Assembly: GCA_028871455.1 (NCBI GenBank)
Contig: JAGWNF010000003.1
Location: 62,001 to 126,000, forward strand
Reading direction: 5' to 3'
DNA: 64,000 nucleotides
Origin: Alphaproteobacteria bacterium
GTDB taxonomy: Bacteria; Pseudomonadota; Alphaproteobacteria; ATCC43930; CGMCC-115725
Position numbers and translations under genes: made by a program. Within the stretch, counting starts at the first letter, position 1, and every line of letters starts with the position of its first letter. Shown one piece after another: positions 1 to 64,000 of this stretch. The notes under the pieces are model-generated. The model had not been told where the DNA came from and did no database searches. It saw only the letters and a list, made by a program, of their open reading frames with translations.

Positions 1-1
1 C

Positions 2-739
2 GTCACCATGATGACGGTCGGCGATTATCCCGATTATCTCGCCGTCGGCTATCTCATCAACCAGAACATGCTGCGGCCGGACGACGTCATTACCAGCATC
101 GACTACGACGACGAGCTCGAGACCGTCGTGGTGCGCACCGAGCGCAAGACCGATTACGAGAAGAAGCTCAGGAAGAAGACGCTCACTTCGGGCTGCGCCC
201 AGGGTACGGTCTTCGGCGACCTGATGGAGAAGTTCGACGACGTGCGGCTCGATCCCGATGCCGTGATCAAGACGTCGTGGCTCTATGCGCTGACCAAGAA
301 GATCAACACCGCGCCCAGCCTCTATCTCGCCGCCGGCGCGATCCACGGCTGCGTGCTCTGCGAGGAGGATCGGCCGCTGGTGTACATGGAGGACGTCGGC
401 CGGCACAACGCCATCGACAAGATCGCCGGCTACATGCGCATGAATAAAGTCTCGCCCAGGGGCAAGATCTTCTACACCACCGGGCGCCTGACGTCGGAAA
501 TGGTGATCAAGACGGTGCAGATGGGGATTCCGATCCTGGTGTCGCGCTCGGGATTCACCGCCTGGGGCGTCGAGCTCGCACGCCAGGCGAATCTGACGCT
601 GATCGGCCGCGCCAAAGGCAAGCGCTTCGTCGCGCTCGCGGGCGAAGGGCGCATCGTGCGCGACGACGACGGCGTCCGTGTCGACAGCGAGAACCCGCGC
701 CATCAGCGCAAGGCCTCGCTCGCCGAGGACGCGGTGTGA
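2..739 (+). CDS. fdhD: FdhD-type formate dehydrogenase accessory sulfurtransferase (5' end cut by window)
   Basis: FdhD carries sulfur from the IscS desulfurase to the molybdenum cofactor of formate dehydrogenase in the cytoplasm. The 245 visible residues contain the family's core: a TSGCAQGT segment where the sulfur-carrying cysteine lies, then IHGCVLCEEDRP, MEDVGRHNAIDKI and TTGRLTSEMV. The loop has one cysteine instead of the CxxC pair of the E. coli protein. The reading frame is open to the left edge, so the true start is outside the window. The stop overlaps the GTG start of mobA, so the two are probably co-translated, which fits a joint role in molybdenum cofactor maturation. Confidence 0.93.
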   Translation, partial: VTMMTVGDYPDYLAVGYLINQNMLRPDDVITSIDYDDELETVVVRTERKTDYEKKLRKKTLTSGCAQGTVFGDLMEKFDDVRLDPDAVIKTSWLYALTKKINTAPSLYLAAGAIHGCVLCEEDRPLVYMEDVGRHNAIDKIAGYMRMNKVSPRGKIFYTTGRLTSEMVIKTVQMGIPILVSRSGFTAWGVELARQANLTLIGRAKGKRFVALAGEGRIVRDDDGVRVDSENPRHQRKASLAEDAV

Positions 740-1383
740 CTGAGCCCGCGATGAAAATCGCGGGCGTGTTGCTGGCGGGCGGCCTGTCGCGCCGGATGGG
801 CGGCGGCGACAAGTCGCTGCGCGTCTTGGCGGGCGCCAGCATTCTCGAGCGCGTGATCGCCCGCGCGCGCCCGCAGGTCGCGGCTCTGGTCCTCAACGCC
901 AACGGCGATCCCGCGCGGTTCGCCGTTTTCGGTCTGCCGGTGGTTGCCGACAGCATTCCGGATTTTGCCGGGCCGCTGGCCGGCGTGCTTGCCGGTCTCG
1001 ATTGGGCAACCGCGAACGTCGCCGGCGTAACGCATGTCGCCAGCTTCGCCACCGACGCGCCTTTTCTGCCGACCGATCTGGTTGCGCGCCTGACCGCGGC
1101 GGTGAGCGACGGCAAACACGATCTCGCCTGCGCCGCGTCAAACGGCAGGCCGCATCCGGTATTCGGCTTATGGCCGCTGTCGCTGCGCGAGGATTTGCGC
1201 ACGGCGCTGACGGCGGGCATCCGCAAGGTCGACCAATGGACGGCGCGGCACCGGCTGGCGGTCGTTGAATTCGCCGCGCAGTCCTACGATCCGTTCTTCA
1301 ATGCTAACACGCCTGAGGATCTCCGCGAGGGCGAGCGCGTCAGCCGCCAGGCAGATGTCGGGCGCCGCGTGGCGCCGGGCTGA
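736..1383 (+). CDS. mobA: Molybdenum cofactor guanylyltransferase MobA
   Basis: MobA attaches GMP from GTP to molybdopterin, giving the guanine dinucleotide cofactor used by formate dehydrogenases and related enzymes. The 215-residue protein shows the nucleotide-binding signature LLAGGLSRRMGGGDK near residues 12-26, an FATDAPFLP segment for metal binding, and the PHPVFGLWP segment typical of MobA. The GTG start overlaps the fdhD stop; an ATG five codons further in is an alternative start. Length is normal for the family. The fdhD-mobA order supports a molybdoenzyme maturation operon. Confidence 0.92.
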   Translation: MTEPAMKIAGVLLAGGLSRRMGGGDKSLRVLAGASILERVIARARPQVAALVLNANGDPARFAVFGLPVVADSIPDFAGPLAGVLAGLDWATANVAGVTHVASFATDAPFLPTDLVARLTAAVSDGKHDLACAASNGRPHPVFGLWPLSLREDLRTALTAGIRKVDQWTARHRLAVVEFAAQSYDPFFNANTPEDLREGERVSRQADVGRRVAPG

Positions 1384-1403
1384 ACGCGCGGCGGGGGCGG
1401 GGG

Positions 1404-1922
1404 ATGGTGCGGACAAACTGGCGGAGCATGACGGCGGCGCTCGGCGCGCTTTGCGCGCTCGCCGCCTGCACGACGCCGCCGGCGACGCCGCAGGCGATGA
1501 CCGCGGCCGACGCGCCTGCGCCCAAGCCCAACTGGGTGGTGAAGCGCGCGGTTGCGGTCGGCAACGTCACCGACGCATCGGGCCATTCGGCCGTCACGGC
1601 CGAGGCGTTCCGTCAGGCGTTGGAGCAGAGCCTGGCCGCCGCCAACTATCTTGCCGATGGACCGAAGGCGCATTATCGCCTCGACGCCTCGCTGCAGGAG
1701 ATCGACCAGCCGCCGTTCACGCTCACCGAGAACGTCACCGTCACGTCGACCGTGCTTTATCGGCTGACCGGACACGGCACCAACGCGCAATACTCGGTCA
1801 CGAGTACCGCTACCGCGACCTTCGACGATGCCGCGATCTTCGGCAAGCGGGTGCAGCTCGCCAGCGAACGCGCGCTGCACGCGAACATCGAAGCTCTGCT
1901 CGACAAACTGCAGAAGTTCTGA
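1404..1922 (+). CDS. Small periplasmic lipoprotein, unknown function
   Basis: The 172-residue protein begins with a basic stretch and a hydrophobic segment ending in a lipobox (LAAC, cysteine 22), so it should be lipid-anchored after signal peptidase II cleavage. A proline/alanine-rich linker follows, then a domain with the motifs VGNVTDASGH and FRQALEQSLAAANYL. This resembles small outer-membrane lipoproteins that lack an assigned role. It lies 20 bp after mobA on the same strand. I do not recognise a specific family. Confidence 0.78.
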   Translation: MVRTNWRSMTAALGALCALAACTTPPATPQAMTAADAPAPKPNWVVKRAVAVGNVTDASGHSAVTAEAFRQALEQSLAAANYLADGPKAHYRLDASLQEIDQPPFTLTENVTVTSTVLYRLTGHGTNAQYSVTSTATATFDDAAIFGKRVQLASERALHANIEALLDKLQKF

Positions 1923-2071
1923 GCCGAGGCTGGCCCCGCGCGGGCCGGGGGTCCTATACTGCCCCGCGATGCATCACGACTGGCCGTCAGGCGCGTGGGG
2001 GCGGAGGACGCGTTCCGAGCAACCGCGGTTCGCCGTTTCGATGCGACAAAGCCACTGAGGCCCGCGCAGCG

Positions 2072-3466
2072 GTGGCTCGCCTCGTCATCGTCTCCAACCG
2101 GATCATGCTGCCGCGCGCGCATGGCGAACGCGAGCGCGCTGGCGGCATGGCAGTGGCGCTGCGCGACGCGCTGCGCGCCCGGGGCGGCTTGTGGTTCGGC
2201 TGGTCGGGCGAGACCGCCGACGCGACGTCGACGGCGGCGAAGATTGCGCAATCGGGGCGCATCCAATTCGCGACGATCGATCTCGGCCGTGCCGATCACG
2301 ACCAGTACTACAACCGGTTTTCGAACGGCACGTTGTGGCCGCTGCTGCACTATCGGCTCGGTTTGCTGGAATTCCGGCAAGAGAGCCTCGACGGCTATCT
2401 GCGGGTGAACGAGGCGTTTTCGCATGCGCTGCGGCCGTTGCTGCGGCCGGACGATCTCGTCTGGGTCCACGACTATCATCTGATACCGCTGGCGGCGAGC
2501 TTGCGTAAGCACGGCGCCGCGAACCGCATCGGCCTTTTCCTGCACACCTCGTTTCCGCCGCCGGCGCTGTTCACCGCGTTGCCGCGCTACGAGGTCCTGG
2601 CCGACGCGCTCACCGCCTACGATGTCGTCGGGCTGCAGACCGAGGACGATCGCGCTAACCTCAGCAGCGTCATGACGACGCATTATCGCTGCGGCACGAC
2701 CGCCCGGGGCGAACTCGATCTGCCGACGCGGCGCGTGCTCCTCTGCGCCATGCCGGTCGGCATCGATGCGGCGGCGATGGCGGAAATGGCCGAGACCGCA
2801 AGCGCGGGGTCGGAGCAGCGGCGTCTGGTCGATAGCCTGGTCGGGCGTCAGCTCATTCTCGGCGTCGACCGGCTCGACTACAGCAAAGGCTTGCCGCAGC
2901 GCTTCGAAGCCTACGAGCGGCTGCTGAGCGGTTTCGCCGAGCATCGCTCGCGCGTGACCTTCATGCAGATCGCGCCGGTGTCGCGCGGCGAGGTGCGCCA
3001 GTATCGCGAGTTGCGCCGCGACCTCGATCGCCTGGCCGGCCGCATCAACGGCCGGTTCGCCGAGTTCGACTGGGTGCCGGTGCGTTATCTCAATCGTTCG
3101 TTCAGCCGCCAGACGCTCGCCGGCTTTTATCGTCACGCCCGCGTCGGCTTGGTGACGCCGTTGCGTGACGGCATGAATCTCGTGGCGAAAGAGTATGTCG
3201 CGGCCCAGAACGCCGGGGATCCGGGAGTCCTGGTGCTCTCGCGCTTCGCCGGCGCGGCCCATGAGCTCACGGATGCGCTGCTGGTCAACCCGTTCGACGT
3301 CGACGCCATGGGCGAGGCGATCCACCGCGCACTCACCATGTCGCTCGCCGAGCGCCAGGCGCGCTGGCGCGCGATGATGCGGCCGATCACGACCAATACC
3401 GCCGTGGCCTGGCAGGAGACGTTTCTGAAGCTCCTGCAGAATGCAGCGGCCGCAACCGCGGCCTGA
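2072..3466 (+). CDS. otsA: Trehalose-6-phosphate synthase (GT20)
   Basis: OtsA joins UDP-glucose and glucose-6-phosphate to make trehalose-6-phosphate, the first step of stress-protectant trehalose synthesis. The 464-residue product shows LVIVSNR at the N-terminus, AGGMAVAL in the glucose-phosphate loop, VWVHDYHLIPLA, FLHTSFPPP, VDRLDYSKGLPQR and PLRDGMNLVAKEY, all signature GT20 motifs. The frame is open much further upstream, but similarity begins exactly at a GTG codon (2072), which I take as the start; length then matches the family. No otsB phosphatase gene is present in the window. Confidence 0.93.
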   Translation: MARLVIVSNRIMLPRAHGERERAGGMAVALRDALRARGGLWFGWSGETADATSTAAKIAQSGRIQFATIDLGRADHDQYYNRFSNGTLWPLLHYRLGLLEFRQESLDGYLRVNEAFSHALRPLLRPDDLVWVHDYHLIPLAASLRKHGAANRIGLFLHTSFPPPALFTALPRYEVLADALTAYDVVGLQTEDDRANLSSVMTTHYRCGTTARGELDLPTRRVLLCAMPVGIDAAAMAEMAETASAGSEQRRLVDSLVGRQLILGVDRLDYSKGLPQRFEAYERLLSGFAEHRSRVTFMQIAPVSRGEVRQYRELRRDLDRLAGRINGRFAEFDWVPVRYLNRSFSRQTLAGFYRHARVGLVTPLRDGMNLVAKEYVAAQNAGDPGVLVLSRFAGAAHELTDALLVNPFDVDAMGEAIHRALTMSLAERQARWRAMMRPITTNTAVAWQETFLKLLQNAAAATAA

Positions 3467-3521
3467 GCGAGACTCGCGGCGGTTGCCGCGAATCGAGCGG
3501 GCGTTATAGGGTTCCGGCCGC

Positions 3522-4121
3522 ATGCAGCTGGAATTCCGCGTGCTCGAGCTGCTGGCGTCGCGGCTCTGCCACGAGCTGATCAGCCCGGTCGGCGCGATCA
3601 ACAACGGCGTCGAGTTGCTGACCGACGGCGATGCCGGTTTCGCGCGCGACGCCACCGCGCTGATCGGTCAGAGCGCGAAGCGTGCGGCGGCGCGGCTCCA
3701 GTTCTATCGCTTTGCCTACGGCGCTGGTGGCGTCGGCGGCGGCGCGCCCGAGGCCAAGGCGCTGGTCGCGGCGCTGCTCAACGGCGGCAAGGTGCGCTGC
3801 GACTGGCCGGCGGAATTCGACGCGCTGACACCCGAGTGGCAGAAGCTGGCCTGCAATCTGGTGCTGCTGGCGGCCGAGGCGTTGCCGCGCGGCGGCACTG
3901 TGAGCCTGGCGCGCGCGGGGGAGGGCGTCACGGCGACCGCGGCCGGCGAGGCGCTGAACCTGACGCCGGAGCTGAAAGCGGCGTTGGCGCCCGACGCCGA
4001 TGTCGCGGCGCTCACCGCGCGGACGGTGCATGCCTATTTCACGGCGCTTTATGCCGATCGTCTCGGCGCCAAGCTAACCTTGGCGGAAGCCGACAAGCGC
4101 GCGACTTTTATGGTAGCGTAA
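3522..4121 (+). CDS. chpT: Histidine phosphotransferase ChpT
   Basis: ChpT is the dimeric phosphotransfer protein that passes phosphate from the hybrid kinase CckA to CtrA (and CpdR) in alphaproteobacteria. The 199-residue protein has the characteristic H-box LASRLCHELISPVGAINNG, with phospho-accepting His17, followed by a degenerate kinase-like C-terminal domain without a convincing ATP-binding G-box. Its position about 600 bp from the ctrA terminator, with cckA 4.7 kb away, strongly supports the assignment. The start follows a 55-bp gap after otsA. Confidence 0.92.
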   Translation: MQLEFRVLELLASRLCHELISPVGAINNGVELLTDGDAGFARDATALIGQSAKRAAARLQFYRFAYGAGGVGGGAPEAKALVAALLNGGKVRCDWPAEFDALTPEWQKLACNLVLLAAEALPRGGTVSLARAGEGVTATAAGEALNLTPELKAALAPDADVAALTARTVHAYFTALYADRLGAKLTLAEADKRATFMVA

Positions 4122-4147
4122 GTCGTACCGGGGGGGGGTGTGCGACG

Positions 4148-4639
4148 ATGAAAACCGTTTTCGCGGCGGCGGTGCTGCTGTTTGTGCTTGCGCCTCTGGC
4201 GTGGGCGCAAGACGTTCAGCGCATCGAGATTGTCGAACATGGCATCTACACAGTCGATAAGTTCAATTGCCATCGCGATGCTCAAGGGATCGAGCGGTGC
4301 AACCGCGGCAACATCCGCCACGCGATCACCACCTGGACGGTACCGGCGCAGCTCGGCACCGAGTTCGGCTTGCGTTATCGCGTGGTCGGAACGCCGCCGA
4401 GCGCGCCCGTCGCGATCGATCGCGTTTGGCTGTTGCCGGGCTCGGGATTCCATCCGCCCGGCTCGAATCAGCCGATCGTCCGCCTCGCCCGTGTCGACCG
4501 GGTCGTGATCGGCGACACTATATTGGTCAGTTACGGCTTCGATGATCCTTGGGAGCTGGTACCGGGGACCTGGGTACTGCGATTTTCGTATCGCGGCCGC
4601 GTTCTGAGTGAGCAGCGATTCAATATCGTCAGGCGCTAA
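4148..4639 (+). CDS. Secreted DUF3859-type protein
   Basis: The 163-residue protein has a clear Sec signal peptide (hydrophobic core ending in AWAQ, cleavage near residue 21). The mature part is a beta-rich domain with ITTWTVPAQLGTEFGLRYRV, WELVPGTWVLRFSYRGR and a C-terminal EQRFNIV, features I associate with DUF3859 proteins of unknown function. The ATG at 4148 was chosen because the signal peptide starts there, although the frame is open upstream. It sits 26 bp after chpT but has no obvious link to the phosphorelay. Confidence 0.75.
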   Translation: MKTVFAAAVLLFVLAPLAWAQDVQRIEIVEHGIYTVDKFNCHRDAQGIERCNRGNIRHAITTWTVPAQLGTEFGLRYRVVGTPPSAPVAIDRVWLLPGSGFHPPGSNQPIVRLARVDRVVIGDTILVSYGFDDPWELVPGTWVLRFSYRGRVLSEQRFNIVRR

Positions 4640-4655
4640 GCCGGCAGAAACAGAA

Positions 4656-4679
4656 ACGGCGGCACTTCTGTGCCGCCGT
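4656..4679 (-). terminator. Terminator of ctrA, possibly bidirectional
   Basis: A perfect 10-bp stem (ACGGCGGCAC / GTGCCGCCGT) with a 4-nt loop lies between the convergent DUF3859 gene and ctrA. Read on the minus strand it is followed by TTCTGTTTCTG, so it best suits ctrA; the plus side lacks a T-tract. Confidence 0.72.
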
Positions 4680-4724
4680 CTGGAATTCCCCCCGGGACCC
4701 CCGAAATAAGGAACTAACGAAACC

Positions 4725-5450
4725 TCAGGCCTTGACCGCGACGCGCACCGGTTCGTTGGCGACCGGTTCGGCCGCCGGCGGATCGCGCAGCACATAGCCG
4801 CGGCCCCACACCGTCTCGATGTAGTTCTCGCCGCTGGTGGCGTTGGCCAGCTTCTTGCGCAGCTTGCAGACGAAGACGTCGATGATCTTGAGCTCGGGCT
4901 CGTCCATGCCGCCGTAGAGATGGTTGAGGAACATCTCCTTGGTCAGCGTCGTGCCCTTGCGCAGGCTCAAGAGCTCGAGGATGCCGTATTCCTTGCCCGT
5001 CAGGTGGAGCGGGGCGCCGTCGGCTTCGACGGTGCGGCTATCCAGGTTGACGGTGAGCTTACCGGTGCGGATCACCGATTCCGAATGGCCCTTGGCGCGG
5101 CGGACGATCGCCTGGATGCGGGCGATGAGCTCGCGGCGGTCGAACGGCTTGCCGAGGAAGTCGTCGGCGCCGAAGCCCAGGCCCTTGATCTTGTTATCGA
5201 GCTCGTTGAGCCCCGACAGGATCAGGATCGGTGTGCGCACCCGCGCCGCGCGCAGGCGGCGGAGCACCTCGTAGCCGTCGATATCCGGCAGCATGAGGTC
5301 GAGCACGATGATGTCGTAGTCGTAAAGTTTACCGATCTCGAGGCCGTCCTCGCCGAGGTCGGTGGTGTCGCAAATGAAGCCCTCGCTCTTGAGCATCATA
5401 TCGATGCTGGCGGCGGTGGCTGAATCATCCTCGATCAGAAGCACACGCAT
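4725..5450 (-). CDS. ctrA: Cell cycle response regulator CtrA
   Basis: CtrA is the OmpR-family master regulator of alphaproteobacterial cell cycle and motility genes; when phosphorylated via ChpT it binds TTAA-N7-TTAA boxes. The 241-residue protein has an N-terminal receiver domain (acidic pocket E7-D8-D9, phospho-acceptor Asp51, Lys of [11 protein letters not shown]) and a C-terminal winged helix with [17 protein letters not shown] and GRGYVLRDP. The receiver and DNA-binding parts look complete. The last residues are VKA rather than the Ala-Ala end seen in Caulobacter CtrA, where it serves ClpXP recognition. A perfect CtrA box lies 196 bp upstream of the start, consistent with autoregulation. 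Confidence 0.97.
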
Positions 5451-5830
5451 CTCGAACCCCCGACGAAGTGGCCATTTCTCAAATGGTAACTTTAATCATC
5501 CTTACCGACCCGCGTAAAAAATCGGTTAATTTTAGAGATACCGGACCATATCTTTACCACCGGTCCATCTTTGTGATCGAAATGGGGCCGAGTCGGTCAT
5601 AACTTGACCACGGCGCGTCGGTGCGGACCGCCGAATTGTCCTGATTTAACTGGCAATTAAGCCGAGTCGGCGATCATGGTCACAACCTCTCGATTCGGTG
5701 CATCGAAGCTCGTTTTTGCCACAGCAATGCCACAAGTGGCTGTGACCACTGGCCACGGAAGTTACCAAATGTGGACGCTGTGACATCGTGCCGAATCGTC
5801 GGCGGGATGCTTTTTCGATGATGCGGATGC
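5451..5830. promoter_or_regulatory. Divergent control region between ctrA and the FliJ-like gene
   Basis: This 380-bp gap is markedly AT-richer than its surroundings and contains no convincing gene. It holds one perfect CtrA box (5646-5660) and a GANTC methylation motif (GATTC, 5692-5696), the kind of site used by CcrM to time ctrA expression in Caulobacter. Weaker TTAA-containing stretches occur near 5490-5530. Promoters for both flanking genes should lie here, but I cannot assign -35/-10 pairs with confidence. Confidence 0.7.
5646..5660. promoter_or_regulatory. CtrA box (TTAA-N7-TTAA)
   Basis: The sequence TTAACTGGCAATTAA matches the CtrA consensus at every conserved base. It lies in the divergent region between ctrA and the FliJ-like gene and could serve either promoter. 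Confidence 0.82.
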
Positions 5831-6166
5831 ATGAAAGCCTCTGATCACATCGCGCAGACCTATCGCCGCCAGCTCGAAGCCCATCGGCAAGAGATTGCCG
5901 AGCTTGAGCGCCTGGCGCAGTCGTTGCGGCGCCAGCAGGTGAAGATCGATGGCGAGCAGAAGGCCGCCGAGGCCGCCGGCAGCGTGCCGCACTACATCGC
6001 CGCCATGGCCGAGCGCCGCGCGCGCATCGAGCAGTCGCTCGCCGAGATCGACGTCAAGATCCGCCAGGCGCGCGAAGGGTTGAGCGAGGCCTATCACGGC
6101 GTGCGCCGTTCCGAGATCGCGGCGTCCGCCCGCGCCGAGCAGCATCGCCGCCGCCGCGCCGGCTGA
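5831..6166 (+). CDS. FliJ-like coiled-coil protein
   Basis: The 111-residue protein is almost entirely helical and charged, with heptad-like spacing from about residue 10 to 95, and ends in a basic tail (HRRRRAG). Size and character fit FliJ, the soluble flagellar export chaperone that works with the FliI ATPase; the flanking ctrA, FlhF-like, sciP and flbT genes support a flagellar role. There is no strict sequence motif to prove it, so a different small coiled-coil protein is possible. The gene is divergent from ctrA across a region with a CtrA box. Confidence 0.6.
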   Translation: MKASDHIAQTYRRQLEAHRQEIAELERLAQSLRRQQVKIDGEQKAAEAAGSVPHYIAAMAERRARIEQSLAEIDVKIRQAREGLSEAYHGVRRSEIAASARAEQHRRRRAG

Positions 6167-6180
6167 ATCGACGACTCAGA

Positions 6181-6987
6181 TCAGCGTTTGGTTCGCAACA
6201 GCCGCGCTGCCAGGCTGTCGGCGGCGAAGGTTTCGACGCCCTGGCCGAGTGCCGTCGCGCTCAGCCCCTCGGCGAAGGCGATGCCAAGCGCTTCCGGCAC
6301 GGCCAGCACGCTGCCGAGACGCTGCACAATGTCGAGCCGCGTGACGACGAATCGCTGACAGCCGATATCGCGAAACACGTGCGCGGTCTCCACCGTGTCG
6401 GCGGGATCGCCGCCGGCGGCAAGCACCAGAATCGGCTCGGCGCGTGCCGCCGTCGCCAGCGTTTCGAGCGCGGCGCGTTCGCTCGGGCTGTAGGGATTGA
6501 TGCCCGCGCTGTCGATCAGCGTCATGGCATCGGCGGATGCGCTCTGCGCGCCGAGCGCGGCGGCGTCGCCGGCAACCTCGATGCCGAGTCCGAGCGTCGC
6601 CGCGAAACGACGCAACTGCTCGATGCCGGCGCCGCGCGACGTATCGCAAGTGACGAGACGGACGGCGCGACCTCGTGCCGCGGCGTGTGCCGCAAGCTTG
6701 GCGACGGCCAGCGTCTTGCCGACGCCCGGTGCGCCGACGAAGAAGAATCGGCCGGCGGCCGTGCCGAGCGGATTGAACAAATAGAGTTGGGCAAGGGCGC
6801 GCGTGAGGGCGATCGCGCGCTCCTCACCGGGCTGCGGCGCCGCGAGCCGGACGAGTTTGCGAATTTGTGGCGTCGGAATTCCGTGAGCGGCAAGCGCGGT
6901 CTCGAGCGCCAGCTCTTCGACCGACGGCGTTGACGCGGCCGGCGGTTGGCGATCGACGGTTCCACTCGTATTGCTGGAACGGTTCAT
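6181..6987 (-). CDS. FlhF-like SRP-family GTPase
   Basis: The 268-residue protein shows an SRP-type GTPase domain: P-loop GAPGVGKT near residue 85, an ATCDT-like segment (LVTCDTSRGAGIEQLRRFA), the DSAGINPYS G3-type motif and the VTRLDIVQRLGS region. This resembles FlhF, which places flagella at the pole, but it lacks the long N-terminal basic domain and is shorter than canonical FlhF (about 400 residues). It follows sciP on the same strand with a 64-bp gap, so the two are likely one unit. The N-terminal 60 residues resemble an NG-domain helical bundle. Confidence 0.8.
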   Translation of the reverse strand: MNRSSNTSGTVDRQPPAASTPSVEELALETALAAHGIPTPQIRKLVRLAAPQPGEERAIALTRALAQLYLFNPLGTAAGRFFFVGAPGVGKTLAVAKLAAHAAARGRAVRLVTCDTSRGAGIEQLRRFAATLGLGIEVAGDAAALGAQSASADAMTLIDSAGINPYSPSERAALETLATAARAEPILVLAAGGDPADTVETAHVFRDIGCQRFVVTRLDIVQRLGSVLAVPEALGIAFAEGLSATALGQGVETFAADSLAARLLRTKR

Positions 6988-7051
6988 GGCTTACGGCTCG
7001 CGCGGGCGCTGCACCGGCGAAGACCGTAAGGCGATGGCGATGAAGGACTGC

Positions 7052-7474
7052 TTAAGGCAGTCGGCGTGCGGGCGGCCGGAGCGCGGGAGCGGATGTGCCG
7101 GCGGTATTTGAAACTGGTGCTGTCGGCGCGCCGGCGCTCAGGCTGCGATAGTCCTGCAGCCGCGTGACGCGCAGGCCGGGCAGGCCGTGGCTGTCGACGA
7201 GGCGTTGCCAGGCGAGGAACTCTTCGATCGACAGGGTGTAGCGCCGGCACGCCTCTTCGAGGCTGATGACGCCCGCGCGCACCGCGGCGACGACGACCGC
7301 CTTGCGGCGGATCACCCAGCGCTTGGTTTCGGGCGGCGGTAGCGCATCGAGCGACAGGACCGGGCCGATATCGACGAGCCAGTCGGCGTCACTTTCGGCC
7401 TCGACCGGACGGGCCGCGGGCGCGGCATTGGTGCGCGCGGCGGCGCTGACCGGATTGGAAAATCGCGTCTGCAT
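7052..7474 (-). CDS. sciP: CtrA inhibitory protein SciP (DUF1153)
   Basis: SciP binds CtrA and blocks its recruitment of RNA polymerase in G1 phase. The central domain matches the family signature closely: RWVIRRKAVVVAAVRAGVISLEEACRRYTLSIEEFL, followed by GLPGLRVTRLQDYR. The 140-residue form adds an N-terminal low-complexity region of about 45 residues and a proline-rich tail. I use the ATG at 7474; a TTG three codons upstream is possible. A near-perfect CtrA box (TTAG-N7-TTAA on this strand) lies 25 bp upstream of the ATG, placing sciP under CtrA as in Caulobacter. Confidence 0.93.
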   Translation of the reverse strand: MQTRFSNPVSAAARTNAAPAARPVEAESDADWLVDIGPVLSLDALPPPETKRWVIRRKAVVVAAVRAGVISLEEACRRYTLSIEEFLAWQRLVDSHGLPGLRVTRLQDYRSLSAGAPTAPVSNTAGTSAPALRPPARRLP

Positions 7475-7498
7475 GACACTCAATTTAGGGGCCCCGAT

Positions 7499-7513
7499 TT
7501 AAGAAAGCCCTAA
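7499..7513 (-). promoter_or_regulatory. CtrA box upstream of sciP
   Basis: TTAAGAAAGCCCTAA reads TTAA-N7-CTAA on the plus strand and TTAG-N7-TTAA on the minus strand, seven of eight consensus bases. It is 25-39 bp upstream of the sciP ATG. Confidence 0.65.
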
Positions 7514-7597
7514 AACCGGCGTGTCCGAGAAGTGGCTAAGCCGCTGGACAATTTAGGTAAAAATCAATCGATCCGACTCTGCCGCGTCGGCCGGGAC

Positions 7598-7612
7598 TTA
7601 ACGCAATCCTAA
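7598..7612 (+). promoter_or_regulatory. CtrA box upstream of flbT
   Basis: TTAACGCAATCCTAA is TTAA-N7-CTAA, seven of eight consensus bases, 60 bp upstream of the flbT start. Confidence 0.62.
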
Positions 7613-7671
7613 AGCTTCACGCCTAGAAGAAGTGGCGGGGGATTTCAAACAGCGCCAGGCCAGGCCGTAGA

Positions 7672-8100
7672 ATGCCGCTGACCATCAATCTGAAGCCGCG
7701 CGAGAAGCTCATCCTCAACGGCGTGGTGATCGAGAACTCCGGCCCGATGGCCAAGATTCTGATCCACACCAACGCCGCCCTGCTGCGCGAGAAAGACGTG
7801 CTGCCCGAAGAGAAGGCGACGACTCCGGCGCGGCGGATTTACTTCGCGATCCAGTGCCAATATTTGTTCGCCGGCAAAGCCGACATGTTCCTTGCCACTA
7901 TCGAATCTCAGCTCAACGAGTACGAGCAAACGCGGCCCGCATCGCACGCCACGCTCGGCGAGATTCGGCGGCTACTCGCCGAGGATCAGTATTATCGCGC
8001 GCTCAAAACGGCGAAGCTCTTGATCCAGCACGAAGAAGAGGCCGTCGCGGCGTCGCCGGCGCTGGCGCCGGCCGGCGGCGGCAAGCCGTCGCGCTTCTGA
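7672..8100 (+). CDS. flbT: Flagellar biosynthesis repressor FlbT
   Basis: FlbT destabilises flagellin mRNA until the hook is complete in alphaproteobacteria, acting opposite FlaF. The 142-residue protein shows the family pattern: LTINLKPREKLILNGVVIEN at the start, then ALLREKDVLPEEKATTPARRIYFAIQCQY and the helical C-terminal half. The usual partner gene flaF and flagellin genes are not in the window, so this flbT is isolated from its typical cluster. A likely CtrA box lies upstream, in a gap shared with divergent sciP. Confidence 0.94.
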   Translation: MPLTINLKPREKLILNGVVIENSGPMAKILIHTNAALLREKDVLPEEKATTPARRIYFAIQCQYLFAGKADMFLATIESQLNEYEQTRPASHATLGEIRRLLAEDQYYRALKTAKLLIQHEEEAVAASPALAPAGGGKPSRF

Positions 8101-8247
8101 GCGGTCCGGCCGGCGCCGTGAAGCGCCGGCGGCCAAATCCGGAATATTATGCCATATCAATGTGTTGCGGCGCTTGCCCGCTGGCCTTGCGATTCATATA
8201 CTCCGCGCCGCTTTGGGTCGTCCTAGGGGGTCTGTGAGGTTTTGGTG

Positions 8248-8664
8248 ATGCGGCCTATGCTTCCTTCCGGCTATCGCCCGTCGGAAACCGAAGAATTCAT
8301 GAATCCCGTTCAGCGCGAATATTTCCGCCAGAAGCTGCTGCGTTGGCGGACCGAACTGCTGGCGGAATCGAGCGCGACGTTGCAGCAGCTCAAGGAAGAG
8401 AGCCTCGCCGAGGCCGACATCGCCGACCGCGCGACGCTCGAAACCGACCGCTATACCGAGCTCCGGACTCGCGATCGCGAGCGCAAGCTGATCTCCAAGA
8501 TCGACGCGGCGCTGATGCGCATTGAGGACGGCACCTACGGCTATTGCGAGGAGACGGCCGAGCCGATCGGCATCCGCCGGCTCGAGGCGCGGCCGATCGC
8601 GACGCTGTCGCTCGAGGCGCAGGAGCGCCACGAGCGCATGGAGCGCACCCACCGCGACGAGTAG
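8248..8664 (+). CDS. dksA: RNA polymerase-binding transcription factor DksA (single-cysteine type)
   Basis: DksA enters the RNA polymerase secondary channel and, with ppGpp, adjusts rRNA and amino-acid promoters. The 138-residue protein has the coiled coil (residues about 20-85) with the tip segment containing ADIADRATLETDR and the C-terminal globular domain YGYCEETAEPIG...RLEARPIATLSLEAQERHE. Only one of the four zinc-ligand cysteines of E. coli DksA remains, as is common in alphaproteobacteria. I chose the ATG at 8248 because TGAGG lies eight bases upstream; an ATG three codons later is also possible. Confidence 0.92.
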   Translation: MRPMLPSGYRPSETEEFMNPVQREYFRQKLLRWRTELLAESSATLQQLKEESLAEADIADRATLETDRYTELRTRDRERKLISKIDAALMRIEDGTYGYCEETAEPIGIRRLEARPIATLSLEAQERHERMERTHRDE

Positions 8665-8706
8665 CGGCGGGGGACGTGCCGGTTCGCCGGCACCTCAATC
8701 GAGTCT

Positions 8707-8721
8707 TTAACGTTGCATTAA
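8707..8721 (+). promoter_or_regulatory. CtrA box upstream of cckA
   Basis: TTAACGTTGCATTAA, followed by C, is a perfect TTAA-N7-TTAA CtrA site in the dksA-cckA gap. Confidence 0.8.
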
Positions 8722-8827
8722 CCATATTGCGGCGATGGTGCCGACGCGCCGCAAATCGGCGCTGGGGAAGCCTTTGGTCGCATTTTCGGCGCCGGTCCGG
8801 GCGCAGCGGTGGTTATGCTATGCTGCG

Positions 8828-11380
8828 ATGCTGATGGACCTGCGATACCAGGGGGATGCAGCGTCCCGTAGCCGAGCCGTGCCGGTCTCGGTGGCGGCAT
8901 CGGTGCTGCCTGACGACGCGGTGGCGGGCGGCGTCTTGACCTGGATGCGGGCGCTCGGTGCGCTGTCGGTGGCATTCTCCGCGGTGGCGCTCGGCATCAC
9001 CGCGCTGCTCGTGTTTCATGCCTCGAACAACACGCTGTTGCGGCCGGTCGCGGTGGTCGCGGCGACCTTCGCGCTTGGCGCCGGTGTCGCCAGCGTCGTC
9101 GCCAAGCAGATGCACACGCTCCTGTCGCGGCGCATCGATTTGATGAGTCAGGCGATCGAATCCTCGCCCGGCGCACACCTGATTCTGTCGCCCGACGACC
9201 ACGCGGTCTATGCCAACGGCGCCTGTCATCGCTTCTTTCCAGGTATCGGCAAGGCCCCGCTCGCAGCACTGGGCGCGCGCGTCGGCGACGTCGATCTGCG
9301 CCGCCTGAAGCAAGATGCGCTGCGGGTCGGTCAGTCGCGCGGTGTGCTGGCGGTGCCGAATGCTGCCGGCGAGACACAATGGTTCAACCTCGCCGTCGTG
9401 CCGCTCGCCGCGCGGCAGGGCTATACGCTGTGGAGTTTCGAAGACGTGACCGCGCGCCATGCGGTCGAGCAGATGCTACGCGACGAGCGCATGAAGCTCG
9501 CTGACTTCTTGGATAACGCGCCGATCGGCTTCTACTCGGTCGACGAGACCGGCCGCTTCCTGTTCGTCAACGAGGCGCTGGCGCAGTGGCTTGGCCGCGG
9601 CGCGCAGGAACTGGTCGACAGCGGCGACCGGCTCGGCGATTTTCTCGACGAGGCGCCGCCGTTCGGCGCGCCGCCGCACGCGCCCTTCGAAGGCGGCGAG
9701 ACGCGCGGCGAGGTCGCGCTCCGAAGCGCCGACGGTCGTCGCATCCACGCTCTCATCAGCCAGAGCGTCGTGCGCACCGGCGACCATCTGCGCACCCGTT
9801 CGGTGGTGCGCGACCTGACGCCCGAGCGGCAATGGGAAGAGCAGCTTCGCGTCTCGCGTCAGCGCTTCCGCCGGTTTTTCGCCAACGCGCCGGTCGGCAT
9901 CGCGCTGATGGACGGCGAGGGCCGCATCGAAGAGGCCAACGACGCGCTGTGCCGCTGGGTCGCGCTCTCGCCCGGCGAGGTGATCGGCCGGCCGCTCTTG
10001 GAATTTCTCAAACCCGAGGACCAGGACGCCGCTTTCGGCCAGCTGCGTGCCGCGAGCGAGGGCCGCATCGCCCCGGGTCCGGTCGAGGTTCGCCTTGTCG
10101 GCGCCGGCAACAAATCGGCGCAGATCTTCATCAGCCGTCTCGGCGACGAGGCCGCCGAAACCGGTGCCAGCGGCGGCTTCATCCTCCATTTCATCGATCA
10201 GACCGAGCAGAAGAGCCTGCAGGCGCAATTTGCCCAGTCGCAGAAGATGCAGGCGGTCGGCCAGCTCGCCGGCGGCGTCGCGCACGACTTCAACAACCTG
10301 CTGACGGCGATGATCGGCTTCTGCGACCTGCTGCTGGTGCGGTTCCGGCCGAACGACGCGACTTACGGCGACATCATGCAGATCAAGCAGAACGCCAACC
10401 GCGCCGCCAATCTCGTCCGCCAGTTGCTGGCCTTCTCGCGCCAGCAGGCGCTGCAGCCGCGCGTGCTCTCGGTCAAGTACGCGCTGGCGGAGCTGTCGAA
10501 CTTGCTGCGCCGGCTGATCGGCGAGAACATCGAGCTCAAGGTCGTGCACGACCCAAAACTGTGGCTGGTCAAGGTCGACCAGGGCCAGATCGAGCAGGTC
10601 ATCATCAATCTTGCGGTCAACGCGCGCGACGCCATGTCCGAGGGCGGCACGCTTTCGATCCGCACCGCGAACATCGCCAGCGACAGCGAGACACGCCGCG
10701 GCCACGAAATCATGCCGCCCGGCGACTACGTCCTCATCGAGGTCAAGGATACCGGCCAGGGCATTCCGAAGGACATCCAGAACCGGATTTTCGAGCCGTT
10801 CTTTTCGACCAAGGAATTGGGTTCCGGCACCGGCCTCGGCCTGTCGACGGTTTACGGCATCGTCAAGCAGACCGGCGGCTTCGTCTTCGTCGACAGCGAA
10901 TTGGGGAAGGGGGCGACCTTCTCGATCTTCCTGCCGCGCCACGATGGCGTCGCACCGCCGCCGCCGCGGCCGGAAACGGGCGAGACCGCCGTGCGCGACC
11001 TCACCGGCGCCGGCACGGTGCTGCTGGTCGAGGACGAGGATCCGGTGCGGCTGTTCTCGGCGCGCGCGCTGACCAACAGCGGCTACAAGGTGCTCGAGGC
11101 GAAAAGCGGCGAGGCGGCGCTCGAGATCATGGCGCGCGGCGTCAAGATCGATCTCCTCGTTACCGACGTCGTCATGCCCAAGATGGACGGACCGGGCCTG
11201 GTGGCGAAGCTGCGCCAGCGCCATCCCGACCTCAAGGTGATCTTCATCTCAGGCTACACCGAGGACAGTTTCCGCAAACGGCTCGGCGATGAGCGCGACA
11301 TCCATTTTCTGCCGAAGCCGTTCTCGCTGAAGCAGCTCGCCGGCAAGGTGAAGGAAGTCCTCGCCGAGCCGGTGGCGTAG
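8828..11380 (+). CDS. cckA: Hybrid sensor histidine kinase CckA
   Basis: CckA is the membrane-bound kinase/phosphatase that feeds phosphate through ChpT to CtrA. From the chosen ATG the 850 residues contain two N-terminal membrane segments, tandem PAS-like domains (about residues 120-450), the dimerisation/H-box [17 protein letters not shown] with His486, the ATPase domain ([27 protein letters not shown]) and a C-terminal receiver domain with Asp780 in [13 protein letters not shown]. The frame stays open to an ATG at 8735, but that start would fall only 14 bp after a perfect CtrA box, so I prefer 8828. Confidence 0.95.
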
Positions 11381-11531
11381 GCGTCTCAGAACCGCACGTC
11401 GAAGGAAGGTGTGGCTCGCATGGGCCGCTCAGTGCGAGAACGGGCGGCCGTCGCTTCGCCGCGTCGCCGCTTGGTCTTCGACTCCAGAATTATTATTGAA
11501 GAACAAATGCTTGAACGCGTATTTGCGATGA

Positions 11532-11546
11532 GAACGAAAAAGGAAC
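11532..11546. promoter_or_regulatory. LexA operator (GAAC-N7-GAAC) spanning the left IS junction
   Basis: GAACGAAAAAGGAAC is a full alphaproteobacterial SOS box. Its first half-site and most of the spacer are old recA-upstream DNA; the second half-site is supplied by the tip of the IS1595-family element (GGAAC). It now lies 9 bp upstream of the transposase -35 hexamer. Confidence 0.72.
11534..11541. repeat. Target-site duplication, left copy (ACGAAAAA)
   Basis: An exact 8-bp direct repeat of the sequence at 13388-13395; 8 bp is the usual duplication length for the IS1595 family. Confidence 0.85.
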
Positions 11547-11567
11547 TTATATACTTGACAAAAGAGG
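11547..11567 (+). repeat. IS terminal inverted repeat, left
   Basis: Starts TTATATACTTGAC and matches the reverse complement of 13362-13382 at about 19 of 21 positions. It also carries the transposase -35 hexamer TTGACA. Confidence 0.8.
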
Positions 11568-11582
11568 CCCAACTGGTAGAAT
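11555..11582 (+). promoter_or_regulatory. Transposase promoter, sigma-70 type
   Basis: TTGACA and TAGAAT are separated by 16 bp, close to consensus, ending 24 bp upstream of the transposase ATG. The -35 hexamer lies within the inverted repeat. Confidence 0.72.
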
Positions 11583-11606
11583 CCGGCCATATTGAGGGAG
11601 CCGGAA

Positions 11607-12551
11607 ATGGCCGATTTGCAAAGCCCGATCTTCACCAGCGAGGACAAAGCCCGCGCGGCACTTGAGGCCGTGCGCTGGCCCAATGGCCCGGTCTGCCCGC
11701 ACTGCGGCGGCACGGATCGCCAAGCCAAGGTCGAGGGCAAGAAGCACCGCCCCGGCCTCCACTACTGCAACCACTGCAAGGCGACCTACACGGCCACGGT
11801 CGGGACGGTGTTCGAGCGTTCCAAGGTGCCGCTCGCCAAGTGGTGGCTCGCGGCTCACCTGATGGGTTCGAGCAAGAAGGGCTTCTCGGCCCACCAGCTG
11901 CACCGCGTCCTCGGCGTCACCTACAAGACGGCCTGGTTCATGGCGCACCGCTTGCGCGCGGCGATGGCCGAACTCGACCCGCCGCCGCTCGGCGGCAAGG
12001 GCAAGGTGGTCGAGGCCGACGAGACTTTCATCGGAAAGCCCGGCGATGTTTTCGTCAACGGTCGCGGTTGGGTTCAGATGCGCGGCACCACGACGAAGCG
12101 CAAGGTGATCTCGCTCGTCGAGCGCGGCGGTCGCGCCCGCTCGTTCCACGTCGAGAACCTCGACGCCGACACCATTCGCAAGACGCTCGGCGCGAACGTC
12201 GTCCTCGACAGCCGCTTGCACACGGACGAGGCGCACCATTATCGCGTTCCGGGCCGCGCCTTCGCCAAGCACGAGCGCGTCAACCACAGCGAGCGCGAGT
12301 ATGCGCGTGGCGACGTGACGACGAACACGGTCGAGGGCTTCTTCTCGATTTTCAAGCGCGGGATGAAGGGCGTCTATCACCACTGCTCGGAAGCGCACTT
12401 GCAGCGTTACCTGACCGAGTTCGACTTCCGCTACTCGAACCGCTCGGCCCTCGGCGTCGAGGACGCGGAGCGTTGCCGCAAGATCATCGAGGGCATCGCC
12501 GGGAAGCGCCTGACGTATCGGCGGACTGGCCGAGGCCGGAAAGTCGCGTAA
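11607..12551 (+). CDS. IS1595-family transposase
   Basis: The 314-residue transposase has an N-terminal zinc ribbon (CPHCGG ... CNHCKATYTATVGTVFE) and a DDE-type catalytic core with the IS1595 family's DDNK pattern: EADETFIGK, HTDEAHHY and NTVEGFFSIFKRG. It moves the element by cutting and joining DNA at the inverted repeats. The ATG at 11607 is preceded by GAGGGAG at good spacing, better than an in-frame TTG five codons upstream. It differs clearly in sequence and length from the second IS1595-family transposase at 58999-59856, so the two elements belong to different subgroups. Confidence 0.93.
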   Translation: MADLQSPIFTSEDKARAALEAVRWPNGPVCPHCGGTDRQAKVEGKKHRPGLHYCNHCKATYTATVGTVFERSKVPLAKWWLAAHLMGSSKKGFSAHQLHRVLGVTYKTAWFMAHRLRAAMAELDPPPLGGKGKVVEADETFIGKPGDVFVNGRGWVQMRGTTTKRKVISLVERGGRARSFHVENLDADTIRKTLGANVVLDSRLHTDEAHHYRVPGRAFAKHERVNHSEREYARGDVTTNTVEGFFSIFKRGMKGVYHHCSEAHLQRYLTEFDFRYSNRSALGVEDAERCRKIIEGIAGKRLTYRRTGRGRKVA

Positions 12552-12562
12552 GCGTCGAGTGA

Positions 12563-12712
12563 CTAGGCGCGATTTTTCTTGGCTCGCCGCGATTTTGGCT
12601 TGCCTCGACTCGACCGGACGTTCTTAGGCTTCGCCGGCTGATGCGGCGTGTGCGGCATCCGGGCCAGTTGGCCCATGATGCGCTTCGCGTCGGCCAATGC
12701 ATCGTTATTCAT
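12563..12712 (-). CDS. Short IS passenger ORF (49 residues), unknown
   Basis: On the minus strand an ATG-to-TAG frame encodes a 49-residue protein starting MNNDALADAKRIMGQLARMP and ending in a very basic tail (KPKSRRAKKNRA). It begins 14 bp from the divergent HEPN-like gene and ends 11 bp beyond the transposase stop. The helical start and basic tail suggest a small nucleic-acid-binding protein. Similar short accessory proteins seem familiar next to IS1595 transposases, but I cannot name a family. It could be noncoding. Confidence 0.5.
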   Translation of the reverse strand: MNNDALADAKRIMGQLARMPHTPHQPAKPKNVRSSRGKPKSRRAKKNRA

Positions 12713-12726
12713 GGCGGCATCCTAGC

Positions 12727-13257
12727 ATGGCGAAGCGACCGAAGCAGCTTATCCCGAAGGCCCATTTATCTGCGATTGGTGCGGTCGCTGTTAATTGGAC
12801 CGCACTCGAAAATCTCATGGAGCAGACGATATTGGGACTTTATGAGATAGACCTTGGACGCGGATTGGTCTTCACCGCCAACCTGTCATTTCACTCGCGA
12901 TTGTCAATGTTGCGGTTCTTGGCCGGTGATGATGGCGTAATAAAAGACGCCGCATTGGCGAAGCAAACGAATGACCTGTTAAACGAAATCGATAAGGCCT
13001 TTGGAGATCGAAACTTCATCATTCATGGCTCGTGGTTCCCAGTGAAGGACAAACCGGGCCACGTCCACAGAATGAGCGTCAGGGCGCGAGGGAAAAAGTT
13101 ACAGACCTTTTCGCGGCACTACTCCGCCGCTGATTTGCAGCGGGTCGCTGATCGGATAGGCGACCTCGTGGGTGATCTGTTCGACATCGCGGAGCGTCTG
13201 GACATACGGCGACGTTTGGCGGCCGCACCAAAACATTCCTCCAGTGCGTCCCAATAG
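12727..13257 (+). CDS. IS-borne passenger protein with HEPN-like RNxxxH motif
   Basis: The 176-residue protein is not a transposase. It is mostly helical (NWTALENLMEQTILGLY, a leucine-rich middle region, LAKQTNDLLNEIDKAFGDRNFIIHGSW). Arg95-Asn96-x3-His100 matches the R-polar-x3-H pattern of HEPN ribonucleases, placed after a long helix as in that fold. HEPN proteins often act as toxins or antiviral RNases; that role is inference here. Base composition is lower in GC than the neighbours. The ATG at 12727 is preferred over one ten codons upstream because the latter overlaps the divergent short ORF. Confidence 0.7.
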   Translation: MAKRPKQLIPKAHLSAIGAVAVNWTALENLMEQTILGLYEIDLGRGLVFTANLSFHSRLSMLRFLAGDDGVIKDAALAKQTNDLLNEIDKAFGDRNFIIHGSWFPVKDKPGHVHRMSVRARGKKLQTFSRHYSAADLQRVADRIGDLVGDLFDIAERLDIRRRLAAAPKHSSSASQ

Positions 13258-13361
13258 TCGCTTATCGAGATTTCCACCTCTCCAGAGATAGTCTCGCTAT
13301 GTTCCCTTTCACGTTGTTTCTGGGAAACGCGACGTTCGCCTTGTCCTTTCAACATTTTGTC

Positions 13362-13382
13362 CCCCTTTCGTCAAGTATATAA
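13362..13382 (-). repeat. IS terminal inverted repeat, right
   Basis: Inverted partner of 11547-11567 (CGTCAAGTATATAA core on the plus strand). It contains an outward-facing TATAAT at 13378-13383 that points to recA. Confidence 0.8.
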
Positions 13383-13385
13383 TTG

Positions 13386-13400
13386 GGACGAAAAAAGAAC
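13386..13400. promoter_or_regulatory. Damaged LexA operator of recA (GGAC-N7-GAAC)
   Basis: The insertion replaced the first half-site GAAC by GGAC, while the 7-bp spacer and second GAAC are intact. It abuts the likely recA -35 hexamer. Joining the two flanks at one duplication copy restores GAACGAAAAAAGAAC. Confidence 0.7.
13388..13395. repeat. Target-site duplication, right copy (ACGAAAAA)
   Basis: Exact repeat of 11534-11541 flanking the IS1595-family element. Confidence 0.85.
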
Positions 13401-13428
13401 TTGCCTCTCGGAACAAACCATGTACGAT
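13401..13428 (+). promoter_or_regulatory. Probable recA core promoter
   Basis: TTGCCT and TACGAT with a 16-bp spacer lie directly after the second LexA half-site and 61 bp before the recA ATG. The hexamers are moderate matches, so this is a likely rather than proven promoter. Confidence 0.5.
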
Positions 13429-13489
13429 GCGCTCGCCGTCGGATCGGACATTGATGACCGCCGGGGCTTGGCCTAGGAAGGAGCGGGGG

Positions 13490-14587
<1,098 letters not shown>

Positions 14588-14595
14588 GTTGCTGT

Positions 14596-14865
14596 ATGGA
14601 TAGAAAAATTGTCACTATTGTTGCAGCGCCACTTGCGACTGTTGTTGCGGCGACAGCTGCGGTTGAGATGTTGCCTCAATCGGCATGCGAGGAGTTTCTG
14701 TCGCAAAAAATACCCTCGCTCATACTTTGCCGACCCGCAGCCGTACGGTTGCCGCACGATGAGGAGCGCAACAATCCGGTGCTGCCGGCGAACGTGACTT
14801 CTGTTGTTGCTACCTCATCGTCTATTTCGAGCCTGAACCTTATAGGCACAATGATTCGCGGATAG
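14596..14865 (+). CDS. Small hypothetical protein downstream of recA
   Basis: An 89-codon frame starts 8 bp after the recA stop and ends before the terminator, so it could be translated from recA mRNA. The N-terminus (residues 4-24) is hydrophobic and alanine-rich, like a signal anchor or signal peptide, followed by a segment with two cysteines and no recognised domain. Codon use is less GC-rich than in neighbours, which suggests either foreign origin or noncoding DNA. I do not recognise a family. Confidence 0.35.
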
Positions 14866-14913
14866 CGGCTCAATCTCTTTGAGTTCACTGGACGCCCCCG
14901 ACGCGTCCTCTCG

Positions 14914-14954
14914 CCGGCGCCGCGCCCCCCAACGCGGCGCCGGTTTCCCTTTTT
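14914..14954 (+). terminator. Rho-independent terminator after recA
   Basis: A perfect 11-bp GC stem (CCGGCGCCGCG / CGCGGCGCCGG) with an 8-nt loop is followed by TTTCCCTTTTT. Confidence 0.88.
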
Positions 14955-15033
14955 ATGGCAGCGCGGTCATCGGGCGATCGCAAAAATTAAAATCGGCGAA
15001 ACAAAGCCAATTTCGCGGTCGACCGCATGCGGC

Positions 15034-15660
15034 TCACCCCCGCTTCACCAGCGCGAAGGCGAAATCGGGACCGCGGCCGCGCACCAGCGCCTGGTCGATC
15101 CACAGCATGGCGAGCGGCTCGAGCAGCCGCGCGTTCGAAAGCGGGCCGGCGTCGATCGCTTCGAAGCCGAGATCACCCACCAGCTTCAGCACCGCCGGCT
15201 TTTTCGCCGCGTCGTCGCCGGCGACGAACATCGCCGGCCGCACCTTGAACTCCCGGGCGGTCGCCATGTTGGCGGCGCCGATGTGGTTGAGGGTCTTGAA
15301 CACCGCGGCGCCCTTGGCCCATTGCGCGACCTTTTCGCCGCCCGAGATGTCGTGGCCGATCTCGAGGCCCATGCCTTGAGGTCCGCTCGTCAGCGGATTG
15401 GTGCAGTCGACGACGATTCGGCCGGCGAGGTTGCCGAGGCCGCCGATCGCCGCCTCGGTCTTGGGCCAGGGCGTCGCCAGCACGATGATCTCGGCATCGG
15501 CCGCGGCCGCCGCCGGCGTGGTCAGCTGCGCCGCGGGCAGGCTCCGGTACTTCTCCGCCTTCGGATTGAGCACGCCCAGCTTTACGGCGTGTCCCGCCTT
15601 GCTCCAGCCCTGCGCCAGCGTCTGGCCGACCGAGCCGGCGCCGATGATCGCGATCCGCAT
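15034..15660 (-). CDS. NADPH-dependent F420 reductase-like oxidoreductase
   Basis: The 208-residue protein has an N-terminal Rossmann fold (MRIAIIGAGSVGQTLAQGW), an IIVLATPW strand, VDCTNPL and the family's KTLNHIGAANM segment. It resembles the short NpdG/F420-dependent NADP reductase family, common in organisms without F420, where the substrate is unknown. It probably reduces a small cofactor or metabolite in the cytoplasm. The gene is divergent from alaS with about 160 bp between starts, and monocistronic by position. Confidence 0.82.
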   Translation of the reverse strand: MRIAIIGAGSVGQTLAQGWSKAGHAVKLGVLNPKAEKYRSLPAAQLTTPAAAAADAEIIVLATPWPKTEAAIGGLGNLAGRIVVDCTNPLTSGPQGMGLEIGHDISGGEKVAQWAKGAAVFKTLNHIGAANMATAREFKVRPAMFVAGDDAAKKPAVLKLVGDLGFEAIDAGPLSNARLLEPLAMLWIDQALVRGRGPDFAFALVKRG

Positions 15661-15823
15661 GTTCGCCTCCGTTCGTGCTTGGTCGCGAGAGCGATGCTAG
15701 GTCCGCCGCGGCGTCCCGCCAACTGGACACAGCGGCGGCGCTTGGGCTTAATGCGGCGAGCCGCAGGCGAGGGAAGCGCGCGGCCCACTTGGTTCCCGGC
15801 GGGGGAAGGACCAGATTAGCGAC

Positions 15824-18510
<2,687 letters not shown>

Positions 18511-18514
<4 letters not shown>

Positions 18515-19251
18515 CGCTTCTCCTTCGCCAGGAACAGCACGTCGCCTTCGCGGGGTGTGTCAAGCGGCGCCATGCCAGGCTCGCCGGCACAAGCGCGATA
18601 GCCGAGGTCGATCAGCATGTGCCACAGCGCCGCGACGCTGGCGCCGGCGCGCCGGAGGTGTTCCTCGTTGAGTTCGACCAGCAGCGCGGGCTTGAAGCGC
18701 GCCAGCGTCGCGCGGCCGCCTTCGATCATCGCCTGTTCCCAGCCTTCGATATCGGCCTTGATGAAGTCGAGCCGTGTCAGGGCGAGCCGCACGGCCAGCG
18801 TGTCGAGTGTCGTGACCTCGACGCTTTCCGTCTCGATCGATCCCGCACGGGTGTGCGGTCCGAGGTGCGCTAGGCCAAAGCCGTAGCTGCCGGAGCGTTT
18901 CACGGGAATGGTCAGCGTCGCCCTGCCCGGCGCCGCGCCCAGCGCCAGCGGCAGGATTTCGACGTTGTGCAGGCGATTGATCCGGACAGCGGTGCGCAGA
19001 ATGCGGCGAGCGTAGCTCTGCGGCTCAATCGCGTAGACGCGGCCGCGCGGCGCGAGGCGCGCGAAGAGCTTGGCGTATTGGCCGGCGTGGGCGCCAACGT
19101 CGAGCACGACCGCGTTGGCGGGAATCAGCGGCCGCAGCAGCGGCAGCAGCTCGCCATGATGCTGCTTGAAGACCGCCTTGAAGAAATGGGCAAAGAGTCC
19201 GGCGGTGATCCGGCCACGGTAAGGCGAAGCGACCGGCCCGTCGGCCATCAT
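18511..19251 (-). CDS. FkbM-family SAM-dependent methyltransferase
   Basis: The 246-residue protein has the SAM-binding motif [17 protein letters not shown], an acidic loop (VYAIEPQ) and the FkbM C-terminal pattern TLDTLA...[18 protein letters not shown]...[10 protein letters not shown]. Such enzymes methylate hydroxyl groups of sugars or polyketides; the substrate here cannot be read from the sequence. Its ATG overlaps the icd stop (TGATG), so it is likely translated from icd mRNA, although no functional link with isocitrate dehydrogenase is obvious. Confidence 0.85.
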
Positions 19252-20465
19252 CACGCCATCTTCTGCTTCAGCCGCGCGTCGAGCCGGTCGAGGAATGGAA
19301 TGGTGTTGAGGAACGGCGTCATCGGGCCGATGAGGACGGCGAGGTCCTTGGTCATCTCGCCGGCCTCGACCGCCTCGATGCACACCTTCTCGAGCGTCTC
19401 GGCAAAGCGGACGACGTCCGGCGTCTTGTCGAACGTGCCGCGGTACCAGAGTCCGCGTGTCCAGGCGAAGATCGATGCGATCGGGTTGGTCGAGGTCTCC
19501 TTGCCCTGCTGATGCAAGCGGTAGTGTCGCGTCACCGTGCCGTGCGCCGCCTCGGCCTCGACCGTCTTGCCGTCGGGCGTCATCAGCACCGACGTCATCA
19601 AGCCGAGCGAGCCATAGCCCTGCGCGACGACGTCCGACTGCACGTCGCCGTCGTAGTTCTTGCACGCCCAGACGAAATTGCCGTTCCACTTAAGCGCCGA
19701 CGCGACCATGTCGTCGATCAGCCGGTGCTCGTAGGTGAGCTTCTTCGCCTTGAACGGGCCGACGAATTCCTTGTTGAAGACTTCCTCGAACAGATCCTTG
19801 AAGCGGCCGTCGTAGACCTTGAGGATGGTGTTCTTGGTCGAAAGATAGACCGGCCAGCCGCGCTGCAATCCGTAATTGAAGCAGGCGCGCGCGAAGCCGC
19901 GGATCGATTCATCGAGATTGTACATGCCAAGGGCGATGCCGCTCTCGGGAAAGTCGAAGACGTCGTAGGTCACCGACTTGCCGCCGTCCTTCGGCGCGAA
20001 GGTCATCGTCAGCTTGCCCGGCCCCGGCACCTTGAAGTCGGTGGCGCGGTACTGGTCGCCGTAGGCATGGCGGCCGATGACGATCGGCGCCGTCCAGCCT
20101 GGCACCAGCCGCGGAATGTTCTTGATGACGATCGGCTCGCGGAAGATGGTGCCGCCGAGGATGTTGCGGATGGTGCCGTTGGGCGAGCGATACATCGCCT
20201 TGAGATTGAATTCCTTCACCCGCGCCTCGTCCGGCGTGATGGTCGCGCACTTGACGGCGACGCCGTATTTCTTCGTCGCGTTGGCGGAATCGATCGTCAC
20301 CTGATCGTTGGTGCGGTCGCGTTCCTCGATACCCAGGTCGTAATATTTCAGGTCGATATCGAGATAGGGCAGAATCAGCTTGTCCTTGATGAACTTCCAG
20401 ATGATGCGCGTCATCTCGTCGCCGTCCATCTCGACGACGGGGTTCGCGACCTTGATCTTCTTCAT
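19251..20465 (-). CDS. icd: NADP-dependent isocitrate dehydrogenase (dimeric, eukaryote-like type)
   Basis: The enzyme oxidatively decarboxylates isocitrate to 2-oxoglutarate in the TCA cycle, giving NADPH. The 404 residues have [19 protein letters not shown] at the N-terminus, the substrate loop [21 protein letters not shown], the metal-binding YDGDVQSD segment and [12 protein letters not shown] for NADP contact. Length and motifs fit the subfamily II enzyme of alphaproteobacteria rather than E. coli Icd. The chosen ATG matches the conserved N-terminus although the frame is open further upstream. Confidence 0.96.
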
Positions 20466-20629
20466 GGGTCGAGGGCCTTCTCTTGCTTTTGGGCGACGGG
20501 CGCACAAAAAATGGGCGCCGCGCAAACCGAACAGCCGCGGGCGAGAGCCCGTGCGGCGGGCGCGACAATAGCCACGGGTCTGCGGGCGCGCAAGCGACCC
20601 GGCGTCGTGACCCGCTGTAGCGAACGACG

Positions 20630-21214
20630 CTAGACCAGCCCGCTTTTCGCCGCCGCTTTCGGCGGTGGCGCCTGACGGATCGCGCCCGGCACGTCCTCGA
20701 CGCGCGACAGCACCTGGTACAGCGCGCGCGTGCTCGACGGCGCAAAGCCGGAATCGACGACATGCTCGAACAGCCGGAGCAACGGCACCCAGTAATTCTG
20801 CACGTCGACCAACAGGATCGGCTTGTCGTGCAGACCGAGCTGCCGCCAAGTGATGCATTCCAGCGCTTCTTCAAGCGTGCCGAAGCCGCCCGGCAGGATG
20901 GCGAAAGCGTCGGCGAGCTCGATCATCATCTGCTTGCGCTCATGCATGCTGCCGACGACCGTGAGCCGCGTGAGCCCGGTATGGCCGATCTCGTGCTCGT
21001 GCAGATGGGCCGGAATGATGCCCGTGACCTGGCCGCCATGGGCGAGGGCGCTGTCGGCCATCAGCCCCATGAGGCCGATCCGGCCGCCGCCATAGACCAA
21101 GCCGATGCCGTTCTCGGCGAGCACGCTGCCCATCCGAATGGCGGCGGCGCGATACGACTCGTCGACATTTGCCGAAGCGCCGCAATAGACGCAGATACGT
21201 TCGATCGTTGTCAT
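20630..21214 (-). CDS. LOG-family nucleoside monophosphate phosphoribohydrolase
   Basis: LOG proteins split the N-glycosidic bond of (cytokinin) riboside 5'-monophosphates; in bacteria they may act on other nucleotides. The 194-residue protein shows [28 protein letters not shown] and the diagnostic [12 protein letters not shown]. The start was placed at the ATG before [11 protein letters not shown] since the upstream extension is not family-like. A 164-bp gap to icd follows; it is divergent from a small membrane-protein gene. Confidence 0.9.
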
Positions 21215-21448
21215 GCTGACCTCGTGATCGCGGCGCAGAATGCCCGCAAGCGACGGGCCGGGTCGAGCGATCTCTGCGCGCCATTCGGTGTCGGCAGATT
21301 TGACGCCGGCGCCCCGTCGCGGGTTTCCGGTACGGCATCGCGGGCGGAATCCTGCGGCGGCGGTCGGGCGGCACGGGCTTTGCGATGGATCGGGCAAAAC
21401 GACCGAAAAGCCCCATTAACCACGCCGCCAAGAACAGCGAAGGACGTG

Positions 21449-21826
21449 ATGAAACCCGTGATTTTGACCGCGCTGGCCGGAACCGGCGCATTGACGGCCG
21501 CGCTCGCGGCCCTGCCGCTCGGCGGCTCGACCATCGGCGGCAGCGCCGGCTTGGCGCTGGCGGGTAGCGGCATGATCGCCTGCGGCATGATATTGCGCCG
21601 CCAGCGGCGCGCCGCCGCAATCGAGTGTCCGGCCGCGCCGGTGGTGCCGCCGGTGCTCGCGCCGGTGCCGCGCTTCTTTCCCGAAGGTGGTCTGACCGGA
21701 CAGGTCGTGCCCTTCGGCCGCAAGCTCGGTACGTTGTCCGAGGCGCGGCTGAGCCGCGATCTCGTCCGTCGCGCCGAGCGCGTCTGCACCGCGGCGCGGG
21801 TCCGCGTCGAAGAGCCGCTCGCCTGA
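21449..21826 (+). CDS. Small membrane protein, unknown
   Basis: A 125-residue protein with two hydrophobic segments in its first 55 residues (alanine/glycine-rich, ending before the basic ILRRQRRAA) and a soluble C-terminal half with VVPFGRKLGTLSEARLSRDLVRR. The ATG at 21449 has an AAGGA ribosome site. No domain is recognised. It is divergent from the LOG gene and convergent with the DUF1491 gene. Confidence 0.65.
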   Translation: MKPVILTALAGTGALTAALAALPLGGSTIGGSAGLALAGSGMIACGMILRRQRRAAAIECPAAPVVPPVLAPVPRFFPEGGLTGQVVPFGRKLGTLSEARLSRDLVRRAERVCTAARVRVEEPLA

Positions 21827-21839
21827 GCAACCGGCGCGG

Positions 21840-22187
21840 TCACAGCACCGGCCCGTTGAACACCGGCCGTCCGTCGCGGTCCTCGATCTCGATCACCCAG
21901 ACGTCGGGATCGCGCGCCACCTGCCGCGCGATATAGGCGTCTGCAGTCGGCTCGTCGACCGGCGCTTCGCCGGTCGCGCGCAACCAGGCCAGCTCGCCGC
22001 TGTTGCCGCGGGTCTGCGCCAGCACGGTGCAACCGAGATCGCCGCGGTTGAGCTTGACCAGGATCGTACCCGCGTCCTCGTCGCCGCGGCGCGCGACGAT
22101 GATCGGCACCGCGCGCTGCGCGCAAAGCCGGACCGCTGCCTGCACCACCAGCTTGGTCTTAAGCCGCGCTTCCAACCCGTGGCTCAC
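21840..22187 (-). CDS. DUF1491 family protein
   Basis: The 115-residue protein matches the DUF1491 pattern: RLKTKLVVQAAVRLC, IIVARRGDEDAGTILVKLNRGD, LAWLRATG, ADAYIARQVARDPDVWVIEIEDR. The role is unknown; the family is typical of alphaproteobacteria. Its GTG start overlaps the stop of the upstream VOC gene (GTGA), so the two are probably translationally coupled. Confidence 0.85.
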   Translation of the reverse strand: MSHGLEARLKTKLVVQAAVRLCAQRAVPIIVARRGDEDAGTILVKLNRGDLGCTVLAQTRGNSGELAWLRATGEAPVDEPTADAYIARQVARDPDVWVIEIEDRDGRPVFNGPVL

Positions 22188-22570
22188 CCGCGCTTCGGAA
22201 AGTTGAGCTCGATCATCACGCCGTTGGGATCGGGGAAGAAGATCTGCTGCACGCCGGCGCCTGGTGGATCGCGCTCCTCGAATTTGACGCCGCGCGCGGC
22301 GATGCGCGCCTTCATGCCGGCGAAGTCGTCGCCGACGAAGGCGACGTGGTCGAAATTGCCGGTGTGGGCGCCGTCGGGTCCGGCGCCGATCGCGCCGCTG
22401 TCCGGCACGAGATGCACGACCGGCTGCTCGCCGCAATAAAGCCAGCAGCCGGGAAAGGTGAGGGGCGGACGCCAGCCGGTGCGAAAGCCGAGCACGCTTT
22501 CATAGAACGTCTTGGTGCCTTCCATGTCCCCGGTGCGCACGGTGACGTGGTTGAGCTGGGTCAGCGGCAT
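22184..22570 (-). CDS. VOC-family (glyoxalase-like) protein
   Basis: The 128-residue protein is one vicinal-oxygen-chelate unit with two beta-alpha-beta-beta-beta modules: LNHVTVRTGDMEGTKTFYESVLGFR at the start, then FDHVAFVGDDFAGMKARI and PNGVMIELNFP at the end. His8, His73-region and the late Glu are plausible metal ligands. Substrate unknown. It is upstream of and overlaps DUF1491. Confidence 0.82.
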   Translation of the reverse strand: MPLTQLNHVTVRTGDMEGTKTFYESVLGFRTGWRPPLTFPGCWLYCGEQPVVHLVPDSGAIGAGPDGAHTGNFDHVAFVGDDFAGMKARIAARGVKFEERDPPGAGVQQIFFPDPNGVMIELNFPKRG

Positions 22571-22617
22571 GGCGATCTCCTGCGGCGCCGATTTTAGCGC
22601 ACCGGCGCTGGCTCGCG

Positions 22618-23295
22618 CTATTGGGCCGCCGCGATCCGCGCTTTCACTTGGTCGGCGATCTTCGCCGCCGTGTCCTTCGCGTTGCGGTCGAGATCGTTGC
22701 CGGCCATGACGAAGCGCGCCGCCGCGGCGTAGGGGTTGAGCGTGACCGCGGCGCCCGGCAGCTTGCGGCTTTGTGCGCTGGTGTCGACGGCGTAAAGCGG
22801 CTGCAGGGCGCCGGCGCTGAGTTGGTCGATGGCCGTCACGACCTGGATGTCGGTTCCCCCGGCGCCGAAGCCGATCACCGCGCGGCGCAGCCGATTGCCG
22901 GCGTCGACCTGGAGAAATGCGCCGCGCACCAGCCAGCCGGAAGTCGGCAGCGGCGCGCCCGGCGGCAGCCGCTCGGCGGCGATGCCGTCCTTGCGCAGAT
23001 CATCGACCAGCGATTTCGCCATGGTCTCGACGAGGTCGCGCGCCTGCTCTTTCGGCGTTCGCGCAATGCCGAGCGGCCCCGAGCCGATGATGCCCGGCCG
23101 GATGCTGTTGAGCCGGCTGCCGATGCCCGATTGATGAACTTCGCTGGCATCAAGATCGAAATTGGTGACGTAGACGGCGGTCGGCGCGACCGTCGGCGCC
23201 GCCATTGCGGTCGTGCCAGTAACCTTGGCGCCGCCGCAGGCGAACAGCACCGCGGCCAGCGCAAGGGCGACGAAACGTTCGAACTTGTATCGCAT
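22618..23295 (-). CDS. DUF4410 lipoprotein
   Basis: The 225-residue protein starts with a signal sequence and lipobox (LFAC near residue 20). The mature part shows AVYVTNFDLDASEV, a segment with DLVETMAKSLVDDLRKDGIAAERL, and GWLVRGAFLQVDAGNRLRRAVIGFGAGGTDIQV, which match the DUF4410 pattern of outer-membrane-associated proteins of unknown role. The ATG before MRYKFERF was chosen as it opens the signal peptide. Confidence 0.78.
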   Translation of the reverse strand: MRYKFERFVALALAAVLFACGGAKVTGTTAMAAPTVAPTAVYVTNFDLDASEVHQSGIGSRLNSIRPGIIGSGPLGIARTPKEQARDLVETMAKSLVDDLRKDGIAAERLPPGAPLPTSGWLVRGAFLQVDAGNRLRRAVIGFGAGGTDIQVVTAIDQLSAGALQPLYAVDTSAQSRKLPGAAVTLNPYAAAARFVMAGNDLDRNAKDTAAKIADQVKARIAAAQ

Positions 23296-23369
23296 CGGTC
23301 TGCCTCCCCCCAGGCGTGACGTCCCAACATTTAAGACGGCGATGCCGCCACCGTCCACCACGGCGTTGC

Positions 23370-24416
23370 CTAGCGCGGCCGCCTCAACCGCCTGATAACC
23401 TGCGCCGCCGCCTCGCGCCAGGCGAGAACGCGGCCGGCGACGGTGCGGGGATTGGCGATCAGCAATCCCCAGCGCTCGCGCCGCTGCGACAGGAATGATT
23501 TTTTGTAGGCGTCGTCGCCGCGACCGAAGTCGATTTCGCGCGGCCGGTCGCGCTCGAGCACGCGCTCCATCATGCGCATCGTCAGGATCGTGCCGACCGA
23601 CAGGGCGTTGAAGCGTCGCGCATGCGCCAGCTTGTAGATCGTCGCCCGGCCGCGCCATGCGAGCCAGCATTGTGCCGCCGCGGGAATGCCGTCGATCTTG
23701 AGGATGCCGAGGCGCAAGGCACCGGCGGTCGCGGCGGCACGGATGAGTTGCGGCATGAACTCCGGAAACGGCTCGGCCGACTTCCAGCTTTCGGCGTAGA
23801 TGCGCTCGTAGTCGCCGACGCCTTCGGCAAGCCGCGCGTCATCGTCGTGGAAGGCGTAGTCGACATGATGCGCCGCCGCGAGTGCCTTGTTCTTGCGCCG
23901 CCAGGTGTTGCGCATAGCGCCGGGGCGCGTCGCGACGTAGCGGTCGAAATCCATTCCCGCGGTCGGCTCGTACCATGTGCCGCTATCGAAATAGCGGCGC
24001 GGCCGCAGGCCGCTGGCGGCGAAAGCATCGATCAGCCGCGCGAACGATTCATCGCTGGGATCGAGGCCGGCGAGTTGCACCGCGTCGAACTGCGCATCCG
24101 CGATCTCGCGCGCGATTTCGCCGAGCGCCTGGCCCAGGGGCGGGCCGCCGGTGGCGTAAATCGGGCCGTGCTCGGTGCTGTAGTAATTCGACAGGCTCAG
24201 CAGCCGGTGCGGTTTGGTGGCGGTGCGGCAGACCAGCGCTGCGCGTGCCGCGCCGTCGACATAGAGCCGAATCCGGCTGCCGCTCTCGGTTCCGTAGCGC
24301 GCCAGGACGTGGTACCAGAGCGGCAGCGAGAAAAAGCTGCGCTCCGCCGCCCGCGCGAACAACTCGGCCAGCGGTGCCGGCAGGCGGCTGAAATCGGGAT
24401 CGTCGTGAACGGCCAT
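23370..24416 (-). CDS. GNAT-fold (BioF2/CelD-like) acetyltransferase
   Basis: The 348-residue protein has the FemAB-like layout of the CelD/BcsL family: an N-terminal half with FFSLPLWYHVLARY, then RNTWRRKNKALAA, and a C-terminal GNAT region including GIPAAAQCWLAWRGRATIYKLAHARRFNALSVGTILTM and IDFGRGDDAYKKSF. These proteins are often tied to exopolysaccharide or cell-envelope modification; the acceptor is unknown. It is divergent from a second protein of the same superfamily 83 bp away. Confidence 0.8.
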   Translation of the reverse strand: MAVHDDPDFSRLPAPLAELFARAAERSFFSLPLWYHVLARYGTESGSRIRLYVDGAARAALVCRTATKPHRLLSLSNYYSTEHGPIYATGGPPLGQALGEIAREIADAQFDAVQLAGLDPSDESFARLIDAFAASGLRPRRYFDSGTWYEPTAGMDFDRYVATRPGAMRNTWRRKNKALAAAHHVDYAFHDDDARLAEGVGDYERIYAESWKSAEPFPEFMPQLIRAAATAGALRLGILKIDGIPAAAQCWLAWRGRATIYKLAHARRFNALSVGTILTMRMMERVLERDRPREIDFGRGDDAYKKSFLSQRRERWGLLIANPRTVAGRVLAWREAAAQVIRRLRRPR

Positions 24417-24499
24417 AGGATGTCGGCTTACCGGGCGCCGGACAGCTTACACCGACCCCGCAGGCGCGATAGCGCGACTCGCGCGATCGGTGGTCCGCG

Positions 24500-25630
24500 A
24501 TGACGGAATTCGCGTTCGCCGTCGAGCCGGTCGAGTCGCGATCGGCGCTGGAGACCGAATGGCGCACGCTTGAGGCGCGTTTCGCGCCGGGCTTTTTCCT
24601 GTCGACCGCCTGGATCGGTACGTGGCTGGCGACGCTGCCGCCCGGCTTGCCGCTGTATCGCGTCGCGGCGCGGCGACACGGCGAACTCGCTGGGCTTGCG
24701 GTTCTGGTCGCGACTGCCGCGCGGCCGTTCCTGCGCGCGCCCTCGCGCGGCCTTCATCTCAATGCCGTCGGCGACGAGCGCTGGGATTGCATCGCCATCG
24801 AACATAACGGCTTTCTCGCGGCGCGCGAGGACCAGGTGGCGCTGATCGCCGCGCTCGGTGATTGGTTCGCCGGCGGGGCGGATGGTCTCGGCGACGAGCT
24901 GCGGCTGCCCGGTATCGTGACGGCATTGCCAAGCGATTTTCTCGACCATCGGCGGCTGCTGCACAGCACACAGACGCGGCCGGGCTTCGCGGTCGATCTC
25001 GCGCGCGTCCGGATCAAGGGCGATTTTGCGGCGCTGCTGTCGAGCAATGCCCGCCAGCAGTTGCGGCGCGCGCAGCGCGATTTTGTGCAGGAGGGCGCGC
25101 TGGCCGTCGCCGAGGCGCGCGATGTCGCCGAAGCGCTCGAATTTTTTGGCGCGCTCAAGGCGCTGCATATCCGCTCGTGGGAGCGACGCGGCCAGCGTCA
25201 TGCATTCAAGGAACCGTATTTCGAGATTTTTCATCGTGCGCTGATCGAGCGGACTTTCGCGGAGGGTGCGGTGCAGCTGCTGCGCGTGGCGGCGGCGCGT
25301 GAGCCGATCGGCTATCTCTATAATTTTCGGTGCAACGACCGGATCTATTCGTATCAGAGCGGCTTCGACGATGCCGATCGCAAGCGCCGCCCGGGCGCGG
25401 TGAGCCATGCCTTGGCGATCGAGCATAGCGCCGCGGCGGGCGCAACGACCTACGATTTTCTGGCCGGCGAGAATCAATTGAAGACGAGCTTCGCGACCGA
25501 CCGTTATGCGTTGGCGTGGCAGGTGATCCGGTTTCCGCTGCTCAAGTATCGGCTGGAATCGGCTGCGCGTCATGCGAAGCAGCGGCTGCTGGGGCCGGCT
25601 GCTCCGCCGCCTCCGGCTTCAACGCCTTGA
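24500..25630 (+). CDS. CelD/BcsL-family acetyltransferase
   Basis: The 376-residue protein has FFLSTAWIGTWLATLP near the start, SSNARQQLRRAQRDF in the middle and a GNAT-like C-terminal part with PIGYLYNFRCNDRIYSYQSGFD and YDFLAGENQLKTSFA, all typical for the CelD/BcsL group linked with cellulose or exopolysaccharide acetylation. It forms a divergent pair with a distant relative. Its last 89 bp overlap the 3' end of the convergent amine oxidase gene. Confidence 0.82.
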   Translation: MTEFAFAVEPVESRSALETEWRTLEARFAPGFFLSTAWIGTWLATLPPGLPLYRVAARRHGELAGLAVLVATAARPFLRAPSRGLHLNAVGDERWDCIAIEHNGFLAAREDQVALIAALGDWFAGGADGLGDELRLPGIVTALPSDFLDHRRLLHSTQTRPGFAVDLARVRIKGDFAALLSSNARQQLRRAQRDFVQEGALAVAEARDVAEALEFFGALKALHIRSWERRGQRHAFKEPYFEIFHRALIERTFAEGAVQLLRVAAAREPIGYLYNFRCNDRIYSYQSGFDDADRKRRPGAVSHALAIEHSAAAGATTYDFLAGENQLKTSFATDRYALAWQVIRFPLLKYRLESAARHAKQRLLGPAAPPPPASTP

Positions 25631-26864
25631 CGACAGCGGCGGCGGCGACCTCGCCCGACATATAGGCGCCATGCGCCGTGCCGAAATGTGCAACCGAGCA
25701 GGCCTCACCGGCGAAGAACAGCCGGTTGTCCACCGGTGCGCTCAACTTCGCGCGATCGCCCGCATGACCGGGCAGCGCCATCGAATAGGAGCCGCGAGCG
25801 AACCCATCGAGGCCCCATGTCGATGCGGCAATCGGCGAGAGATGCTGCTTGATGCTGGTGCCGAATAGGCTGGCGAGTTCGTCGGCGGCGAACGCCGTCA
25901 TCGCCGCCAGACCGTCGCGCTCAAGCGCGGCCGACAGCGCGCCGCCGAAAAAGCCGGCGACGACCGGCCAGCCGTGTGGCTGGATCTGATAGCTGCCGGT
26001 TTCGACCCGATCGAGCGCACCGACAAGATGACGGTCGCTTTCGCGCGCCAGCTCGCGGGCGCCGACGTCGTCCAGACGCAGGAAAAGCTTGTTGACGACG
26101 CCGAGCGGCAAGCCGGCGGCCGCAGCGACCTTGTCGGGCAGGGCCGGCGCGAATTTCACGCGATCTTCGGCAAGAATGGTGGTCGGCAGGGTGACGATCG
26201 CCGCGCGCGCGGTGAGCGTGCCGCGGTCGGTCACGACGCGGATGCGCGCCCCGCTGTGATCGATGCGCTCGACGCGCGTGCCGAATGCGACCGGCAGGCC
26301 GTCGCCGTAGCGTGCGATCAGCGCACCGTAGCCCTCGATCACGCGCCAGTTGACGTAAGTTGGTTCGTAGCGGCCGTAGTCGACAGTCGACACCTTGTCG
26401 AGCTCGGCGCCGTTGGCCCAGTTGCTGATCGCGCCGAGCAGCGCGTTCCACTTACCGCCGGGTTCGAGCGCGCTCGATGCCGGCCGATCGTCGTCGGATT
26501 CGGTGGCACGCTCGAGGCGGGCGTAGAACGCTTCCATCGCCGCCTGCCACTTGCGCTGTGCGGCGTCGCCTTCGAACCAGGCGACCCGCCGACCCCAGTC
26601 GGGCGGCGTATCGTCGATGGCGAAGCCGAGTTTGCGGGCGATGCCGGTCCAGGGATTGATGTCGGCCGAATGAAGCCATTCGCAGCCGAGATCGACGGCA
26701 AAGCCGAAGCCGGTCGGCACGGTATGGGCGCGGCCGCCGAGCCGGTCGCGCGCTTCGACCAACTTGACCGAGAGGCGGGCCGCGACCAGATATTTGGCGG
26801 CGGCGATGCCGGCCGCGCCGGCGCCGATGATCACGACATCGAATTCATCGTCGCTTTCCGTCAT
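25542..26864 (-). CDS. FAD-dependent amine oxidase
   Basis: The 440-residue flavoprotein has the dinucleotide motif VVIIGAGAAGIAAAKYL, the GGRAHTV segment of the monoamine/polyamine oxidase family and the C-terminal FAD-binding FFAGEACSVAHFGTAHGAYMSGEVAA. It likely oxidises an amine in the cytoplasm, with H2O2 formed; the substrate is unknown. The C-terminal tail after the FAD motif is low-complexity and overlaps the neighbouring acetyltransferase gene. Start chosen at the ATG before ESDDEFDVVIIG. Confidence 0.87.
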   Translation of the reverse strand: MTESDDEFDVVIIGAGAAGIAAAKYLVAARLSVKLVEARDRLGGRAHTVPTGFGFAVDLGCEWLHSADINPWTGIARKLGFAIDDTPPDWGRRVAWFEGDAAQRKWQAAMEAFYARLERATESDDDRPASSALEPGGKWNALLGAISNWANGAELDKVSTVDYGRYEPTYVNWRVIEGYGALIARYGDGLPVAFGTRVERIDHSGARIRVVTDRGTLTARAAIVTLPTTILAEDRVKFAPALPDKVAAAAGLPLGVVNKLFLRLDDVGARELARESDRHLVGALDRVETGSYQIQPHGWPVVAGFFGGALSAALERDGLAAMTAFAADELASLFGTSIKQHLSPIAASTWGLDGFARGSYSMALPGHAGDRAKLSAPVDNRLFFAGEACSVAHFGTAHGAYMSGEVAAAAVVKALKPEAAEQPAPAAAASHDAQPIPADT

Positions 26865-26907
26865 AGTGACCTTGCTCACCGCACCCGTCATAGACCTGCC
26901 GTTCTCG

Positions 26908-27708
26908 ATGCTCGATCCCGAATTCGTCGCCCGGCTGATCCGCGAAACCGCCCGGAGCGTCATACTGCCGCGCTTCGGCACCCTCAAGCACGGGGATGTG
27001 CACGAGAAGGCGCCGGGCGATTTGGTGACAATCGCCGATCTTGAGGCCGAGCGACTGTTGGGCGCCCGGCTGAGCGCGGCGATTCCGGGCTCCGCGATCT
27101 TGGGCGAAGAGGGTGTTGCTGCCGACCCGAGCCGGCTCAAACTAACCGGCACGTGTGACAATTTATGGATTATCGATCCGGTCGATGGAACGGCCAATTT
27201 TGCGCGCGGCCACAAGGACTTTGCGGTCATCGTCGCTTATGTCGAGCGGGGCCGTACCTGCGCAGGCTGGATTCTTGATCCGGTCGGTGATCGGCTGGTT
27301 TGGGCCCGCGCCGGCGAGGGCGCTTGGTCAGATGGCCGCCGCCTGCGGCTCGCGCCGGCGCCGGCTGAACTGGTCGGCGCGGCGTATGGCCGGGCCGTCG
27401 CCGGCATGCGGTCGGCCAAAGCAGTCGAGCAGGCCGGCATGCGCACGCGCAATCGGGGGTCGAGCGGCATCGAATACGTCGACCTGGCGCTCGGCGAGAC
27501 GCAGTTCGCGCTCCACTCGCGCGCGCTGCCGTGGGACCACGCCGCCGGCATGCTGATCACCACCGAAGCTGGCGGCCGTGCCGCGTTTCTCGACGGCGCG
27601 CCTTACGATCCGCATATCCACGACCGGCCGTTGCTGGCGGCGGTGGACGCAGCGTGCTGGACGCGCGTGCGCGATGCGGTCACGGCGCCGGGTACGACGG
27701 CGCCATGA
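26908..27708 (+). CDS. Inositol monophosphatase-family phosphatase
   Basis: The 266-residue protein carries the IMPase metal motifs: GEEGV, WIIDPVDGTANFARGHKDFAV and PWDHAAGMLITTEAGG. Substrates in this family include inositol phosphates, PAP and fructose-1,6-bisphosphate. The ATG at 26908 gives a normal N-terminus; a GTG at 26866 is possible. It is divergent from the amine oxidase and overlaps the next gene by 4 bp. Confidence 0.88.
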   Translation: MLDPEFVARLIRETARSVILPRFGTLKHGDVHEKAPGDLVTIADLEAERLLGARLSAAIPGSAILGEEGVAADPSRLKLTGTCDNLWIIDPVDGTANFARGHKDFAVIVAYVERGRTCAGWILDPVGDRLVWARAGEGAWSDGRRLRLAPAPAELVGAAYGRAVAGMRSAKAVEQAGMRTRNRGSSGIEYVDLALGETQFALHSRALPWDHAAGMLITTEAGGRAAFLDGAPYDPHIHDRPLLAAVDAACWTRVRDAVTAPGTTAP

Positions 27709-28550
27709 CCGCGATGGCCGGACGCATGGTCGTGCTCACTGGCGCGACCGCCGGCATCGGCCGTGTCATCTGCGAGCGGTTGGCGGCGATGGGGGCATCG
27801 CTGGCGTTGGTGGCACGGGACCGGACCAAAGCCGAATCTCTGGCGACCGATCTGCGGCGCTGTGGCGCGCCGACCGCGAGCGTTCACATCGCGGATCTGT
27901 CGCGCGTCTCCGAGGTGCGTCGGGTGGCGGGGGAACTCGCCGCGCTGCCGCATATCGACGTGTTGCTCAACAATGCGGGCGCGATCTTCAGTCGGCGGAC
28001 GGCGACCGACGAAGGTTTCGAGCGTACCTTCGCTCTCAATCATCTGGCGTATTTTGTCCTGACCAATCTGTTGCTTGCTCGCCTCAAGGCATCGGCGCCG
28101 GCGCGTGTCGTCAATGTCGCATCCGAGGCGCATCGAGGTGCGAAGCTCGATTTTGCCGATCTGCAGACGGCGCACGGCTATAGCGGTTGGCTCGCCTACA
28201 AGCGATCGAAGCTCTGCAACATCCTGTTCACGCGGGCGTTGGCGCGACGGCTCGACGACGCCGGCGTGACGGTCAACGCGCTGCATCCCGGCTTCGTCGC
28301 GACGGAATTCGGCAACAACAACGGCGGCATCTTCCGCTTCGGCCTCGGCGTGGCGAAACGCGTCATGGCGATCGCGCCGGCCGAAGGCGCGAAAACGCCG
28401 GTGTATTTGGCATCGGCGCCCGAGGTCGCACTTCTGTCCGGGCTTTATTTCGACAAATGCGCCGCCCGCGAGCCGTCGGCGGCGGCGCAGGATGATCGGT
28501 CGGCCGAAGCGCTGTGGCGCGAAAGCGCGCGGCTCACCGGCGTCGGCTGA
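27705..28550 (+). CDS. Short-chain dehydrogenase/reductase
   Basis: The 281-residue SDR shows the NAD(P) motif VVLTGATAGIG, LLNNAGAIF, and a catalytic region VNVASEAH...YKRSKLCN (Tyr and Lys of YxxxK are present), plus LHPGFVATEF. It resembles retinol-dehydrogenase/WW-domain-oxidoreductase-like SDRs. Substrate unknown. ATGA overlap with the IMPase gene implies coupling. Confidence 0.88.
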   Translation: MTAMAGRMVVLTGATAGIGRVICERLAAMGASLALVARDRTKAESLATDLRRCGAPTASVHIADLSRVSEVRRVAGELAALPHIDVLLNNAGAIFSRRTATDEGFERTFALNHLAYFVLTNLLLARLKASAPARVVNVASEAHRGAKLDFADLQTAHGYSGWLAYKRSKLCNILFTRALARRLDDAGVTVNALHPGFVATEFGNNNGGIFRFGLGVAKRVMAIAPAEGAKTPVYLASAPEVALLSGLYFDKCAAREPSAAAQDDRSAEALWRESARLTGVG

Positions 28551-28556
28551 CCCGGC

Positions 28557-29084
28557 TCAATCGAGCGGAAAGAAATCGACGGCCTCGGCGACGAGGTTCT
28601 GCCGGGCGATGTCGTTTGGCTGTAAGCCAGGCTGCGGCGCGTAAATGGTCGCGCCGAAGATGCCGTCGCCGTGAACGCCGTCGGACGCCAAGGGCATGAT
28701 AATCTGCTCGCCGCGGCCATGGCGGCCGGCGTGGATGAACACCGGACCGCTGCCGTGGGCAAACGCCGGCTCCGAGACCACGCGTTTGTGGCGCGCGAAG
28801 ATCCGCTCGTATTGTCGGCCGCGAAAGAATTCCTGCATCGTCTTGCCGCGCAGGCTTTCACCGAAGACCTCGACGATGGAGTCGCCGGTGAGTCGACCGG
28901 TGAAAGTATCGCTGACGCTGTCGTACTTCCACGACCAGACGAGTCGCAGATAGGGCGCAATCGCGGCAGGGTCGATGTCCTTCCAGCCCGGCATGCGTCG
29001 GGTGCCGCGTACCGCATCCCAATGGAGTGCGACGGCGCGAAGCTCGACCGCCTCAATCTTCGCCAGGAAATCCTGGAAGCTCAT
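28557..29084 (-). CDS. PAS-domain protein (PAS_5 type)
   Basis: The 175-residue protein resembles the single-domain PAS_5 family of alphaproteobacteria: MPGWKDIDPAAIAPYLRLVWSW, FTGRLTGDSIVEVFGESLRGKTM and a C-terminal half with GRGEQIIMPLASDG. No output domain is attached, so it may sense a ligand or act through partners. The family often occurs in many copies per genome. Upstream it is divergent from the DnaJ-like gene. Confidence 0.78.
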   Translation of the reverse strand: MSFQDFLAKIEAVELRAVALHWDAVRGTRRMPGWKDIDPAAIAPYLRLVWSWKYDSVSDTFTGRLTGDSIVEVFGESLRGKTMQEFFRGRQYERIFARHKRVVSEPAFAHGSGPVFIHAGRHGRGEQIIMPLASDGVHGDGIFGATIYAPQPGLQPNDIARQNLVAEAVDFFPLD

Positions 29085-29207
29085 CGGTGCCGCCGATTGC
29101 GGCCGTGGCGCGCACGATCGCCGAGCCGTCGTTGCGCCGCGGCCGGCGCTACGCGACGGGCGGAACCCGGCTGGAGCGACCCGCCGCAATGCCCTATATG
29201 ATGGGCC

Positions 29208-30155
29208 ATGGCGCGAAACCCCTATGAAGTTCTGGGCGTGGCACGCGACGCGGGCGAGGACGATATTCGCCGCGCGTATCGCCGTCTGGCCAAGCAATAT
29301 CACCCCGATCTCAATCCCGGCAACAAGGAGGCGGAGGCGCGCTTCAAGGAGATCAGCGCCGCCAACGACCTGTTGTCCGATGCGGCGAAACGCGCGCGGT
29401 ACGACCGGGGCGAGATCGACGAGAGCGGCGCTGAGAAGCCGCAGTACCACGCGAATTATCGTGGCTTCGCCGAAGGGCCGGACGGCGCGAAATATTATAC
29501 GACCGAGGGGATGGCGCCCGAGGATCTCGAAGAGTTGTTCGCGATCTTCGGTCGGGGTGCCGCCGGGGGCGCAGCCGGGAGCGGAGGGCCCTTTACGCGG
29601 CGGACGCACGTCCGCATGCGCGGCGCCGACCAGCATTACATGCTGACCATCGATTTTCTCGAGGCGATCAATGGCGCGAAGAAGCGGTTGCAGCTCGCGC
29701 CCGACAAGAGCCTCGACGTCACCATTCCACCCGGGCTGCACGATGGTCAGATCCTGCGGCTGAAAGAGCAGGGCGGTGAGGGGATCGGCGGCGGTGCGCG
29801 CGGCGACGCATTGATTGAGGTGCATGTCACGCCGCATCCGCTGTTCCGCCGTGAGGGTGACGACATCCACGTCGAACTGCCGGTGACGATCGCCGAGGCC
29901 ACGCTCGGCGGCAGGATCGCCGTGCCGACACCGAGCGGCACAGTGACAATGACGGTGCCCGCCGGCTCCAACACCGGCACGCGACTGCGGTTGCGCGGCA
30001 AGGGCGCGCCCACGGCGGGCGGCGCCCACGGCGATGAGTACGTCACGCTCAAAGTCGTGCTGCCGGAAGGGGGTGACCAGGCGCTCGCCGATTTCCTGCG
30101 CGACTGGGCGCCCAAGCATCCCTACGATCCGCGCCGCGGGATGGAGCCGGCATGA
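29208..30155 (+). CDS. DnaJ/CbpA-like co-chaperone
   Basis: The 315-residue protein has a J domain (NPYEVLGV...[11 protein letters not shown] motif near residue 35) that stimulates DnaK, then a glycine-rich linker and the two C-terminal substrate-binding domains ([35 protein letters not shown]). It lacks the zinc-finger region, which places it with CbpA/type II DnaJ proteins. The next gene, overlapping by 4 bp, encodes a CbpM-like modulator, which supports the CbpA reading. Confidence 0.88.
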
Positions 30156-30469
30156 TCACCTTCGAGGCGATGTGCCGCATGGCGACTCTCGAGCCTGGCG
30201 AGCTCGAGCGCTGGATCGCCGAGCGCTGGGTGCTCCCGGAAAGCGAGGCGTCGGGCTATGTCTTCAGCGATCTCGACGTCGCGCGCGTACGCCTGATTGT
30301 CGAACTGCGCCGGGATCTCGCCGTTGGCGACGAGGCGGTTCCCGTTGTGCTGCGGCTGCTCGACCAGCTTTATGCGACGCGCCGGCGCATGCATGTCCTG
30401 GTGCGCGCCCTTCAGGCGCTGCCCGAGGAGCATCGCGCGGCGGTGCTCCGTCATCTCGACGACGACTAA
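30152..30469 (+). CDS. CbpM-like chaperone modulator
   Basis: A 105-residue helical protein with MerR-like N-terminal features ([46 protein letters not shown]), typical of CbpM, which binds the J domain of CbpA and inhibits it. It overlaps the CbpA-like gene by ATGA, as expected for a coupled pair. Confidence 0.8.
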
Positions 30470-30533
30470 GGCGGCCGGAATCGGCAATGGTCGGTTTCGC
30501 TGCCGCGCCGATGGCGCTAGACTGCCGGCCGCC

Positions 30534-30971
30534 ATGATCTTCGGGCTGCTGCTGCACGTCTGGGCCGCGATCATCTGGGTCGGCGGCATGTTCTTCGCGC
30601 ATTTCATGCTGCGGCCGGCGGCGGCACCGCTCGAGCCGAGCATCCGCCTGCCGCTCATGCGGCGTGCGCTTGCGCGCTTCTTTCCCTGGGTCTGGGTTTC
30701 GATCGCGCTGCTGCTGCTCTCCGGCGCCGGCATGATCAAGCTGGGCGAGGGCGGCGTTCACGTCCAGATCATGATGGGGCTCGGCATCCTGATGATGCTT
30801 GCGTTCGGCCATCTCTACTTCGCGTCGTGGCGGCGATTTCAGCGTGCGCTCGACGGCGGCGATCTGCCGGCCGCGGCGAAGCAGCTTACCCACATCCGCT
30901 ATATCGTGACGTTCAACCTCGTGCTTGGCCTTGTGGTCGCCGCGATCGGCGCGACTGGACCCTACTGGTGA
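30534..30971 (+). CDS. CopD-like integral membrane protein
   Basis: A 145-residue protein with four predicted membrane segments. LLHVWAAIIWVGGMFFAHFMLRP at the N-terminus, the conserved ARFFPWVW and a final segment with ITHIR-like TFNLVLGLVV resemble the CopD-like family of membrane proteins. Role in copper handling is possible but not shown by metal motifs. It lies between the chaperone pair and a GST gene. Confidence 0.72.
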   Translation: MIFGLLLHVWAAIIWVGGMFFAHFMLRPAAAPLEPSIRLPLMRRALARFFPWVWVSIALLLLSGAGMIKLGEGGVHVQIMMGLGILMMLAFGHLYFASWRRFQRALDGGDLPAAAKQLTHIRYIVTFNLVLGLVVAAIGATGPYW

Positions 30972-30983
30972 CGAAGAACGGCC

Positions 30984-31676
30984 ATGCTCAAGCTCTATGA
31001 TCTTGCCGGTGCCGACGATAATCGGCGGTTCAGTCCGTATTGTTGGCGCGTGAAGCTGGCGCTGGCGCACAAGGGTCTCGCGGTTGAGACCATTCCCTGG
31101 CGCTTCACCGAGAAGGATCGCATCGCCGCGTCGGGCCAGGGACGCGTGCCGGTGCTGGTCGACGGCGACAAATGGATCGTCGATTCCTGGAACATCGCCG
31201 GCTATCTCGAGGACGCTTATCCGGATCGGCCGTCGCTGTTCGGCAGCGGCGCGGGTCGCGCGTTGTCGCGCTTCTATGTCGGCTGGGCCGATCTGGTGGT
31301 GCAGCCGGCGATGGCGAGGCTCATCGTGCGCGACATCACGGATCACCTGCATCCGAAGGACCGCGATTATTTCCGCAAGTCGCGCGAAGAGCGCTTCGGC
31401 AAAACGCTCGAGGCGGTTGTAGCCGATCGCGACAAGAACCTGCCGGCGTTCCGCGCGCTGCTGGCGCCGCTGCGCGCCGTGCTCAAGAACCAGCCGTTCC
31501 TCGGCGGCGCCTCGCCGCTCCAGGCCGATTACATCGTCTTCGGCGGCTTCCAATGGGCGCGTGCGATCAGCGCTTTCGAGCTGCTCGAAAAAGACGATGT
31601 CATCTATGGCTGGCGCGAGCGGATCCTCGACCTCTACGACGGCCTCGCCCGCAAAGCGCCGGCGGAAGCCGCATAA
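30984..31676 (+). CDS. Glutathione S-transferase family protein
   Basis: The 230-residue protein has the N-terminal thioredoxin-like domain of a GST (MLKLYDLAG...FSPYCWRVKLALAHKGL, QGRVPVLVDGD, DSWNIAGYLEDAYPD) and an alpha-helical C-terminal domain. The SPYCW segment and overall pattern resemble the LigE/beta-etherase-like group. The substrate is unknown. It starts 12 bp after the CopD-like gene and may share its transcript. Confidence 0.88.
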   Translation: MLKLYDLAGADDNRRFSPYCWRVKLALAHKGLAVETIPWRFTEKDRIAASGQGRVPVLVDGDKWIVDSWNIAGYLEDAYPDRPSLFGSGAGRALSRFYVGWADLVVQPAMARLIVRDITDHLHPKDRDYFRKSREERFGKTLEAVVADRDKNLPAFRALLAPLRAVLKNQPFLGGASPLQADYIVFGGFQWARAISAFELLEKDDVIYGWRERILDLYDGLARKAPAEAA

Positions 31677-31748
31677 CATCACACGATCGAGATATGCCAC
31701 GGCCGCACGCGTCGGCGTCGCATGGCATCGAGGGGACTTGAGAACCGG

Positions 31749-31776
31749 GTGATCAAACGCCAATAATGTGATCAAA
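31749..31776 (+). promoter_or_regulatory. Direct repeat GTGATCAAA x2, possible operator
   Basis: GTGATCAAA occurs at 31749 and 31768, a 19-bp period (about two helical turns), 43 bp before the DUF3311 start. Such spaced repeats often bind a regulator; the factor is unknown. Confidence 0.4.
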
Positions 31777-31818
31777 GACGAATGCCAGAAAACGGCCAAT
31801 CGGGGAAGGGGGCTCGCT

Positions 31819-32025
31819 ATGACGGAAAATCAACAAGGTCGGAACGGCTGGAGCTGGTGGTACCTGCTCTTCGTCGGGCTGTTTTTTGTTGCCCTCTGGG
31901 TGCCGCTCTATAACCGGGTCGAGCCGACGCTGCTCGGCATGCCGTTTTTTTATTGGTTCCAGTTGGTTCTCATCCTCATCGGCGCGGTCGTGACCGCGAT
32001 CGTCTATTTCGCCACCGAGGCGTAA
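31819..32025 (+). CDS. DUF3311 small membrane protein
   Basis: The 68-residue protein has two membrane segments and the pattern WWYLLFVGLFFVALWVPLYNRVEPTLLGMPFFYWFQL of DUF3311 proteins, which typically precede sodium:solute symporters and may act as a small accessory subunit. It begins at an ATG preceded by GGGAAGGGGG and is followed 47 bp later by mctP. Confidence 0.88.
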   Translation: MTENQQGRNGWSWWYLLFVGLFFVALWVPLYNRVEPTLLGMPFFYWFQLVLILIGAVVTAIVYFATEA

Positions 32026-32072
32026 CGGCGAGACGTTGCGGGAAAAAGCGTTTTGGGGGGGAGGACGCCACG

Positions 32073-33596
32073 ATGGACGTCAACTGGGTTGCGCTCGTCA
32101 TCTTCGTGCTACTGTTCGGCTTCATCACGTGGCTTGGCTTTGTGGCCGCACGCTGGCGCAAAGGCGATCTCGACCTGCTGCATGAATGGGGATTGGGGGG
32201 ACGCCGCTTCGGGACGGCCGTCACCTGGTTCCTCATCGGCGGCGATCTCTACACCGCTTACACCTTCGTTGCAGTTCCGGCGCTTGCCTTCGGCGCCGGC
32301 GCGGTCGCGTTCTTCGCCGTCCCCTATACGATCATCATCTATCCGCTGATGTTCATGGCGTTCCCGCGTCTCTGGCGCGTCTCGCATCGGCACAACTACA
32401 TTACCGCTGGCGATTTCGTGAAAGGGCGTTACGGCAATCGCTGGCTGGCGCTGGCGATCACCGTGACGGGCATCATCGCGACCATGCCCTACATCGCGTT
32501 GCAGCTTGTCGGTCTGCAGGTGGTGATCGGCGGCCTCGGCGTGGCCGGCGATTGGCCGCTGGTCGTGGCGTTCGTCATTCTGGCGGCCTTCACCTATACC
32601 AGCGGCCTACGGGCGCCAGCTGCGATTGCCATCGTCAAGGACACGCTGATCTATCTGACCGCGTTCGTTGCCGTCGTCGCGATACCGATCCATCTTGGCG
32701 GTTTCGGCCATATCTTCTCGGCGGTTCCGGCGGCGAAGCTGCTGCTGGCTGCGCCGACCGGCAACTCGACCGGCGTTTACGGCGTCTACATCACCTTGGC
32801 CATCGGCTCGGCGATGGCGCTGTTCCTCTATCCGCACTCCGTCACCGGTATGTTGAGCGCTTCGAGCGCGCATGCCGTGCGTCGCAATGCGGCGCTGCTG
32901 CCGGCTTATTCGCTGATGCTCGGCCTGTTGGCGCTCCTCGGATTCTTCGCGTTTGCCGCTGGCGTCGCCAAGATGCCGCAGTTCGCCGCCGGCTTCGCGC
33001 AATACAAGGCGAACTTCGCGGTGCCGGCGCTGTTTCTCTACAGCTTTCCGTCGTGGTTCGTCGGCGTCGCCTTTGCCGCCATCGGCATTGGTGCGCTGGT
33101 GCCGGCCGCGATTATGTCGATCGCCTCGGCCAACCTCTATACCCGCAACATTCATCGCGAGTTCTTCAACCGCAATCCGACCGACAAGCAGGAAGCGCAG
33201 ATGGCGAAATGGGTGTCGCTCGTCGTGAAGCTGGGCGCGCTCGTATTCGTGTTGTTCGTGCCGGCGCAGTACGCGATTCAGTTCCAGTTGCTCGGCGGCA
33301 TCTGGATCATCCAGACGTTCCCGGCGGTAATCTTCGGCCTATACACGCGCTGGTTCAACGATTGGGCGCTCCTCATCGGGTGGGTGGTCGGCATCGTCTC
33401 GGGCACTTGGATGACGGCGGCGGTGCAATTCAAGCCAACCTATTCGCTGGTCATCGCCGGCTGGAGCGTGCCGGGCTATACCGCTCTTTACACGGTGATC
33501 CTGAATTTCGCAGTGGCTGTGGCATTGACCTGGATTTTCGGCGGACTTGGTGCCGCACGCCGCGACCAAACGGTGCCAGCCGATTATCACGCCTGA
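32073..33596 (+). CDS. mctP: Monocarboxylate (MctP-like) sodium:solute symporter
   Basis: The 507-residue protein has about 13 membrane helices and the SSS-family core. It resembles MctP of Rhizobium, which takes up lactate, pyruvate and similar acids or alanine. Features include an N-terminal helix, the GGRRFGTAVTWFLIGGDLYTAYTF region, a long hydrophobic core and a cytoplasmic loop with ANLYTRNIHREFFNRNPTDKQEAQMAKW. The DUF3311 gene upstream is a usual partner. Substrate assignment is by family only. Confidence 0.88.
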   Translation: MDVNWVALVIFVLLFGFITWLGFVAARWRKGDLDLLHEWGLGGRRFGTAVTWFLIGGDLYTAYTFVAVPALAFGAGAVAFFAVPYTIIIYPLMFMAFPRLWRVSHRHNYITAGDFVKGRYGNRWLALAITVTGIIATMPYIALQLVGLQVVIGGLGVAGDWPLVVAFVILAAFTYTSGLRAPAAIAIVKDTLIYLTAFVAVVAIPIHLGGFGHIFSAVPAAKLLLAAPTGNSTGVYGVYITLAIGSAMALFLYPHSVTGMLSASSAHAVRRNAALLPAYSLMLGLLALLGFFAFAAGVAKMPQFAAGFAQYKANFAVPALFLYSFPSWFVGVAFAAIGIGALVPAAIMSIASANLYTRNIHREFFNRNPTDKQEAQMAKWVSLVVKLGALVFVLFVPAQYAIQFQLLGGIWIIQTFPAVIFGLYTRWFNDWALLIGWVVGIVSGTWMTAAVQFKPTYSLVIAGWSVPGYTALYTVILNFAVAVALTWIFGGLGAARRDQTVPADYHA

Positions 33597-33669
33597 GCGT
33601 CGTACCGACTGGGGGCCGCCAGGTTACGGCGTCGTCCGGAGATTACGGGGCGTGCCGTCCTAATATGTA

Positions 33670-33696
33670 GCCGAGTGGGCCGTGGGCCCGCTCGGC
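33670..33696. terminator. Hairpin between mctP and a small convergent ORF
   Basis: GCCGAGTGGGCC pairs with GGCCCGCTCGGC across a 3-nt loop (one G-T mismatch). There is no T-tract on the plus side, so termination is possible but uncertain. Confidence 0.4.
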
Positions 33697-33714
33697 GGCA
33701 AAGGCCGGCGCGCC

Positions 33715-33846
33715 CTAAGCGCGCAGGCTCATGATCACCAGCGAGGCGATGACCACGCCGGCGAACTCGGCGCCGGTCGCGATCTGCCCGACCAATGCGC
33801 CGACCAGCGTGCTCGCGAGCGTGACGCCTCCGATCAGGGTACTCAT
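33715..33846 (-). CDS. Very small membrane protein (43 residues)
   Basis: A 43-codon frame on the minus strand encodes a hydrophobic peptide (starts MSTLIGGVTLASTLVGALVG, ends with a helix and MSLRA) with one or two membrane segments. A GGGAG ribosome-site candidate lies upstream. The gene fills an otherwise empty gap between mctP and the molybdenum cluster. No family recognised; coding status is uncertain. Confidence 0.4.
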   Translation of the reverse strand: MSTLIGGVTLASTLVGALVGQIATGAEFAGVVIASLVIMSLRA

Positions 33847-33964
33847 GGGCTCTTTTGCTCCCGTTGAATGGCAGGACAACGGGCCATGACGGCGGTTTAT
33901 TCCGGCGCCCCCGCCTGCGGCACTTCGCTCGGCGGGTGCCGGTCGTGCCGCAAAAAAGCCTCAT

Positions 33965-35608
33965 TCAGGCTTCGATTTTCGCGGTCGTGGCCAAGCGGGC
34001 GAGGGCCTGCGGCGTATCGATGTCGGTCAGGACGCCGTCGCCTTCCATCTCGACCTCGGCGACCGCCTCCGGATAGGCGCCGATCAGATGCTTGGCGCCG
34101 ACGTCGCCGGCGACGGCGCGCATTTCGGGGAAAAACTGCCGCGCCCAGAGGACCGGATTGCCGCGCTTGCCGCGCCGGGTCGGCACCACGATGGCGCGGC
34201 CTTCCCGGGGATCGAAGGCGCCGACGAGGCGCGCGAGTTCGGCCGCGTTGACCCGCGGCATATCCGCGAGACAGATAACGGTGCCTTCGGCCTCGGCCGG
34301 CAGGGCGGCCAAGCCCGTCCGCAGCGAGGTCGACAGGCCCTCGGCATAATCCGGATTGTGCACCAGGGTCACCGGCAGACCAGTCAGGGCGGCGGCAACT
34401 TTGTCGCGCTCATGGCCCGTCACCACGACGACCGGCGACAAACCGGCCGCCAGCGCGGCATCGACGGCATGGCGCACCATTGGCTTGCCGTCGACGCCGA
34501 TCAGCAGCTTGTTGAGGGTACCCATGCGGCGCGAACGGCCGGCGGCCAGAACCACGGCGGCCACTTTGCGGGCCGACGGCGGGCTGACTTGCGCTGCGGC
34601 GGTGGCCTGAGCCCGAGGCAACGGCCGCGACGGAATCTCTCCGAGCAGGCCGCCGACGCCCATCCCGCGCACCGCCGCGGCGTCGACCGGCAGGCCGGCC
34701 AGCAGACGACGCAGGACCCAATCGAAACCGTTGACCTGCGGCGACCGCGCGCAACCGGGCAGGCCGAGCACGTCGACAGCGCCGACCCGGCCGACGAGCA
34801 GCAGGTTGCCTGGATCGACCGGCATGCCAAATTGGACGATCGTTCCACCGGCCGCTTCGACCGCGGCCGGAATGACGTCGCGGCGGTCGAGAATGGCCGA
34901 GGCACCGGCGATCAGAATGAGTTCCGCCCCATCCTTGAGCGCCGCCGCAATCGCTGGTGTGAGTTTCGATATCTCGTGCGTGATGCGTTTTTCGTCGAGC
35001 AGGCTGCTGCCGAGCGCCGCCAGTCGCGCCCGTGTGACCTCTGCCGTTTTGTCGAGGATGTTCGGCTTGAGGCCGGGCAACTCGGTCTGGATCAGCGCGA
35101 CACGCTTGGCGACGAACGGCACGACCTGAATAAGCCGCGGCGTGCCCGCGATCGTCCGTTCGCACGCCGCGAGCCGGTCTGCCGCCACCGCGAAGGGAAT
35201 GATCTTCACCGTCGCGATCATCTGCTTCGCCTCGACGACCGTGTCGGGCTCGAGCGTCGCCAGCGTAATGGCTTCGTCGATGGCGTTCAGCCGATCGACG
35301 GCGGCGCGATCGACGCGGCACAAGCCGGCGGCTGCGGCAAAGAGACTGGCGCGGCCGGTGAAAGCGGGCGCAACGGTGATGCCCGAACCGACGAGCCGCC
35401 TCGCGATCCGATCGGCTGCCTCGTCCTCGCCGACGTCGCCGGGTTCGAGTCGCACGGCAACCACGGTCGTCACGCCGGCCTCGCGCAGCGCGGCAACGTC
35501 ATCTGCGGTCAGCACGCGGCCCTTCTTGAAGACGCGGCCGCCGAGCTTGAGATTGTGCGCCAGGATCGCGCCGGTGGCTTGGTCGAGCGGCGTATCGCCG
35601 AATTTCAT
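33965..35608 (-). CDS. MoaB/MoeA-like plus MocA-like fusion protein (molybdenum cofactor)
   Basis: The 547-residue protein joins two domains. Residues 1-340 resemble a molybdopterin-binding MoeA/MoaB-like domain (LAHNLKLGGRVFKKGRVLTADDV, ILIAGASAILDRRDVIPAAVEAAGG, LLVGRVGAVDVLGLPGCARS). Residues 355-547 are a MocA/MobA-like nucleotidyltransferase (VVLAAGRSRRMGTLNKLLIGVDGKPMVRHAVD, LADMPRV, RGNPVLW-like region). MocA makes molybdopterin cytosine dinucleotide, the cofactor form of CO and xanthine dehydrogenase family enzymes. It is the last gene of the Cox-like cluster, one base after the XdhC gene. Confidence 0.85.
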   Translation of the reverse strand: MKFGDTPLDQATGAILAHNLKLGGRVFKKGRVLTADDVAALREAGVTTVVAVRLEPGDVGEDEAADRIARRLVGSGITVAPAFTGRASLFAAAAGLCRVDRAAVDRLNAIDEAITLATLEPDTVVEAKQMIATVKIIPFAVAADRLAACERTIAGTPRLIQVVPFVAKRVALIQTELPGLKPNILDKTAEVTRARLAALGSSLLDEKRITHEISKLTPAIAAALKDGAELILIAGASAILDRRDVIPAAVEAAGGTIVQFGMPVDPGNLLLVGRVGAVDVLGLPGCARSPQVNGFDWVLRRLLAGLPVDAAAVRGMGVGGLLGEIPSRPLPRAQATAAAQVSPPSARKVAAVVLAAGRSRRMGTLNKLLIGVDGKPMVRHAVDAALAAGLSPVVVVTGHERDKVAAALTGLPVTLVHNPDYAEGLSTSLRTGLAALPAEAEGTVICLADMPRVNAAELARLVGAFDPREGRAIVVPTRRGKRGNPVLWARQFFPEMRAVAGDVGAKHLIGAYPEAVAEVEMEGDGVLTDIDTPQALARLATTAKIEA

Positions 35609-35609
35609 T

Positions 35610-36326
35610 TCAGGCCGCTTGCCGGCTCTTCGACCGGTCGGCGCGCAGCGTCGCCGTGATCTGTGCCAGGATCGAGACCGCGATCTCGGCCGGCGATATG
35701 GCGCCGATATCGACGCCGACCGGTCCGTGAATGCGGGCAAAATCGGTGTCCTTGAACCCTTCCTCGGCCAGCCGCTTCAAACGCGCGGTATGCGTCTTCT
35801 TCGAGCCGAGCGCGCCGATATAAAAGGCATGCGAGCGCAGCGCCGCGATCAGCGCGGGATCGTCGACTTTGGGATCGTGGGTCAATGTCACGACCGCAGT
35901 GCGCCGATTTGGCTTGAGTCGCGCCATGGCCTCGTCGGGCCATTCGGCCGACAGCTCGACACCCGGAAACCGCTCGGTGCTGGCGAAGGCGCTGCGCGGA
36001 TCGATCACCGTGACGGCATAGCCGGTGAGGGCGGCCATGCGGGCGAGCGGCTGGGCGATATGAACGGCGCCGACGACCATCAGCCGCAGGGGCGGGTTGA
36101 ACACCTCGATGAAGACCTTGCCGGCGGAGGTCTCGACCAGCGCGCTGCGATCGTCGGCAAGTGCCTGCCGCGCGGCGCCGATCAACGACTCGTCCGGGTT
36201 CAGATTTCCTTCAAAATCAGATTCTTGAACAAGAGATTGAAGGCCTGAAATGAGATTCGTGACCAGCGCCGCCGGCCGTCCGGCAGCGGCCGACTCGACA
36301 GCACGCTTGAACAGTTCGAGCTTCAT
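35610..36326 (-). CDS. XdhC/CoxF-like maturation factor, Rossmann domain
   Basis: The 238-residue protein holds the C-terminal XdhC Rossmann domain (LRLMVVGAVHIAQPLARMAALTGYAVTVIDPR, ERFPGVELSAEWPDEAM, YIGALGSKKTHTARLKRL, GPVGVDIGAISPAEIAVSILAQI). XdhC proteins deliver sulfurated molybdenum cofactor to molybdenum hydroxylases. In many species this is fused to the CoxI domain; here it is a separate gene whose ATG overlaps the stop of the N-terminal-domain gene. Confidence 0.88.
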   Translation of the reverse strand: MKLELFKRAVESAAAGRPAALVTNLISGLQSLVQESDFEGNLNPDESLIGAARQALADDRSALVETSAGKVFIEVFNPPLRLMVVGAVHIAQPLARMAALTGYAVTVIDPRSAFASTERFPGVELSAEWPDEAMARLKPNRRTAVVTLTHDPKVDDPALIAALRSHAFYIGALGSKKTHTARLKRLAEEGFKDTDFARIHGPVGVDIGAISPAEIAVSILAQITATLRADRSKSRQAA

Positions 36327-36655
36327 TCGACGCGCTCGACAAAGACCTGGATTTTGCCGCCGCAGGCTAGGCCGACGTCCCAGGCCTGTTCGTTGGTGAC
36401 GCCGAAATCCAGGAGTTGCGGCTTGCCGTCCTTGATCGCTGCCAAGCCTTCCTCGATCACCGCGCCCTCGACGCAGCCGCCCGAAACCGAGCCGATAAAG
36501 GCGCCGGTGTCGTCGACCGCCAGCTTGGCGCCGACCGGCCGGGGCGAGGATCCCCAAGTCGAAACCACGGTAGCAAGCGCCACGCCCTTGCCTTGGCCGC
36601 GCCATTGAGTTGCCTGCGCGAGGATGTCGCCGTTGTCACCGGTGTTGGTCGCCAT
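36323..36655 (-). CDS. XdhC/CoxI N-terminal-domain protein
   Basis: The 110-residue protein is the XdhC_CoxI domain alone: ALATVVSTWGSSPRPVGAKLAVDDTGAFIGSVSGGCVEGAVIEEG and ACGGKIQVFVE. It works with the Rossmann-domain protein encoded just downstream to load the molybdenum cofactor. The split into two genes is common in CO dehydrogenase clusters. It overlaps the 3' end of coxE by 20 bp. Confidence 0.88.
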   Translation of the reverse strand: MATNTGDNGDILAQATQWRGQGKGVALATVVSTWGSSPRPVGAKLAVDDTGAFIGSVSGGCVEGAVIEEGLAAIKDGKPQLLDFGVTNEQAWDVGLACGGKIQVFVERVE

Positions 36656-37883
36656 GCTCAGCCCGCCTTTCGCATCTGCGGCCACGTCGCTGCGGCGCTC
36701 GAGCGCCGCGGGGACCGTGCTCGGCCAGCGCCGCGACCACGGCCGCGAGGCTTTCGAGATTATGCACCGGCCGGAATTCGTCGACATGGGGCAGAATCGC
36801 CTTCATGCCGAGGGATTTGGGCGCGAATCCCTCATAGCGCAACAGCGGATTGAGCCAGATCAGCCGACTGCACGACTTGTGCAGCCGCTCCATCTCCTGC
36901 GCCAGTCCGGCGCCGGCGTCGCGGTCGAGGCCGTCGGAAATGAACAGCACGACGGCACCCTGGCCGAGCACGCGGCGCGACCAGTGCCGGTTGAAGGCGG
37001 CAAAGCACCGGCCGATGCGCGTGCCGCCCGACCAGTCCTCGACCGCCGCCGTGACCTTGTCGAGCGCCTCGTCGACGTCGCGCGTGCGCAGCTGCCGCGT
37101 GATGTTGGTGAGGCGCGTGCCGAACAGGAACGCGTGCACGCGGTCGCGGTCGTTGATCACGGCGTGAAGGAAATGGAGAAAGATGCGGGTATAGCGGCTC
37201 ATCGAGCCCGAGATATCGCAGAGCACGACGAGTGGCGGCGGTCGCGTCGCGCGATCCTTGCGCTTCAGGGTGATGAGGCCGCCCGACCGCAGTTGCGCGC
37301 GCAAGGTCGCGCGCATGTCGATGCGCGCGCCGCGTGGATCGGTAGCGAAGCGCCGCGTCGGCCGTTCGGCAAGCGCCAGCGCCAGCTTCTTCACCGCGTC
37401 GCGCGCCGCGGCCATCTCGGCGTTCGACATCTTCTCGAAATCCATGGTCTGCAGCAGCTCGCGTGCCGAGAACGTCATCGCCGCGTCGAGTTCGACCTTG
37501 TTCTCGCGCGATCGTTCGCGCTCGCCCCGACCGGCGCGCAACGCTTCGGCGAGCCGACGGCTCATCTCGACGCCCTCCGGGCCGGGTGCCTGCAACTCGG
37601 GCAGCAGCAGGCCCATCATGCGCTCGAGCAGTTTGGGATTGCGCCAGAAGACGTGGAACGCCTGGTCGAAGATCAGCCGCTGGTCACGCCGGTTGATGAA
37701 CACGGCGTGCAGCGCCCAGTAGAAATCGGCGCGGCTTTCGAGACCGACGGCACGCACCGCCTCGACGGCCTGCAGCACCCTGCCGGGGCCGACCGGCAGT
37801 CCGGCGGCGCGCAGCGCGCGCGCGAAATGCATGATGTTGGCGACAAGGTTGCCGCCGGCCGGTGCGGGCGCGACGCCGTCCAT
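36636..37883 (-). CDS. coxE: VWA-domain protein CoxE
   Basis: The 415-residue protein is a CoxE-type factor with a C-terminal von Willebrand A domain: LVVLCDISGSMSRYTR (metal-ion-dependent adhesion motif DxSGS), GTRIGRCF and LFISDGLDRDAG. CoxE works with the AAA ATPase CoxD to insert the CuSMo centre or otherwise mature CO dehydrogenase. The start is one base after coxD. The last 30 residues are arginine-rich and overlap the next gene. Confidence 0.9.
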   Translation of the reverse strand: MDGVAPAPAGGNLVANIMHFARALRAAGLPVGPGRVLQAVEAVRAVGLESRADFYWALHAVFINRRDQRLIFDQAFHVFWRNPKLLERMMGLLLPELQAPGPEGVEMSRRLAEALRAGRGERERSRENKVELDAAMTFSARELLQTMDFEKMSNAEMAAARDAVKKLALALAERPTRRFATDPRGARIDMRATLRAQLRSGGLITLKRKDRATRPPPLVVLCDISGSMSRYTRIFLHFLHAVINDRDRVHAFLFGTRLTNITRQLRTRDVDEALDKVTAAVEDWSGGTRIGRCFAAFNRHWSRRVLGQGAVVLFISDGLDRDAGAGLAQEMERLHKSCSRLIWLNPLLRYEGFAPKSLGMKAILPHVDEFRPVHNLESLAAVVAALAEHGPRGARAPQRRGRRCERRAEHGDQHR

Positions 37884-37884
37884 G

Positions 37885-38811
37885 CTATTGCGCCGCGGCG
37901 AGCTCGGCCTTCACCTGCGCCAGCAGGCGCTCGGCCTCGCTGCCCTGAATCTTGGCGATGTCGTCCTGGTACTTCAGCAGCACGCCCAGCGTGTCGTTGA
38001 TCGCCTCGGGCGTCAGCGCCAGCACGTCGAGCTGCGACAGCGCGTGCGCCCAATCGATGGTCTCGGCGATGCCCGGCAGCTTGAACAGGTCGCCGGCGGC
38101 GCGCAGCTTCTGCACGAAGGCGACGACTTGGCGCGACAGCTCGGCGGCCGCGCCCGGCGCCTTGAGCTTGAGGATCTCCAGTTCGCGTGCCGCGCCGGGA
38201 TAGTCGATCCAGTAATAGAAGCAACGTCGCTTCAAGGCGTCGTGGATCTCGCGCGTGCGATTGGAGGTGATCACGACGAGCGGCGGCTGCGCCGCCTTGA
38301 TCGTGCCGAGCTCGGGGATCGAAACCTGATAGTCGGACAGCAACTCGAGCAGGAAGGCTTCGAAGGGCTCGTCGGTGCGATCGAGCTCGTCGATCAGCAG
38401 CACCGGCGGACCGGCGATGTCGGGCTCGAGCGCCTGGAGCAGCGGCCGTTTGATCAGGAACTGTTCGGAGAAAATCTCCTCCTCGACCGTCGCCTTGCTC
38501 TCCTGGCCGGTCTCGGCGAGGCGGATCTCGATCATCTGCCGCGGATAGTTCCACTCGTAGACCGCCGAGGCGACGTCGAGGCCTTCGTAGCATTGCAGGC
38601 GGATGAGCTTGCGGCCGAGCCGCTCGGCCAGCACCTTCGCCACCTCGGTCTTGCCGGTGCCGGCTTCGCCTTCGAGGAACAGCGGCCGCTGGAGCGACAG
38701 CGACAGATAGACCGCGGTCGCCAGGCTGCGGTCGGCGACATAGCGGCCCTGCGACAGCAGCATCAGCGTCTCGATGACGGATTTCGGCAGGCCTGCGGGC
38801 ATCGACACCAT
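37885..38811 (-). CDS. coxD: MoxR-family AAA+ ATPase CoxD
   Basis: The 308-residue ATPase has Walker A GEAGTGKTEVAK, Walker B VLLIDELDRTDE, sensor 1 LVVITSNRTREIHDALKRRC and the MoxR region. CoxD uses ATP to help mature the CO dehydrogenase active site (sulfuration and copper insertion in Oligotropha). It is followed immediately by coxE; both are separated from coxM by an antiporter gene. Confidence 0.9.
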   Translation of the reverse strand: MVSMPAGLPKSVIETLMLLSQGRYVADRSLATAVYLSLSLQRPLFLEGEAGTGKTEVAKVLAERLGRKLIRLQCYEGLDVASAVYEWNYPRQMIEIRLAETGQESKATVEEEIFSEQFLIKRPLLQALEPDIAGPPVLLIDELDRTDEPFEAFLLELLSDYQVSIPELGTIKAAQPPLVVITSNRTREIHDALKRRCFYYWIDYPGAARELEILKLKAPGAAAELSRQVVAFVQKLRAAGDLFKLPGIAETIDWAHALSQLDVLALTPEAINDTLGVLLKYQDDIAKIQGSEAERLLAQVKAELAAAQ

Positions 38812-38898
38812 ATCCGCAAGGTGGGAACGGCGCGCCCATTCTTAAAGGAATTCGACCATAGGGTCCAACCCGCCGGGTCGCCGGATTCCTGCCATGCG

Positions 38899-40572
38899 TC
38901 AGGGCGTAAAGCGCTTCATCGCGTAGTCGGCCATCTCGTTGGCGGTATGGCTTTCGCCCATGACGACACGGCCGACGCCGTGGCGCTTGAGCCATTCGGC
39001 TTCGTCGCGGCTGTGCGTCCGGGCGACGATGTCGAGCGCCGGGTTGATGGCCTGCGCCGCGGCGAGGATGCGCCGCACCGCGCTCTTTTCTGGAACGGCG
39101 ATCACCAGCAGCCGGGCGCGGTCGGGTCCGGCCGCCTCGAAGACTTCCGGCCACGCCGCGTCGCCGTAGACCACCGGCACGCCCTCGCGCCGGAGCCGTT
39201 CGGCGAAATGCAGGTCCTGTTCGATGACGATATAAGGCACGCCCTGCGCGCGCAGCGTCGCGGCAATGACGCTGCCGACCCGGCCGTGGCCGATGACGAT
39301 CGCGTGACGGTCGAGCTGCGGCAATGCATGGCGGCGCCGGATCTCGCGCCGGCCGGCGTGCCGGTGACGCAGGAACCTCACCCGGTCGAGCGGCGTTGCC
39401 AGTACGTCGGCGAGACGCAGCATGGCCGGCTGCAACAGGATCGAGATCAGCGCGCCGGCGAGCACCAGGCTGCGGCCGTCGCCCGGCAGCAAGCCGCGGC
39501 TCGCTTCGGTCCCGCTGAGGATGAACGAGAACTCGCCGATCTGCGCCAGCAGCGCCGCGACCTCGAGCGCGCTGCGCGGTGCCGCCCGCATCGCCAGCAG
39601 CACGAACAGCGTGATGAGCGCGTTGCCGACGACGATCAGCAGCGTGACCGCCGCGACCTGTCCCGGCGCGCGCAGCAGCACGCCGGGATCGAACAGCATC
39701 CCGACCGAGACGAAGAACAGCACGGTGAAGATCTGCTGCACCGGCACGGACTCGCCGGCCGCCTGATGGCTGACGTCGGATTCGGCGATGATGATGCCGG
39801 CGAAGAACGCGCCGAGCGCCGGCGATACGCCCACCAACGCCGCGGCGAGATAGGCGATGCCGAGCGCGGCGACGATCACCGCCAGGCGGAAGAGCTCGCG
39901 CGAGCCGTCGCGTGCGGTCAGCGTCAGGATCCAGGGAATGATGCGGCGGCCGAGCGGCAGCATGATCGCGGCGAATACCGCGGCGGCGGCGACCTTGATC
40001 GCGCTGGCGGCGAGTATGCCGTGCGCCGCGACGAGAGAAGAAGCCGCGCCGCCCGGCAGCACGACCAGCACCGCGACGACGACGAGGTCCTGCATCACCA
40101 GCCAGCCGAGCGCGATGCGTCCGGCTTCGCTGACCAGCACGCCGCGTTCCTCGAGGGCGCGGGTGGCGACGACCGTGCTCGCCACCGCGAGGCACATCGC
40201 CAGAGCGATCGCGCCCTCGGTGTCGAAGCCGATCAGCCGCGCGACGCCGAAGGCGAGCGCCGCCGATGCCGCGATCTGCAGCAGGGCGCCGGGCACGGCG
40301 ACGCGCCAGACCGCACGCAGATCGTCGAGCGAAAAGTGCAAGCCGACGCCGAACAGCAGCAGCACGACGCCGATCTGCGCCAGGTCCTCGACCGTGTGTT
40401 GGTCGGCGGCGAATCCCGGCGTGTGCGGCCCGACCACGACGCCGGCCAGCAGATAACCGACGATCGGCGGCAGGCGCAGCGCACGTGCCGCCAGGCCGCC
40501 GACATAGGCGACGGTCAGGCCGACCAGCAGCGTGACAACGAGCGACGGCGCGCTTTCCATGGCCGAAGACAT
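38899..40572 (-). CDS. YbaL/KefB-like CPA2 cation:proton antiporter
   Basis: The 557-residue protein has about 12 membrane helices (LPPIVGYLLAGVVVGPHTPGF, LLLFGVGLHFSLDDL, SPALGAFFAGIIIAESD, FFVSVGMLFDP) and a C-terminal TrkA-N domain (AIVIGHGRVGSVIAATLRAQGVPYIVIEQD) that binds NAD(H). It fits the YbaL group of potassium or sodium antiporters. It lies inside the Cox-like cluster between coxM and coxD on the same strand, an unusual insertion. An alternative start is the ATG four codons in. Confidence 0.88.
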   Translation of the reverse strand: MSSAMESAPSLVVTLLVGLTVAYVGGLAARALRLPPIVGYLLAGVVVGPHTPGFAADQHTVEDLAQIGVVLLLFGVGLHFSLDDLRAVWRVAVPGALLQIAASAALAFGVARLIGFDTEGAIALAMCLAVASTVVATRALEERGVLVSEAGRIALGWLVMQDLVVVAVLVVLPGGAASSLVAAHGILAASAIKVAAAAVFAAIMLPLGRRIIPWILTLTARDGSRELFRLAVIVAALGIAYLAAALVGVSPALGAFFAGIIIAESDVSHQAAGESVPVQQIFTVLFFVSVGMLFDPGVLLRAPGQVAAVTLLIVVGNALITLFVLLAMRAAPRSALEVAALLAQIGEFSFILSGTEASRGLLPGDGRSLVLAGALISILLQPAMLRLADVLATPLDRVRFLRHRHAGRREIRRRHALPQLDRHAIVIGHGRVGSVIAATLRAQGVPYIVIEQDLHFAERLRREGVPVVYGDAAWPEVFEAAGPDRARLLVIAVPEKSAVRRILAAAQAINPALDIVARTHSRDEAEWLKRHGVGRVVMGESHTANEMADYAMKRFTP

Positions 40573-40663
40573 TGCCGGACGGCGTGGTTATTGACCAGTG
40601 CGCCGCGCTGCGTCGGCCGGAGCGTCAAATCGCGGGCGGTCGTGGTCTGGGAGAGGCGGCTGC

Positions 40664-41458
40664 TTACCCCGCCGCGGTGACCGCCCGTCGCGCCATCACG
40701 CCGACGAGATGCGCGCGGTATTCCGGGCTGGCGTGGATGTCGCCGTTGAGCCCGTCCTGCTTCTGTGCGATCGACTTGATGGCGTCGGCCGAGAAGTTCT
40801 TCGCCAGTGCCGCTTCCATCTCCTTCTGGCGGAAGACGCAGGGGCCCGCGCCGGTTACCGCGACGCGCACGCCGTCCTTATGCTTCGCCACGAATACGCC
40901 GACGATGGCGTAGCGCGAGGCCGGATTGGGGAACTTCATGTAGGCGGCCTTTTCGGGGATCGGGAAGCTCACCGCCGTCACGATCTCGCCCGGTTGCAAC
41001 GCGGTCTCGAACATGCCCTGGAAGAATTCGTCGGCCGCAATCTTGCGCTTGTTGGTGATCACCGTCGCGTTGAGCGCGACCACCGCCGCCGGATAATCCG
41101 CCGCCGGATCGTTGTTCGAGATCGAGCCGCCGAGCGTGCCGCGGTTCCGGACCGCCGGATCGCCGATATGCGAGGCGAGATGGGCAAGGGCGGGGATCGC
41201 CTTCTTCACCTCGGCGGATTCCGCGACCTCGACGTGCCGCGTCATCGCGCCGATCGCCACGGCGTTGCCTTCGCGCTTGATGCCCCTGAGCTCGCTCAGG
41301 CCGTTCAGGTCGACGAGATCGCTCGGCTTCGCCAGCCGCTGCTTCAAGGTCGGGAGCAGCGTCATGCCGCCGGCGACGAGCTTCGCTTCGGGCTTCTGGG
41401 TGATCAGCGCCGACGCGTCCGCGACGTTCTTGGCCTTGTGGTATTCAAAATTGTACAT
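40664..41458 (-). CDS. coxM: CO dehydrogenase-type medium (FAD) subunit
   Basis: The 264-residue protein has the FAD motifs of the molybdenum hydroxylase medium subunit: [15 protein letters not shown] and the [17 protein letters not shown] segment, with the C-terminal CO_deh_flav domain. It passes electrons from the iron-sulfur subunit to FAD. It is 57 bp downstream of coxS, in the order S-M. No catalytic large subunit lies between, before or after. Whether the substrate is CO, an aldehyde or another compound cannot be known without that subunit. Confidence 0.9.
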
Positions 41459-41515
41459 CGCTCGGTTCCCTTGTTCGCTAGGCGGCGGCGCGGCGGCTGC
41501 CGGCCGGGCGCGCGC

Positions 41516-41992
<477 letters not shown>

Positions 41993-42080
41993 TTCGGAAC
42001 TCCTCGGTGGCGGGCGCGGGCGACGCGCGGCCTTTATTGGTTGCGGCGATTGTCGTGCGGGAAATCGGCCCCGGTCAAGC

Positions 42081-42677
42081 TCAGCGGGTGAAGAAATAGA
42101 GCATCGCCGCCACCAGGGCGACGAGGATCGCCGCCCACACCACCGGCGGCAGGCGCATGCCTTCGACGGGCGATGCCGGCGCGCGCTCCGGCAGGCGCGC
42201 GACTTCCGGTGCGGGCGCCGCTTCGGCGGCCGGTGCCGGTCCGCCGACGATCGCGGCGAACTTGGCGAAGAAATCGTCGGCGTATTTACGTGCCGTGCTG
42301 TCGATCAGGCGCGAGCCGATCTGCGCCAGCTTGCCGCCGACCTGCGCCGTCACCTTATATGTCAGCGTGGTGGCGTCGCCGTCAGGCGTCAGATGCACCT
42401 CGGCGCCGCCCTTGGCGAAGCCGGCGACGCCGCCCTGGCCTTCGCCGCTGATCCTGTAGCCGTTGGGCGGATCGAGATCGGACAGCGTCACCTTGCCGCT
42501 GAAGCGCGCGCTCACCGGGCCGACGCGTGCCTGCACCTTGGCGGTGAACTCGGTCGGCGAAATCTTCTGCACTTCCTCGCAGCCGGTGATGCATTGCTTC
42601 AGGATGTCGGGCTCGTTGAGCGCGTCCCATACCTTTCGCTGCGGCGCGGCGACCCGGTATTCGCCGGTCATGTCCAT
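42081..42677 (-). CDS. coxG: CoxG-type SRPBCC membrane anchor protein
   Basis: The 198-residue protein starts [35 protein letters not shown], the CoxG signature, with the helix-grip fold up to residue 145, a proline/alanine linker and a C-terminal membrane helix ([16 protein letters not shown]). CoxG recruits CO dehydrogenase to the membrane. The upstream frame is longer, but the family start is at 42677. It opens the Cox-like cluster, 116 bp from the divergent antiporter gene. Confidence 0.9.
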
Positions 42678-42793
42678 GGCGGCACCCATCGTTTTTGCGC
42701 GCCGACCGTAGCGCCGGCCTTCCGCAGGGACAAGCGCGCGACCCGCCGGGGCGGGTTGCGCGGCGCGCGCGGCCTCGGCCATAGTCCGCCTCG

Positions 42794-44125
42794 ATGGCCG
42801 GGGGACTTCCATATGGCAGCCTGGCGTGGGGGCTGCCCTTCGTCGGATTGTTGCTGACGATCGCGATCGCGCCGATCGTCGTGCCCACGGTCTGGAACCG
42901 GCACTACGGCAAGATCGTCGCGCTCTGGTCGCTCGTCTTCGTCCTGCCCGATTTCTTCGCCGAAGGTTTCGACGGCACGCTCCGGCGCCTGCTCGACGTC
43001 GGCCTCAACACCTACCTGCCGTTCGCGCTCCTGATGGGCGCGCTGTTCATCATCACCGGCGGCCTGCGCATCCGCGGCGCGCCGCACGGCACGCCCGGCG
43101 TCAACACGGTGCTGATCGGCATCGGCGCGGTGGCGTCGAGCCTGATCGGCACGCCGGGCGCGTCGCTGCTGATGCTGCGGCCGCTGGTGCGCGCCAATCG
43201 CCACCGCGTGCGCAGCGCGCACATCTATGTCTTCTTCATTTTTCTCGCTTGCAACATCGGCGGCGCGCTGACGCCGCTCGGCAATCCGCCGCTGTTCCTG
43301 GGCTATCTGCGCGGTGTGCCGTTCTTCTGGCCGGCGACGCATCTGTGGCTGCCGACGCTGGCGCTGACGGTGGTGCTGCTGGCGATGTTCTACGTCATCG
43401 ACCGCTCGATCTACCGCCGGCAGGTGACGGAGGACGTGCGGCCCGAGATCGAGAAGCTGGGCATCGACGGCGGCATCAACCTGCTGCTGCTGCTCGGCAC
43501 CGCGGCGACGATGATGCTGCGCACCTATTATCCCGTGCCCGGCGCGGTCACGATCTTCGGGGTGACGTGGGCCTTCGACGATATCGTCTCCGACGTGCTG
43601 TTCATCGCGTTGGCGTTGCTGTCGCTCAGGCTGACCAAGCCGGCGACGCGGCAGGAAAACACCTTCGTCTGGTCGCCGATCGTCGAGGTCTCCATCCTGT
43701 TCGCCGCCATCTTCGTGACGCTGTCGCCGGTGGACACGATCATGGCGGCGGGCGGCCACGGACCGGCGGCGGCGCTGTTCGAGCAGATGTTCGTCGGCGG
43801 CGTGCCCAACGATCAGCTCTTCTACCTGGTTCCCGGCATGCTCTCGTCGGTGCTCGACAACGCGCCGTCCTATCTCGTGTTCTTCGGCCTTGCCGGCGAC
43901 AACGCGACGCTGCTGGTCGACAAGCTGCCCGTGACCCTGGCGGCGATCTCGGCCGGCGCGTCCTATTTCGGCGCTATGACCTATATCGGCAACGCGCCAA
44001 ACCTGATCGCCAAGGGCGTGGTCGAAAGCTATGGTATCAAGATGCCGAACTTCTTCGCCTATGTCGGCTGGTCGACCGTCTGTCTGCTGCCGGTTCTGTT
44101 GCTGACCATGTGGGTGTTCTACTGA
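42794..44125 (+). CDS. NhaD-like sodium:proton antiporter / citrate-type transporter
   Basis: The 443-residue protein has about 11-12 membrane segments, the paired conserved motifs of the ion-transporter superfamily ([21 protein letters not shown] and [17 protein letters not shown]...[16 protein letters not shown]), which are typical for NhaD. It likely exchanges sodium for protons. It is divergent from coxG and overlaps the DUF192 gene (TGATG). Confidence 0.85.
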
Positions 44126-44589
44126 TGCTCCGTACTGTTCTCATCGCGCTTCTGCTGCTGGCGACGCCCGCCTGGGCGCAGCCGGTCGCGCTCCAGACCT
44201 TCGACGCGGCGCCGCTCACCGTCGACACCGCGAACGGGCCGCAGCAATTCACCGTTGAGCTGGCGCTGACGCCGGCGCAGCAGCGACAGGGCCTGATGTT
44301 CCGCCGCCATCTCGCGGCCGACGCCGGCATGCTCTTCGTCATGGCGGAGCCGAAGGTTCAGACTTTCTGGATGCACAATACCTATATCCCGCTCGACATG
44401 ATCTTTATCGCGCCGGGCGGCCGCATCGTCGGTTACCACGAGCGCGCCGTGCCGATGTCCGATGCGATCATCATGTCGCGGGCGCCGGCGGTCGCCGTGC
44501 TCGAGGTCAACGGCGGCACCGTCGATCGTCTCGGCATCAAGATCGGCGACATCGTGCACGCCGCCGCGCTCGGCGACGGCACGGAATAA
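44125..44589 (+). CDS. Secreted DUF192 protein
   Basis: The 154-residue protein has a Sec signal peptide (TPAWAQ, cleavage near residue 19) and the DUF192 domain: FTVELALTPAQQRQGLMFRR, GMLFVMAEPKVQTFWMHNTYIPLDMIFI and VLEVNGGTVDRLGIKIGD. The role is unknown. Its ATG overlaps the antiporter stop, so it is translationally coupled. It is convergent with the methyltransferase gene. Confidence 0.9.
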   Translation: MLRTVLIALLLLATPAWAQPVALQTFDAAPLTVDTANGPQQFTVELALTPAQQRQGLMFRRHLAADAGMLFVMAEPKVQTFWMHNTYIPLDMIFIAPGGRIVGYHERAVPMSDAIIMSRAPAVAVLEVNGGTVDRLGIKIGDIVHAAALGDGTE

Positions 44590-44592
44590 GGT

Positions 44593-45255
44593 TCAGCGCT
44601 TCCGCGCCAGGGTCACGCCATCGCAGATATAGAGCAGCGACAGGTCGATGCGCTTGTCGGTGTGCAGTTTGGCGTTGATCGCCTTGAGGGCGAGCGTGTC
44701 GACGTCGCGCTTGCGGCCGTCGGCGACCGAGCCGCCCCACAGCATATTGTCGAAGACGATGAGTCCGCCCGCGCGCACCAGCGCGAGCGATCGCTCGTAA
44801 TAGGCGTCGTAGTTCTCCTTGTCGGCGTCGATGAAGACATAGTCGAACGTGCCGGCGCCGCCTGCCGCGAGCAGGGCCTTGAGCGTGTCGAGCGCCGGCG
44901 CCAGGCGCAGCTCGATCTTGTGGTCGACGCCAGCTTCTTTCCAATAGCGCCGCGCGACCGCGGTGGTCTTTTCGTTGACGTCGCAGCAAATGAGCTTGCC
45001 GTCGTCGGGCATGGATGATGCGACCCACAGCGCGCTGTAGCCGGTAAAGGTGCCGATCTCGATGCCGCGCCGCGCGCCGATCAGGCTCACTAAAAAGGCG
45101 AGGAACTGACCTTGCATCGGCGGAATCTGCATGCCGGCGCCCGGCATTTTCGCGGTTTCCGCGCGCAGCCGCGCCATCAGCTTGGTCTCGCGCGACGAGA
45201 CCGACAGCACGTAGTCGTAGAGCTTGGGCGTCAGGTCGAGCAGGCGGACGGTCAT
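44593..45255 (-). CDS. Caffeoyl-CoA-type O-methyltransferase
   Basis: The 220-residue enzyme shows PPMQGQFLAFLVSLIGA, the SAM site GIEIGTFTGYSALWVA, the metal-binding FIDADKENYDAYYE and DNMLWGGSVAD, all typical of class I O-methyltransferase (Methyltransf_3). It probably methylates catechol-like groups; the substrate is unknown. It stands alone between DUF192 and tRNA-Pro. Confidence 0.9.
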   Translation of the reverse strand: MTVRLLDLTPKLYDYVLSVSSRETKLMARLRAETAKMPGAGMQIPPMQGQFLAFLVSLIGARRGIEIGTFTGYSALWVASSMPDDGKLICCDVNEKTTAVARRYWKEAGVDHKIELRLAPALDTLKALLAAGGAGTFDYVFIDADKENYDAYYERSLALVRAGGLIVFDNMLWGGSVADGRKRDVDTLALKAINAKLHTDKRIDLSLLYICDGVTLARKR

Positions 45256-45322
45256 GCGGAGCCTCGTTTTGCGGCGCTGTCCTTGCGCTTTTGCGCCGAA
45301 GCGTATAGCAAATTCCGGCCTT

Positions 45323-45399
45323 CGGGGCGTAGCTCAGCCTGGTAGAGCATCAGCTTTGGGAGCTGAGGGTCGCAAGTTCGAATCTTGCCGCCCCGACCA
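45323..45399 (+). tRNA. tRNA-Pro (TGG)
   Basis: A full cloverleaf: acceptor CGGGGCG/CGCCCCG, D-arm with AGCTCAGCCTGGTAGAGC, anticodon loop TTTGGGA (TGG), T-loop GTTCGAATC and encoded CCA. Confidence 0.97.
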
Positions 45400-45414
45400 T
45401 TGGGAGAGGTTTCA

Positions 45415-45711
45415 ATGCCGCACGCGCGGATTTATCGCCCGAGCAAGAGCGCCATGCAGTCCGGCCGCGCGCCGACCAAGGAATGGCTGCTGACCTATGA
45501 GGTCGCGACGCCGCGCGTGCCCGATCCGTTGATGGGCTGGACCAGCGCCGCCGACACGCTCAACGAGGTGCGGCTGCGCTTCGAGACGCAGGAGGAGGCG
45601 GTCGCCTATGCCAAGAAGAACGGCCTCGACTATTCGGTGATCGAGCCGCAAGACCCCAAGTTCAGACCGAAGAGCTATTCCGACAATTTCCGCTGGCAGC
45701 GTCCGAGCTGA
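45415..45711 (+). CDS. Complex I NDUFS4-like accessory subunit
   Basis: The 98-residue protein fits the ETC complex I subunit family (NDUFS4/18-kDa type): ARIYRPSKSAMQSGRAPTKEWLLTYE, DPLMGWTSAADTLNEVRLRFETQEEAVAYAKKNGLDY, PKSYSDNFRW. It stabilises NADH:ubiquinone oxidoreductase and is characteristic of alphaproteobacteria and mitochondria. It lies 15 bp after tRNA-Pro. Confidence 0.93.
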   Translation: MPHARIYRPSKSAMQSGRAPTKEWLLTYEVATPRVPDPLMGWTSAADTLNEVRLRFETQEEAVAYAKKNGLDYSVIEPQDPKFRPKSYSDNFRWQRPS

Positions 45712-45731
45712 CGGCGGATGATCGCCGTAAC

Positions 45732-45808
45732 GCGCCCATAGCTCAGAGGATTAGAGCAGCCGCCTTCTAAGCGGCAGGTCGTTGGTTCGAGTCCAACTGG
45801 GCGCGCCA
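45732..45808 (+). tRNA. tRNA-Arg (TCT)
   Basis: Acceptor GCGCCCA/TGGGCGC, anticodon stem GCCGC/GCGGC with loop CTTCTAA (TCT), T-loop GGTTCGAGTCC and encoded CCA. Its 3' part is copied 810 bp downstream. Confidence 0.97.
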
Positions 45809-45811
45809 ATC
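45761..45811 (+). repeat. att-like repeat, left copy inside tRNA-Arg
   Basis: These 51 bp, from the anticodon arm through the tRNA 3' end, recur at 46571-46621 with one mismatch (G at 45774, A at 46584). Confidence 0.9.
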
Positions 45812-45922
45812 GTATTAGAAGATTAGCGCGGCATCTGGGTGAGAGGCGGCGGCGGGCGTCGGCCTATGGTGCCAAAGTCGCACCGGTTTGCGTCTCAGCT
45901 CCGCTGCTAACGGGGAACAGCC

Positions 45923-46510
45923 ATGGTTGAGCAATTTTTTCGCGCTCACCAATATACCGTTTCTGCGGTCGGGGCCTTTGCTACGGTTGCCGTAGTCATA
46001 GTGTCTTTACTTCTTGCGTTCGTCCAACGAAGGGCCAACAGAACAAGTCTCAAGGCCTTCGTGTCGAGAACTGTGATCATCCATGACACCATCGATCCAA
46101 AGAACCGGCCGAGTTACATTTCTGTCAATGTGACAAATACGGGCATTCTGCCTCTTAGGATACCATTTTCATTTTTTCATTGGCGGGCACCGTTCCGACG
46201 GGGAACCTATATGGTCAACCCGCTCGATTGGTACGGGACAGATACTTGGATTCAGAAGAAGCAATATCCAGTTGAGATTCTACCACGCACGGCGCAGACC
46301 TTTTTTGTCTCAACCGCCAAAACGTTCTTGGAAGAGCTTTCAAAGATCATGCATGGCAAGGACGCCATACGTCCTTGGCAATTCCGACGATTGCGAGTGG
46401 TGATCGTGACCGACGATGGCGCGCAATTTCATACCCACGTTGGAAAAGAAGTTCGACAGGAACTCGAGCGGCTTGCCGCCCAGCACACTGGTCACAACAG
46501 TCCCAGGTAG
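45923..46510 (+). CDS. Unknown membrane-anchored protein in the tRNA-Arg mini-island
   Basis: The 195-residue protein has one N-terminal membrane helix (about residues 13-35, VSAVGAFATVAVVIVSLLLAF) followed by a basic QRRANR stop-transfer and a soluble, beta-rich domain (YISVNVTNTGILPLRIPF, a Trp/Phe-rich middle, FRRLRVVIVTDDGAQFHTHVG). The domain recalls small immunoglobulin-like folds but matches no family I can name. Codon use is much less GC-rich than flanking genes, which suggests foreign origin. It is the only gene of the island. Confidence 0.72.
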   Translation: MVEQFFRAHQYTVSAVGAFATVAVVIVSLLLAFVQRRANRTSLKAFVSRTVIIHDTIDPKNRPSYISVNVTNTGILPLRIPFSFFHWRAPFRRGTYMVNPLDWYGTDTWIQKKQYPVEILPRTAQTFFVSTAKTFLEELSKIMHGKDAIRPWQFRRLRVVIVTDDGAQFHTHVGKEVRQELERLAAQHTGHNSPR

Positions 46511-46570
46511 TGGGTTCATCAATAAAGAACTCGACGGATGTGATTGCGCTGCTCGCTGGCGGCCTTGTGG

Positions 46571-46621
46571 CGCCTTCTAAGCGACAGGTCGTTGGTTCGA
46601 GTCCAACTGGGCGCGCCAATC
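46571..46621 (+). repeat. att-like repeat, right copy (partial tRNA-Arg)
   Basis: Duplicate of the tRNA-Arg 3' part (51 bp, 1 mismatch). It lacks the 5' half, so it is not a functional tRNA. Confidence 0.9.
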
Positions 46622-46625
46622 CTAC

Positions 46626-46712
46626 CTAAGCACGCGCCTTCCTCATTGCCTCCCAAATCCGTCCCGGCGTTGCCGGCATATCAAACTGCGCGACGCCGGC
46701 GCGGCGGATTAC
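46626..46712 (-). pseudogene. 3' relic of a molybdenum hydroxylase large subunit (CoxL/XdhA-like)
   Basis: On the minus strand, about 28 codons ending in TAG read VIRRAGVAQFDMPATPGRIWEAMRKARA in parts; the segment QFDMPATPGRIWEAM closely resembles the extreme C-terminus of CO/xanthine dehydrogenase large subunits (DMPATPERVW pattern). Upstream on that strand the next 370 bp belong to an unrelated membrane-protein gene, so the rest is missing. This may be the tail of the catalytic subunit absent from the Cox cluster 4 kb away. Short length makes chance resemblance possible. Confidence 0.45.
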
Positions 46713-47086
46713 TTCGCCAGCACGTCTTTCAACGCCTCGCGCAGCGGCGGCACAGCGCCGACGGCAAAGCCGGCGAGCAGAGCGACGGGCACGGCGACGG
46801 CGGCATGGCGGCTGACGAGATCGGTCAGTTCGCGATCGAGCCGCGTCCGCATGGGTTCGTTGGTGGTCCGTCGCGAGCGCATGGCGAGCACGACGACGAG
46901 CACGATCAGACCAGCGGCGAGCAAGACGCCGGCCGCCGTCGCCAGCGCCGCCAGGGGCGGCGTCAGCCAGGTCAGCAGCGCGAAATAGAGCGCGACGCAC
47001 AGCCAGACGCCGGCGGCGATCGCCGCCGCGGCGATGATCAACAGACCCGACGCGGCGAGCGCCAAGCGGGTGACGAGGCGGTCCAT
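46709..47086 (-). CDS. Phage-holin-like (DUF/Phage_holin_3_6 type) membrane protein
   Basis: The 125-residue protein has two adjacent N-terminal membrane segments (residues 8-30 and 33-66) and a third near 95-112, with a basic loop (MRSRRTTNEPMRTRLDREL) between. This layout fits the holin-like superfamily often encoded beside DUF883 proteins such as YqjD. The partner gene lies 9 bp upstream. Role: probably membrane stress or envelope; not a true phage lysis gene. Confidence 0.7.
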   Translation of the reverse strand: MDRLVTRLALAASGLLIIAAAAIAAGVWLCVALYFALLTWLTPPLAALATAAGVLLAAGLIVLVVVLAMRSRRTTNEPMRTRLDRELTDLVSRHAAVAVPVALLAGFAVGAVPPLREALKDVLAK

Positions 47087-47095
47087 GGTCGGGCG

Positions 47096-47389
47096 CTAGG
47101 CGCGGCGATTGAACATGAGGCCGAGCAGCATGCCGATCGAGAACGCCGAGACCAGTGCGGTGACCGGCTTCTCCTCGACCTGCTTCGACAGGCCGTCGGC
47201 CAAGCTCTTCGCCTCGCTCCAGGCCTTGTCGGCGGTTTCGCTGACGCGGTCGACGGCCTCGGCCTTGCCGGCGCGGACCACGCCGCGCACGCTTTCGGTC
47301 AGACTCGCGATATTGGCCTGGAGCTGGCGAATCTCGGCGCGCAGGCTGTCGATCTCGGATTGCATGCGGGGTTGCGTGGTGTCGGGCAT
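47096..47389 (-). CDS. DUF883 (YqjD/ElaB-like) protein
   Basis: The 97-residue protein has a long coiled coil (residues about 10-75) and one C-terminal membrane helix VTALVSAFSIGMLLGLMFNRR, the layout of DUF883 proteins that tether ribosomes to the membrane in stationary phase. I chose the ATG at 47389; an upstream ATG adds six residues. It forms a pair with the holin-like gene. Confidence 0.82.
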   Translation of the reverse strand: MPDTTQPRMQSEIDSLRAEIRQLQANIASLTESVRGVVRAGKAEAVDRVSETADKAWSEAKSLADGLSKQVEEKPVTALVSAFSIGMLLGLMFNRRA

Positions 47390-47501
47390 GAGGACCTCAC
47401 AGTTCACGGCTTAAAGATTGATCTTACGGGAATTTAGCGGTACGCGGCCAGACTGGCCTTGACCTGGATCAAGCTGCGGCGCGGCGCGCGAATCGGGCGA
47501 A

Positions 47502-48689
47502 TCAGGGCAGTGGCACCGACGGTGCCGGCTCGAGTCGGGCCGGTCCGGCCGGCGGCCGCAGCCGATAAGCCTGCGCCAGCAGCCACGCCTGAACCAGCAC
47601 CGCCGGCAGCGCCAACAGAATGGTCGACTGCGGCGTAGCGCCGAAGGCGCAAAAGGTCGCCGCGAGCACGCTGACGCCGGCACCGCCGCAATCCCAGCCG
47701 CCTTCGGCGGCGAATTGGAAGCGGAAGGCGCAGGGCGCCGCCTTTGCCGCGTTGTAGAACGCCGTCATCAGCACCGGCACGTACATGCCGCCGAGCATCG
47801 TCGTGATCAGCGCGACCGCGATCACCGACGTCGGCGACAACGTGCAGAACGCGCGCAGCAGCACGCCGGTGCAGAGCATCGCGGCATTGAAGGCGATCAC
47901 GCGCCGCGCGTGGCCCAGATCGATGAAGCGGCCGAGCACAACGCTGCCGAGCGCACCGGCGAGCGCCGCCAGCGCCAGCGTGCCGCCGAACTGATCGAAG
48001 CGCGATCCAAGGGCGCGGAAGAGGGTGATGTCCCAGGCCAGCATCGCGCCCGCCAGCATCCAGCCGTCGGCGGCGAAGAGACGAACGCCGGTCCACGCCG
48101 CGGCATAGGCGCCGCGTGGCGATTGCTGCGCCAGCGGCGGCTCGCGCACGGCGAAGAGCGGCGCCGCGGCCAGCGCGCCGATCGCGGCGGCGGCGCCGAA
48201 GGCGATCCACGGTCCGAAATGGGTCAGCATGACGCCGCCGATCGCCGGGCCGAGTACGGCGGCAACGCCCATCAGCACTTGGCGCACGCCGACCTGGCTG
48301 CCGCGATATTCGCGGTCGCCCAGCGCGGCGAAGAAGGTATGGTAGCACGGCCAATAGAACACGCCGGCGAGCGCACCGATCGTGCAGAAGAGTGCGAGCG
48401 TGAAATCGGCGCCATCCACCAGACCGACGGCGGGATACTGCAGCGCCGAGAGCAGCGTGCCGATCACCAGGGTACGGCGCAGCCCGAGACGCGGCGCCAG
48501 AACGAGGACGAGCGGCCTGGTGACGAAGCGCAGCGCCAGCACGCCCGCGCTGGCAAGAAACAGGATCGACGGCGCGAGGCCGGCGCGCAGCAGATAGACG
48601 CCGAAGAAGGCGCCGGACATGCACCACGCCAATTGCTGGAGCGCAGTGTGGACGGCGAGACGGTTGACGGCGCGATTGGCGAAGAACAT
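47502..48689 (-). CDS. MFS transporter
   Basis: The 395-residue protein has about 12 hydrophobic segments in two groups, an RxxR-type loop between helices 2 and 3 (LAPRLGLRRTLVIG) and a central hydrophilic loop near residue 195. It fits the major facilitator superfamily, without a substrate clue. The ATG before FFANRAVN was chosen over one ten codons earlier. It is divergent from the glycosyltransferase gene. Confidence 0.82.
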   Translation of the reverse strand: MFFANRAVNRLAVHTALQQLAWCMSGAFFGVYLLRAGLAPSILFLASAGVLALRFVTRPLVLVLAPRLGLRRTLVIGTLLSALQYPAVGLVDGADFTLALFCTIGALAGVFYWPCYHTFFAALGDREYRGSQVGVRQVLMGVAAVLGPAIGGVMLTHFGPWIAFGAAAAIGALAAAPLFAVREPPLAQQSPRGAYAAAWTGVRLFAADGWMLAGAMLAWDITLFRALGSRFDQFGGTLALAALAGALGSVVLGRFIDLGHARRVIAFNAAMLCTGVLLRAFCTLSPTSVIAVALITTMLGGMYVPVLMTAFYNAAKAAPCAFRFQFAAEGGWDCGGAGVSVLAATFCAFGATPQSTILLALPAVLVQAWLLAQAYRLRPPAGPARLEPAPSVPLP

Positions 48690-48805
48690 CGATCGGCCGA
48701 GCGTATAACACAGCTGCAACGCAATGGCGCGTCGCCTGTCGCGCCGTCATCGTCCTGCATCAAAAGCGACATCATTCGGCAACGCGGCTGCGCCACAGTC
48801 GCGCC

Positions 48806-50065
48806 GTGCTTGATTTACAGCGGACCGGCGCGGCGACCGATCAGGAAGATCTTTCCCGCGCCGCGTCGTTGACGCCCGCCGTCACTGATCGCGACAGCAA
48901 GCGCATCCTGGTGCTCTACACCGACAGCGGCTACGGCCACGTCGCCACCGCGCGTGTGCTGCGCGAATATCTCGGCGCCGAACGACCGTGGCGAATCGAC
49001 ATCGTCGACGTCTATCGCGAGATCCTGACGGGACTCGATCCGTTCCGCGCGCTCACCGGCATGTCCGGACCGGACATCTACAACGAGTACGCGCTGCGCC
49101 GCGGCCACACCCGGGTGCTCTGGCCGGTGATCGCGGCGGGCTCGTCGGTGGCGCTTCGACTCGGCTCACCCTTCGTCGTGCGCCAGCTCGCGGCCTATCT
49201 GCGCGCGCGCTCCTATGACATGGTGATTTCGGTAATGCCGCTGATCAACGCGGCAGTCGCGGCGAGCCTGCGACAGTTCGGTGGCGACACGCCCTTCGTC
49301 ACCATCGTCACCGATTTCTGCGAGCCGATGCACGCCGCCTGGATCCAGAGCGAGGACCAGGTCGTAGTCTGCGGAACCCCCAAATGCCGCGAACAGGCGC
49401 GGCGCTTTGGTCTGCCCGAGACCCGGATCGTCGCCGCCAAAGGCCTCATGCTGTCGCCCAAGTTCCATGCGCAGGCGCGGGCGACGACGACGGCGAGCGT
49501 CGCTGCGGCGCGCGTCGGTCTCGGCCTGGCGCCCGACCGGCTCACCGGCCTGATGATGTTCGGCGGCCGCGGTGCCGATCGCATGCTCGATTTCGCGCAG
49601 GCCATCGAGGCAAGCGACCTGCCGGTACAGCTCATCTATGTCTGCGGCACCAATCGAGAGGTCGCGGACGATATCGCGGCGCTGCCGGCGCGGCGGCAGC
49701 GGCACGTCATCGGCTTCTCCGACGCGATCGAGCGCTACATGGCAGCGAGCGATTTCTTTGTCGGCAAGCCGGGCCCAGGCGCGATCTCCGAGGCGATGGT
49801 GATGGGCCTGCCGATGATTCTCGAGGTCGGCGCGCGGCTGCTGGCGCAGGAACGCTACAACGCCAACTGGGCGCGGGCGATCGGTGCGGCGCTGTCGTTC
49901 CGCAACGCCGACGGTCTGCGCGCGGCGATCGCGCAGCTGAGCGAGACGGGACGGCTTGCGGCCATGCGGCGCGCCATCGCCGCGCATCCCAACACGGCGA
50001 TCTTCGATCTGCCGACGCAGCTCGATGGAATCTTCGGCGCCCACCGCGTCGCCGCGAGCGCCTGA
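48806..50065 (+). CDS. MGDG-synthase-like glycosyltransferase
   Basis: The 419-residue protein belongs to the GT28 group: RILVLYTDSGYGHVATARVLREYL matches the N-terminal MGDG synthase domain, with FVTIVTDFCEPMHAAWIQ, and the C-terminal half has GLMMFGGRGADRMLDFAQ, VIGFSDAIERYMAASDFFVGKPGPGAISEAMVMGLPMI for UDP-sugar binding. It likely makes glycosyl-diacylglycerol lipids. The start is GTG. Confidence 0.85.
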   Translation: MLDLQRTGAATDQEDLSRAASLTPAVTDRDSKRILVLYTDSGYGHVATARVLREYLGAERPWRIDIVDVYREILTGLDPFRALTGMSGPDIYNEYALRRGHTRVLWPVIAAGSSVALRLGSPFVVRQLAAYLRARSYDMVISVMPLINAAVAASLRQFGGDTPFVTIVTDFCEPMHAAWIQSEDQVVVCGTPKCREQARRFGLPETRIVAAKGLMLSPKFHAQARATTTASVAAARVGLGLAPDRLTGLMMFGGRGADRMLDFAQAIEASDLPVQLIYVCGTNREVADDIAALPARRQRHVIGFSDAIERYMAASDFFVGKPGPGAISEAMVMGLPMILEVGARLLAQERYNANWARAIGAALSFRNADGLRAAIAQLSETGRLAAMRRAIAAHPNTAIFDLPTQLDGIFGAHRVAASA

Positions 50066-50210
50066 AGCGGCGCGCCAGAAATCGGGCCGACGACTCCGGC
50101 CGCGCACCAGAATTGGTATCGCTTTCACGGAATCGTCACGCCGGCGCAACAATCCCGCAGCCTTCCGCGCGTAGAGAGGGTGGGTTGCGAACTTTTTTCA
50201 TCGAGGCGTC

Positions 50211-50459
50211 ATGCTCGACATCGTGCCAATCGCCCCCGCCGAGGCGCGGGAGGACATCGATCCGGTGCTGCTGACCATGCTCGCGGTCAACCGCCTGGGG
50301 CCCGCCACCATCCGTACCGCGACCAGCGGCAAGGCCCAAACCATCGCCGTCGACGACGAGCGCATCGCCCGCATCTTCCGTGCCGCGCTCGGCGAGATGC
50401 AGAAGATCCGCACGACCGACCGCCTGGTCGACGTCGTCGTGGTGGTGGAGCCCGCCTGA
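50211..50459 (+). CDS. Hypothetical protein
   Basis: An 82-residue soluble protein without recognised domain: VLLTMLAVNRLGPATIRTATSG then a helix ARIFRAALGEMQKIRTTDRLVDVVVVVE. Composition and codon bias match a real GC-rich gene. It is convergent with pncC (4-bp gap) and has no clear partner. Confidence 0.62.
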   Translation: MLDIVPIAPAEAREDIDPVLLTMLAVNRLGPATIRTATSGKAQTIAVDDERIARIFRAALGEMQKIRTTDRLVDVVVVVEPA

Positions 50460-50463
50460 GCCG

Positions 50464-50958
50464 CTAGGCCGCGGCCTCGGCGAGCAGCTCGAGCGCCCGC
50501 CGCGTCGCCGCCGTGCGCACGGCGGCGCGGTCGCCGGCGAAGACGTGACGCTCGACGCGCGGCTCGCCGCCGCGCCGCATCACGCCGAACCACACCAGCC
50601 CAACGGGCTTGGTCGCGCTGCCGCCGCCCGGACCGGCGATGCCGGTCACCGCCGCCGCCACATCCACCTTCGACTTCGCCAGCACGCCCTCGACCATCGC
50701 CGCCGCAGTCTCGGCGCTGACCGCACCGTGCTGCACGAGGATCTGCACGTTCACGCCGAGCAGCTCGACCTTGGCGCGATCGGAGTAGGTGACGAAGCCG
50801 CGGTCGACGACCTCGGACGAGCCGGGGATGTCGGTCAGCGCGGCCGTCACTAGTCCGCCGGTGCAGGATTCGGCGACGCCGATCAGCCACCGCCGCGCGC
50901 GGCAGCGGTCGAGCACGGTTTGGGCGAGGACATGAAGCTCAGGCGACGCCAAGCACAT
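50464..50958 (-). CDS. pncC: Nicotinamide-nucleotide amidase (CinA C-terminal type)
   Basis: The 164-residue protein is the stand-alone CinA C-terminal domain: AESCTGGLVTAALTDIPGSSEVVDRGFVTYS and VTGIAGPGGGSATKPVGLVWFG. It deamidates NMN to nicotinate mononucleotide to recycle pyridine nucleotides. The active-site Ser of ESCTGG is present. It overlaps pgpA by 20 bp. Confidence 0.92.
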   Translation of the reverse strand: MCLASPELHVLAQTVLDRCRARRWLIGVAESCTGGLVTAALTDIPGSSEVVDRGFVTYSDRAKVELLGVNVQILVQHGAVSAETAAAMVEGVLAKSKVDVAAAVTGIAGPGGGSATKPVGLVWFGVMRRGGEPRVERHVFAGDRAAVRTAATRRALELLAEAAA

Positions 50959-51421
50959 AACTCCCGAGGCGATAGACGATCATGGCGTAGAACGCGGCGG
51001 CGACGTCGTCGAGCATGATGCCATAGCCGCCGGGCAGCTTGCGCTCGAGCCAGCCGATGGGAAACGGCTTCGTGACGTCGAACAAGCGGAAGAGCAGGAA
51101 ACCGATCAGATAGGGCAAGGGCGCCAGCGGCACGACGGTGAGCGTCAGGCACTGGCCGGCGACTTCGTCGATCACCGCCTCGGATGGATCGACCACACCG
51201 GCGGCGCGCGCGTAGACCGCAGTCGCCTTGATGCCGACCAGCAGGACGACGGCGGTGACTATCTGGAGCGCGAGCGTGCCGCCGAAGCGCACGCTGAGCC
51301 AGGCCAGCGGCAGCGCCGCCAGCGAGCCGACGGTGCCGGGCGCGACCGGCGCCAGGCCGCAGCCGAACCAAGTCGAGAGCCAAACCACCGGATGCGAAAA
51401 CGGCAGCGCCGGCCGCGCCAT
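50939..51421 (-). CDS. pgpA: Phosphatidylglycerophosphatase A
   Basis: PgpA removes the phosphate of phosphatidylglycerophosphate to make phosphatidylglycerol in the inner membrane. The 160-residue protein has GCGLAPVAPGTVGSLAALPLAW, the DPSEAVIDEVAGQ acidic motif, and KPFPIGWLERKLPGGYGIMLDDVAAAFYA. About three membrane segments. It follows ispDF by 2 bp and overlaps pncC, so all three are one operon. Confidence 0.94.
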   Translation of the reverse strand: MARPALPFSHPVVWLSTWFGCGLAPVAPGTVGSLAALPLAWLSVRFGGTLALQIVTAVVLLVGIKATAVYARAAGVVDPSEAVIDEVAGQCLTLTVVPLAPLPYLIGFLLFRLFDVTKPFPIGWLERKLPGGYGIMLDDVAAAFYAMIVYRLGSYVLGVA

Positions 51422-51423
51422 CG

Positions 51424-52578
51424 TCAGAGCGGCAGGCGCAACGTCGCCACCGCCTGCGCCGCCATGCCCTCGCCGCGGCCGGTGAAGCCGAGCGTCTCGG
51501 TGGTTGTTGCCTTGACACTGACGCGCTGTGGATCGACGCCGAGGATCTCGGCGATGCGCGCGACCATCGCGGCGCGGTGCGGACCGATCTTCGGCCGCTC
51601 GCAGATCAGCGTCACGTCGACATGCGCGACGCTGCCGCCGGCCTGCGCGACAAGGTCGGCGGCGTGGCGGAGGAAGCGGTGTGACGGCGCGCCGCGCCAT
51701 TGCGGATCGCTCGGCGGAAAATGCACGCCGATGTCGCCGGCGCCGAGAGCGCCGAGGATGGCGTCGGTCAGCGCGTGCAGGCCGCAATCGGCGTCGCTGT
51801 GGCCGACGAGACCATGATCGTGCGGCACCTTCACGCCGCACAGCCAGACGTGATCGCCGGGTCCGAAAGCATGCACGTCGAATCCTTGGCCGGTGCGCAC
51901 GTCGCCCAGCCACGCGGCTGCCCAGCGCTCGGCGCGCGCCAGATCCTCGGCGGTCGTCACCTTGACGTTGTCCTCGCTGCCGGCGACCAGACGCACGGCG
52001 AGACCCGCGCGTTCGGCAACCGCCGCGTCGTCGGGCAGGTCGAGACCCGTGGCGGCGCGATGCGCGGCAAGGATGTCGCGATAGCGAAAGCCCTGTGGTG
52101 TCTGCGCCCGCCAGAGATTCGCGCGGTCGACGGTTTCGAGCACGCGGCCGTCGTCGGCGCGCTTCACGGTATCGGCGACTTTGAGCGCCGGCACCGCGGC
52201 CGGCGCCTCGGCAAGCGCGGCGAGCACGCGGTCGATCGTGCCATGATCGAGAAACGGCCGCGCGCCATCGTGAATCAGCACCTGCTCGGGCGCGAACTCA
52301 GCGAGACTTTCAAGACCGAGCCGCACCGAATCCTGGCGCGCTGCGCCGCCGCCGACCGGCGGCAGCAGATCGAGACCCGCGCTGGCACGCGCCAGGACGG
52401 CCGCATCGTCGGGGTTGTAGACGACGCGCACGCCGCCGATCCCGGGATGCGCCGCCAGCGTCTCGAGCGCGTGGCGCAGCAGCGGCTTGCCCGCCAGGGG
52501 AAGATATTGCTTGGGGAGCGTGGCGCCGAGCCGCGTGCCGCGACCGGCCGCGACCACCAGCGCGATGCAGGACGGCAT
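51424..52578 (-). CDS. ispDF: Bifunctional IspD/IspF
   Basis: The 384-residue fusion does two steps of the MEP isoprenoid pathway. Residues 1-225 are IspD ([50 protein letters not shown]). Residues 226-384 are IspF ([66 protein letters not shown]). The fusion is typical for alphaproteobacteria. It opens the ispDF-pgpA-pncC operon. Confidence 0.96.
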
Positions 52579-52668
52579 GGCGGCGCGACCCTAGACCACG
52601 AGCGGCCGCTTGCCAAGACAGGCCATTTTCCGCGGTTTCCGGCCACCGGCGAATCATTCTGAGAATCA

Positions 52669-52682
52669 CTGATCCATATCAA
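52669..52682 (+). promoter_or_regulatory. FNR/FixK-like box
   Basis: CTGATCCATATCAA differs from TTGAT-N4-ATCAA by one base and is a near-palindrome. It lies 65 bp upstream of the 52747 gene, where an FNR-type activator usually binds at -41. Confidence 0.55.
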
Positions 52683-52746
52683 GGCGCCAACCTGTCATGG
52701 CCGTAATGTGCCGATCGTCACTCCGCGTGAGGGGGAGATCACCACA

Positions 52747-53217
52747 ATGACCGCAAGCGACGTCATTCTCTACTTACACCCCACCTTCGGCGTGCTCGGC
52801 ATCATGGCGGCGCTGTGGGTGTTCGTCGAAGCCTTGAACGCCAGCGAGTCGAACCGGCGGCGGATCCTTATCGGCAGCTACGCGGTTGCCGCCTGCATGC
52901 TGCTCGCCGGCATGTTCGCCGGCTGGTGGTACACCGAGCTCTATGGCCATTTCGAGCAACCGGTCATTCTCAAGGGACCATGGCCCTGGGCGCATAGCTT
53001 CTTCATGGAGACCAAGGAGCACCTGTTCTTCATTCCGTTGATCCTGGCGCTCTATCTGCCGTTCGTCGCGCGTGTCGATCTGTTCAAGAACGCCCGGGCA
53101 CGTCTGATGGTGATGGCGGTTACGGCCCTCATCATCCTGAATGGCCTTGCCATCGAAGGCGCTGGCGCCATCATCAACGGCGGCGTCAAGGTCGCCTTCA
53201 TCCACACCGGCGCCTGA
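52747..53217 (+). CDS. Four-helix membrane protein with conserved-looking histidines
   Basis: The 156-residue protein has about four membrane segments. Histidines sit at or near the membrane faces (LHPTFG at residue 11, LYGHFEQ, WAHSFFMETKEHLFF), a pattern seen in haem- or metal-binding membrane proteins, although no family is recognised. A FNR-like box precedes it, and a second membrane protein gene follows 13 bp later. Possible microaerobic role is inference. Confidence 0.75.
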   Translation: MTASDVILYLHPTFGVLGIMAALWVFVEALNASESNRRRILIGSYAVAACMLLAGMFAGWWYTELYGHFEQPVILKGPWPWAHSFFMETKEHLFFIPLILALYLPFVARVDLFKNARARLMVMAVTALIILNGLAIEGAGAIINGGVKVAFIHTGA

Positions 53218-53230
53218 AAGGAGCCGCACC

Positions 53231-53599
53231 ATGGACGCTCAATCCAAATCGATGTCTGGCGCGGCTGGAAACGTTGCACCGCAAGCGGCCGGTCATGAAG
53301 CCGCGGTCGAGCGTACCGCGGCGGCCTTTGGCCTGGCGGCGGCGGTGACCATCCTGTTTAACACCGTGCTCGCCTGGGTCAAGGACGCCACGCCGGCGCT
53401 CAACAACTTGATGAAGGCGGCGACCGGTCACCACTGGCGCACGCACGGCATCGTCGACGTCGTCGTGTTCTTCGTGCTGGGCTATATCTTCCTGACGCAG
53501 GGCGGTACGACGAAGATCACGAACCGGCTCACCATCGGTCTTGCGGTTTCGGCGGTGGTCGCCGGCGCCGGTCTCGCGGCCTGGTTCTTCCTGGTCTAA
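53231..53599 (+). CDS. Small membrane protein partner
   Basis: The 122-residue protein has three membrane helices (about 30-52, 73-90, 98-121) and a histidine-rich loop ATGHHWRTHGIVD between the first two. N-terminal 25 residues are soluble and low-complexity. It has an AAAGGAG ribosome site and shares an operon with the 52747 gene. No family recognised. A strong terminator follows. Confidence 0.75.
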   Translation: MDAQSKSMSGAAGNVAPQAAGHEAAVERTAAAFGLAAAVTILFNTVLAWVKDATPALNNLMKAATGHHWRTHGIVDVVVFFVLGYIFLTQGGTTKITNRLTIGLAVSAVVAGAGLAAWFFLV

Positions 53600-53636
53600 G
53601 GACGCGCGCCGCGCGTCCGTCGCGTACTTGATTTCG

Positions 53637-53670
53637 GGGCCCGGTATCCGCGCGGCGACCGGGCCCTTTT
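53637..53670 (+). terminator. Rho-independent terminator
   Basis: GGGCCCGGT pairs with ACCGGGCCC over a 12-nt loop, followed by TTTT. It ends the two-gene membrane operon and its last base overlaps the MFS stop. Confidence 0.85.
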
Positions 53671-54875
53671 CATTCGGGTGGGCGTCGCCGATGACCCGCT
53701 TGGCCTGCCGGCAGGATCGCGATCAGCGCGACGCAGCCGGCGGCGGCTGACGCGACGCCATAATAGAAGACCGCCGCGTGGCCGAGATGGTCCCACAATT
53801 CGCCCGCGATCACGCTGGCGAACAGGCCGAGAAAACCGACGACCGTGTTGTACCAGCCGATCGCGCTGGCGCGCAGGCCGGCCGGCGCGAAGTCGGTGGC
53901 GAAGGCCTTGCCGACCGCGCGGAACATGCCTTGGAAAAGGCCGTATCCGGCGAAGGCGAGGCCGATGACGGCGACGTTCCGCGTCAGCGCGAAGCCGAGA
54001 TAGCTCAGGGCGAAAACGATAAACGCGGCGAGCAGCAGGTTGCGGCGTCCCCAGCGATCGGACAGCGAACCCGCCGGATACGAAATCAGCGCCGCCGTCA
54101 GGTTGAACGCAGCGTAAATGCCGATCGTCAGCGGCAGCGACGCGCCGATGTCGCGTGTTTGCAGGATGAGGAAGGAATTACTCGAGTTGCCGAGGCCGAA
54201 AATCGTCGTGATCAAGAGATATTTCCAATAGCTGGATGGAAATGCCTTCAGGCGCGCGATCTTTTTCGGTTCCGTTCCGACCGCCGCGGGTCGCTCGCGC
54301 ACCAGCGCCACCATGGCGAAAGCCAGTAGGCCCGGCACGACTGCGAGATAGAAAATCGTGCGCAGCCCGACTTGCAGCCAGAACAGCAGCGCGAGCGCGA
54401 CCAACGGACCGCAGAACGCGCCGGCATTGTCGCCGAAGCCTTCGAGGCCGAAGGCCCGGCCGCGGTTGGATTCCGCGACCGATTCTGCCACCAGCGCATC
54501 GCGCGGCGCCGAGCGCGTGCCGGTGCCGATGCGATCGAGCAGCCGCGCGCCGAGCACGCCCTGCCAGATCGTAGCGAGGCCGATCAGGGGCTTAGCCAGC
54601 GCGGCGGCGACGAAGCCCGTCATCGCGATTGCCTTGTGCCGCCGCAGGCGATCGGCGAGCGTGCCCGAGATTCCCTGGACGATGCTCTGCGTCGCCTGGG
54701 CCACGCCTTCGATCAGGCCGACGATGGTGCCGTTGGCGTGCAGCGTCTGGGTGAGGAAGATCGGCAGGATCGGATAGAGCATCTCGGTCGAGACGTCGGC
54801 GAAGAAGCTGCCGGCGGCGAGCAGGAACGTGTTGCGCGTGAGGCCGGCGAAAAAATTTGGACGGGACGGCGGCAT
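53670..54875 (-). CDS. MFS transporter
   Basis: The 401-residue protein has about 12 hydrophobic segments and the MFS loop DRLRRHKAIAM plus SLSDRWGRRNLLLA in the second half. The first helices include FFADVSTEMLYPILPIFL, a pattern of small-molecule or drug exporters of the DHA type. The substrate is unknown. It is convergent with the membrane operon and divergent from dusB by 256 bp that contain nothing I can name. Confidence 0.85.
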   Translation of the reverse strand: MPPSRPNFFAGLTRNTFLLAAGSFFADVSTEMLYPILPIFLTQTLHANGTIVGLIEGVAQATQSIVQGISGTLADRLRRHKAIAMTGFVAAALAKPLIGLATIWQGVLGARLLDRIGTGTRSAPRDALVAESVAESNRGRAFGLEGFGDNAGAFCGPLVALALLFWLQVGLRTIFYLAVVPGLLAFAMVALVRERPAAVGTEPKKIARLKAFPSSYWKYLLITTIFGLGNSSNSFLILQTRDIGASLPLTIGIYAAFNLTAALISYPAGSLSDRWGRRNLLLAAFIVFALSYLGFALTRNVAVIGLAFAGYGLFQGMFRAVGKAFATDFAPAGLRASAIGWYNTVVGFLGLFASVIAGELWDHLGHAAVFYYGVASAAAGCVALIAILPAGQAGHRRRPPE

Positions 54876-55131
54876 AAGCAGTGCAGATTTCCGATGGTTG
54901 CGGTCTTGATTACAAACCGCTGGAGGGCGAAACGGGGTAAATCGACGCGCCAGCGTAAACCTTGCGCTGGTTAAAGGGATCGGCAGTCGGGAACAAAGCT
55001 TGAAACCTGTCGGACACCGTGGTTAAGCGCGGCAAAGCTTTGACAGGATGCGACGCGATTTCTGTTGCATTGCACAAGACCACCGGTATCCTATGCTCAA
55101 TTCTTGCGCATATGAGCGGTTTGCATAGAAA

Positions 55132-56133
55132 ATGAGCAGGGCCGTCGAAGCCATTGAGATCGGGCCGGTTCGCGTTGACGAACCAGTCTTCCTCGCGCCG
55201 ATGTCGGGAGTCACCGACCTGCCATTCCGTCGCCTAGTAAAACGATTCGGTGCTGGTCTCGTAGTCTCGGAGATGATTGCCAGCGAGGCAATGATTCGTG
55301 AGACGCGGCGCTCGCTTGTCATGGCGCGCAGCGACGCCGAGGAGCAGCCAATGGCCGTCCAGCTTGCGGGCTGCGAGCCGGAGGTCATGGCCGAGGCGGC
55401 GAAGCTCAATGCGGATCGCGGCGCGCGGATCATCGACATCAATTTCGGCTGCCCGGTGAAGAAAGTCATCAATGGCCACGCCGGTTCGGCGTTGATGCGT
55501 GACGAGGCGCACGCCGCGCGGATTCTCGAGGCGACGGCGAAGGCGGTCGACTTGCCGGTGACGCTCAAGATGCGCACCGGCTGGGACGACCACAACCGCA
55601 ATGCGCCGGCACTCGCGCGCATTGCGGAAGAATGCGGTATCCGCATGATCACCGTGCATGGCCGCACGCGCTGCCAGTTCTACGACGGCAGGGCGGACTG
55701 GAATTTCATCCACGCCGTGAAAGACGCGGTGCGCATTCCGGTGGTTGCCAACGGTGACATCAATACGCTCGAGGATGCGCGCGACGCGCTGGCGCAATCC
55801 GGCGCCGACGGCGTGATGATCGGCCGTGGCGCCTATGGCCGGCCGTGGTTCGTGCGCCAGGTGATTCATTTTCTCAAGACTGGCGAGCGGTTGCCCGATC
55901 CGTCGCTGGCCGAGCAACGCGACGTCGTGCTCGGCCATTTCGACGCCATGTTGAGTCATTACGGCGCCGACACGGGCGTGCGCATGGCACGCAAGCATAT
56001 CGGTTGGTATTCGAAAAGTCTGCCAGGCTCCGCCGAATTCCGCGCCGCGGTGAATCGGCTCGCCGATCCGGCGAAGGTCAGGGCAATGATCGCCGATTTC
56101 TTCGCACCGTTGGTCACGCGGCTGGCGGCCTAG
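55132..56133 (+). CDS. dusB: tRNA-dihydrouridine synthase DusB (NifR3)
   Basis: DusB reduces uridines in the D-loop of tRNAs using FMN and NADPH. The 333 residues show [17 protein letters not shown], the [20 protein letters not shown] active-site loop with the catalytic cysteine region, [14 protein letters not shown] and [16 protein letters not shown]. It opens the nitrogen-regulation operon, directly abutting ntrB, the usual alphaproteobacterial order (nifR3-ntrBC). Confidence 0.95.
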
Positions 56134-57251
56134 ATGGCGCTGCGCAACCTCGCCCGCAAGCTCGGCTCGGCGCCGCCGGATCCAACTCAGGTCCTGGCGG
56201 CGCTGCCGGAACCGCTGATCGTCGTCGATATCGACGACCGTGTCTGTTTCGTCAATGCGGCGGCCGAACAACTGTTCGATACCGGCGCGGCGACATTAAC
56301 GGGCACCGCGCTGCGCGACATGCTGCCGGTCGACGGGCCGCTCTTCGCGCTGATCGCCAGCGTCCGTGAATCGGGTCACAGCTTTTCGGAATACGGCGTG
56401 ACACTGGAGACGCCGCGGCTGCCGATGCGCTTCGTCGACATCCAGGCCGCGCCGCTGTCGGAAGAACGCGATCGCGTGCTGCTCACATTCCAGGAACGCT
56501 CGATCGCCAACAAGATTGACCGGCAACTCACCCACCGTAATGCCGCGCGCTCGGTGACCGCGATGGCATCGATGCTGGCCCACGAGGTGAAGAATCCGCT
56601 GTCCGGCATCCGCGGTGCGGCGCAGCTCCTCGAACAGAACGTGGCGGTCGCCGACCGCGAGCTGACGCGGCTCATCTGCGACGAGGCCGACCGCATCTGC
56701 GCGCTGGTCGACCGCATGGACGTGTTCTCGGACAGCCGGCCGCTGGAGCGTGCGGCGATCAACATCCACGAGGTGCTGGGGCGCGTGCGCCGGGCGGCAC
56801 AGACCGGCTTCGCGCGGCACGTCCAGATCACCGAGATCTACGATCCGTCGCTGCCCTTCGTGCACGGCAACCGCGACCTGCTGATTCAGGTGTTCATGAA
56901 CCTAGTGAAGAACGCGGCCGAGGCGGTGCCGGAGCAGGGCGGCGAGATCGAGCTCAGGACCTCGTATCAGCACGGCGTGCGGCTGGCGGTCGCCGGCTCC
57001 GATAGCCGCGTGCATCTGCCGCTGGTGGTCACCGTGACCGACAACGGCAGCGGCATTCCCGACGATCTGCGGACACATCTTTTCGATCCCTTCGTGTCGA
57101 CCAAGCACAACGGCAAGGGCCTTGGGTTGGCGCTGGTCGCGAAGGTGATCGGCGACCACGGCGGCGTCATCGAGTTCGAGAGCGAGGCGCGCCGCACCAT
57201 GTTCCGCGTCTACCTGCCGGTGTCGCGCGAGCGGCCGAGCGAGGTCGCATC

Positions 57252-57255
<4 letters not shown>
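56134..57255 (+). CDS. ntrB: Nitrogen regulation sensor kinase NtrB
   Basis: NtrB phosphorylates or dephosphorylates NtrC according to nitrogen state via PII. The 373-residue soluble kinase has an N-terminal PAS domain ([21 protein letters not shown]), the H-box [23 protein letters not shown] with His150, N-box [20 protein letters not shown] and GKGLGLALV. No membrane segment. The 3' end overlaps ntrC by 4 bp. Confidence 0.95.
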
Positions 57256-58706
<1,451 letters not shown>

Positions 58707-58769
58707 GCGCTGCATCCGGTGCGCCAAGCGCCGGAAACCCTTCAAACGGCAAGAGAGCCATGGGATTGA

Positions 58770-58777
58770 TAAAAAAG
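58770..58777. repeat. Target-site duplication, left copy (TAAAAAAG)
   Basis: Exact 8-bp direct repeat with 59920-59927, flanking the second IS1595-family element. Confidence 0.9.
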
Positions 58778-58800
58778 CGCGTGTATCCCCTATACGTACG
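58778..58800 (+). repeat. IS terminal inverted repeat, left
   Basis: CGCG, then TATCCC and ACGTACG, mirrored at 59897-59919 (18 of 23 positions). Confidence 0.85.
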
Positions 58801-58856
58801 GATGGGGATCGCGCTATAATGGCGACCAACCCTTTAGGGAACGCCGGATAACCTAA

Positions 58857-59030
58857 GTGAGCAGGGGCAAATACTTAAGCCTTCACGAAGCTCGCAAAGA
58901 GAAGCAATTAGATCGCTTCGCTAAGGAACATCCGTCGGCAGGCAACAAACAACGATTTGATGCTCTGATGGAAGCTATGGCGAAGGGGAAGCCTTCCGCT
59001 AAAAACCCGAAAGTAAAGCCGGGAACATGA
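58857..59030 (+). CDS. Short IS passenger ORF (57 residues), unknown
   Basis: A GTG-started frame of 57 residues (VSRGKYLSLHEARKEKQLD at the start, then RFAKEHPSAGNKQRFDALMEAMAKGKPS and a basic tail). It is highly charged and helical with a lysine-rich end, like a small nucleic-acid-binding protein. Such short proteins are familiar beside IS1595 transposases of this subgroup, but I can name no function. Its 3' end overlaps the convergent transposase gene by 32 bp. Start codon choice is uncertain. Confidence 0.6.
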   Translation: MSRGKYLSLHEARKEKQLDRFAKEHPSAGNKQRFDALMEAMAKGKPSAKNPKVKPGT

Positions 59031-59856
59031 CGCGCGGATTTTTGCGCCGGTTGTACCGGAACTCGAACTCGCCAAGGTATTTGGCCAAATGGCGCCGCGA
59101 GACATGAACATGCGTTCCGCGAATTGCGCGCTTCAACATGCTCCAAAAGCCTTCAAGACCATTGGTGTGAATGATGCCCCGCACGTATTCGTGCTTCCGA
59201 TGGTTCACTCGCTGATGGTCGTAGCCGAGTTTGGTCAGGTTATCGTATCCGACGTATTCGTCGGTGCTGACCAGACTACCGCGCTCGATCTTTTCGATCA
59301 GATGCGGTTCGAGCGTCTTGCGCTTGGCATCGGGCACGACGCGCGTCATAACGTTGGCACCGCGTTCGAGCATCCCGAAAACGACGGTCTTACCAGCTGC
59401 ACCACGTCCTGTCTTACCGGCGTGCCTGCCTCCGACGTAAGTTTCGTCGGCCTCGACATGACCGGACAACGGAGTGTCACCGTCAACCTTGGCCATGTAT
59501 TCGCGGATTTTGTGTCCCATACGCCAAGCGGTCTTGTAGGTGACGCTCAGTTGCCGTTGCAGTTCCTTGGCGGGAACGCCGTGCCGCGTCGTGGTGAACA
59601 GGTACATGGCGTAGAACCATTTTTGCAGCGGCGTGCTACTATCCTCGAATGGTGTTCCCACCATCGGATGAATGTGGTGGCCGCACCACGCGCACGAGTA
59701 AGCGGGGATTTTGGCGATCCGGGCGAACCGGCCTTCCTTCCCGCATTTGGGGCATGTCAGACCCTCACCGAAGCGGAGGCGCATTAGATGGTCGAGACAT
59801 GCGCCGTCGTCGGGAAACATCTGGAAAAAGTCTTTGACCGTGAATGCCTTGGCCAT
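58999..59856 (-). CDS. IS1595-family transposase
   Basis: The 285-residue transposase has a zinc ribbon (CPKCGKEGRF...CAWCGHHIHPMVGTPFE) and the DDNK core: VEADETYVGG, STDEYVGYD and HTNGLEGFWSMLKR. The N-terminal part FTVKDFFQMFPDDGACLDHL is typical for the IS1016/ISPna2-like groups. The start is the ATG at 59856. It seems intact. Confidence 0.94.
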   Translation of the reverse strand: MAKAFTVKDFFQMFPDDGACLDHLMRLRFGEGLTCPKCGKEGRFARIAKIPAYSCAWCGHHIHPMVGTPFEDSSTPLQKWFYAMYLFTTTRHGVPAKELQRQLSVTYKTAWRMGHKIREYMAKVDGDTPLSGHVEADETYVGGRHAGKTGRGAAGKTVVFGMLERGANVMTRVVPDAKRKTLEPHLIEKIERGSLVSTDEYVGYDNLTKLGYDHQRVNHRKHEYVRGIIHTNGLEGFWSMLKRAIRGTHVHVSRRHLAKYLGEFEFRYNRRKNPRVMFPALLSGF

Positions 59857-59896
59857 CGTGAACCTCCGATAATGGCCAATATAGCGATTCCGGCTA

Positions 59897-59919
59897 CGTA
59901 CGTCAAAGGGATAATCGCG
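59897..59919 (-). repeat. IS terminal inverted repeat, right
   Basis: Inverted partner of 58778-58800. Confidence 0.85.
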
Positions 59920-59927
59920 TAAAAAAG
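59920..59927. repeat. Target-site duplication, right copy (TAAAAAAG)
   Basis: Exact repeat of 58770-58777. Confidence 0.9.
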
Positions 59928-60033
59928 TGGCACCATAATAAGGGCTTGCGCTAGGGTGTGGCGCTGAGGCAACGACCGTTGCCGGGATGCAACGCCCGGC
60001 GCGGCAGCGCCGTGGGGCGGGCGACCGGGGCGG

Positions 60034-62262
60034 ATGAGCGTTTCTCGCGAATTGGTGCTGTGGGCTAGGCGGGTACGCTTGCCACGGAAGCTAGCTGCGG
60101 TGCTGGCGATCGCGGCGGCACTGTCGGCGATCGCGACCTTCGCGGCAATGCGCGGCATTCCGCCGTTCGACGCCCAGCCGCATCTCGATCAACTCATTCT
60201 GGTTGTCAACCTGGTGCTGGTGCTGCCGCTGGTGGCGGTAGTGGCATGGCGTCTGGTGCAGGTCTGGGCCGAACGGCGGCGTGGCCTTGCCGGCTCGCGG
60301 TTGCACATCCGGCTGGTTGTTCTGTTCAGCCTGGTGGCGGTGATTCCGACCATCATCGTCGCCGTCTTCTCCTACATGCTGTTCAGCTTCGGCGTGCAGG
60401 CCTGGTTCAGCGAACGCGTGCGCACCGCGCTGCAGGAATCGCTGGTCGTCGCCGAAGCCTACCTGCATGAGCATCAGCAGGCGATCCGCGCCGATGTCGT
60501 CAGCATGGCGAACGATCTCAACAGCGAGGCGGCGCTGTTGAGCATCAATCCCGAACGGCTCAATCAGGTGGTCAACGCCCAGGCCGAGCTGCGCTCGCTC
60601 AGCGAGGCCGTCGTGTTCGACGGCACCGGCCGCGTGCTGGCGCATACGGCGCTCAGCTTCTCGCTCGAGCTGCAACCGATCCCGGTCTGGGCGCTGCAAC
60701 AGGCGCGTTCGGGTCAGGTGGCGGTGCTCACCAGCGACAACGACGACCGCGTGCGCGCGCTGATTCGGCTCAATCGCTTCGGCGACGTCTATCTCTTTGT
60801 CGGCCGCTACATCGATCCGACCGTGCTCGCGCATATGACGCAGACCCAGAGCGCGGTCGCGCAATATGAAAAGCTCGAAGGCGAGCGCTCGGAATATCAG
60901 ATCGCCTTTACCATGGTGTTCTTCGCGGTCGGCATCCTGCTGCTCACCGGAGCGGTGTGGGTCGGCTTGACGCTCGCCCAGCGCCTGGCGCGGCCGATGA
61001 GCTCGCTGATCGTCGCCGCCGAGCGGGTGCGCGGCGGTGATCTTACTGCCCGCCTGCCGATCGGCATGGGAGACGAGGAATTTGGTTCCTTGTTCCGCGC
61101 CTTCAACCGAATGACGCATCAGCTCGAAAGCCAGCAGAGCGAGTTGATCGAGGCGAACCGCCAGCTCGATCAGCGCCGCCGCTTCACCGAAGCGGTGCTG
61201 TCGGGCGTCTCGGCCGGCGTCATCGGCCTCGACCAGCACGCGCGCATCAACCTGCCGAACCGTTCGGCGTCGGTGCTCTTGGGAGTCGATCTCGACCAGA
61301 TGATCGGTCAGGATCTCGCCGATGCCGTGCCCGAGATGGCGATTTTACTCGAGGAGGCGGGCCAGCGGCCGGAACGACTGGCGCAGTCGCAGATCCAGCT
61401 CGCCCGCGACGGCCATGCCGCCGTGCTGCTGGTGCGTATCGCCGCCGAACGCATCAACGGTGAGGTCAAGGGTTACGTCGTCACCTTCGACGACGTCACC
61501 GGCCTGATCTCGGCGCAGCGCAAGGCGGCGTGGTCGGACGTGGCGCGCCGCATCGCGCACGAGATCAAGAATCCGTTGACGCCGATCCAGCTCTCGGCGG
61601 AGCGGCTGAAACGAAAGTACACGGGTGAAATCCACAGCGATCCTGACACGTTCGCGATCTGCACCGACACCATCATCCGCCACGTCGGCGACATCGGCCG
61701 CATGGTCGACGAGTTCTCATCCTTCGCGCGCATGCCGGCGCCGGTTCTTCGGGACGAGGACATGACCGAGCTGGTCCGCCGCGCCGCCTTTCTTCAGCGC
61801 ACCGCCAGTCCCGAAATCCGCTTCGACATCGAGCTGCCACCGCAGCCAGTGCACCTGTTCTGCGACAGCCGGCAGGTGAGCCAGGCGCTCGTCAACATCC
61901 TCAAGAATGCCGCCGAGGCGGTGCAGGCGCGCGGTGCCGACGCCGCGCACGGCCAAATACGCATCCGCATGATCGATGCGGCCGGCACTGTCGCGGTCGC
62001 CGTCGAGGACAACGGTGTCGGTTTGCCGCATCGGGAACGCGACCGGCTGACCGAACCCTATGTCACGACGCGGGCCGGCGGCACTGGTCTCGGCCTCGCG
62101 ATCGTCAAAAAGATCATGGAGGACCACGGCGGCGAGCTGCGTCTCGATGACCGCGACGGCGGCGGCGCGCGCGTGACGCTGGTTTTCGTCCGCGGCGAGA
62201 CGCGGATCACCGAGATCGGCCAACCCGAACGGGCAAGGCGGGAGGGGACGCATGGCGCATGA
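60034..62262 (+). CDS. ntrY: Membrane sensor histidine kinase NtrY
   Basis: NtrY senses an extracytoplasmic or redox/nitrogen signal and phosphorylates NtrX. The 742 residues include three or four membrane helices in the first 320 residues with a periplasmic domain between the third and last, HAMP (ARPMSSLIVAAERVRGGDLTARLP), PAS, H-box RRIAHEIKNPLTPIQLSAERLKR (His509), N-box and DNGVGLPHRERDRL with GTGLGLAIVKK. The upstream 106 bp after the IS end must hold its ribosome site and any promoter left by the insertion. Confidence 0.95.
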   Translation: MSVSRELVLWARRVRLPRKLAAVLAIAAALSAIATFAAMRGIPPFDAQPHLDQLILVVNLVLVLPLVAVVAWRLVQVWAERRRGLAGSRLHIRLVVLFSLVAVIPTIIVAVFSYMLFSFGVQAWFSERVRTALQESLVVAEAYLHEHQQAIRADVVSMANDLNSEAALLSINPERLNQVVNAQAELRSLSEAVVFDGTGRVLAHTALSFSLELQPIPVWALQQARSGQVAVLTSDNDDRVRALIRLNRFGDVYLFVGRYIDPTVLAHMTQTQSAVAQYEKLEGERSEYQIAFTMVFFAVGILLLTGAVWVGLTLAQRLARPMSSLIVAAERVRGGDLTARLPIGMGDEEFGSLFRAFNRMTHQLESQQSELIEANRQLDQRRRFTEAVLSGVSAGVIGLDQHARINLPNRSASVLLGVDLDQMIGQDLADAVPEMAILLEEAGQRPERLAQSQIQLARDGHAAVLLVRIAAERINGEVKGYVVTFDDVTGLISAQRKAAWSDVARRIAHEIKNPLTPIQLSAERLKRKYTGEIHSDPDTFAICTDTIIRHVGDIGRMVDEFSSFARMPAPVLRDEDMTELVRRAAFLQRTASPEIRFDIELPPQPVHLFCDSRQVSQALVNILKNAAEAVQARGADAAHGQIRIRMIDAAGTVAVAVEDNGVGLPHRERDRLTEPYVTTRAGGTGLGLAIVKKIMEDHGGELRLDDRDGGGARVTLVFVRGETRITEIGQPERARREGTHGA

Positions 62263-63691
62263 CATCCTAGTCGTCGACGACGAAGCCGATATCCGCGCGC
62301 TGATCTGCGGTGTCCTCAACGACGAGGGCTACGAGACGCGTGAAGCTGCCGCCAGCACCGAGGCGCTGGCGGCGATCCGCACCCGCCGGCCGACGCTGGT
62401 GGTGCTCGACATCTGGCTGCAGGGCAGCGAGCTCGACGGCATCGAAATTCTCAAGGTGATTCGCTGCGAATGGCCGACCGTGCCGGTGGTGATGATTTCC
62501 GGTCACGGCACGATCGAGACCGCGGTGGCCGCGATCAAGATCGGCGCCTATGACTTCATCGAGAAGCCATTCAAGGCGGATCGATTGCTGCACATCCTCG
62601 ATCGTGCGATCGAAGCTAGCCGGCTGCGGCGCGAGAATGAGCAGCTCAAGCAGCGCGCTGGTGCCGATGACGAGCTCGTCGGCCGCTCGCATCTGATTGC
62701 GCAACTGCGCCAGCAGATCGACCGCGTCGCCGCTACCAACAGCCGCGTGCTGATCACCGGCGCCCCCGGTAGCGGCAAGGAAGTGGTTGCGCGCCTGCTG
62801 CATTCCCGCTCCAAGCGTGTGCGCGGCCCGTTCGTGACGTTGAGTTGCGCGACGATGCGGCCAGAGCGCTTCGAGATCGAGCTGTTCGGCGCCGAGCCGG
62901 GCGCGGACGGGGACGGCAGCCCGCGCAAGATTGGCACCTTCGAGGAAGCCCACGGTGGCACCTTGTTTCTCGATGAAGTTGCCGACATGCCGCTCGAGAC
63001 CCAAGGCAAGATCGTGCGCGCGCTGCAGGAGCAGACCTTCGAGCGCGTCGGCGGTGGCCGCGTCAAGGTCGACGTGCGCGTTATCGCCGCGACCAATCGC
63101 GATCTGCCCGGCGAGATCGCCACCGGCCGGTTCCGCGAGGATCTTTACTATCGGCTCGCGGTGGTGCCGTTGAATGTGCCGCCGCTGCGCGAGCGCGCGG
63201 AGGACATTCCCGAGTTAGCGCGGCATTTGATGATGCGCGCGGCAGAGGCGGCGCGTGTGCCTCCACGGGCCTTCGGCGAGGACGCAATCGCGGCGCTTCA
63301 ATCCTACGAGTGGCCGGGTAACGTACGCCAGCTGCGCAACGCCGTTGATTGGGTGCTGATCATGATGCCGGGTGACGCGCGTGAACCGATCCGCGCCGAC
63401 AATCTGCCGCCGGAGATCACCACGGTGGCGCCGGCGGTGGTCAAATGGAACAGGGGCGGCGAGCTGATGGGATTGCCGTTGCGCGATGCGCGCGAGATGT
63501 TCGAACGCGAATATCTGATGGCGCAGATCACGCGCTTCGGCGGTAATATCTCGCGCACCGCGGCGTTCGTTGGCATGGAGCGCTCCGCGCTTCACCGCAA
63601 GCTGAAATCGCTGGGGGTTGGCGGCAATGGCACCGCGGCCGTGGCCATCGCTGGCGCGAACGGCGAACGCGCGCCGAAGCTCGACGCCTGA
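62252..63691 (+). CDS. ntrX: Nitrogen-response regulator NtrX
   Basis: The 479-residue regulator has a receiver domain (Asp53 in VVLDIWLQG), AAA+ domain (GAPGSGKE Walker A, LFLDEVADM) and a Fis-type helix-turn-helix (GNISRTAAFVGMERSALHRKL). The place of the sigma-54-contacting GAFTGA loop reads GADGDGSPRKIG, so sigma-54 activation is unlikely, as known for alphaproteobacterial NtrX. It overlaps ntrY by 11 bp. Confidence 0.95.
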   Translation: MAHDILVVDDEADIRALICGVLNDEGYETREAAASTEALAAIRTRRPTLVVLDIWLQGSELDGIEILKVIRCEWPTVPVVMISGHGTIETAVAAIKIGAYDFIEKPFKADRLLHILDRAIEASRLRRENEQLKQRAGADDELVGRSHLIAQLRQQIDRVAATNSRVLITGAPGSGKEVVARLLHSRSKRVRGPFVTLSCATMRPERFEIELFGAEPGADGDGSPRKIGTFEEAHGGTLFLDEVADMPLETQGKIVRALQEQTFERVGGGRVKVDVRVIAATNRDLPGEIATGRFREDLYYRLAVVPLNVPPLRERAEDIPELARHLMMRAAEAARVPPRAFGEDAIAALQSYEWPGNVRQLRNAVDWVLIMMPGDAREPIRADNLPPEITTVAPAVVKWNRGGELMGLPLRDAREMFEREYLMAQITRFGGNISRTAAFVGMERSALHRKLKSLGVGGNGTAAVAIAGANGERAPKLDA

Positions 63692-63724
63692 TATCACCCC
63701 CATATCATCTCTTCAGGTTCCGCC

Positions 63725-64000
63725 ATGTCGCGTATCGCCTATGTCAACGGCCGCTATCTTCCGCACCGTCAGGCCTGTGTCCATATTGAGGATCGCGGCT
63801 TCCAGTTCGCCGATGGCGTCTACGAGGTCATCGCCGTGCGCCGCGGCGGCTTCGTTGACGAGGCGCCGCACCTCAAACGGCTGCATCGCTCGCTCGGCGA
63901 GCTGCGCATCGCGCCGCCGATGTCGGACGCGGCGCTGAAGGCGGTGATGCACGAGACCATACGGCGCAACCGAGTCATCGACGGCATTCTTTATCTTCAG
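63725..64000 (+). CDS. D-amino-acid transaminase (3' end beyond window)
   Basis: The 92 visible residues match the N-terminus of the PLP fold type IV D-alanine aminotransferase: SRIAYVNGRYLPHRQACVHIEDRGFQFADGVYEV and a helix with LKRLHRSLGELRI. This enzyme makes D-amino acids for the cell wall. The gene is 33 bp after ntrX and runs off the right edge, so PLP lysine and C-terminus are not seen. A branched-chain or ADC-lyase relative is less likely. Confidence 0.85.
   Translation, partial: MSRIAYVNGRYLPHRQACVHIEDRGFQFADGVYEVIAVRRGGFVDEAPHLKRLHRSLGELRIAPPMSDAALKAVMHETIRRNRVIDGILYLQ

Follow-up and report, generated by a model that had tools for sequence, protein, structure and literature searches.

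An integrase-less, one-gene unit of 810 bp at a tRNA-Arg(TCT) gene: a probable minimal CIME-type element in an alphaproteobacterium

Cis-mobilizable elements (CIMEs) have kept both att sites but contain no genes for integration or transfer, and their derivation from an ICE or IME by deletion belongs to the definition (PMC5704250, PMC7563491). Classical CIMEs are 1.2-13 kb in size, and microCIMEs, which are gene-free, are 130-220 bp (PMC7563491); a passage of the latter paper cites 215 CIMEs at tRNA-Lys of Streptococcus agalactiae. Islands without an integration module are also present at the ssrA gene of Dehalococcoides, where 15 of them have been described (PMC3146451). Islands at tRNA genes are detected by Islander, which needs an integrase gene, and their sizes peak at 13.6 and 39.9 kb (PMC4383910).

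We analyzed a stretch of 64,000 nucleotides, hereafter called the window, from an alphaproteobacterium whose genome assembly comprises 3.0 Mb in 51 contigs and is 96% complete. The window contains an 810-bp unit that is very probably an acquired, integrase-less, minimal stand-alone CIME-type element located at the 3' half of tRNA-Arg(TCT). This kind of element is already known, and the 810-bp unit is a small example within its range of sizes. It resembles the CIMEs of Streptococcus salivarius and S. agalactiae, in which attL and attR include the 3' end of the target gene and enclose cargo only (PMC7563491, PMC5704250). With 0.81 kb and one gene, it falls between the microCIMEs and the classical CIMEs (PMC7563491). 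Unlike the Streptococcus CIMEs, however, it stands alone, without an ICE or IME in tandem and without a known parent; no parental ICE, IME or island was found.

The unit shares with the Dehalococcoides islands a flanking repeat of an RNA-gene 3' end and the absence of an integrase, but those islands form tandem arrays at the tmRNA gene, and islands related to them use a serine recombinase (PMC3146451). As in the P4-type tRNA islands of the Islander class, one end is a regenerated tRNA and the other a displaced 3' fragment, but there is no tyrosine integrase gene inside and its 0.81 kb is far from both size peaks (PMC4383910). Finally, the unit is reminiscent of integron cassettes with VCR-like attC sites, which consist of a single small gene and its own recombination site, and distant homologues of its cargo have an attC-like repeat directly behind the stop codon; the ends of the window unit, in contrast, are tRNA halves.

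The repeat pair and the DNA it encloses

The tRNA-Arg(TCT) gene, detected by ARAGORN at positions 45732..45808 on the plus strand, is an intact target gene, and its 3' part constitutes the tRNA-proximal att-like site. An initial annotation of the window had claimed a 51-bp repeat with one mismatch located 810 bp downstream of this tRNA half, and this was reproduced. A repeat finder gave a proximal direct repeat copy of 51 nt at 45761..45811, running from the anticodon stem to the 3' end of the tRNA plus ATC, and a distal, att-like copy of the tRNA 3' half at 46571..46621, both on the plus strand. The two copies are identical at 50 of the 51 positions, which far exceeds chance, and the slightly longer segments 45761-45814 and 46571-46624 are identical at 52 of 54 positions, with a spacing of exactly 810 bp. 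The only mismatch within the 51 nt is a G to A change in the distal copy, located in the 3' strand of the anticodon stem. No further site matching the 31-nt core of the repeat with up to three mismatches was found in the 3.0-Mb genome. The distal copy is probably the displaced original 3' end of the tRNA. The two att sites of a CIME are represented here by the 51-nt repeat and the intact tRNA, and we refer to them as att-like. A match to the Rfam family Plastid-ycf2 was discarded, being weak, below the gathering score and equivalent to the antisense of the tRNA.

The DNA between the repeat copies has a simple organization. A non-coding left end (45812..45922), in which a consensus scan gave neither a sigma-70-like promoter nor a terminator, is followed by a single cargo gene of 195 codons on the plus strand (45923..46510) and a non-coding right end of 60 bp (46511..46570). 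The cargo gene is the sole sizeable plausible ORF between the copies; it is intact and has the same orientation as the tRNA. Its GC content is 0.503, compared with 0.661 for the window, which places it among the lowest 0.1% of 588-bp windows. Its GC3 of 0.541 and its CAI-like index of 0.29 contrast with the ranges of 0.81-0.92 and 0.61-0.81, respectively, obtained for nine native genes. The cargo gene is foreign in its codon usage and has very probably been acquired horizontally. Searches by tblastn with tyrosine-integrase proteins did not reveal any trace of an integrase in the unit, so that the earlier description of a single, less GC-rich gene without an integrase stands. With one ORF, no integrase remnant and a cargo protein lacking a significant family match, the unit contains no recognizable genes for integration, transfer or mobilization.

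A distant family of the cargo protein

The cargo protein gave no significant match in Pfam, NCBIfam, PHROGs, PADLOC or, by sequence search, PDB; a Pfam match to the NgoFVII C-terminal domain (E 0.04) was below its cut-off and was not used. Phylum-wide searches with the protein resulted in weak matches in two genomes, G503 and G626. When the family of G503, which judging from the VCR-like repeats is presumably Vibrionaceae, was then searched with a profile, G1180, G1256 and G1292 matched strongly and four other genomes matched less well. The window protein is only 17-25% identical to the family members. The homology is good despite this low identity, because the window protein obtains 28 bits (p ~8e-11) with a profile built from four other members, and when the same profile was run against 5,580 ORFs, unrelated ones stayed below 6 bits, family members and a weak match to one protein, L053, excepted. 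The L053 protein, which is encoded beside a type I restriction gene and has the same architecture, matched the profile with 12 bits and was left out of the family alignment.

The profile search that the initial annotation had suggested for the 195-residue protein therefore uncovered a distant family, part of which resides in integron cassettes. An attC-like repeat directly follows the homologous gene in G503, G1180 and G1256, and in G503 this gene lies within an array of such repeats. The G503 homologue is an integron cassette, and several of its relatives are single-gene cassettes. The G626 homologue is located in a region with tyrosine recombinases. In the window unit itself, nothing matched the G503 attC, and an exact pair of attC core boxes was not found either; the exact-pair scan is weak on its own, because it also missed the known attC sites of the controls. 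Longer family members of 228-257 aa, with a transmembrane segment and a beta-sandwich, are encoded at L115-L118 in the family of G503, and at least one of them (L118) lies between attC-like repeats.

An AlphaFold model based on six sequences (pLDDT 72.8, pTM 0.62) consists of a helix spanning residues ~2-38 and a beta-sandwich; the single-sequence model (pLDDT 45) was too poor for use. The best Foldseek matches are ApaG proteins with an E value of 3.7e-5 but TM-scores of only 0.28-0.49, which makes an Ig-like fold likely but does not imply that the protein functions as ApaG. Judging from this moderate-confidence model, the cargo likely combines an N-terminal transmembrane helix with an Ig-like beta-sandwich. 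Most likely, the cargo gene encodes an Ig-like domain protein that is anchored in the inner membrane and has an accessory function. Of the earlier description as a membrane-anchored protein of unknown fold, the anchor was retained, whereas the fold can now be narrowed to this predicted sandwich. The proposal that the cargo is possibly defensive gained no support. There was no PADLOC or NCBIfam match and no significant PHROG or Pfam match, which leaves it outside the known defence families searched, and the element has no second gene that would make up a defence operon. A novel defence role is conceivable.

The tRNA-Arg(TCT) site in other genomes

Two same-genus genomes, G002 and G003, were readable at the tRNA-Arg site; G001 gave no match there. 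Both have one copy of the tRNA-Arg, identical in sequence, and lack the 810-bp unit, and the order tRNA-Pro, NDUFS4-like gene, tRNA-Arg is conserved in both of them. Immediately after the distal repeat copy, the window starts with (A)TCCTAC-CTAAG, to be compared with TCCTATGCCAAG in G003 and CCCTACGCCAAG in G002. It then continues with a chromosomal flank (46633..46706, minus strand) that is 78% identical to the DNA downstream of the G002 tRNA-Arg, followed by a region with an MFS-like gene that the two genomes have in common. In G002, ~430 bp of unrelated DNA separates the tRNA-Arg from this common flank, and in G003 the tRNA-Arg is followed by other genes up to the contig end. As each of the two carries other DNA beside the tRNA-Arg, the region is generally variable. 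The search for empty sites in relatives was thus successful in that single-copy sites without the unit exist, but other DNA adjoins the tRNA in both cases and they are not perfect empty sites.

Positions 46626-46706 of the window contain an ORF tail ending in FDMPATPGRIWEAMRKARA, which resembles the C-terminus of the CoxL/xanthine-dehydrogenase large subunit and, by sequence resemblance, is probably a gene remnant; its G002 counterpart has a one-base gap. Genes that we take, from reading their sequences, to be coxM-, coxS- and coxG-like are present at 40664-42812, with no coxL between coxM and coxS. At this position, between coxM and coxS, G002 holds ~2.3 kb extra.

The cargo gene was not found in 60 relatives. 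Among 385 genomes of the class, its own copy was the only good match, with three weak others (E 0.004-0.007), and genome contigs, viral contigs, plasmids and phages did not contain close protein relatives. A gene kept at this place in all relatives without the second repeat, which would have spoken against an inserted element, is therefore not what we observed. The initial annotation had also suggested looking for the same 810-bp unit elsewhere; it is single-copy in its own genome, and no second genome among those searched has one.

We surveyed tRNA-Arg loci of relatives and of more distant Alphaproteobacteria (57, then 18 re-fetched, then 60 further). No substantial second tRNA-Arg half was present in more than 100 other loci, some of which have little downstream DNA; besides the window, only G004, G043 and G020 have one. 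In G004, which belongs to the same family but another genus, a 48-nt tRNA-Arg half recurs with a period of 1,523 bp, and the element has a GC content of 0.525 (L119, contig C65, 8045-9644, minus strand). It lacks an integrase, and its one gene encodes a 288-aa protein that includes a hydrophobic segment and does not match Pfam significantly. In G043, a member of another family, a 46-nt half recurs with a period of 2.69 kb (L043, contig C60, 6080-8846). This unit also contains no integrase, and its genes (HTH_3 plus HipA_C/Couple_hipA) are HipBA-like, of the toxin-antitoxin type. These are two additional, newly found integrase-less mini-islands at tRNA-Arg(TCT). The occupant in G020 (same family, another genus) is known by its integrase and a tRNA half: contig C326 ends inside tRNA-Arg, and contig C339 contains a P4-type integrase gene (Arm-DNA-bind_3), cut at the contig end, whose start is separated by ~165 bp from a tRNA-Arg 3' half.

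The repeat starts at the same position, in the anticodon stem, in the window, G004, G043 and G020, and in the three integrase-less units all cargo genes have the same orientation as the tRNA, which may be due to chance. The units of G004 and G043 have CAATTAGTTA in common at nearly the same offset after the tRNA (a match reached in 2 of 1000 shuffles); this motif is missing from the window unit. Searches for integrase remnants in the G004 and G043 units gave only weak matches (E 0.03 or worse). The presence of three integrase-less units at one tRNA suggests that this type of element recurs.

Origin of the unit

The following route would account for the unit. A P4-type tyrosine integrase (Arm-DNA-bind_3), like that of G020, would have inserted the element by a crossover in the region of the anticodon loop, with regeneration of the tRNA. 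This integrase would have belonged to a larger island that was since deleted down to its cargo, or would have been supplied in trans. From then on the cargo would stay in place, and any renewed movement would require the arrival of a matching integrase or of an adjacent island at this tRNA.

For the first of these sources we see about an even chance: the unit would be the last cargo of a decayed P4-type-integrase island at tRNA-Arg, from which an internal deletion took the integrase and nearly all else. In G020, of the same family, this tRNA is occupied by an element with an integrase, and CIMEs, which by definition are decay products, are common (PMC7563491). However, no remnant of an integrase or of any other gene is left in the window element, and the distance from the gene to the distal repeat is only 60 bp, against the ~165 bp between repeat and integrase start in G020. 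Moreover, a neat deletion leaving intact cargo and clean ends would have been needed three times for the three small units.

It is possible, though rather doubtful, that the integrase of another island, recognizing the tRNA-Arg(TCT) 3' half, acted in trans and inserted the unit at its present small size. Three unrelated units without an integrase (0.81, 1.52 and 2.69 kb) with the same tRNA, the same repeat start and co-oriented cargo would fit such a route, as would the shared offset of CAATTAGTTA in G004 and G043. Against it, the window element is without this motif, its unit is single-copy and was not found in the other genomes searched, and no G020-like integrase was detected in G004 or G043 at the cut-off used. 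The helper integrase that the initial annotation had envisaged was not found in the window's own genome either, where no recognized tyrosine recombinase adjoins a tRNA-Arg half; the one integrase beside such a half is that of G020, from another genus. The part of the genome missing from the assembly could hold a tRNA-Arg integrase. Three integrases were rejected as helpers: that on contig C5 is part of a tRNA-Thr(CGT) island (its 49-nt half copy lies on C5, the tRNA itself on C43), and those on C9 and C36 adjoin tRNA-Thr(GGT) and tRNA-Leu(CAA), respectively. A tyrosine recombinase on C14 has no assigned target tRNA, and two others are, as we read their sequences, presumably XerC/XerD. We did not find a phage using the tRNA-Arg site, because the att core matched only phage-borne tRNA-Arg genes in the viral contigs.

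An assembly artefact or chimeric contig is highly unlikely: the assembly is of metagenome type and in 51 contigs, but the 51-nt repeat is below usual read lengths, the contig is 256 kb long, the flanks on both sides are homologous to one relative (G002), and comparable units are present in other assemblies. Least likely is that the tRNA-Arg gene was partially duplicated in tandem and that insertion or decay followed; the repeat is indeed part of a tRNA gene, but it encloses a foreign gene, relatives have a single tRNA copy, and the distal copy is an att-like fragment rather than a decayed tandem tRNA, because its start lies at the anticodon stem, like that of the fragments in G004, G043 and G020, and a 5'-half remnant is missing. 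When the 29 nt before this copy were aligned with the tRNA 5' half, the score did not exceed that of shuffled sequences.

A more far-reaching reading, which we consider improbable, is that the tRNA-Arg(TCT) 3' half in these Alphaproteobacteria is a docking site for single-gene cassettes. Short circles, each with nothing but a tRNA 3' half and a co-oriented gene or gene pair, would be moved in trans by P4-type integrases of other islands. If true, these would be a tRNA-based counterpart of integron cassettes with a common pool of cargo genes; behind the idea of a common pool is the finding that the family of the window protein also occurs in integron cassettes. Through this family, the cargo ties an alphaproteobacterial mini-island to membrane-anchored Ig-like proteins encoded in such cassettes. 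One-gene elements flanked by tRNA are probably under-counted, because Islander and other finders that depend on an integrase are designed to pass over them; the tRNA halves give the exact ends of such units.

The tRNA-Thr(CGT) island in the window's genome has a different arrangement. A 38-nt 5' half of tRNA-Thr(CGT) is present on contig C43 (L106, 1917-1954), ~290 bp before an intact tRNA (2245-2319), and on C5 (L107, 2479-3919) the 3' half adjoins the integrase. This island seems to leave the original tRNA split, and a complete tRNA may have come with the element as a replacement.
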